Below, one piece after another: positions 1 to 30,144 of a DNA stretch of 30,144 nucleotides (position 1 is its first letter; every line of letters begins with the position of its first letter). The DNA is from a virus: the IMG/VR virus record IMGVR_UViG_3300027736_000167, positions 1-30,144 of that record; one strand, written 5' to 3'. The notes under the pieces were generated by a model. It saw only the letters and a program-made list of their open reading frames with translations, was not told the origin of the DNA and made no database searches. Position numbers and translations under genes: made by a program.

Positions 1-47
1 CTTACCTGCGTGAAAGGCGGGTGTCCTAACCGATAGACGAACCGAGT
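1..47 (-). tRNA. tRNA-Glu (UUC), 5' part, truncated by window edge
   Basis: Read on the minus strand, the bases contain the tRNA-Glu hallmarks: T8-C9, a GTCT D-stem, a GGTTAGGAC D-loop, and anticodon loop CTTTCAC with anticodon TTC. The anticodon stem CCCGC/GCAGG has one C-A mismatch in the middle. The acceptor strand would be ACTCGGT, an unusual A at position 1; the 3' half lies outside the window, so pairing cannot be tested. It follows the 58-residue gene by about 7 bases and probably shares its promoter at 258-285. T4-like phages commonly carry tRNA clusters, so more tRNAs may follow to the left. Confidence 0.8.
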
Positions 48-54
48 AAAACTT

Positions 55-231
55 TTATTTTCTAGTGTATACGACACTCAAATATTCTTTAATCTTTTCA
101 AATTGTTTATCAACTGTTTCCCTAGTAATGCTATCAAACTTAGCTTCATCAGCAATCAATTCTTTAATCAAATGTAAACGACCATTGATATAATTAACAC
201 AAGCTTGGTTACTTAATATTTCTGTTTTCAT
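55..231 (-). CDS. Small hypothetical protein, 58 aa
   Basis: A short open frame starting MKTEILSNQACVNYINGRLH and ending VVYTRK. The start is supported by a GAGAGGAA ribosome binding site a few bases upstream, and a sigma70 promoter lies just before it (258-285). The protein is charged, predicted mostly helical, with no membrane segment or signal peptide. I do not recognise the family. Its place directly ahead of the tRNA-Glu suggests a short early transcript carrying this gene and one or more tRNAs. Confidence 0.7.
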   Translation of the reverse strand: MKTEILSNQACVNYINGRLHLIKELIADEAKFDSITRETVDKQFEKIKEYLSVVYTRK

Positions 232-257
232 TTAGTTTCCTCTCAATTAATAGTACC

Positions 258-285
258 ATTATACACTAACCAAGGAATAAGTCAA
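258..285 (-). promoter_or_regulatory. Sigma70-type early promoter for the 58-aa gene and tRNA
   Basis: On the minus strand TTGACT (280-285) is followed after 16 bases by a perfect TATAAT (258-263). Start of transcription would be near 251, 20 bases before the 58-aa gene's start codon. It lies downstream of the subtilase terminator, as expected for a new unit. Confidence 0.75.
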
Positions 286-342
286 GCACTATTTTCATGG
301 TGTTGTAAAAAAACAACGTTGTGAAATAAGGCTCTGGAGACT

Positions 343-371
343 AAAAAACCCTAGTGGATTAGACTAGGGTT
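343..371 (-). terminator. Rho-independent terminator after the subtilase gene
   Basis: On the minus strand AACCCTAG and CTAGGGTT form an 8-bp stem around a 9-base loop, followed by a run of Ts (343-348). It begins 16 bases after the stop of the subtilase gene and ends the accessory operon that starts near 2705. Confidence 0.85.
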
Positions 372-387
372 CATATAGTGATTATTA

Positions 388-1290
388 TTACTTAATCGCT
401 ACAGGAGCTAGTGCTCTGGTAATACTTGCTTCACCTTTACCATGAATATTGGCATTATAATTATTAATGGTATCCGTTCTTGCTGTACTCAAAAGTTGGT
501 TTGATATTGCAGGAGCAGATGCTGTGGTAAATTTGCTACCTAAAATTGCTGAGTAACCAGATATCACAGGTGCTGCAAAAGAAGTACCATATAATTTGTA
601 ATAAGGATCGCTACCACCTGTTACACCAACAACTAAGAATTTATTTTGGACAGCAGTATTAGTTCCTGCTACATTCGAATAATTTGCCATATTTGCTTTA
701 TTGGTTGTAGTACCATTCTTATCAAGAGCACCAGCAAAGATGGCAGATTTTGTATTGATTAAAGCCACATTTAAATAATCAACTTTTCCACTCCCGTTAC
801 TAGCACCTACTGCCGTACCATAATCGTTACCAGCAGCTTTAGCAACAACAGCATTACCATTCATAGCATGATTAATTATCGATTGTTCTCGATTGTTCCA
901 TCCAATTTGATTGATAGAATATCCAGCAAGATTATATGATGCGTAACTCAAATTGATTATGTTTAAACCTGATGCAGATAATCCAACAGCTGCACCATTA
1001 TTAAAATCTTGTGTTCTAATTGTTGCCAAAGGAGCAATTAAACTTGCTTCATCGGAAGTGAATTTACCATGTTGTTGTGATTTTCTAACTCCATCGAAAC
1101 TTCCAAATAATTTGGTTTTGGAATTAAAATCATCCACAACGGTGATTGTTGTACCTTGTCCTTTAAACCCAGACTTCCAAGCATCAGTAACTTCAGGACT
1201 CATCCATGGTTGTAATGTTTGGGAAAATACTAGTGGTGTTAATAGTGTACCAGTAATTAAAAATAATATCTTTGGAACTCGCTTTTTCAT
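388..1290 (-). CDS. Secreted subtilisin-like serine protease (S8 family), 300 aa
   Basis: The N-terminus is a clear signal peptide: KKR-K, a hydrophobic stretch to about residue 22, and a likely cleavage after VFS. Subtilase landmarks follow in order: Asp53 in ITVVDDF, His74 in QQHGKF, the oxyanion-hole Asn155 in AAGND, and the nucleophile Ser237 in YGTSFAAPVISGY. All catalytic residues are therefore present. The domain starts almost straight after the signal peptide, so there is little room for an inhibitory propeptide, and the usual HGTHVAG is replaced by HGKF. It should act in the periplasm or outside the cell. It is the last gene of an operon with a secreted beta-rich protein and a zinc metallopeptidase, and is followed by a terminator. 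The ribosome site is weak (AAAG). The protease assignment is firm; the role in infection is unknown. Such proteases are unusual in T4-like phages. Confidence 0.88.
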   Translation of the reverse strand: MKKRVPKILFLITGTLLTPLVFSQTLQPWMSPEVTDAWKSGFKGQGTTITVVDDFNSKTKLFGSFDGVRKSQQHGKFTSDEASLIAPLATIRTQDFNNGAAVGLSASGLNIINLSYASYNLAGYSINQIGWNNREQSIINHAMNGNAVVAKAAGNDYGTAVGASNGSGKVDYLNVALINTKSAIFAGALDKNGTTTNKANMANYSNVAGTNTAVQNKFLVVGVTGGSDPYYKLYGTSFAAPVISGYSAILGSKFTTASAPAISNQLLSTARTDTINNYNANIHGKGEASITRALAPVAIK

Positions 1291-1328
1291 TTTAAAACTT
1301 TCATAAAAAAATACTGCATTAAAAAAAA

Positions 1329-1916
1329 CTACTCAAATCTTTTGGTGTATTGGACCAATAGGGTGTTGTAGTTGTAAGGCTTTTCATTATGTAGGTACTG
1401 TAGTGTCTGTGATGGTTGCAATGTAGTTGCAGCCAATCGACAATTAACTTGTTGAACTCCTCCAATATCTCCATAATCTGCCGTACAACTGGACTCTTTT
1501 AAACGACCACCTATAACTGTAGTACCTCTGATTGATATAAATGATTTATTATCAAACTCATATTGTGCTACTAAACCAAGTTTAATACTAGGTTCAACCA
1601 AATATTTTGGTGCCTTTTCTCCAGTACTAAATCCCCAAATTACTCCAAGGTTTCGGTTTATTTGAGATATGAACGAAACCCTCGAATCAGTAAACGGTGT
1701 AGAATACCAACTTTTAAAGTTTTGTGGAGAACCAGTAGACAACTCATAACCTCCAGTACGATATAACTCCATCTTACTTGAAAGTTCCGATCCTTGTTTG
1801 ATTTCTATTAGTTTGGTTGATTCCAAAAAGTCTGCTTGGCAACCTTGATGATATATTAAAAAAATCCCAACTAATACTTTATTAAAGCAAAATCTATTCA
1901 ACTGTATTCTTTCCAT
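1329..1916 (-). CDS. Secreted beta-rich protein, possible outer-membrane barrel
   Basis: I do not recognise the family. A hydrophobic N-terminus (KVLVGIFLIYHQGCQA, then DFLEST) looks like a signal peptide with cleavage after CQA; the HQGC context is a poor lipobox. The rest is rich in alternating polar and hydrophobic segments (for example IKLGLVAQYEF, SFISIRGTTVIGG, NTLLVQYTKRF) and ends in an aromatic-containing RFE, which resembles outer-membrane beta strands. Two cysteines (in SSCTADYG and QVNCRL) could form a disulphide in the periplasm. The ATG at 1916 has only an AGG touching it; a TTG at 1901 overlaps the upstream TGA, has GGAAAGA before it, and gives a cleaner signal peptide, so the true start may be 1901. 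It lies between a zincin and a subtilase gene and could be a partner or substrate of the subtilase, which is inference. Confidence 0.65.
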   Translation of the reverse strand: MERIQLNRFCFNKVLVGIFLIYHQGCQADFLESTKLIEIKQGSELSSKMELYRTGGYELSTGSPQNFKSWYSTPFTDSRVSFISQINRNLGVIWGFSTGEKAPKYLVEPSIKLGLVAQYEFDNKSFISIRGTTVIGGRLKESSCTADYGDIGGVQQVNCRLAATTLQPSQTLQYLHNEKPYNYNTLLVQYTKRFE

Positions 1917-2407
1917 CCTAAAGGTTCTATCTCAATTGGTTCATCTAAATTATTTACATCCTTAAACACATTCCAAAGTTTCTCCTCAATAGCAAACTTA
2001 GTGAATAGTGCCAATTCTAATCCTCTTGCTTCTATTTCCCATGGTTCAAACCAGTAATCAATATCATTAGAAACTTTATTACCTTTCCAACGAGTTAAGG
2101 CTTCGTTGGTTTCACCATAAACAAACTGTTTAATATGTACAAGTTCATGTGCCAAAGTTTTTAATACATCAGGACCACTAATATGATAATTTAATTCTAT
2201 TTCAAATTCTCTTGGTTTACCAGAATTATTATATTCTTTCACTTCGGCATAACCAAGCACATCTAAAGCTTTACTAAACTTTATCTTCAAGTATATGTTT
2301 TCCAATAACTTTTTAGAAATAAGTTCGTTTGTATAAAAAATAGCGGCACGCTTCACATAAGGCCTGAATCGCTCTTTATCGGGACAACCAACTATACTTA
2401 ACTTCAT
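1898..2407 (-). CDS. Zinc metallopeptidase, SprT-like/zincin, 169 aa
   Basis: The central motif is HELVH at residues 87-91, the HExxH zinc site, followed by PWEIEARG near residues 122-128, whose second glutamate (about 126) is the likely third ligand. This layout is typical of the small SprT-like metallopeptidases common in phages. No signal peptide is present, so it should act in the cytoplasm, unlike the two secreted proteins after it. The start is supported by AAGGAGAG just upstream. Its stop overlaps the beginning of the secreted beta-rich gene, which points to co-translation. Substrate unknown. Confidence 0.8.
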   Translation of the reverse strand: MKLSIVGCPDKERFRPYVKRAAIFYTNELISKKLLENIYLKIKFSKALDVLGYAEVKEYNNSGKPREFEIELNYHISGPDVLKTLAHELVHIKQFVYGETNEALTRWKGNKVSNDIDYWFEPWEIEARGLELALFTKFAIEEKLWNVFKDVNNLDEPIEIEPLGWKEYS

Positions 2408-2473
2408 TAGGTCTCTCCTTAGAAAATTGACCCAATAATTGGCATAATACCTATGTTACTCGCACTCCGTTAT

Positions 2474-2683
2474 TTAGTTTTTTATATCAAGATGGAACTT
2501 CATGATTCGGTCTTTAAGCATATCTGGAACATTCAACCATGGAACTTCTAGAAAGAATGGACATCCATCAGGACCCCATGCGTGTCTGATAAAGAAGTTT
2601 TTGGCAAGCTTCATATCATCTTTGGATGTAGCATCAAATAAATGTCTTTGGTGCACAGAAAACAACTCAATTTTGGTACTCAT
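2474..2683 (-). CDS. Conserved-type small hypothetical protein, 69 aa
   Basis: A small soluble protein with a distinctive aromatic and proline-rich middle (FIRHAWGPDGCPFFLEVPWL). No membrane segment or signal peptide. I do not recognise a named domain. It is the first gene after the promoter at 2712-2740, with a GGTGA ribosome site, so it heads the accessory operon that continues through the metallopeptidase to the subtilase. The coding sequence is uninterrupted and well packed against its signals, so the gene is likely real. Confidence 0.7.
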   Translation of the reverse strand: MSTKIELFSVHQRHLFDATSKDDMKLAKNFFIRHAWGPDGCPFFLEVPWLNVPDMLKDRIMKFHLDIKN

Positions 2684-2711
2684 AGTTTCACCTTAATCAT
2701 AATAAGAGTCC

Positions 2712-2740
2712 ATTATACATGAAAAATAGGAGGCTGGCAA
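2712..2740 (-). promoter_or_regulatory. Sigma70-type promoter of the accessory cassette, overlapping a terminator
   Basis: On the minus strand TTGCCA (2735-2740) is followed after exactly 17 bases by TATAAT (2712-2717), with a predicted start near 2705 and the first start codon at 2683. The -35 box is formed by the loop and first stem base of the hsp20 terminator (2722-2750), so the two elements share bases. Confidence 0.75.
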
Positions 2741-2750
2741 GAGCCTCCTA
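2722..2750 (-). terminator. Rho-independent terminator after hsp20
   Basis: TAGGAGGCT and AGCCTCCTA form a perfect 9-bp stem with a 6-base loop, followed on the minus strand by five Ts (2722-2726). It lies 12 bases past the hsp20 stop codon. Confidence 0.92.
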
Positions 2751-2762
2751 CAAGTTTACCAC

Positions 2763-3218
2763 TTAGTCTTTTGACTTAATGGCAATCTTTTTAATGGCAT
2801 CTTGTGCCTTAACGATGTTTTCCAACCAGATATTTAACATACCATTAACGATTTCGGCATCTTTAATCTCTACCTTATCAGCCAATGTAAATGTCCGTTC
2901 AAAGTTCCGTGCTGCAATACCTTTGTAAACATAAGCTTCATCAGGATCGGTGTCTTTTGAGGTACCTTTGATTACCAGTTTATCACCATCTAAAGTAACT
3001 TCAATGTCGGTCTTGGCAAAACCAGCAACTGCCATTTCGATGACATACTTGTTATCTTTGACTTGTTTGATATTATATGGAGGGTAGCCAGGAATTGTTT
3101 TGGCCATGTTGGAGTGAACTTTCTCTAATTGACTTAATACATCATCAAAGCCGATTGTGAAAGGATCCAAAGTTTTGTGAAGTGATTCCCATTTAGGAAA
3201 TAGGGATATTGTGCTCAT
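2763..3218 (-). CDS. hsp20: Small heat shock protein, Hsp20/alpha-crystallin family
   Basis: A 151-residue chaperone of the ATP-independent holdase class. After an N-terminal arm (about 1-45) comes an alpha-crystallin domain with typical strands (KYVIEMAVAGFAKTDIEVTL, KLVIKGT, NFERTFTLADKVEIKDAEIVNGMLNI). A C-terminal IAI at 145-147 is the IxI motif that docks into neighbouring subunits. T4-like cyanophages carry hsp20 next to regA, as here. The start has an AAGGAGAAA ribosome site. It has a perfect T4 late promoter (3276-3283) and its own terminator, so it seems to be expressed alone and late, which would fit a role in folding or stabilising virion proteins (inference). Confidence 0.93.
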   Translation of the reverse strand: MSTISLFPKWESLHKTLDPFTIGFDDVLSQLEKVHSNMAKTIPGYPPYNIKQVKDNKYVIEMAVAGFAKTDIEVTLDGDKLVIKGTSKDTDPDEAYVYKGIAARNFERTFTLADKVEIKDAEIVNGMLNIWLENIVKAQDAIKKIAIKSKD

Positions 3219-3244
3219 AGATTTCTCCTTAGTTAAGCGAGTTA

Positions 3245-3271
3245 TAAAAATGTGACCCCGAAGGCATCACA
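3245..3271 (-). terminator. Hairpin with T-run between regA and hsp20
   Basis: On the minus strand TGTGA and TCACA close a hairpin whose tip is CC-TTCG-GG with an internal imperfection, followed by TTTTTA (3245-3250). It would end the replication operon after regA. It lies just downstream of the late promoter at 3276-3283, so it would also be the 5' end of the hsp20 late transcript. Confidence 0.65.
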
Positions 3272-3275
3272 CTAT

Positions 3276-3283
3276 TATTTATA
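3276..3283 (-). promoter_or_regulatory. T4-type late promoter upstream of hsp20
   Basis: A perfect TATAAATA on the minus strand in the regA-hsp20 gap. In T4 this single element is recognised by gp55. Only two perfect copies were found in the window, the other before gp22. Transcription would start near 3270, about 50 bases before the hsp20 start codon. Confidence 0.8.
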
Positions 3284-3289
3284 TCAGTT

Positions 3290-3697
3290 TTAATAAACTC
3301 CTGGTTTCTTACCAATATTGTATTTTGGTACTAATTCCCATTCGTCTTTTTCTTTATGTGATAGGATCTTGATTTGTGATAGAAAGATTGGAGGTGGTTC
3401 CTCAATCTGTTTGTTATTCAACACTTTAACCAATTCCCAATCTTGTAATAGCTTTGTTATAGCATTCCTACGGGACAAATCATTCTCTGATATGTCTGTT
3501 GGTTTACCATCTAATGCAAACAACTCTTTGAAATGTACGATGTAATAACGACCTTGCTTATGTAAAATATGGCAAGATTGATATAAAATTCTGTCCTTCT
3601 TAGATGCGACACCGATTCGTGTTAGTGTTTCACGGACTTTAAGGAAATCATCCTTTTCCGCTAGGGTAACCTCTACCAAATCTGTAATTAAAATCAT
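3290..3697 (-). CDS. regA: RegA-like translational repressor
   Basis: A 135-residue RegA homologue (T4 RegA is 122). Recognisable stretches are MILITDLVEVTLAEKDDFLK at the start, RIGVASKKDRILYQSCHI in the middle and the conserved HFKELFALDGK. RegA binds the start regions of early mRNAs and blocks their translation, including its own and clamp-loader messages in T4. The start overlaps the gp62 stop by four bases (ATGA), the same tight 44-62-regA arrangement as in T4. The C-terminus (DEWELVPKYNIGKKPGVY) is longer than in T4. Confidence 0.92.
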   Translation of the reverse strand: MILITDLVEVTLAEKDDFLKVRETLTRIGVASKKDRILYQSCHILHKQGRYYIVHFKELFALDGKPTDISENDLSRRNAITKLLQDWELVKVLNNKQIEEPPPIFLSQIKILSHKEKDEWELVPKYNIGKKPGVY

Positions 3698-4086
3698 GAT
3701 TTGTTCACTCCGCCTTTTATTGTATTTGCTTTTATTTCAGCGATTTGTTCATCATTTAGAATCCGCAAAGCCTCTTTGGCTTTTTGATTTGAATAACCAA
3801 AATACTCCTTGACACATTCTAAATCCTTGTCGGCCGATGCTTTCTGCCACGGTTGGAATTTCCGTTTCATCGACCTGATGGTATTTAGAAGGTACTGATA
3901 TTGAAGGTCTTTATCCATTTCTGGATACAGATTCATCTCATTGGCATATAGAATACAATCCATATGATAGGACAAAGCACGATTTACAACAAAAGGTGTA
4001 TAATCTTTTACATCTAGTTCATCTTGTAGTACATTCTTTTTGGTCTGGAGTATTGAGGGTATAATGTCTTTGAATAAATCAGGCAT
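3694..4086 (-). CDS. 62: Clamp loader small subunit gp62
   Basis: A 130-residue protein at the position of T4 gene 62, between 44 and regA, overlapping gp44 by one base (TAATG) and regA by four. It matches the short gp62 form seen in cyanophage-like T4 relatives (T4 gp62 is 187 residues). Landmarks are the N-terminal MPDLFKDIIPSILQTKK, the VNRALSYHMDCILYANEMN segment and the helical C-terminal part with YFGYSNQKAKEALRIL. With four gp44 subunits it opens and loads the gp45 clamp onto primer-template DNA. Assignment combines sequence resemblance with synteny. Confidence 0.9.
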   Translation of the reverse strand: MPDLFKDIIPSILQTKKNVLQDELDVKDYTPFVVNRALSYHMDCILYANEMNLYPEMDKDLQYQYLLNTIRSMKRKFQPWQKASADKDLECVKEYFGYSNQKAKEALRILNDEQIAEIKANTIKGGVNKS

Positions 4087-5018
4087 TATTTAAACTCACA
4101 GTCTACCATAATTTCAGTCAAACAGGCAACCATATTGATTTCATGGTCAGCCACAAAAGCCGCTTGATATTGATATTTGGCAAGGTGTAGAACCAACTGT
4201 GGAACTGCATTAGCTTTCAACTGTTCATATAATGTATCATATAACTTACGATAGATTTTGGTTGGATCATTGTCTAAGTTGTTTGTGACCCACTTGCGAA
4301 CGGATCCAAAATCTTTATCTTTTAACCCTTGTACCAGAGCATCAAGTTGTACATCAGTAACATTAGAAAGAATACCTTTATCAATAACACCAGAAACGGA
4401 GTAACGTTGAAGTTCATTTAATATCCTACGATTATCGGGAAAATGTTTAGTAATGACCGCAGCCACCACCTCTTTATCATATTTAATGTTTTCTTGTTCC
4501 AGAATCCACTCAACTCTCTTAAAGAATTGAGCAGCCATCTTTGCTTTGTTGCCATTGATTTTAAAGTCAATTACTGAACACCTAGAATGAATTGGATCAA
4601 TAATCCTATTCTTAAAGTTACAAGTAAAGATAAACGAACAGTTTGAGGAGAACTCCTCGATTGCACCACGCAACGCTGGTTGGGTGGAATTTGGATTTAG
4701 ATAGTCTGCTTCATCAATAATAACTACTTTTCGACCACCTGATAACGAGATAGACGAAGCATAATTTTTAATCTTATTACGCAATACATCAATACCAGAT
4801 TCATCAGAACCATTAATAACAATGTAGTCACAGCCAACTTCTTCACAGAGGGCTTTCGCAATTGTTGTTTTACCAACACCTGCTGTGCCTGAAAGTAATA
4901 AGTTTGGTATTTCTTTTCTATTGACATATTCTTGAAAAGTGGTTTTAATTGCATCCGGAAGAATGCAATCTTCCACTTTGGCTGGTCGATACTTCTCGAC
5001 CCATAGTAAATGTTCCAT
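4086..5018 (-). CDS. 44: Clamp loader ATPase subunit gp44
   Basis: A 310-residue AAA+ protein (T4 gp44 is 319). Walker A is GTAGVGKT at residues 44-51, Walker B VVIIDEAD at 98-105, sensor 1 at FTCN (131-134), and the SRC arginine finger at 145-147. The C-terminal half is the helical collar domain. It drives ATP-dependent loading of gp45. It starts after a GGGAG site in a short gap behind the 65-residue gene and leads directly into gp62 and regA. Confidence 0.97.
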   Translation of the reverse strand: MEHLLWVEKYRPAKVEDCILPDAIKTTFQEYVNRKEIPNLLLSGTAGVGKTTIAKALCEEVGCDYIVINGSDESGIDVLRNKIKNYASSISLSGGRKVVIIDEADYLNPNSTQPALRGAIEEFSSNCSFIFTCNFKNRIIDPIHSRCSVIDFKINGNKAKMAAQFFKRVEWILEQENIKYDKEVVAAVITKHFPDNRRILNELQRYSVSGVIDKGILSNVTDVQLDALVQGLKDKDFGSVRKWVTNNLDNDPTKIYRKLYDTLYEQLKANAVPQLVLHLAKYQYQAAFVADHEINMVACLTEIMVDCEFK

Positions 5019-5051
5019 TCAAAACTCCCATAATATAATACTACTCAAAAA

Positions 5052-5249
5052 TTACTTTTGATTTAATTCGCCTTGTATACGGCCAACTACTTCCAAATAA
5101 TCATCATCTACTACAACATTACCATTCAATAAATTAACTACTGTTTTTTCTTCACCTTCTTCATTTTTGCCAAGAAATACACAGGCAACATGGTCTGGAT
5201 TAACAGCCACAGCCTTCTTACTGGCAGCATCAATAAATTGTACTAACAT
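5052..5249 (-). CDS. Small conserved-type protein between gp45 and gp44, 65 aa
   Basis: The start chosen is the internal ATG at 5249 because AGGAGAG lies just before it; the longer frame reaching 5357 would overlap gp45 by over 100 bases and has no supporting signal. The resulting protein (MLVQFIDAASKKAVAVNPDH...) resembles small phage proteins with an LxNG-type beta core (VNLLNGNVVVDDDYLEVVGRI), loosely like FlbD. No function is known to me. Its place between clamp and clamp loader suggests co-expression with the replisome. Confidence 0.75.
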   Translation of the reverse strand: MLVQFIDAASKKAVAVNPDHVACVFLGKNEEGEEKTVVNLLNGNVVVDDDYLEVVGRIQGELNQK

Positions 5250-5250
5250 A

Positions 5251-5931
5251 TTACTCTCCTGTTTTAGTGTGTTTAGATTCGAAAGCCACCCAATATTGGA
5301 TGTTATCTTTTGTATTTTTAAAATGACCAATACCTTTGAAGCTGATAGTAACTTCATAACTACCAGGAATCATCTTAAAGTTTTCTGTGTTGAACACAAT
5401 CTTATACTTCTTACCGCCACCGTTGAGGCCTTCAATCTGCATCGAATTAACGTGAGCAGAATCATTTGCTGCGTCAAAGGTAATAATCTCTACTGCATCA
5501 CCATCAGACTGAATGGCAATATGTGGTGAAGATAATACTTTGGCAGTATCCATAATCCAATGATAATCTTCTGCTTTCATAGTGAAAGAAATATCTTGGC
5601 TAGGTAGTGTAATTTTTGTATCTGGTGCAGCCACAATCATACTCTTGGCAGTTTTACGATACTTTACTTTGTTACGACCACTTGTAAAGACAACATTGGC
5701 ATCATCGAAAACTAATTCTGGTTTATCTTTGAATAAAGAATTGACCGATAAGAACTGGTTTAAATCATAGATACAAAAAGTTTCTGGAAAGTCATCTGTT
5801 AAAGTAGCTTCTGCCATTAATGCTTTACTGGAAGATACCGTTTTGATTGTCTTACCTTGTTTAAATTCCAAACCTTGATTGATGGTTGAAAAATTCTTCA
5901 ACACATTTAAGGTTTCATTTGATAGTTTCAT
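5251..5931 (-). CDS. 45: Sliding clamp gp45
   Basis: A 226-residue DNA polymerase processivity factor (T4 gp45 is 228), starting MKLSNETLNVLKNFSTINQG, a typical gp45 N-terminus. It has the two-domain clamp layout, with YHWIMDTAKVL and SYEVTISFKGIGHFKNTKDN matching conserved stretches. Three copies form the ring around DNA; in T4 the same clamp also activates late transcription with gp33 and gp55, so it links the replication module to the late promoters seen here. The start has GGAGAAG seven bases upstream and overlaps the DUF5664 gene by 17 bases. Confidence 0.95.
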   Translation of the reverse strand: MKLSNETLNVLKNFSTINQGLEFKQGKTIKTVSSSKALMAEATLTDDFPETFCIYDLNQFLSVNSLFKDKPELVFDDANVVFTSGRNKVKYRKTAKSMIVAAPDTKITLPSQDISFTMKAEDYHWIMDTAKVLSSPHIAIQSDGDAVEIITFDAANDSAHVNSMQIEGLNGGGKKYKIVFNTENFKMIPGSYEVTISFKGIGHFKNTKDNIQYWVAFESKHTKTGE

Positions 5932-6277
5932 TCACTTCTCCATTATTTAAAGAATACATTATATCATGTTCATACAAAAACATCAAGCAGCACAACGCAT
6001 GTGCCAAGTGATTTTTACCGGTCTCTTGGTCATTTTGTTCTCCTTCTTTCCAAGCCCATAAATGCCGTTGTGCGGCATCAAAATATCTACGCTTAGAATC
6101 AGGAACAAACTTCCAATTATCCCGTTCATACTTTTGAGCACCAAAGGTAAGTATATCTACTGTTGCCTTTAATGCTAAAGGTGGTAACAAACCATATTCT
6201 AATTTGTTACCATCAAACTTACGACCACCTGTTGTGGCCGTTTGTGAGGATTTAACCTTATCGATTGAACCTAACAT
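5915..6277 (-). CDS. DUF5664 / dATP-dGTP diphosphohydrolase-like protein
   Basis: A 120-residue protein matching the small phage family named DUF5664, often labelled dATP/dGTP diphosphohydrolase-like. Recognisable elements are GGRKFDGNKLEYGLLPPLAL, the central FGAQKYERDNWKF, RRYFDAAQRHLWAW and the helical NHLAHALCCLMFLYEHD. The His/Glu/Asp-rich helices are what a MazG-like nucleotide hydrolase would use, but the enzyme activity is inference. It overlaps both neighbours slightly, so it is translated with gp45 and could adjust nucleotide pools during replication. Confidence 0.75.
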   Translation of the reverse strand: MLGSIDKVKSSQTATTGGRKFDGNKLEYGLLPPLALKATVDILTFGAQKYERDNWKFVPDSKRRYFDAAQRHLWAWKEGEQNDQETGKNHLAHALCCLMFLYEHDIMYSLNNGEVNETIK

Positions 6278-7074
6278 TACATTTCGCCAACAAAATTAGC
6301 AACAGCAGGCATATCTCCATGAAAGTGATACGTTCCAATATGTGCAGTTCTCATCCATGGACATAGGTGAATTTTACCACCAATATTTCTCCACCATTGA
6401 CAGAACATATAATCCTCAGATAAGTATCTCTCAGAATCTTTATCAATGACTGTATCAAAATAGGCATGAATGTATCGTGTGCCATCAAAGTTTGCTTGAC
6501 CTACATGGTCTGGTTTATATCTAAACTCAGGATATGCTTTTTCCCATTGTGGAAATACTTCACGCTTGACCATCATAAATCCAGTACCAATCTCTAATAC
6601 TTCTAGTGGTTCTGTGACGGAGAACTGTGCTGTTCCTTTAACTGGATTAAACACAAAGTCACCAGCAATCTTTTCTAGATTACCTAAATCAATATCTGGA
6701 TTTTTTGTGATTGCTGTTTTAACTGATTTCCATTTAATTGCCTTCTTAGGATAAGGACCACCAATTACGTCCTTGTCTAAGGCCAACATTGCGATTACAT
6801 CTTCTGGTTGGAAGTGTATATCAGAGTCAATGAATAATAGGTGTGATGCATCCGACCTATTTAAAAATTCATCGACCAAATAATTTCTTGCTCTAGTAAT
6901 TAGAGATTCGTTAAACAAAAACGAAAACTTAACTTGAATTCCGTATTGCATACAAACTGATTGCAAATCTAAACATGACTTCATGTATAGTCCACAGTTC
7001 ATTCCGCCATACATTGGAGTGGCCACAAATAGTTTTTTTGTTTGTAAATCTTCTTTTCTTATTGATATTTCCAT
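6277..7074 (-). CDS. Glycosyltransferase-like protein, GT-A fold
   Basis: The start is placed at the ATG at 7074 because TTGGAG lies just upstream; the longer frame to 7125 would run into a terminator. The 265-residue product begins MEISIRKEDLQTKKLFVATP, followed by MYGGMNCGLY, NESLITRARNYLVDEFL and HLLFIDSDIHF, whose DSD is a DxD-type metal/nucleotide-sugar site (near residues 94-96). HIGTYHFHGD near the C-terminus is also typical of this phage family. It could glycosylate DNA, a virion protein or a host surface; the sequence does not say which. It shares one base with the DUF5664 gene. Confidence 0.8.
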   Translation of the reverse strand: MEISIRKEDLQTKKLFVATPMYGGMNCGLYMKSCLDLQSVCMQYGIQVKFSFLFNESLITRARNYLVDEFLNRSDASHLLFIDSDIHFQPEDVIAMLALDKDVIGGPYPKKAIKWKSVKTAITKNPDIDLGNLEKIAGDFVFNPVKGTAQFSVTEPLEVLEIGTGFMMVKREVFPQWEKAYPEFRYKPDHVGQANFDGTRYIHAYFDTVIDKDSERYLSEDYMFCQWWRNIGGKIHLCPWMRTAHIGTYHFHGDMPAVANFVGEM

Positions 7075-7091
7075 TTTTGCTCCAAAAATAA

Positions 7092-7122
7092 TAAAAAAGG
7101 AGCCACCTTTCGGTGGACTCCT
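7092..7122 (-). terminator. Rho-independent terminator after the HTH gene
   Basis: On the minus strand AGGAGTCCACC, loop GAAA, GGTGGCTCCT forms a 10-bp stem with one bulged base, followed by TTTTTTAT. It begins 14 bases after the HTH stop and sits directly before the glycosyltransferase ribosome site. Confidence 0.88.
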
Positions 7123-7135
7123 CAAAGGGCACTAA

Positions 7136-7399
7136 TTAAGCAGTTAGTGAATAACCGGCAGCTAAAGCAGTTCGTACCATTGCCTTAGTTGGTGTACCTA
7201 AACGATAGAAAGAAACTTTCTTACCGTCAACACTCTTGGTGTTTGTGTAAATTACGTTACCTTCTTGACGTAACTCATCGATTCGAGCAGCAACGTTGGT
7301 GATACCAAAACGTCTTTGTGCTTGCTTAGTGGAAAAAGTATTATAACCACTTGTTTGCTTGAGTGCAACTAACATCTTCTCTTTTGCTGATAACTTCAT
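7136..7399 (-). CDS. Helix-turn-helix/winged-helix small protein, 87 aa
   Basis: The ATG at 7399 is chosen over the one at 7417 because AAGGAG sits seven bases before it. The protein reads as a winged helix: KEKMLVALKQTSGYNTFSTKQAQRRFGITNVAARIDELRQEG is a classic helix-turn-helix, followed by a basic beta wing (VIYTNTKSVDGKKVSFYRLG). It may bind DNA as a transcription regulator. It has its own near-consensus sigma70 promoter and a strong terminator, so it is a monocistronic early gene. Target unknown. Confidence 0.8.
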   Translation of the reverse strand: MKLSAKEKMLVALKQTSGYNTFSTKQAQRRFGITNVAARIDELRQEGNVIYTNTKSVDGKKVSFYRLGTPTKAMVRTALAAGYSLTA

Positions 7400-7452
7400 A
7401 TAGAACTCCTTGTTCATAATTTAAAAAATCCTCGCCAATAACGAGTGACACC

Positions 7453-7481
7453 ATCATAACATTATATAGTATGATTGTCAA
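7453..7481 (-). promoter_or_regulatory. Sigma70-type early promoter of the HTH gene
   Basis: On the minus strand a perfect TTGACA (7476-7481) is followed after 17 bases by TATGAT (7453-7458). Start expected near 7446, about 47 bases before the chosen start codon. A second TATAAT-like stretch lies within the spacer but is too close to the -35 box. Confidence 0.85.
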
Positions 7482-7502
7482 GCATACTTGTGGTACACTT
7501 GA

Positions 7503-8768
7503 TTATCTGCCAACTTGTGTCAGATATTTTGCCTTGGTTTCTTCCCAAGACATTTTTATCAAGTCATCATAGAATAAGGCTTCATACGAAACAGTATTCT
7601 TTTTCTTCAACATTGATATGCGACCTTTAGCATATTTGGTTTTCCAAATATTCGTCAAGGCTTCTAAACTAGTATCAAACGACTTTACTAGTTTATCATC
7701 ACCAATCTCCTTACGGAGATATTCACTGGTGTTGTCATAAAGAGGAGAGAAATAGATTCCTCTTTGATGTTCTGTTCTGGTTAATTCTTTTGGTATGCCA
7801 AGTTTAGGATAAGCAAAGTGCAATGACCTATTCTTATGGTCACGTTTCAATGGCAGTCCTTGTTTGTTCTTGGCTTCCCACCACTCAAAGTATTTCTTAG
7901 TGTGATTCTCTTTAATCCAATTAAATATCATTCTCTTAGTGGTTCTCGATGGTTCAAATGCCACAGAACCAGAGGAGAAACCCATTTTATTCCAATGTTC
8001 TAGTCCATCATATTGGGAAAGACCATTAGACTTAGTATTACCATAAAGAGAAGTAGTTGTAACTCCGACCAAGACATCCCCATATCTTTCCTTCCAATCA
8101 TTTTGAACTGTATCAGCAAGACATAACAATGCCAATAACTTTCCACCCATATAATTATAACCAAGAGGTTGTAATGGAACAATCGTAGACCCAATGGCAG
8201 TATGATTAATCATGCCTTGTGAAGTCTTAACATCCCTCGACCATCCAATTGCATTGTCTCTTGGAGTTAAATCCAAGAAGTCTGATGATATACAAATAAC
8301 ACCAAGATACTTTTTGGTAATCTCATCTTCAATCGTATAGAATAGGTTACGTCCAATATTGGAGTTATTCTTCATTGTTGATGAGAATGTTCGAATGGCA
8401 TTCCATGTTTCGGCCAATTCACCATTATGTAATTTCATAACTGGTTGTAATTTGGCATAGTCATCAGGTTCTTTTGGCATCCAGAAATTAGATTTAACTT
8501 GATTAATAAGTTTTTCTTGTTCTGGATATATCATCTGCATATCTTGACCAAACAAAGTAGATACCTCTTGAACTGGATATCTCTCTTTAATCTCACACCA
8601 CTTTTGGTACAATGTATATTCTTTCACATCCATACCAGAGGCATAGGTCAAATCTTTGGTGAGAACCTCAACTAGTTTTTCTTGGTCAATATGTTCATAT
8701 GTGCCAAGAGGATTCTTTTCAATCCATGTTTGCCATTGTTCTTCCACAAACTCGATTGGAGTTGCCAT
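7503..8768 (-). CDS. DUF4338 / Druantia DruA-like protein, 421 aa
   Basis: The middle of the protein follows the DUF4338 pattern: KYLGVICISSDFLDLTPRD, then IGWS, then an asparagine-containing helix (MINHTAIGSTIVPL), a leucine-rich helix (GGKLLALLCLADTVQNDW), KERYGDVLVGVTTTSLYG, and a small glycine/tryptophan segment (HWNKMGFSSG). DUF4338 includes DruA of the Druantia anti-phage system; its biochemical activity is not something I can state. Here a phage carries the gene in its recombination operon, overlapping the deformylase stop by one base, so it is expressed with gp46/47. The C-terminal third (KRMIFNWIKENHTKKYFEWW...) is basic and aromatic, consistent with nucleic acid binding. Family call is by pattern recognition and moderately sure. 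Confidence 0.65.
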   Translation of the reverse strand: MATPIEFVEEQWQTWIEKNPLGTYEHIDQEKLVEVLTKDLTYASGMDVKEYTLYQKWCEIKERYPVQEVSTLFGQDMQMIYPEQEKLINQVKSNFWMPKEPDDYAKLQPVMKLHNGELAETWNAIRTFSSTMKNNSNIGRNLFYTIEDEITKKYLGVICISSDFLDLTPRDNAIGWSRDVKTSQGMINHTAIGSTIVPLQPLGYNYMGGKLLALLCLADTVQNDWKERYGDVLVGVTTTSLYGNTKSNGLSQYDGLEHWNKMGFSSGSVAFEPSRTTKRMIFNWIKENHTKKYFEWWEAKNKQGLPLKRDHKNRSLHFAYPKLGIPKELTRTEHQRGIYFSPLYDNTSEYLRKEIGDDKLVKSFDTSLEALTNIWKTKYAKGRISMLKKKNTVSYEALFYDDLIKMSWEETKAKYLTQVGR

Positions 8769-9340
8769 TATTTAATTCTCATTTTCTTCATTAGTTTGTT
8801 ACGTTTCTTGATACCCATTTGTAATGCCATTGGCTTCACTCTTTGAGTATACACTATTCCGTGCATATGGTCAAGCTCATGTTGAAAACAACGAGCAGAT
8901 ATACCAGAATAAGTTGCCTGTCTAAGGACTCCATTGTAATCTTGGTATTCAATATCAATCATTTCTGCTCTGGTGATATGTAACCCTAGTAATGGAAAAG
9001 ATAAACATCCTTCAGCTAGATGAATTTCACCTTTGCTGGAAACTATCTTTGGATTATAAAAGGCAACATAATCATCATTTGTTCCCATAACAAATACATT
9101 ATACTTAAACCCACATTGGTTGGCAGATAAACCATACCCTCGATAATACTTACAAGTATCCACCAAAGTGGAAGCAAACTTAATAGGGTCTACAGGAGGT
9201 TTATCGAAATCAAACTGAGGCATTTTCTCCAATAAAATTGGATGATCCTCACGGAGTAATTGAAATATCTCCGCTTGTTGTGGTTTTACCACTTCTTTCT
9301 TTACTGCATCTTCGGTATTGAAGGTAATTATATCACTCAT
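8768..9340 (-). CDS. def: Peptide deformylase
   Basis: All three deformylase motifs are present: GYGLSANQCG at residues 68-77, EGCLSFP at 110-116 with metal-binding Cys112, and QHELDH at 153-158 with His154, catalytic Glu155 and His158. The enzyme removes the N-formyl group from new proteins. At 190 residues it is close to full length, with a 40-residue N-terminal extension ahead of the core. Phage deformylases are known in T4-like cyanophages. It shares one base with gp46 upstream and one with the DruA-like gene downstream. Confidence 0.95.
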   Translation of the reverse strand: MSDIITFNTEDAVKKEVVKPQQAEIFQLLREDHPILLEKMPQFDFDKPPVDPIKFASTLVDTCKYYRGYGLSANQCGFKYNVFVMGTNDDYVAFYNPKIVSSKGEIHLAEGCLSFPLLGLHITRAEMIDIEYQDYNGVLRQATYSGISARCFQHELDHMHGIVYTQRVKPMALQMGIKKRNKLMKKMRIK

Positions 9341-11052
9341 TATTCCACCTGGCTAAAATTATTAACTTTCTTAAACTTAATCACAGACCTAAACTTATCA
9401 AACAGTTGGTCACCCTTATGACTGATAACAAACACATTGGTGTCCTTATCCATTTCATATAACAACTTCAAAAACTCATCTGTACCCACAGTATCTAAAC
9501 TGGAATCAAACACTTCATCCAATATTAATAAATTGGTATTGGTTGAATTCTTCATCTTGGCAATTTGTCGCCAAGTAAATAGTAATGCCAAATCAATTCT
9601 CATCTTTTCACCTTCAGAGAAATTGGCATAACTAAAATCATCACGGTGTCTGGACTTAATAGACTCCTCAAAGTTCTCATTGATATTAAAATTCACAAAG
9701 AAGTCCATGGCAGTTAGGTATTTGTTAATCAGTTTATTCATGATTGGCAAATACTGCTTGATAATCTTTGTTTTAATGCCTGTATCTTTTAAAAGGTTAC
9801 CAGCAAACTCCAGATATTGTTTCTCAATAGAAAGGCCTTCTTGGTGTTTAATCAAAGCGGACAACTCAGCCCGCAACTCAACCAGTTTGGTATTTTCTTC
9901 CTCTAAGTTATCTTTACGATTGGATAACTCCTCAATTTCTTTCTGCATTTTAGTAACATATTGGTTGATGGCAGACACCGTAGAATTGTGTTTTACAATC
10001 TCATTACTATGTGCCGTAATATGTTTTAAACTGTTTTGTATATCTTCGAATCTTTTATTGGTTGTGGCAATCTGAACTGATAATTCTGTAAGTCCTTTGT
10101 CAACCTCCAGTTTAGTTGTGCCCAAAGTAACCACTTGTTCCTGTCTAAATGATTCTTCAATTCCTTGTTTACAGGTGGGACAGTTATCGTTTTGCTCATA
10201 GAAAGATACCTCTTTATCAATTTTTTTAATTCTAGATTCTAGCTTAGATTCCAACTGTAGTAACTTGGAACTCTTGGTCTCTACTGCCAGTTTATCGGCA
10301 ATTTTACTTTGTAACACATCAATATGTTTTTGGATTAAACCAATATCCTTTTGTAAGGTAAAGATTTGGTTTACACTATCTGCCACATCTTTCTTCTTCT
10401 TTTCTATCTCCGACTGGTTGTGCTTCTTGTGTTCCTCTATATTCTGTTTCTGTAATAGTATCTTCTCAGATGCCAAATCCATGGCATATTTGTTCTTCAA
10501 TGTTCCGTCTTTAATAACGGCCATCTTATCTTTAACAATGCCATTCATAGAGGAGAAAATTTGAATATCTAATAAGTCCTCAATGATTGCTCTACGGTCA
10601 CCAGGTGATAACTGCATGAACGGAACAAATGAGGCGGATCCCAAGATGACTACTTGCGTAAAAGACTTATAGTTTATTTTGAGAATAAATTTCTCTAGGT
10701 GGTCTTGGTAGTCTTTAGCTTTCGCATCTTGGTCCACTAACTGGTCATTACAATATACTTCAAATGTGTTTGGTTTAATACCACGAATAATCTTATACTT
10801 CTTTTGGCCAATAGAAAACTCAACCTCAACCACACCTTGTTGTTGGTTAATAGAGTTTAATAGGTTGGGTTTATTGATTTTACGAAATGGCTTTCCAAAC
10901 AAACCAAAACACAAGGCATCCAACATAGTGGATTTACCGGCACCGTTATTACCTATAACAAGTGTGTTTGAAGATTTAGTTAGATTTAATTCCGTAAATG
11001 AGTTACCGGTGCTTAAAATATTGCGCCATCTAAGCTTTTCAAATATAATCAT
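9340..11052 (-). CDS. 46: Recombination endonuclease subunit gp46 (Rad50-like)
   Basis: A 570-residue SMC-like ATPase (T4 gp46 is 560). Walker A is GNNGAGKS at 34-41; a long coiled coil carries the zinc hook CPTC at 291-294; the ABC signature FSEGEKMR is at 478-485, Walker B LLILDE at 508-513, and the switch His near 545. With gp47 it resects DNA ends to make single strands for recombination-dependent replication. Its ATG overlaps the gp47 stop by four bases. Confidence 0.97.
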   Translation of the reverse strand: MIIFEKLRWRNILSTGNSFTELNLTKSSNTLVIGNNGAGKSTMLDALCFGLFGKPFRKINKPNLLNSINQQQGVVEVEFSIGQKKYKIIRGIKPNTFEVYCNDQLVDQDAKAKDYQDHLEKFILKINYKSFTQVVILGSASFVPFMQLSPGDRRAIIEDLLDIQIFSSMNGIVKDKMAVIKDGTLKNKYAMDLASEKILLQKQNIEEHKKHNQSEIEKKKKDVADSVNQIFTLQKDIGLIQKHIDVLQSKIADKLAVETKSSKLLQLESKLESRIKKIDKEVSFYEQNDNCPTCKQGIEESFRQEQVVTLGTTKLEVDKGLTELSVQIATTNKRFEDIQNSLKHITAHSNEIVKHNSTVSAINQYVTKMQKEIEELSNRKDNLEEENTKLVELRAELSALIKHQEGLSIEKQYLEFAGNLLKDTGIKTKIIKQYLPIMNKLINKYLTAMDFFVNFNINENFEESIKSRHRDDFSYANFSEGEKMRIDLALLFTWRQIAKMKNSTNTNLLILDEVFDSSLDTVGTDEFLKLLYEMDKDTNVFVISHKGDQLFDKFRSVIKFKKVNNFSQVE

Positions 11053-12164
11053 GCTTGTTCTTGGTTTAAGGCCTCAACATATAATTCACGCATTACTGTT
11101 TTCAGCTTGTTATTATCAATAGATTCTTCGGAGATACCATCGACAAACTTTTCTATAATCGTCATAGTATCTTCAGCTTGGTCTATCATATCATCTTCTA
11201 CGCCTGTTGTCAAGTCAATAAAGTCCTCGGCAATGGTAATATCGATTGGATTAACATTGTATAATGAAGACATGAACTTGTCGAACAGATAAGGATTAGT
11301 TTTATTCACAACCACTACCTTAACATAGGTATTGGTATACTTGGTCAAATCTTTGTTGGTGATTTCTGTAATAGATTCCGCCTTATCATCATACACAATA
11401 CGATGAAACATTACGTTGGGATTCGGGATGAACTCCAAAGTATGAGTAGACAAATCAAAAAGGTGAAAACCCCTAGTGTCGTTGTAATCTTGCCACGTGA
11501 GCTCATAAGGATTGCCAAGGTAAGAAATATTGTCTGAAGTAGAGCGATGGTGAAAGTGGCCAGAAAAGACCATATCAAATTTCCTAAAAATTTCACGACT
11601 CAATCCTCCATCAGATGTCATACCACGGTGCATAGTAAACCCAGCAATCTCAAAATGTCCCATACAAAGAGAAGCGGAATTGTTTTTAAGTTCCAACATA
11701 CTCTCATCATAGTTCTCGGCACAAATCCAAGGCATCATCAATACATCACAACCGACTTCACTATAATTTAAGTGTATTGTCTGTGGTGAATCTATAACAT
11801 GGATATTTTCATACTCATTAAGTAGTAGGTCTACCGAGTTTACATCATTGGTATTCTTGAAGTAAGTATCATGATTGCCAGCCAACATATAAACTTCAAT
11901 ATTGTTTCTGGCTAACTCATCAAAGAACATCTCTTTAGCACGCTTGAGGCTGTAGAAGTTTATGTATTTCCTACGGTCAAACGTATCACCGAGTATAAGA
12001 ACAGTAGTAATGCCATTATTGGCAAGACATGGAAAGAAAGTATCTCGATAAAATTTCTCATAATAATCCAAGAAATGAGGTGAGTCATTCCTTGCTCCAA
12101 AATGTTGGTCGGTTATAATTGCAACTTTAGTTGCGGTCTGGTTTTCTGTGGTCAACATCGTCAT
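11049..12164 (-). CDS. 47: Recombination endonuclease subunit gp47 (Mre11-like)
   Basis: A 371-residue calcineurin-like phosphoesterase (T4 gp47 is 339). Metal-binding motifs are DQHFG at 19-23, GDTFDRR at 59-65, GNHD at 96-99, GHFE near 169-172, and SGHFHHR at 201-207. It is the nuclease partner of gp46. Two starts are possible, ATG at 12164 or 12158, neither with a strong ribosome site; the upstream 52-residue gene overlaps the start by about 38 bases, so translation is probably coupled. Confidence 0.96.
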   Translation of the reverse strand: MTMLTTENQTATKVAIITDQHFGARNDSPHFLDYYEKFYRDTFFPCLANNGITTVLILGDTFDRRKYINFYSLKRAKEMFFDELARNNIEVYMLAGNHDTYFKNTNDVNSVDLLLNEYENIHVIDSPQTIHLNYSEVGCDVLMMPWICAENYDESMLELKNNSASLCMGHFEIAGFTMHRGMTSDGGLSREIFRKFDMVFSGHFHHRSTSDNISYLGNPYELTWQDYNDTRGFHLFDLSTHTLEFIPNPNVMFHRIVYDDKAESITEITNKDLTKYTNTYVKVVVVNKTNPYLFDKFMSSLYNVNPIDITIAEDFIDLTTGVEDDMIDQAEDTMTIIEKFVDGISEESIDNNKLKTVMRELYVEALNQEQA

Positions 12165-12285
12165 AGTATTTAATTTCTAGAATTGAATCAACTGGTTGTT
12201 TAATAGAAAACACAGCTGCTTCATCGAATTTTTTAAACTCTTTGCAAATAACATAGTCTTGCAATAAATAAGTTACTCTGTACAT
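12127..12285 (-). CDS. Small hypothetical protein between gp55 and gp47, 52 aa
   Basis: An open frame starting MYRVTYLLQDYVICKEFKKF and ending DHRKPDRN. AGGAGA lies 8-10 bases before the ATG, inside the last codons of gp55, which is a strong initiation signal. It fills the gap between gp55 and gp47 that would otherwise be empty and overlaps the gp47 start. Predicted alpha/beta, soluble. I do not recognise a family. Confidence 0.75.
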   Translation of the reverse strand: MYRVTYLLQDYVICKEFKKFDEAAVFSIKQPVDSILEIKYYDDVDHRKPDRN

Positions 12286-12289
12286 TATA

Positions 12290-12826
12290 TCATTCTCCTA
12301 AGAACTTTTCAATACCCTTGGGCTTCTTTACCTCTTTCTTTTTATCTTGAGCTTCTTCATAGTTGCCAATAAATTCAGCAATGTTATCATAGAGTTCAAA
12401 CTGTTTACTGGTTCCATCCTCAAATTCCATCATTTCCATTTCATCAAGTATGCCCATTTGTTCTGTGGCTTTATACTTAACATAGAGCTGTTTCTTCTCT
12501 TTTTGGATCCTTCGTAGAAAGGCGTAGTATATAATCTGTGTAAAGTAGGCAAATGGGTTCTTTGATTTGGTTGGATCAAAATTACCAAAGTACATCAGGC
12601 AGTTTTCAATACCATCGGACATCATTTCTTCACGATAGGTATAGTTTATGAAGTTGGGTTTGTGTGATAGACCCTCTGCTATCTTCATAAAACACTCACC
12701 TATGTAATTAGGAATGGCTGGAGGTGGTTTTTTATCTTCTTTAGCACTCTTACACTTATCTTGGTATTCCATTAATGCTGCCAAGAAATCAGCGTTGTTA
12801 ATGTAATGTTTTTGCTTAGTCGCCAT
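12290..12826 (-). CDS. 55: Late transcription sigma factor gp55
   Basis: A 178-residue gp55 homologue (T4 gp55 is 185). The conserved core is YTYREEMMSDGIENCLMYFG, NFDPTKSKNPFAYFTQIIYY and AFLRRIQKEKKQLYVKYKAT, related to sigma region 2, which recognises the TATAAATA late promoter as part of host RNA polymerase. The very C-terminal part (KGIEKFLGE) ends in the hydrophobic/acidic tail that in T4 contacts the gp45 clamp. The start is the ATG at 12826, with AGGTGG upstream, rather than the GTG at 12835. Promoters matching its known specificity precede hsp20 and gp22 in this window. Confidence 0.95.
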   Translation of the reverse strand: MATKQKHYINNADFLAALMEYQDKCKSAKEDKKPPPAIPNYIGECFMKIAEGLSHKPNFINYTYREEMMSDGIENCLMYFGNFDPTKSKNPFAYFTQIIYYAFLRRIQKEKKQLYVKYKATEQMGILDEMEMMEFEDGTSKQFELYDNIAEFIGNYEEAQDKKKEVKKPKGIEKFLGE

Positions 12827-12897
12827 GTTTACCACCTAAAGTTATTGACAAACGCTTGACAAGAGAGTAAAGTCGAGTATGTCCTGTTTTGAGATTA

Positions 12898-13287
12898 TTA
12901 ATGTAATACACCAGTACCATCATATTGTATGTCCTGAAAATCATTAATTGCTAGTTGTAATTCTTCATCACTCATTTCTTTTGCCAGTTCTTTGGCACTT
13001 AAAACACTTTTAATCTTTTCCACAGTATACATATAGTAGTCCACGAATTCTTCATTTGGTTCTGCCATCGTCAGTATATCTTTGGTATGTACCTGCATCT
13101 GATTTTGTTTAATCAATTGAATTGGCAACCATTGCCTCATAATTAACCCAGAATCTACTCCACGGAAATCCATACTGAAAGCCATCGGTTCATCTAATAT
13201 GTAATGATTTAAGCCATCAATAGAAACATTGGCAATCAAATCTTCTCCATTTTGTAATTTAATAATCTGTGTTTTATATTCAAGCAT
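12898..13287 (-). CDS. Sm-like (LSm-type) domain protein, 129 aa
   Basis: The N-terminus, EYKTQIIKLQNGEDLIANVSI, followed by HYILDEPMAFSMD, matches the two-motif Sm fold: a strand, NG turn, and a second strand carrying a hydrophobic/acidic pattern. Similar Sm-like proteins occur in T4-like cyanophages. The second half (FVDYYMYTVEKIKSVLSAKE and an acidic tail) is helical. Sm proteins form rings and often bind RNA, so RNA handling is possible but unproved. It overlaps uvsW by eight bases and precedes gp55. Confidence 0.7.
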   Translation of the reverse strand: MLEYKTQIIKLQNGEDLIANVSIDGLNHYILDEPMAFSMDFRGVDSGLIMRQWLPIQLIKQNQMQVHTKDILTMAEPNEEFVDYYMYTVEKIKSVLSAKELAKEMSDEELQLAINDFQDIQYDGTGVLH

Positions 13288-14770
13288 TTTTTAATCCAAT
13301 CTTGTATATTTTAAAAGGGAACTGCTCATCATTATATATCTTAGTTCTTTCCACGAAATGTTTTAAGGTGTAGTTCATATGTTTTTTATATCTCAGGTCA
13401 TCGGCAATATCATAAAGAGTTGCTATCTCTTTGCCTTCACTTTGCCTAAGGCTTCTACCAATACTTTGTAGGGTTCTAATTGAAGATTTAGTTGGCATTG
13501 CAAATATGATGTTATGTAAATTTCTAATATTGATACCTGTGCTAAAAGTACCATAAGAAGCCACTACAATTGCATCGTTTTCAATCTCCATAATTCTTCT
13601 AATTTCTTCACGGTCAGTCGTATCAGTTCCACCGTGCACAAAGAAAACTTTTCTATTGCCAATCTTCTCTGTATCCTTTATCATATCATACAGGATTTGA
13701 CCATGTTTGTCAACCATTTGATAGAGTATTAATGTATTTTTGCCTAGGCTAACTGCAAGATTCTTAATGAATTTATTTCTAACTTGGTTGGATATTAGAT
13801 ACTGTATTTCTTCTTGGTAAGTTTTATCTTTATACTCTAAGCATTTCTCATCTGGATGTTTTAATATAAGGCATTTAATCTCAAAGTCGGACACCTGGTT
13901 CTTATCAATCAACTCTCTGGTACTGATTACCTTGTTTACTGGTCCAAATAAACCTTCCAATACAAGCTTATGTGTTTTAGTACCATCTAAAGTACCTGTG
14001 AGACCTATACGATACTTGGCATTGATACAAGAGGTGAGTATGGTTGTAAGTGATTGTGCTTTGAACAAATGAGCCTCATCACCTATTACATAATCAAATT
14101 GATGGAAGTATTCTTTAGGCAACTTATATAAAGATTGCCATGTGGAAATTATTAAAGGTTTGCTTGACTCTTTGTCTTTACCTTGATATACTCTGTGTAA
14201 ATGTTCTTCCATGTTATCGTTGTTGTAATCGGCAAAGTCTGAGTACAACTGTTCAACCAAAGATGTGGTTGGAACGATAACAAGGCCTTTGAGATTTTGA
14301 TATTGTTGCAATTGACGAAAGATAAGATAGATGATTAATGATTTACCTGAAGCCGTAGGAGATAATAACAATGCTCTGCGCTTACGCATGGCATGAATAT
14401 AACCTTCTATTTGATGTTCTCTTACCTCAATTGGTTCACCACGAGCATGGATTTTTAAATCGTCTATAAATTTTTTGGCATGGTACAAAGGATAATCATC
14501 ATCAACAAAGTTATGAGTAAATGTATAATCACGCTCTTGGCAAAACTCCTCTACATTACCAATAAGACCCATGTAGATTTGAGAATTTCTAGAATCAAAA
14601 AGCCTTATCTTTCCATCCCATATTTTATTACGATAGGCTGGAACAAAGGTATAACCAGGAACAAAGAATGTAAAGTATTCTGATACCTCTTTAGCGATGT
14701 GTTTCTCACATTCTATTTTGGCATATACTTCATTTACTTTGGAGATGGTTAAGTGTTCTTTATTGTCCAC
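13280..14770 (-). CDS. uvsW: UvsW RNA-DNA / Holliday-junction helicase
   Basis: A superfamily 2 helicase. Counting from the GTG at 14770 (496 residues), Walker A SPTASGKS is at about 137-144, the DEAH box at 231-234, and motif VI is QSIGRSLRQSEG. The N-terminal FFVPGYTFVPAYRNKIWDGKIRLFD matches the T4 UvsW N-domain. UvsW unwinds R-loops and branched DNA, moving replication from origin-driven to recombination-driven. The GTG start is chosen because it gives the same N-terminal length as T4 UvsW and only a small overlap with uvsY; another GTG at 14800 is possible. Confidence 0.93.
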   Translation of the reverse strand: MDNKEHLTISKVNEVYAKIECEKHIAKEVSEYFTFFVPGYTFVPAYRNKIWDGKIRLFDSRNSQIYMGLIGNVEEFCQERDYTFTHNFVDDDYPLYHAKKFIDDLKIHARGEPIEVREHQIEGYIHAMRKRRALLLSPTASGKSLIIYLIFRQLQQYQNLKGLVIVPTTSLVEQLYSDFADYNNDNMEEHLHRVYQGKDKESSKPLIISTWQSLYKLPKEYFHQFDYVIGDEAHLFKAQSLTTILTSCINAKYRIGLTGTLDGTKTHKLVLEGLFGPVNKVISTRELIDKNQVSDFEIKCLILKHPDEKCLEYKDKTYQEEIQYLISNQVRNKFIKNLAVSLGKNTLILYQMVDKHGQILYDMIKDTEKIGNRKVFFVHGGTDTTDREEIRRIMEIENDAIVVASYGTFSTGINIRNLHNIIFAMPTKSSIRTLQSIGRSLRQSEGKEIATLYDIADDLRYKKHMNYTLKHFVERTKIYNDEQFPFKIYKIGLKNA

Positions 14771-15194
14771 CGATAAACTTTTCCCATGATATAAAATCAC
14801 GCAGTTGCCATGTTCGTTGCTTCAATTCATTCATAATGGATTCAATTACAGATACAGTTTCCTCATGGTATACTTTCTTCTCAAGTAACTTGATTAGGTC
14901 TCCGTCTGCTTCTAGATAGGTGGTGATATCCGATTTAAGTGTAAACTGAAATGGAGTCCAACCATATTCATCCAATTCGTCTTTGGACATTTTACCTGTG
15001 TAGTATTCCCACTTAATCTTCCGCATACGGAGATAATCAAAGTGTGCCTTCTTTGAGGCTATTTTATGCTTCGTGAGTATACTGAGGTATTTGTTGTGTA
15101 GTTTAGGTATGTTCAGCAGTTCTTTGCCAGGTTCTGTCTGGTCCATGTCTGCATCTTTTTCCCAATATTTTAATACTTGTTCTAGATTTTCCAT
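14760..15194 (-). CDS. uvsY: Recombination mediator UvsY
   Basis: A 144-residue protein (T4 UvsY is 137) with the family pattern: LEQVLKYWEKDADMD at the start, KLHNKYLSILTKHKIASKKA, then LRMRKIKWEYYTGKMSKDEL, and a C-terminal helical part ending RTWQLRDFISWEKFIGGQ. UvsY loads the UvsX recombinase onto gp32-coated single strands. It is the first gene after the promoter at 15226-15255 and heads the recombination operon, adjacent to uvsW as in other T4-like phages. Confidence 0.93.
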   Translation of the reverse strand: MENLEQVLKYWEKDADMDQTEPGKELLNIPKLHNKYLSILTKHKIASKKAHFDYLRMRKIKWEYYTGKMSKDELDEYGWTPFQFTLKSDITTYLEADGDLIKLLEKKVYHEETVSVIESIMNELKQRTWQLRDFISWEKFIGGQ

Positions 15195-15225
15195 AATATT
15201 TTCAATAATTTAACACCAAATCTAC

Positions 15226-15255
15226 ATTATAACACAACTTATGTTATCGTGTCAA
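15226..15255 (-). promoter_or_regulatory. Sigma70-type promoter of the uvsY operon
   Basis: On the minus strand TTGACA (15250-15255) and TATAAT (15226-15231), both perfect, are 18 bases apart. Start expected near 15219, with the uvsY ATG at 15194. It probably drives the run from uvsY to the DruA-like gene. Confidence 0.85.
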
Positions 15256-15265
15256 GCGAATGTTA

Positions 15266-15796
15266 TCAAGCCGACTCAAAATTAAAATAGTCATACACCA
15301 AAGAAACATCACAGGTAATAATATCATCTGCCGACCTTTTGGTATCAAATTGAATACCATCCAAATTTATTGGAAAGGTATTGAAGTACCGTACACGATT
15401 AATTGGATTGTTTAATGCCGAAAGAATGGTGAGTGTGGCATCAGAATAATACTTTTTGTTTTTACTGGCAAATTGGTTTTGCATTGCCGATAGATAATTC
15501 TTTTCTGTAACACCTTCAGGAGAACCCATAGACCTAAACCATTTATATAATTCTTGCCAAGTAACCATATCTTCATCAACAATAAAATTTATATTCAATC
15601 TTTCATAAGTTAATTTATTGCCTGGAGAAAATACATCCAAAGTTGGTGTGTTGATGGTTGCTTGGCCAATACTAACACCAGGTAAGTTTACAGTTTGGCA
15701 AAAATACTGGACGTTAGGTATTCTATCAAAGGTTAATAAAAACTTTGACGCTTGTAAGTAACTGGTATTTTCAGGAGTTCTTGTGGTTGCTGTCAT
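15266..15796 (-). CDS. Tail tube-like structural protein (gp19-fold paralogue)
   Basis: A 176-residue protein with the T4 tail-tube layout: SKFLLTFDRIPNVQYFCQTV, then NLPGVSIGQATINTPTLDVF (the conserved LPG turn), LTYERLNINFIVDEDMVTW, LYKWFRSMGSP, and C-terminal strands ending SLVYDYFNFES. These positions line up with the recognised gp19 at 22038-22580, but the two are clearly diverged. It may be a tube initiator, tube end or baseplate hub component. It sits outside the tail block, between gp23 and uvsY, overlapping the 75-residue gene by 26 bases. Confidence 0.8.
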   Translation of the reverse strand: MTATTRTPENTSYLQASKFLLTFDRIPNVQYFCQTVNLPGVSIGQATINTPTLDVFSPGNKLTYERLNINFIVDEDMVTWQELYKWFRSMGSPEGVTEKNYLSAMQNQFASKNKKYYSDATLTILSALNNPINRVRYFNTFPINLDGIQFDTKRSADDIITCDVSLVYDYFNFESA

Positions 15797-15998
15797 TTAT
15801 AATCTTCTTAAGGTCTACCATTTTTTCTTTTTCAATCATAACAATTATACTACCTGTCAAATCAATTTCTTTTTGTATAAAAAACATCCTTAACTTGAGT
15901 TCTTCCAATTGTTTGTTATAATACTCAAGTTCCTTTTTCTTTCTGGATCGTAAATCTAAAATTTCTTCCAGAAGGATTATATTTTTACTTTCTTGCAT
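15771..15998 (-). CDS. Small coiled-coil protein, 75 aa
   Basis: A highly charged helical protein (ILDLRSRKKKELEYYNKQLEE... then LKKIIND) with a predicted coiled coil over most of its length and one short hydrophobic stretch (TGSIIVMIE). I do not recognise the family. The ribosome site is poor, which weakens the start. A CTAAATA sequence seven bases before the ATG resembles a late-promoter core but would give an almost leaderless message. It runs into the tail tube-like gene and is probably expressed with it. Confidence 0.6.
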   Translation of the reverse strand: MQESKNIILLEEILDLRSRKKKELEYYNKQLEELKLRMFFIQKEIDLTGSIIVMIEKEKMVDLKKIINDSNHKNS

Positions 15999-16015
15999 AC
16001 AGGTATTTAGGTCAT

Positions 16016-16043
16016 AAAAAAAGAGACCTCCGAAGAGGTCTCT
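16016..16043 (-). terminator. Rho-independent terminator after gp23
   Basis: AGAGACCTC-TTCG-GAGGTCTCT is a perfect 9-bp stem with a TTCG tetraloop, followed by seven Ts. A second small hairpin (16051-16066, ATCAC/GTGAT) lies between it and the gp23 stop. It closes the virion operon. Confidence 0.95.
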
Positions 16044-16070
16044 CTAAAGTATCACTCTGAGGTGATTTGA

Positions 16071-17408
16071 TTACATCAAGTTCTTAACGCCAAATATACG
16101 ATAGTATACGTTTGTTCGCTCTGTCAATGCACCTAAACCAGCAGTTACGCCTTGTGCAAATGGGTTAGCAACCATACCGTAACGAGTCTTGAATCCAATT
16201 TTTGGTTGGAATGTGAACTGGTCAACTGCACGAACCATTTGTAATGGAACGTATGGGCAATAGAACAATCCAGCATCGTATGGTGAAGAACCTTTGTAAC
16301 CGATAGTTACTAATTCTTGGTTAGAAGTATAACCACCAAAGTATGGGTCAATATAAACCTTGATTCGGCCATGTAACAAACCAGCAAATGTGTTACCTGT
16401 ATCATCTACTTGTAAGTCAGTTTGGAGAGCAGGAGTATAAGACAATACACCAGCCATTGCCATTGCTGAAGCTACGTCAGAAGAAACGATAAGAACATTA
16501 CCTTTACCTCTACGAGTTTGCTTAGCAATTACGTTAGCATCACGTTCGATTTGGAAAATCAAACCTTTGAAACGCTCAACAGACCAACGACCGTTAGAGT
16601 CAGTATCTAAGTCAAAATAACCAGCAGTAGTAGTACCATACTGAGCACCAGCAACAGCACAAGTATAGATTGTACGAATAACTTCACGGTTAATTTCAGC
16701 AAGAATTTCTGTAGACAGAATGTTTGATAATTCTGTTTCAGCATCAAGACCATGAATTGCTTTTAAGTCTTGTGCTAGTTCTAAAGAATACTCTGCCTTT
16801 AGAGCACGGGATTGAGCAGTAACAGTAACTTTCTCGATAGAGAAGGCCATTTGTTGAAAAGCTTTAGTATAGTCTGTGTCTGTACCAAGGATTTCAGCAT
16901 TAGCTGTTGGCATAGCAATACCAGTAGTAGTTGCCTTGCTTGTTGGATCTTGGAAAGAACCTGATACGTCAGAAGCACGTGTGCCTTTGAAACCGTATGG
17001 GTTATTTTCAGAGAAAGAACCAGAGAAGGCTGTATTGGCTTCGTTGAAGAAAGCTTCTGTACCAGACTGGTTAGTGTAACGAGCACGCATTGCGAAAATT
17101 AATCCTGTAGGACCTGTCATTGGTTGTACACCAGCAACGTCATAAGCGATTAAGTTAGGTAATGAACGGCGTACCAATGAAATCAAGATTGGATCAAAGT
17201 TACTTATGCCAGAACCAGTTACGTTTGGTCCTGAAGTACCACCAGTAGCAGTCTCGTTTAAAGCTAAACGGTCTTGAGCCATGGCTTGACGTTGATTTTC
17301 AAGAATAACAGTAGTAACTGCACGCTTGTACGGGTCTTTAATAGGCTCTAATTCTGGATGATCCAGAACTGGTGCCCAAGTTTTCGATAATTCTTCTGTT
17401 AGATACAT
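16071..17408 (-). CDS. 23: Major capsid protein gp23
   Basis: A 445-residue gp23 (T4 gp23 is 521), starting MYLTEELSKTWAPVLDHPEL. Hallmarks include NFDPILISLVRRSLPNLIAY, DVAGVQPMTGPTGLIFAMRA, the AYSLELAQDLKAIHGLDAE-like segment (here KAEYSLELAQDLKAIHGLDA) and the C-terminal KIGFKTRYGMVANPF. It builds the head lattice; in T4 the first about 65 residues are removed by gp21. The start has AAGGAG. It follows gp22, as in T4, and is followed by a strong terminator. Confidence 0.98.
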   Translation of the reverse strand: MYLTEELSKTWAPVLDHPELEPIKDPYKRAVTTVILENQRQAMAQDRLALNETATGGTSGPNVTGSGISNFDPILISLVRRSLPNLIAYDVAGVQPMTGPTGLIFAMRARYTNQSGTEAFFNEANTAFSGSFSENNPYGFKGTRASDVSGSFQDPTSKATTTGIAMPTANAEILGTDTDYTKAFQQMAFSIEKVTVTAQSRALKAEYSLELAQDLKAIHGLDAETELSNILSTEILAEINREVIRTIYTCAVAGAQYGTTTAGYFDLDTDSNGRWSVERFKGLIFQIERDANVIAKQTRRGKGNVLIVSSDVASAMAMAGVLSYTPALQTDLQVDDTGNTFAGLLHGRIKVYIDPYFGGYTSNQELVTIGYKGSSPYDAGLFYCPYVPLQMVRAVDQFTFQPKIGFKTRYGMVANPFAQGVTAGLGALTERTNVYYRIFGVKNLM

Positions 17409-17435
17409 TTAGTTCTCCTTATGGGTATCTTGTTA

Positions 17436-18881
17436 TTATTTTACCAAGTTTTGGGAAATGGTTTTTGCATAAAAGTTGATTTCGGAATCATTAGACTTCA
17501 ATGATTTCTTTTCTTCTTCGATTAAAACTTCGTCATCTAACGCATCAGTACTTGCAACTTTAACATCAGACTTGAAATATGATTCTTTCAAAGTTTCTAA
17601 TTTAGTTGTAAATTCTTCCTCAGTAGTAAAATCAACACCCTCTGCGAGTGATTTCATTTTTTCTACTTGAGTTTGCGACAGGCCTTCACACGCTGTGTAG
17701 ATAGCCTCAAATTTTTTCTGTTCGTTTAATGCTTGTTTTAGTTCAACTCCACGAGCAATTTCTTCGTTTAGAACGGCTTCAGTAGCTTCTAATTGAGCTG
17801 CCAATTCCTCAACGATATCTACCTTATCTTCAGGAATATCGATGTGGTGTTCAATAAACAAATCTCTTAAACCAGTTAGGAATTCTTCAGTAATTTCAGC
17901 CTTTAAACCAGATTGAATAGCAAGTTCATTGTCTTGCATCCATTCTTCTACCATATAGTTTAAGTATGCGTCTACTTTAGCGGCTAAATCTTCTTTGATT
18001 GCTTCAACAGCAATTTCAAATTCTTCCATTAACTGCTCTTCGGCTTCAACGATAACTTCTTCAGCACGAGCAATAACGGCAGCTTCAAAAATTGTAGTTG
18101 CTTTGGTTACAAATTCTTCAGAAAGATTTTCGCCAGATAGGAGAGCGTCCATATCTTCTTTCATCTTTTCTTTACTAATCATTTTCTTGATTAATTTTTT
18201 ATCTTCTTTTTCATCATCATGTTCTTCTTCATAGACAACTTCTTCAGGTAACTTACCTTTAGGACCAGAGCGTTTAATATCATATGCGTAGGCTTGTGAC
18301 ATTCCTGTTTTGTCACCAGCATGGGTTTTCTTATAAACTTGGCCAGTACCATGCCGTTTTGCATAGTCTTGTCTATTTGCTAATGGATCACTTGCACCAG
18401 TTCCTTCTTTTTCATCCAATGATTCAACTTCTTCTTCTTCGTCATATTCAGTTTCTTCACCGTAAGATTGGAATGTGGCACCTGGATTTGATTTCATAGT
18501 CTGTGCAGCACGCTTACCAGCAATACGGTCACGGATAGCAGAGTAATCGGTAGCAGGTTGTTGAACTGGAGTATCACCACTTCCTTGATTACCTGGTTGA
18601 GTAGCCAACTTCTTCATCGGCTCTGCACCTACAGGAGGTGTGGCACCTGGAGGAGTAGCAGTTGGTGAACCTGCAGTGTAGTTTGGATTTGCATCACCCA
18701 TCATTTCTGGTGAATCACCAATTTTACCAGCATCTTTTTGACCATAAGCCACAGATGTAGATAATTTACCACCCTTATCAGCACCACCTTTTTTAGAAGC
18801 AATGTTGCTATCGAATGTTGATTTGGAATCTTCGCCTAACAGAATGTTTTTAGCGGCGTCAGATAAATTAAAATTTGCCAT
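17436..18881 (-). CDS. 22: Prohead core scaffold protein gp22
   Basis: A 481-residue scaffold, much longer than T4 gp22 (269). It begins MANFNLSDAAKNILLGE, the usual gp22 start in cyanophage-like relatives, followed by a glycine/proline/threonine-rich low-complexity region (to about 130), an acidic stretch (YDEEEEVESLDEKEG), and then a long acidic helical region with coiled-coil potential (about 215-410). The core is degraded by gp21 after prohead assembly. A perfect late promoter lies 29-36 bases upstream, and AAGGAGA precedes the ATG. Confidence 0.9.
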   Translation of the reverse strand: MANFNLSDAAKNILLGEDSKSTFDSNIASKKGGADKGGKLSTSVAYGQKDAGKIGDSPEMMGDANPNYTAGSPTATPPGATPPVGAEPMKKLATQPGNQGSGDTPVQQPATDYSAIRDRIAGKRAAQTMKSNPGATFQSYGEETEYDEEEEVESLDEKEGTGASDPLANRQDYAKRHGTGQVYKKTHAGDKTGMSQAYAYDIKRSGPKGKLPEEVVYEEEHDDEKEDKKLIKKMISKEKMKEDMDALLSGENLSEEFVTKATTIFEAAVIARAEEVIVEAEEQLMEEFEIAVEAIKEDLAAKVDAYLNYMVEEWMQDNELAIQSGLKAEITEEFLTGLRDLFIEHHIDIPEDKVDIVEELAAQLEATEAVLNEEIARGVELKQALNEQKKFEAIYTACEGLSQTQVEKMKSLAEGVDFTTEEEFTTKLETLKESYFKSDVKVASTDALDDEVLIEEEKKSLKSNDSEINFYAKTISQNLVK

Positions 18882-18909
18882 TTTGAAAATCTCCTTGATT
18901 TATATTGGA

Positions 18910-18917
18910 TATTTATA
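18910..18917 (-). promoter_or_regulatory. T4-type late promoter upstream of gp22
   Basis: A perfect TATAAATA on the minus strand in the gp21-gp22 gap. A second, near-perfect copy (TATAAATC) follows 13 bases downstream at 18897-18904. Start would be near 18904, giving a short leader that holds the gp22 ribosome site; gp22 and gp23 would be transcribed from here. Confidence 0.85.
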
Positions 18918-18918
18918 A

Positions 18919-19566
18919 TTAAAGTTTTTTCATGAAGTTCTCAAATATGCGTAGACTTACTTTTTCAATATCTTTTGTGGAAGCTTGTTTGATTTCTCTC
19001 TTAGCTTCTTCAATATATTGTTCTGTCCAAACACCATTGACTAACATCCACTCTTTACCTTCCATAATACCCTGTACAAAAGCGCCAGGTGCGGAAGGGT
19101 CTGCTACGATATCTGCCGCTGTGGCTAGATAGAAATCGGGTTGAACTACATTAACGCCATTGACGTTCTTCAATGAACCCATGCCTCTTGAAGATACACC
19201 TAATTGAGCACCGCCTTCAATTAAGCTTCGTGCAATGTTTCCCATTGGTGTATCTAATATTTTTGCTTTGCCAACCCATTGATTACCATCTTCTCTTAAT
19301 CCTACAATCATGTGTGATACACGGTCAAGATTAATAGAAGGTGATTCAGGATGTCCTAACTCACCAAAGGCTCGGCTTTTGTTGATGTACTCACTAGTAT
19401 AACGGTCTACTTCTTTTTTCATTGTGTTATACTCATACAAACGACCATTTTTATTTTTAGTTTCGGCAACCAAAAAAGGTCCTTCAATATGCAAACACTT
19501 CTTACCATTTGCTTCTTCTAGGTAAGTGTAGTTTACGTTATCGTTTATTTCTTTAATGAGTTTCAT
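18919..19566 (-). CDS. 21: Prohead maturation protease gp21
   Basis: A 215-residue protease (T4 gp21 is 212). The start is the ATG at 19566 (MKLIKEINDNVNYTY); the frame stays open further upstream but would overlap the previous gene. Recognisable parts are NKNGRLYEYNTMKKEVDRY, the His-containing FGELGHPESP (His72), VSHMIVGL (His85), and GAQLGVSSRGMGSL with the catalytic serine (Ser125/126), the herpesvirus-type assemblin arrangement. It cleaves gp22, gp67 and gp23 during head maturation. Gene order gp67-x-21-22-23 fits. Confidence 0.94.
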   Translation of the reverse strand: MKLIKEINDNVNYTYLEEANGKKCLHIEGPFLVAETKNKNGRLYEYNTMKKEVDRYTSEYINKSRAFGELGHPESPSINLDRVSHMIVGLREDGNQWVGKAKILDTPMGNIARSLIEGGAQLGVSSRGMGSLKNVNGVNVVQPDFYLATAADIVADPSAPGAFVQGIMEGKEWMLVNGVWTEQYIEEAKREIKQASTKDIEKVSLRIFENFMKKL

Positions 19567-19576
19567 CGTTATCTTT

Positions 19577-20092
19577 CTATGGATGTATTGCGTAATCACC
19601 GTAGTTAAACGCCGCTGGATCTTGGAACTGACCAGCACTATAGAATCTATTATCTTTATGCAACTCAATAATAACTGTGTAAGCAGCGTTAGCAGTAGTA
19701 CCAACTGTTTTAATTGTTACGTTACCTGTAGGACCAACGGCATTATTTGAAATTGTTGGTAATTGGTATTGTGGGTTTGAATCAAGAGTACCTACACCCA
19801 TTGCAATAATAGGCGTAGATGTTGTTGTACCTTGCCATTTTAATTGTACATGACCCACTTCAGCATCAACGGCCATAATAACTCTAGAAATAGTAAATGC
19901 TGAATTGGCAAATCCTGTGTATACGGTATTGCCTGAATAATATGGTAAGTTATTGGCATTTAAAGCATGAGTTAAAGCTCTCGGATCAATGATAACGGTT
20001 TCGTTTTCATCCGAATCAATAATACCAACTCGTTTAATAACGGTTCGTTTATTGGTATCAATTAAAATTTGTGTGCTATTTGCAATTGCCAT
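19577..20092 (-). CDS. Unknown virion-type protein between gp67 and gp21, 171 aa
   Basis: A beta-rich, threonine- and asparagine-rich protein (YYSGNTVYTGFANSAFTISR, VGHVQLKWQGTTTSTPIIAM, GNVTIKTVGTTANAAYTVII) ending PAAFNYGDYAIHP. No signal peptide or membrane segment. I cannot name the family. The position in the head-assembly cluster and the composition suggest a structural or head-decoration protein, which is inference. T4 itself has gp68 in this interval, but this protein does not look like that small core protein. Confidence 0.7.
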   Translation of the reverse strand: MAIANSTQILIDTNKRTVIKRVGIIDSDENETVIIDPRALTHALNANNLPYYSGNTVYTGFANSAFTISRVIMAVDAEVGHVQLKWQGTTTSTPIIAMGVGTLDSNPQYQLPTISNNAVGPTGNVTIKTVGTTANAAYTVIIELHKDNRFYSAGQFQDPAAFNYGDYAIHP

Positions 20093-20104
20093 TTTTCTAT
20101 CCTA

Positions 20105-20302
20105 TTATTCAGTTTCTTCTTCTTCAGAAGGTTCGTCTTGTGGAACATCTTCTTCAACGGCCGGAATAATTAAATTCCTTGCCATGTTTTGCTTAGCTAA
20201 TTCCATATGTGCTGAAACTTTATCGTGAATAGATGCATATAAAGCATTTCTAAATTCCACACCGTCATCATTCATTGCATAGTCGATTATATCTTTATCC
20301 AT
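20105..20302 (-). CDS. 67: Small prohead core protein, gp67-like, 65 aa
   Basis: A short protein with a helical first half (GVEFRNALYASIHDKVSAHM...NMARNLI) and a very acidic tail (EEDVPQDEPSEEEETE), the layout of gp67-type prohead core proteins (T4 gp67 is 80 residues and also has an acidic C-terminus). It lies directly after gp20, as gene 67 does in T4. It starts after a GGGAG ribosome site and possibly a late-promoter variant at 20321-20328. The call rests on position, size and composition. Confidence 0.75.
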   Translation of the reverse strand: MDKDIIDYAMNDDGVEFRNALYASIHDKVSAHMELAKQNMARNLIIPAVEEDVPQDEPSEEEETE

Positions 20303-20320
20303 TTATTTCTCCCGATTAAT

Positions 20321-20328
20321 TATTTATC
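20321..20328 (-). promoter_or_regulatory. Possible late promoter variant before gp67
   Basis: GATAAATA on the minus strand, overlapping the gp20 stop codon region, about 20 bases before the gp67-like start. It keeps the ATAAATA core but not the first T. Chance matches occur in this AT-rich DNA. Confidence 0.4.
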
Positions 20329-21970
20329 ATTTTTTTGGCTGTTGTTTTGCCTTTTGGTCTGCCGCTTGTGATGCCATATCAATTTCATGTTTTTGGTTAT
20401 CTGGATGTTGTGGCTGTTGAGGTACTTGAGACATCATTTGTTGTTGTGCCACATCATTCATTACACCAACCGGTAAACCTAAACCTTCTTCTTTTTCCAT
20501 TTGTATTTCTTTATCCATTTCTTCAATATCATCGTCTGTCAATCGAAGCACGTTTCTTTGAATCCATAGTTGTGAGAAATATCTTCCAGTATAAGGATCG
20601 ACCTGTTGTAACAAACCTAACCGGTTGGTCATTAACTCTGCATCTTTTAGTTCTGTAAAGTTGTTGTCTTTGATGAAGTCGTAATGAATGTTTTCCTTCA
20701 TTTCGTCCCATTCTTCAACGGTGCAAATACCTTTTAACACCACTTGAACTCTCATTGCTTGTTCAAATAGGTTTGAAAACTTAGACCTTAAACGGTCAAC
20801 AAACTTAGCAAACTTTAATTCATCACGGGTGATTTCACCAGAACGACCAAGTGAAAATCCTGATGTCTCTGGATTTAAACGAGAAACCGGAACACTTAGT
20901 GCCTTATATAGTTTCTTTTCAAAGTATTTAACATCTTCCAACTCACCTAGGTTTTGACCACCAGGTAGTGTTGTAATCTCTGTGCCTTTACCACCTTCAC
21001 GGCGTGGCAACCAAAAGTCTTCCATCATCGACATGAACTTACGGTCATCACGAACTTCACCAGTCTGTGCATCATACACCAACTTGTTCTTATACTTGAC
21101 CATGATATCACGGAGGTATTGTTCTGCCTTTAATTTCGGTAGATTACCCACATCAATATAAAAAATCCTACGCTCAGGAGCCCTAGAAATTCGATATATG
21201 ACAGTAGCATCTTCAATCATCCTTAATTGGTTGAGTGGTTTAATTGCTTTGTGTAGATATGAAAGTACGATAGACCTGCGTGAATCCATGAGACCAGAAA
21301 CAACTGAAATGATGGAGTCTGAAGTAATACGAACACCAACTGGACCAAAGTTACTAGACGAACCAGAGATTACCTTGTCGTTAAAGATGTAGTATTCATT
21401 TACCACATCAGCAATCTCTACACCAGTTCTTTCGTCTTTAGATTTTTTAATCTCTCTGACTTTACGGAGTTTTCTTGGATCGATATACCGTAACTCACGA
21501 ATACCACCTGTTGGATTTTCTCTGTCAATGATAACATGGTAATACATTCTACCATCAACATAATATCTTCTGAAGATATCTTGTCCCATTTGGTTGTAGT
21601 TTAACAACCTAAGAACAGTAGTGAATTCTGCCTTTAATGCCTTTTTAATTTTGTCTGGTTGATTTACATCATCCAACACCATCTTGATACTTTGTCCGGT
21701 ATCGTCTTTACAAATAGCTTCATTAATGATATCATCGATAGCAGATTCAATTTCTGGCTGCATTGCCATTTCACGATAACGACCAATCAATTCTATTTCA
21801 TTTTTTGCTGTGCCGTCTAAATCAACATATGTTCCATAATAAGCGGCAGAAGTAATCGTGAGTGCACCATCTTCGTTTGAAGGAGGCGTGAAAGACTGTT
21901 GAACGTCTTTGGTATCATCCTTTTGACGAGAGAAGGTAAACCCGAAAAGTGAAAATTTATTAGCTGCCAT
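20327..21970 (-). CDS. 20: Portal vertex protein gp20
   Basis: A 547-residue portal (T4 gp20 is 524). Conserved stretches include YREMAMQPEIESAIDDIINE, NYNQMGQDIFRRYYVDGRMY, YHVIIDRENPTGGIRELRYI-DPRKLRK, SYLHKAIKPLNQLRMIEDA and RISRAPERRIFYIDVGNLPK, used classically to identify T4-like phages. Twelve copies form the ring through which DNA is packaged by gp16/gp17 and to which the neck binds. The C-terminal tail is rich in glutamine and methionine. The gp19-gp20 gap carries a stable hairpin. Confidence 0.98.
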   Translation of the reverse strand: MAANKFSLFGFTFSRQKDDTKDVQQSFTPPSNEDGALTITSAAYYGTYVDLDGTAKNEIELIGRYREMAMQPEIESAIDDIINEAICKDDTGQSIKMVLDDVNQPDKIKKALKAEFTTVLRLLNYNQMGQDIFRRYYVDGRMYYHVIIDRENPTGGIRELRYIDPRKLRKVREIKKSKDERTGVEIADVVNEYYIFNDKVISGSSSNFGPVGVRITSDSIISVVSGLMDSRRSIVLSYLHKAIKPLNQLRMIEDATVIYRISRAPERRIFYIDVGNLPKLKAEQYLRDIMVKYKNKLVYDAQTGEVRDDRKFMSMMEDFWLPRREGGKGTEITTLPGGQNLGELEDVKYFEKKLYKALSVPVSRLNPETSGFSLGRSGEITRDELKFAKFVDRLRSKFSNLFEQAMRVQVVLKGICTVEEWDEMKENIHYDFIKDNNFTELKDAELMTNRLGLLQQVDPYTGRYFSQLWIQRNVLRLTDDDIEEMDKEIQMEKEEGLGLPVGVMNDVAQQQMMSQVPQQPQHPDNQKHEIDMASQAADQKAKQQPKK

Positions 21971-22001
21971 ATTGTCCTATTTCAATTCAAAAAATCATAG
22001 T

Positions 22002-22022
22002 GGAGAGGAGTAAATCCTCTCC
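22002..22022 (-). terminator. Stable hairpin between gp19 and gp20, weak terminator or processing site
   Basis: GGAGAGGA and TCCTCTCC form a perfect 8-bp stem with a 5-base loop on the minus strand. The T-run (TTTTTT) comes about 7 bases later instead of immediately, so termination would be partial at best; it could equally protect the upstream gp19 message. Confidence 0.55.
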
Positions 22023-22037
22023 GTAAAATAATACATA

Positions 22038-22580
22038 TTAGGTTGTTGTTGCAGATTCCCACCATTGATAGTCAAACGTCACCGAATATTCTTCGATAGA
22101 ATCGTTTTGGTCCCAACCTAGGTCGATTGTGCCAATATCAATTGGAAATAATCCAACAAATTTATACTCTTTTAATGTATCGCCTGTTTTTCCGTATTGA
22201 GTAACAAGAGCATCACTTGTATATGATGTTGGTGTTTTAACATTTATATTACGGAGGTTTCCGGCATGACTATTAATGGAATTCATCCATGATTCCATAG
22301 AATTGCGAATCGTGAAATCTTCATCATTAATAATAGTTAAAGACCATTGTGCAAAACTTCTATTGCCGGCAAATTTAGTTTCACGTCCAAAGTAATACAT
22401 TGGTACTGTATTAATTGTTGAACCTGGTAACTGTGCTGCTTTTGCCATAAATGTAGTTTTTTGTCCAGCAGCTGCGCTGTTGGTCACAAATGATGGAAAC
22501 GCTAGAGAGACTGAAAACAGGTTGGGACGAGCACCGTCTCCAACCATATTTGCTCTAAATTCTGCTACGTTGAATGCCAT
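22038..22580 (-). CDS. 19: Tail tube protein gp19
   Basis: A 180-residue tube subunit (T4 gp19 is 163) starting MAFNVAEFRANMVGDGARPN, with LFSVSLAFPSF, the KAAQLPGSTINTVPMYYFGR turn, KFAGNRSFAQWSLTIINDED, NSMESWMNSINSHAGN and the C-terminal EEYSVTFDYQWWESATT typical of T4-like tail tubes. Its position between gp18 and gp20 is the T4 order. The start has AGGAGAA and a possible AATAAATA late promoter element upstream. Not to be confused with its paralogue at 15266-15796. Confidence 0.97.
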   Translation of the reverse strand: MAFNVAEFRANMVGDGARPNLFSVSLAFPSFVTNSAAAGQKTTFMAKAAQLPGSTINTVPMYYFGRETKFAGNRSFAQWSLTIINDEDFTIRNSMESWMNSINSHAGNLRNINVKTPTSYTSDALVTQYGKTGDTLKEYKFVGLFPIDIGTIDLGWDQNDSIEEYSVTFDYQWWESATTT

Positions 22581-22603
22581 TGTTTTCTCCTATATCGTTG
22601 AAT

Positions 22604-22611
22604 TATTTATT
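22604..22611 (-). promoter_or_regulatory. Possible late promoter variant before gp19
   Basis: AATAAATA on the minus strand in the gp18-gp19 junction, 24 bases before the gp19 start codon. It has the ATAAATA core but overlaps the gp18 stop region and could be chance. Confidence 0.35.
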
Positions 22612-24358
22612 AGAATTGCCCAACGACTTCACTAAAATTAACACCAGTTCTTACTGCAACAAAGTTCAATTGAATGTAATTAATTGACCGTGCTGGTTTA
22701 ATATATATGTCACCCACAAACTGATTAGCATCAATAACTTGTGATGTATTATTTGTAGCGTCACAAACAACACGATAGTCATAGATACCACGGCGACCTT
22801 TAACATCTCTTAAGAATGGAGTTACCAGAGCAACAAATTGATTTCGAGTAAAGTCATCATTGAATTCAAATAATGAGAACTTAGCTGCCTGTGCAATTGT
22901 TTTTTCTAATACGATGAACAATCTGCGTACATTGATACGGTCAAAAGCAGATGGTTTAGCTTGTAGAGTTTTATCTCCAAACAATACTGTTCCTTGTCCT
23001 GGGAATGTACCTACTGGATTAACACCTATAGCGTAAATTGTATCTCTCTGTGTTTTAGTAGGATTCCATGCTAATTTAACAGCATTTTTAATTTGACCAC
23101 GGTTAAATCCAGCAGGAGAGAACCAAGGATCACGAACAGAATCAGTATATACACATAATCCAGCGATATCACCATTGAGTGGAACATAACGGTATGTGTT
23201 GTTATACTTGTCAAACATATATTTCCAACCAGAATCAGCAACAGCATATGTTCCTGCATTGCTTTGTCTAGCCAAACTTGTAATCCAAGACCTAATGTTT
23301 GTTGTTTCATTACCAGATTGACCAACTACATCAGAATATCTTGGTGAAACAAAAGCAATACAGTCTTTACGAGCTGAAGAAATATTGTCAATAGCGTATT
23401 GTTGTACAGTTACACTTGCACCACCTGTAATAACTAAAGAAATGTCTACTTCATCAGAGTTGGTGAATAGACCATAAGATGATATTAAATTAGCATCCGT
23501 TACAGGTACATCAGAACCACCAGTTAATGTTGAATTGGTACCATTTAATGTCTGTAATGTGGCAAAAGTTTTACCTGGTAAAGTAGTGCCCCAAGTAGAA
23601 TTAGTTGTAGAGTAACTTGGTGGATCAATAGCGTAAATATATTTTGAGTTATTGTAGATGTAATTCTTATAGTAATTTGAATTACCTAAAGAATCTACTG
23701 CATCTGAAGCTTTTGATAAGAATGGAAACACTTCTAATACGGTATTTTTAGCACCAGTAATTAAACCACCTGAGTCAATAACAGCAATATGTAGTTCATC
23801 ATAAGATGCTCCAGCTGCAGCAGCTTCGAATGATGTATTCGGAGCGGCAGTAACTACACCAGATAAACCAATTGTGGAAGCAGTCCAACTATTAAAATGA
23901 GTTTCATAAACTGCACCGTTAGCTTGTAATGGACCGGCATCTAAAACTGAAACAGTTAAAGAGTTACCTAAAGCACCAGGATATCTAGCAGTAAAAGCAC
24001 CATAGAAATTTGAACTATTCACATTTAAATATGTGGTATCAAATTCATCTTCGTTTTGAATTTTAATAGCTGTGTTACCTGTGGCATTTTTAGCTGTGGT
24101 TCCTACTGCTCGAACCACTTGAAGATTATTACCATACGCTAAAAATGAAGCAGCAGTAAAATATGAAACATAAGTGTTACTATCTGGACTAGAAAATATA
24201 GAATTAAGTTGTGTTTCGCTAGAAACCTGAATTCTTTTATTTGCTGGACCCCATTGAAAATTCCCAGAAAAAGCACCGGCTGTAGTTAGAACTGAAGGCA
24301 CGACCGTTGTTTGGTCAACTTCAGAAACATTTACGCCTGGAGAGATTTGGAATGCCAT
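22610..24358 (-). CDS. 18: Tail sheath protein gp18
   Basis: A 582-residue sheath subunit (T4 gp18 is 659), beginning MAFQISPGVNVSEVDQTTVV, the standard start of the family. The C-terminal conserved domain is seen in DRINVRRLFIVLEKTIAQAA, FEFNDDFTRNQFVALVTPFL and FVGDIYIKPARSINYIQLNF. The middle is an asparagine/threonine-rich variable domain that would face outwards on the sheath. AAGGAGA precedes the start, with a possible GATAAATA late promoter further up. Confidence 0.97.
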   Translation of the reverse strand: MAFQISPGVNVSEVDQTTVVPSVLTTAGAFSGNFQWGPANKRIQVSSETQLNSIFSSPDSNTYVSYFTAASFLAYGNNLQVVRAVGTTAKNATGNTAIKIQNEDEFDTTYLNVNSSNFYGAFTARYPGALGNSLTVSVLDAGPLQANGAVYETHFNSWTASTIGLSGVVTAAPNTSFEAAAAGASYDELHIAVIDSGGLITGAKNTVLEVFPFLSKASDAVDSLGNSNYYKNYIYNNSKYIYAIDPPSYSTTNSTWGTTLPGKTFATLQTLNGTNSTLTGGSDVPVTDANLISSYGLFTNSDEVDISLVITGGASVTVQQYAIDNISSARKDCIAFVSPRYSDVVGQSGNETTNIRSWITSLARQSNAGTYAVADSGWKYMFDKYNNTYRYVPLNGDIAGLCVYTDSVRDPWFSPAGFNRGQIKNAVKLAWNPTKTQRDTIYAIGVNPVGTFPGQGTVLFGDKTLQAKPSAFDRINVRRLFIVLEKTIAQAAKFSLFEFNDDFTRNQFVALVTPFLRDVKGRRGIYDYRVVCDATNNTSQVIDANQFVGDIYIKPARSINYIQLNFVAVRTGVNFSEVVGQF

Positions 24359-24408
24359 TTGTTATCTCCTTGAATATTATGATTATTGGCAGTTATAATA
24401 CCATGATT

Positions 24409-24416
24409 TATTTATC
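24409..24416 (-). promoter_or_regulatory. Possible late promoter variant before gp18
   Basis: GATAAATA on the minus strand in the 69-base gp17-gp18 gap, about 50 bases before gp18. This gap is long for the module, which favours a functional element. The same octamer also occurs inside gp17 coding sequence, so chance cannot be excluded. Confidence 0.45.
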
Positions 24417-24427
24417 AAAGGCCACAT

Positions 24428-24453
24428 TTAGAGATTTCTTAACGAATCTCTAA
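24428..24453 (-). other. Inverted repeat overlapping the gp17 stop codon
   Basis: TTAGAGATT and AATCTCTAA form a perfect 9-bp stem with an 8-base loop that includes the last codons and TAA stop of gp17. No T-run follows, so it is not a standard terminator. It could be an RNA stability or processing element between gp17 and gp18. Confidence 0.6.
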
Positions 24454-26107
24454 TAAACCCAGCATAAACTTCACCACCATCCGCTAATTCCCACAAATCA
24501 TTTCCAACGATTTCAAAGTTATGCTCACGTCCATCTTCAATGATTGGTGCTGGTAAAATTTCTTGATCCAGTTGATTCATATCTTCCAACTGAATTTGTT
24601 TTCTTATATCATGATTTACAATTTCTTTAAAATACTTTTGAGTGGTTGCCCACGCAAACATTACTAAACCCATTACTAAGTCATCATTTGCTTCCGATTC
24701 TGCCGCAAAAGATGTCTTGTTGGCAACAAAGGTAGTTAATTCTGATATAGTATCAAAATCGTTGATGAGTAATTTATTACCTTCAATTAAAGTCTTTAGA
24801 TTGGAACATCCCATTCTTTTAACTTGAACCGACATTTTTAAACCTAGTTGTACTCCTCTGGCAAACCCAGCCGATAACTGTTGTGGTTGTTTATTACCAG
24901 TAAACACCTTAAATAAATTCTCATATTCAAGGTCTTGGTGAAGAATGTCAGCAACCTGTGGTGTATTATTTATCTCAACCAAAACGTAAGCATCATTGTA
25001 ATACTTGGCAGCGTTATAGATGATGGTTGGAAACAGTATTGGAGATATGGCCGAACTCTTATAAGTTGCCACTTGTTTGTATGGTGTGGTTGAAATATCT
25101 ATCACCGAAAAGGTTGAACAGTCTAAGTTTTTACCTTCAGACACATCCACCCAAATGCCATACAGATGGTCTTTGGTCGTTTCATCATCACCTTTGACTG
25201 GATGTTCATAGATATTCATCTTGTCGTGTACTGCCACAGGTGGTTTAAAGGCCAACTGTTGTAACTTTTGACCAGAGATAAGTGTGTTAGAAGAACCTAG
25301 GAACTCAGTTTCAAACTCCTGCCTAAATTGCCTTTCAGAAGTATTTTTAATTGTTTCTTCTTTCCAATTTTCATCCCGGCCTGGCACCATCGACCAATGA
25401 ACTTCAAATGGTATATAATTATTGTTTTTATTGACCGCATCCGTCCAAATTTTATAAAAAAGATTCATACCATTAGGCGTAGAAACAATAATAATCTTTG
25501 TTTTGGTACCAGCAGTAATAACAGGATAGACTGAGGTGAAGAATTCTGTGGCAATATTGGATGGTACGAAAGCAAACTCATCCAAGAATACAATGTTAAA
25601 TGAACCAGAACGAGCCGCTGAACTTGATGTGGAAGATGCCACGATGACCGAACCATTTTCTAATTCTATACGACCTTTGTTCCATTCTACCACACCTTGT
25701 TGTAACCACATAGGTAGATTCTCATAGGCTAACTGTAACTTACCTAGAATACCACGAGCGGTCTCACCTCGGTTGGCCAGAACTGCTACTGATTGTGAGT
25801 CTTGAAATAGTATCGTCCAGAGAAGATAGGCGACTGTTGTGGTGGTTTTACCGACCTGTCGAGGACATTTCATGATAGTAAAACGATTCTCATGGAACGT
25901 CTTAATCATTTCTTCCTGAAAATCATACATTTTAAACTCGGTTACACCTTCATCAAGTGTAATAATCTTAATGTATCTGGAAAAATATAATGGATCTTTC
26001 CGACACTTTACATATTCTTCTATTTGTTCTTCATTAAAATTAACATTGACACCCACTCTTTTGAGTAGGGGATTATCACGGTACGATTCTTTTAGTTTAG
26101 TTGCCAT
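24428..26107 (-). CDS. 17: Terminase large subunit gp17
   Basis: A 559-residue packaging motor (T4 gp17 is 610). Walker A is CPRQVGKTT at 81-89, Walker B with catalytic Glu is VFLDE at 173-177, and motif III is STPNG near 209-213. The nuclease domain begins at LYGIWVDVSEG with Asp321 as a metal ligand, and EANDDLVMGLVMFAWA provides further acidic residues near the C-terminus. It cuts concatemers and pumps DNA through gp20. Its start overlaps the upstream glycosyltransferase-like gene by 11 bases. Confidence 0.97.
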   Translation of the reverse strand: MATKLKESYRDNPLLKRVGVNVNFNEEQIEEYVKCRKDPLYFSRYIKIITLDEGVTEFKMYDFQEEMIKTFHENRFTIMKCPRQVGKTTTTVAYLLWTILFQDSQSVAVLANRGETARGILGKLQLAYENLPMWLQQGVVEWNKGRIELENGSVIVASSTSSSAARSGSFNIVFLDEFAFVPSNIATEFFTSVYPVITAGTKTKIIIVSTPNGMNLFYKIWTDAVNKNNNYIPFEVHWSMVPGRDENWKEETIKNTSERQFRQEFETEFLGSSNTLISGQKLQQLAFKPPVAVHDKMNIYEHPVKGDDETTKDHLYGIWVDVSEGKNLDCSTFSVIDISTTPYKQVATYKSSAISPILFPTIIYNAAKYYNDAYVLVEINNTPQVADILHQDLEYENLFKVFTGNKQPQQLSAGFARGVQLGLKMSVQVKRMGCSNLKTLIEGNKLLINDFDTISELTTFVANKTSFAAESEANDDLVMGLVMFAWATTQKYFKEIVNHDIRKQIQLEDMNQLDQEILPAPIIEDGREHNFEIVGNDLWELADGGEVYAGFIRDSLRNL

Positions 26108-26843
26108 AAAATAGTTTATCTACTAATATTTTGGAATGTGGCGACTGTGAATTGGTGACGTAGTTGTTAGACATATGGTGAACCCAGCAATCTGTAAAGT
26201 GTTTCATTGGCACCAACACTCGATGGTTAAATCCTGCAGGTGGATGAATAAAGGTATTGCCTAGGTTGGCAGATTCACGAATACCCCACCATCCTTTTTG
26301 ACCAACATTAAAGTAATCGGACTTTATATGTTCTTCGACCATCTCTCGGTCCATAATAAACATACCTTGGTATGGTTCTGGTAGAGATAGGTACATATCA
26401 TCATCAATAATAACCTTTTGATTGTTGTTAATGTTCACTCGGTTGGTACAGTCTAAGGAATATATCTTGCCTTCTTTATCAATTTCAATCCTGTGGATAC
26501 CTGGAATAAAATTAAAATTATTATCTTTGAATAGTTTTCTGGTTCTTAACCAGTAATTAAATGTTTTCTGTGAAACATCCACGTTACCTTCTAGGTAAGC
26601 AAAGTGTGTATAGTCCGATTCTAGAAATTGTGGCATATATTTTTTGTGTTCCCAAGTCAAAAGAAATGGGTCTGCCAACTCTGCAACATCTATTTGCAAA
26701 TCATCATTAAAATTTGTGTTGGAGTTAATAACAATCTTAACACCTTTACAGTTTATCTTCTGTAGGTTTTTTATTAACTTGTTGAAATTTTCTAATCTTT
26801 CTGGAACATAATGAAAACAAACATTCACCCATAACTTCATCAT
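26097..26843 (-). CDS. Glycosyltransferase-like protein inserted between gp16 and gp17
   Basis: A 248-residue protein starting MMKLWVNVCFHYVPERLENF. The stretch HFAYLEGNVDVSQKTFNYWL followed by RKLFKDNNFNFIPGIHRIE and PYQGMFIMDREMVEEHI resembles a family of glycosyltransferase-like proteins in which the first part usually reads YLEDDI, a metal-binding acidic cluster. Here that cluster reads EGNVD, so metal binding may be changed. Start ATG overlaps the gp16 stop (ATGATG), and the end overlaps gp17, so it is co-translated with the terminase. It may modify a virion or host surface glycan; function is inference. Confidence 0.6.
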   Translation of the reverse strand: MMKLWVNVCFHYVPERLENFNKLIKNLQKINCKGVKIVINSNTNFNDDLQIDVAELADPFLLTWEHKKYMPQFLESDYTHFAYLEGNVDVSQKTFNYWLRTRKLFKDNNFNFIPGIHRIEIDKEGKIYSLDCTNRVNINNNQKVIIDDDMYLSLPEPYQGMFIMDREMVEEHIKSDYFNVGQKGWWGIRESANLGNTFIHPPAGFNHRVLVPMKHFTDCWVHHMSNNYVTNSQSPHSKILVDKLFYGN

Positions 26844-27253
26844 TTACCCTTTAAAAATTTACTCAATTCGGAAGTTGAACCTACAAAGATGGCTTTATCA
26901 ATAGTTGTTCCAGATTGTTCCTTTTTAATACCAGAAATATCTCTCATTTCTTTTTGTATCTTGAGTAATCTATCGTTGGCCTCAGTCATGTTCTTTAATA
27001 AAGTGGCATAGACTTCAAAGGCTCTTGGGTGCTGGCCTGCTTTGGCAATCTCCAATATCTCATACATGGCTTCTTGGCCTTGGTCAATGATACCTTGAAG
27101 ATTTTCTTTTGATTGCTGATAGGCATCCGTTAAATCGGAATCTATATCAGGTTGTTTGTAATTTGTTGGCAAAGATGGTTTCTTTGGTAATTCTTGTTCA
27201 CCAATAGGAGTTACATCAAATACTTCACTCAAACTTTTGTCGAGGTTATTCAT
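26840..27253 (-). CDS. 16: Terminase small subunit gp16
   Basis: A 137-residue protein (T4 gp16 is 164) with the gp16 layout: a flexible N-terminus (LSEVFDVTPIGEQELPKKPS), DLTDAYQQSKENLQGIIDQG, a central helix AMYEILEIAKAGQHPRAFEV and LKNMTEANDRLLKIQKEMRD coiled coil, then a KAIFVGSTSELSKFLKGK tail. It forms rings that recognise DNA and stimulate the gp17 ATPase. Its place before gp17 is as in T4, separated only by the inserted glycosyltransferase-like gene. Confidence 0.93.
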   Translation of the reverse strand: MNNLDKSLSEVFDVTPIGEQELPKKPSLPTNYKQPDIDSDLTDAYQQSKENLQGIIDQGQEAMYEILEIAKAGQHPRAFEVYATLLKNMTEANDRLLKIQKEMRDISGIKKEQSGTTIDKAIFVGSTSELSKFLKGK

Positions 27254-27256
27254 AAT

Positions 27257-27961
27257 TTAATATCCAAATCTTGCTTTATATGTTGCGTGTAAAGATTGTA
27301 TGTCAGCCAAAGCTAACACACCATTATATACTTTAACAAATGCTATACTACCTGATTGAACTTCAGTACCAGCTGAACGACTAAACAACCTTAATTGATT
27401 GAAACCACCGCCACCAGCACTAGTTGCTGTGAATGATACTGCTGATGGTGCAGTGCTTGTTGATGCGTATAAATTACCAACACTGGTAGAGGTATTCCAT
27501 GTTGCAAAATCCAAATGCCAAACGGTATCAGCACCAGATCCTGGTAAATTTACAGTAAAGTTTGGATAAAAAGTTTTTGGATTACCATTATAAGCACCCA
27601 TCAACCAATCTTTAACGCCTTCATTTTGAGTATTTAACAATCTACCAGCAGATGTTGCCGATAGTTTATATGCCATGAATACTGTATAACTTTGTCCAGT
27701 TACATAACTTGGACCACCGTAAATATAATCTGTTCCTGTACTGTTTAATTTATCAAATGATCCACCATTGGCACTATTCCAAAATATGCTGTTTCCTGCA
27801 TTGGCCACAGTTAATGTATACGATCCAACTGTTGATGAGTTTGATGGCACCGCAGAATAATTTGCTGCATCTAAATCATAAACTAAAGTTGCTGAAAATG
27901 CTGCGGCCGCAACAGTAGTTCGTTGAACATTACTAGACATCATGGCCATCATACCACTCAT
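27257..27961 (-). CDS. LamG/concanavalin A-like virion protein, 234 aa
   Basis: After a methionine-rich start (MSGMMAMMSSNVQRTT) comes LVYDLDAANYSAVP, the usual opening strand of phage LamG/ConA-like lectin domains, then IFWNSANGGSFDKLNSTG, a glycine-rich beta core, and the ending SIAFVKVYNGVLALADIQSL, typical of the last strand and helix of the fold. Such domains bind carbohydrate or protein on the cell surface. It shares one base with the fibre-like gene upstream and is probably a fibre or head/tail-bound adhesin. Several starts are possible among the early methionines. Confidence 0.7.
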   Translation of the reverse strand: MSGMMAMMSSNVQRTTVAAAAFSATLVYDLDAANYSAVPSNSSTVGSYTLTVANAGNSIFWNSANGGSFDKLNSTGTDYIYGGPSYVTGQSYTVFMAYKLSATSAGRLLNTQNEGVKDWLMGAYNGNPKTFYPNFTVNLPGSGADTVWHLDFATWNTSTSVGNLYASTSTAPSAVSFTATSAGGGGFNQLRLFSRSAGTEVQSGSIAFVKVYNGVLALADIQSLHATYKARFGY

Positions 27962-29028
27962 TACGAAACTCCTGTACCGTTAATAAACCATGTGTTTGCT
28001 GCAACTTGAATTAGTGTGGCCATACCATATGTAGTAACATTCCTTGAAGCGCTTGTTGTATTACCAGCAAGATACATAGTTACACCTGTGTTTGGTGAAA
28101 CAGTTACGTTGGCACTTGAAGATGTTCTTGAAACAATCATTATGGTTGTACCATTAGAAAACGCCACATTGGCTGTTGTTGGAATATAAAGAGTGTTACT
28201 AGTTGCTTGTGTATAGTAAATGTGTTTACCAGCATCAGTTAATTGTAATGTGTAATTTACCGACTGAGCATTTTGTGGAACTGTTTGTGCAGCTGCCGTA
28301 ATATTTGTATTTGCAGTATTGATTATAGATTGTAAGTAGGCCGAATTGGCATTAGCTGATATTAAACCACCTTCTATTACCGACATTCTAGTATTCTGAG
28401 CAGTATTAACACCTTGTAAAACCATGGTGTTGGCATTGGCCGTAATTAAACCACCTTCTACAACAGCAATCCTAGTATTATTAGTTGTTATTAAACTATT
28501 TAAAAATACTGTATTTGCATTTGAACTAATTAAACCACCTTCAATCACAGACATTCTAGTGTTTTGTGTTGTGTTTACACCTTGAAGTATAATGGTATTT
28601 GCTTGTGCTGAAGATGCTGTGTTAGATGCAGTATTGGCTTGCGTAAATGCCGATTGAGCTAAAGACTCTGTGGTATTTGCAGCAGAAATTGTAATATTGG
28701 CAGTACCATCAAACGCAACTCCATTAATATATCTTGGTGTAAACAATCTGATTGCTGTTGCTGAACCACCACTAATACTAGAATTTGATGTAATATAACC
28801 AAGGTCGTTAGTTAATTGACCAAGTCTAGTGGGAACAGCAACAGTTATCAATTGATTGGCAGTATTAACAACATAGGTTTCTGTTGCCAATCTTTTACCA
28901 CCAGATGTTGTACCGTTATGTACACTAATGGTGCCGTTTGAAGAATCAACAATTAATTCTCCATTAGCACCTACTGTATTAGCAAGTGCAACGGTACTTA
29001 ATCTTCTGAATTGTAATGTTTTTGCCAT
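27961..29028 (-). CDS. Tail fibre-like protein with 28-residue repeats, 355 aa
   Basis: The N-terminus (KTLQFRRLSTVALANTVGAN, then GELIVDSSNGTISVHNGTTSGGKRLA) matches the small beta domain at the start of many phage fibres, as in the Mtd N-domain. TPRYINGVAFDGTANITI (about 97-114) is a fibre-type repeat motif. Residues 146-229 hold three copies of a 28-residue unit (NTRMSVIEGGLISSNANT type), four heptads each, likely a trimeric coiled-coil shaft. The C-terminal 100 residues are beta-rich and may be the tip. It is probably a receptor-binding or head/tail fibre protein; the partner is not seen. Confidence 0.75.
   Translation of the reverse strand: MAKTLQFRRLSTVALANTVGANGELIVDSSNGTISVHNGTTSGGKRLATETYVVNTANQLITVAVPTRLGQLTNDLGYITSNSSISGGSATAIRLFTPRYINGVAFDGTANITISAANTTESLAQSAFTQANTASNTASSAQANTIILQGVNTTQNTRMSVIEGGLISSNANTVFLNSLITTNNTRIAVVEGGLITANANTMVLQGVNTAQNTRMSVIEGGLISANANSAYLQSIINTANTNITAAAQTVPQNAQSVNYTLQLTDAGKHIYYTQATSNTLYIPTTANVAFSNGTTIMIVSRTSSSANVTVSPNTGVTMYLAGNTTSASRNVTTYGMATLIQVAANTWFINGTGVS
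28342..28593 (-). repeat. Three tandem 84-bp repeats in the fibre-like gene
   Basis: Codons for residues 146-173, 174-201 and 202-229 encode the same 28-residue pattern (xxLQGVNTTQNTRxSVIEGGL plus a SANANT-like end). Copies 1 and 3 are nearly identical in protein, copy 2 is diverged. A partial fourth unit begins after residue 229. Confidence 0.85.
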
Positions 29029-29036
29029 TTTTTAAC

Positions 29037-30104
29037 CTATTGTTCGTTTCTGTTGTTAAGTAAATCAACAGCACCTATTTCTGTTGTTAAATCTTCTGTT
29101 CCAAATTGTACCATCAAATCACCACTAATCATATCATCATCTGTTTCTGTTATTGTTGTGGTATATGTATAACTACTATTGGCATTAGCCGTTGACGGAT
29201 TAGGTGTGATATCAATCTGTGCGTGCTCTAATGGCACAACGGTAAATGATCCAAAATTATATTGTGCATTTGTTGTTAGTCCTGTTACGACTGCACTAGA
29301 CACAAAATTACCAGCAATATTAGTTAATCGTAATTGATTATTTGACCAAGATACTACTGTAGCCGTTGCTGTGGCAGTATTAATTGAAAACCCTTGATAT
29401 ATTGTTTCGCCTTCTTGGTAAGTTCCATTACCTGCACCTAAAGATGCAAGAACATCGCCATATTTATTATCACTTAATATGTTAGTAATCGACCTTGTTA
29501 TTAATCCTGTTGATGATGTTTGACCAAATATAAAACCTTTGACGGTAAAATTTAAAGTCCAAATAACCATACGAGTGTCGGAGTCTCGGTCACCTTCATA
29601 TTCAATCTCATGTGTTGCTCTATTTAATAAGATAGGTATTTCTTTTACAATACCCATCTCAGGAATTAAATTTAATTTAATCGTGTAGTCTGGTGTAAAG
29701 AATGGTAATATGTGCTCAATGATTTGTGTACCATCTTCAATGTTTCTCACATAAATGTACAAAGAGAAATCAAAGTTATAAGGTACTGGATTGTATTGTG
29801 ACTTTACACCAACCGATGTTTTTGTAAATGTTTTAAAATTTGTGTTTTGTTTCCTTGAAGCATCATAGTCCAGACCAGTCATTTCATACGACATTCTAGG
29901 TAAAGACATGGCTGCCTTTTTATCCAAGTCTGGATCAAAAGCAAGCCTCTGAGCATACTTTTCTTTGCCAGCATAAGCAATAGGAACTATAAATCTTTGT
30001 TGTTCCGTTTCATCTGGATTATATCGTACCAAAGTAATGTTGTTAAATAGATTACCAAACCCAACAACTAGTTTTCTGATGGCTCGATTGTAAGTAGTGG
30101 CCAT
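29037..30104 (-). CDS. 15: Tail completion and sheath stabiliser gp15
   Basis: A 355-residue gp15 homologue (T4 gp15 is 272). The family pattern is seen in YNRAIRKLVVGFGNLFNNI, RFIVPIAYAGKEKYAQRL, SLPRMSYEMTGLDYDASRKQ, KSQYNPVPYNFDFSLYIYVR and IIEHILPFFTPDYTIKLNLI. It forms the hexameric cap at the top of the tail that joins the neck. The C-terminal part (from about residue 205) is an extension with a GETIYQGFSINTATATATVV segment, a repeat-like motif also seen in other virion proteins of cyanophage-like viruses. Starts after a weak GGA site. Confidence 0.9.
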   Translation of the reverse strand: MATTYNRAIRKLVVGFGNLFNNITLVRYNPDETEQQRFIVPIAYAGKEKYAQRLAFDPDLDKKAAMSLPRMSYEMTGLDYDASRKQNTNFKTFTKTSVGVKSQYNPVPYNFDFSLYIYVRNIEDGTQIIEHILPFFTPDYTIKLNLIPEMGIVKEIPILLNRATHEIEYEGDRDSDTRMVIWTLNFTVKGFIFGQTSSTGLITRSITNILSDNKYGDVLASLGAGNGTYQEGETIYQGFSINTATATATVVSWSNNQLRLTNIAGNFVSSAVVTGLTTNAQYNFGSFTVVPLEHAQIDITPNPSTANANSSYTYTTTITETDDDMISGDLMVQFGTEDLTTEIGAVDLLNNRNEQ

Positions 30105-30144
30105 TTAAATTGTTCCAAAAGGGTTTGATTCTTCAGTATTGGTA
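30105..30144 (-). CDS. C-terminal end of an upstream gene, probably neck protein gp14
   Basis: Only the last 12 codons (TNTEESNPFGTI) and the stop are inside the window, directly abutting the gp15 start. In T4-like phages gp14 lies immediately before gp15, so gp14 is the best guess, based on position alone. Confidence 0.5.
   Translation of the reverse strand, partial: TNTEESNPFGTI

Follow-up and report, generated by a model that had tools for sequence, protein, structure and literature searches.

A subtilase gene and the gene of a small partner protein have been inserted together into the genome of a lake-type, T4-like phage, between the stop codon of a putative metallopeptidase gene and the terminator of that gene, and the same two genes are neighbors wherever this subtilase family was found. 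We lean towards reading the pair as phage cargo that puts a protease, together with a maturation or anchoring partner, into the host envelope, where surface proteins would be altered. The window, i.e., the whole stretch of DNA that was analyzed, comprises a complete IMG/VR record, 30,144 bases long. The features concerned all lie on the minus strand and are as follows:

55–231, minus: 58-amino acid phage protein flanking the insertion downstream; a promoter-like site of its own lies at 258–285
346–372, minus: intrinsic terminator and transcript end, conserved in relatives with an empty site
372–1899, minus: inserted segment of 1,528 bp with the subtilase and partner genes and no others, in place of a spacer of ~27 bp in relatives
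388–1290, minus: subtilase (S8) of 300 amino acids, predicted to have a signal-peptide-like N-terminus and no propeptide, with Asp53, His74, oxyanion Asn155, and Ser237
1329–1901, minus: partner protein, 190 amino acids from a TTG, or 195 (1329–1916) from an ATG at 1916
1898–2407, minus: putative HExxH metallopeptidase, a gene native to the phage clade and the upstream flank of the insertion
2474–2683, minus: 69-residue protein, conserved across the phage clade
2712–2740, minus: sigma-70-type promoter (TTGCCA-17-TATAAT), serving the genes of the 69-residue protein, the HExxH protein, and the inserted pair

The preliminary description of this DNA had placed its four open reading frames correctly, although the 195-residue frame more likely starts at the TTG. 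Its assignment to a T4-like phage agrees with a window terminase that is 52–55% identical to those of cyanomyoviruses (e.g., P-SSM4 and S-CAM1); RegA and further replication and structural genes are also encoded. Eighty relatives were sampled through the neighboring hsp20 gene, and in most of them, hsp20 is followed by the gene for the 69-residue protein and then by the HExxH gene. The stretch from hsp20 to the tRNA genes is a variable region in which other relatives hold different cargo; the extra genes between hsp20 and the tRNA cluster in L008–L077 differ from one another, with deaminase-like and rubrerythrin-like frames recurring when read by eye. A partial tRNA-Glu occupies positions 1–52 (minus strand) at the contig edge; it is complete in relatives (L002, 5976–6050), where Cys, Gly, and Met tRNAs come after it. 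A sequence resembling a T4 late promoter, TATAAATA, is found on the minus strand at positions 3283 and 18917, the former just upstream of hsp20.

The four closest relatives (L002, L004, L005, and L006) were compared with the window base by base, and all have an empty site. Their DNA is 92–96% identical to the window on both sides of the site, with the match stopping at the end of the HExxH stop codon and resuming at the terminator; the spacer between these two points is ~27 bp in length in place of the 1,528 bp in the window. The HExxH stop codon is itself TGA in the window, as against TAA in the relatives. Neither inserted gene was found in any of the 80 relatives, leaving the window as the sole carrier among 81 clade members. 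The pair is not part of the T4 core, as had been claimed. Both the insertion and the pairing of the two genes are observed. By its flanks, the insertion appears recent relative to the sister phages. Target-site repeats were sought at the junctions, yielding just one six-base word, as chance predicts. The GC content of the insert is 34.7%, compared with 36.0 ± 1.3% for equal-sized segments of the phage, and the GC3 of the inserted genes is 0.18–0.25, compared with 0.45–0.49 in Polynucleobacter; from this composition we infer that another AT-rich phage fits better as the source than does direct capture from a Polynucleobacter-like genome. The pair is phage cargo in the sense of a moron, being non-core, absent from close relatives, and bordered on both sides by phage genes, but a classical moron has its own promoter and terminator, and this pair relies on ones that were already there.

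That the promoter and the terminator are more than chance resemblances is indicated by their conservation in relatives, which bears out the preliminary description of both; because the relatives that retain them lack the pair, the pair uses both signals but did not bring them. The promoter remains TTGACA/TATAAT in the relatives while the hairpin stems around it vary, and the window has TTGCCA. Its −35 box lies in the loop of the hsp20 terminator hairpin (2726–2751, minus strand), the stems of which covary between relatives. Expression early in infection is suggested by the promoter type. The HExxH motif is kept in all 61 relatives that cover the gene; among PHROGs, the protein matches two families with no assigned function, and distant copies occur in cyanophages, Caulobacter phages, and Sinorhizobium phages. 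What did not hold was the proposal that all four genes form one secreted-protease cassette: the 69-residue protein, the HExxH gene, the promoter, and the terminator pre-date the pair in the clade. A single system made of the 69-residue protein, the HExxH peptidase, the partner, and the subtilase would fit the one promoter and one terminator common to all four, but the first two genes are present without the pair in relatives, and the pair is present without them in bacteria and in a second phage, so we regard a four-gene system as highly improbable.

The window subtilase matches Pfam Peptidase_S8 (PF00082) with an E-value of 1.3e-7, above the cutoff, and the same domain was matched in 15 of 15 aligned family members, S8 being the sole domain matched consistently. 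Asp53, His74, Asn155, and Ser237 are invariant across these 15 sequences and intact in both the window and the second phage. The domain, the triad, and the oxyanion Asn together place the protein in peptidase family S8, with proteolysis itself being predicted. Some rhizobial copies on prophage-like contigs (L101–L104) are altered near the oxyanion Asn, and not every member of the family need therefore be active. Structure prediction had been suggested for each protein alone, and both AlphaFold models are weak: that of the subtilase (six-row alignment; pLDDT 57.5) nevertheless finds subtilisins in a fold search (E = 2e-7), whereas the partner model (seven-row alignment) has a pLDDT of only 48 and no significant fold match.

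Subtilases nearly all need a propeptide to fold and to stay inactive. In both the window and the second phage, the catalytic Asp lies ~30 residues past the likely signal cleavage site, much as Asp32 does in mature subtilisin, and no propeptide family was matched among the 15 family members (the propeptide is ~75 residues in subtilisins that have one). A subtilase without a propeptide is supported, though short of proof, by these features. Export of both inserted proteins, as originally described, has a similar standing: their N-terminal hydrophobicities are 2.23 and 2.07, within the range of exported Escherichia coli proteins (2.06–3.18), and those of the HExxH and 69-residue proteins are 0.85 and 0.39 (cytosolic E. 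coli proteins, 0.52–1.43), this measure being a heuristic and not SignalP. Both inserted proteins thus look exported.

The start of the partner was reconsidered. The ATG at 1916 sits inside the HExxH gene, in DNA that is also present in the empty-site relatives; the TTG at 1901 shares bases with the stop codon of the HExxH gene (TTGA) at the very edge of the insertion, and a Polynucleobacter homologue has TTG alone upstream of its signal-like segment. A start at TTG, giving 190 residues, thus seems the likelier. The family is characterized by a hydrophobic N-terminus, two invariant Cys residues (a Cys144–Cys159 disulfide is likely), and an alternating last strand, which is closed by a Phe in 15 of 15 aligned sequences; in the window, L082, and L090, one residue follows that Phe. 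No significant match to the family was found in Pfam, PHROG, NCBIfam, or PDB sequences; Pfam PEX-2N was rejected, as its match (E = 0.011) fell short of the cutoff and was confined to a single member of the 15. Residues in amphipathic strands make up 27.5% of the partner, against 26.5% in outer-membrane, 16.0% in periplasmic, and 16.6% in cytosolic proteins of E. coli, although this is a simple count for which the class ranges overlap, soluble proteins included. Many of the best matches in the partner fold search are outer-membrane barrels, all with E-values of 1 or worse and none significant, and were taken as no more than a hint. The protein is short for an eight-strand barrel. Resemblance to a small outer-membrane beta-barrel is thus supported but falls short of proof.

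The partner might instead be a soluble periplasmic inhibitor and chaperone, that is, a propeptide acting in trans, with its terminal Phe plugging the active site and the protease released to the periplasm or medium. The subtilase without a propeptide, the strict one-to-one gene neighborhood, the invariant terminal Phe, and the likely disulfide would all suit such a protein, and there is a precedent in ASP-ORF2, where the C-terminus of ORF2 touches the catalytic residues of the protease (PMC5638518). The amphipathic strands and the alternating last strand agree better with a protein of the outer membrane, however, and the residue beyond the Phe in three partners would have to be accommodated; we consider a soluble partner possible but the less likely outcome.

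Outside this phage, the closest subtilase is in a Polynucleobacter genome (63% over the best segment), followed by those of a Rhodobacter assembly and of rhizobial plasmids. A functional link between subtilase and partner had been proposed, and the outcome that the two never co-occur was checked: they always do. A partner homologue adjoins every family subtilase found, whether in bacteria, plasmids, prophage-like contigs, or phages, including two divergent members. When 398 Pseudomonadota genomes were searched separately for subtilase and for partner, the same eight genomes were recovered with both, although several of the eight are closely related and the independent events are fewer. Three gene arrangements were seen: the partner comes first in Polynucleobacter, rhizobia, and most others, follows the subtilase in one Rhodobacter copy, and faces it in another. 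In two separate trees, both window proteins fall beside the same Polynucleobacter copy, within whose genus three of 151 genomes have the pair. The bacterial neighborhoods, read by eye, contain no recurring third gene. The subtilase and its partner are thus a bacterial two-gene unit that is accessory in bacteria. One genome of the genus of the Polynucleobacter copy (L090/L142) has two tandem subtilase copies with one partner gene, and a Rhizobium plasmid (L084; 12065–12241, minus strand) has a truncated subtilase remnant near an intact pair.

Profile-based scans of viral sequences revealed further carriers: L100, a second phage fragment (a 45.9 kb record) in which phoH and a tail-collar-fiber gene flank the pair, and four rhizobial-type prophage-like contigs, L101–L104. 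No terminase or capsid match was found between the window and L100, which is a fragment and may lack those genes. Since the surroundings of the pair in L100 are wholly unlike those in the window, its capture there looks like a separate event. In L101, the pair lies between endolysin and integrase genes, which is a usual place for lysogenic cargo. No homologue came from single-protein scans of viral contigs or from a tblastn search of 50,697 phage records. Three freshwater viral contigs (L105–L107) encode a longer subtilase that matched weakly and distantly, and as no partner accompanies it, these were not counted as family members.

The pair is rare in viruses, its carriers beyond the window being L100 and a few prophage-like contigs of rhizobial type, and any benefit may therefore be niche or neutral. 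A neutral or transient capture, in which a single phage lineage took up bacterial DNA and gained nothing from it, would be consistent with a single carrier among 81 clade members (window included) and with a unit that is accessory in bacteria as well (8/398). It accounts less readily for the exact placement of the pair from stop codon to terminator, for open frames and intact catalytic residues, for a composition (GC and GC3) that is already phage-like, and for the second independent phage and the prophage-like copies. On balance, we judge neutral capture to be unlikely.

Under the preferred reading, of cargo acting at the host envelope, the pair would be transcribed from the promoter that the phage already had, having been inserted ahead of the HExxH terminator, and both products would be exported. 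The partner would most likely supply the missing propeptide function, hold the protease in the outer membrane, or both; the former is suggested because the subtilase has no propeptide and the partner is always encoded alongside it, and the latter because its sequence looks like a small beta-barrel. The assembled protease would then trim host envelope or surface proteins, and the likeliest benefit to the phage would be altered phage adsorption or the freeing of virions from receptors, rather than feeding of the cell; superinfection exclusion, one of the roles first proposed, would be a candidate effect. The chaperone or anchor role, the surface target, and the benefit are all inferred, the benefit by likeness to OmpT in prophage DLP12. 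A nutritional role, in which extracellular protein digestion feeds the infected cell, would suit a secreted protease whose closest homologues come from freshwater bacteria; it is improbable, as a lytic cycle leaves little time to profit and the small barrel-like partner suggests attachment to the cell over free release.

Searches of the literature on phage-encoded subtilases and surface proteases gave no matching system, in keeping with the statement that no system with this gene set had been described. Autotransporters of the NalP/SphB1 type, in which a single polypeptide includes a 12-strand translocator of roughly 280 residues, likewise direct a subtilase and a beta-barrel-like part to the cell surface, but here there are two genes, and the partner is 165–170 residues. 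The PADLOC 'subtilase' PDLC03014 and other defense subtilases share the S8 domain (E = 2e-6), but the match is limited to the catalytic core, and the enzyme here is predicted to be exported and stand-alone; the partner had no match in PADLOC. OmpT, in the cryptic prophage DLP12, and SopA, an outer-membrane protease carried by temperate coliphages (PMC6969025), are also phage-carried proteases that act at the bacterial surface. In those, however, the omptin barrel is itself the protease, the sequence and catalysis are unrelated, and the phages are temperate rather than T4-like.

The nearest parallel in organization is the ASP-ORF2 system of Aeromonas sobria, where, as predicted here, a propeptide-less exported subtilase is encoded next to a small exported protein. 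Nearly all subtilases have a propeptide, and ASP is the known exception (PMC9549277); it depends on ORF2, an exported chaperone encoded beside it, by which it is also inhibited, and the operon occurs in several genera (PMC5638518). ASP differs in belonging to the kexin group (PMC9549277), whereas the mature part here is the S8 domain alone, and ORF2 is encoded downstream, whereas the partner here is mostly upstream; the partner profile, run against PDB chains, detected no homology to a solved ORF2. If our reading is correct, the pair would add a further independent family of propeptide-less subtilases, which have been described as rare exceptions, with a partner that has no significant fold match, and would provide a concrete candidate for a phage-encoded surface protease. 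The system is small (about 275 + 170 residues) and so testable in E. coli, and the near-identical empty-site phages show what the insertion adds. More tentatively, it may represent an undescribed two-gene class, spread through Pseudomonadota, in which a small barrel-like partner provides folding, control, and outer-membrane anchoring in trans, and with which several kinds of phage would remodel the surface of infected cells against competing phages. Phage cargo and a subtilase with an external helper are both known kinds, whereas the partner family and the pair itself are undescribed as far as the searches went.
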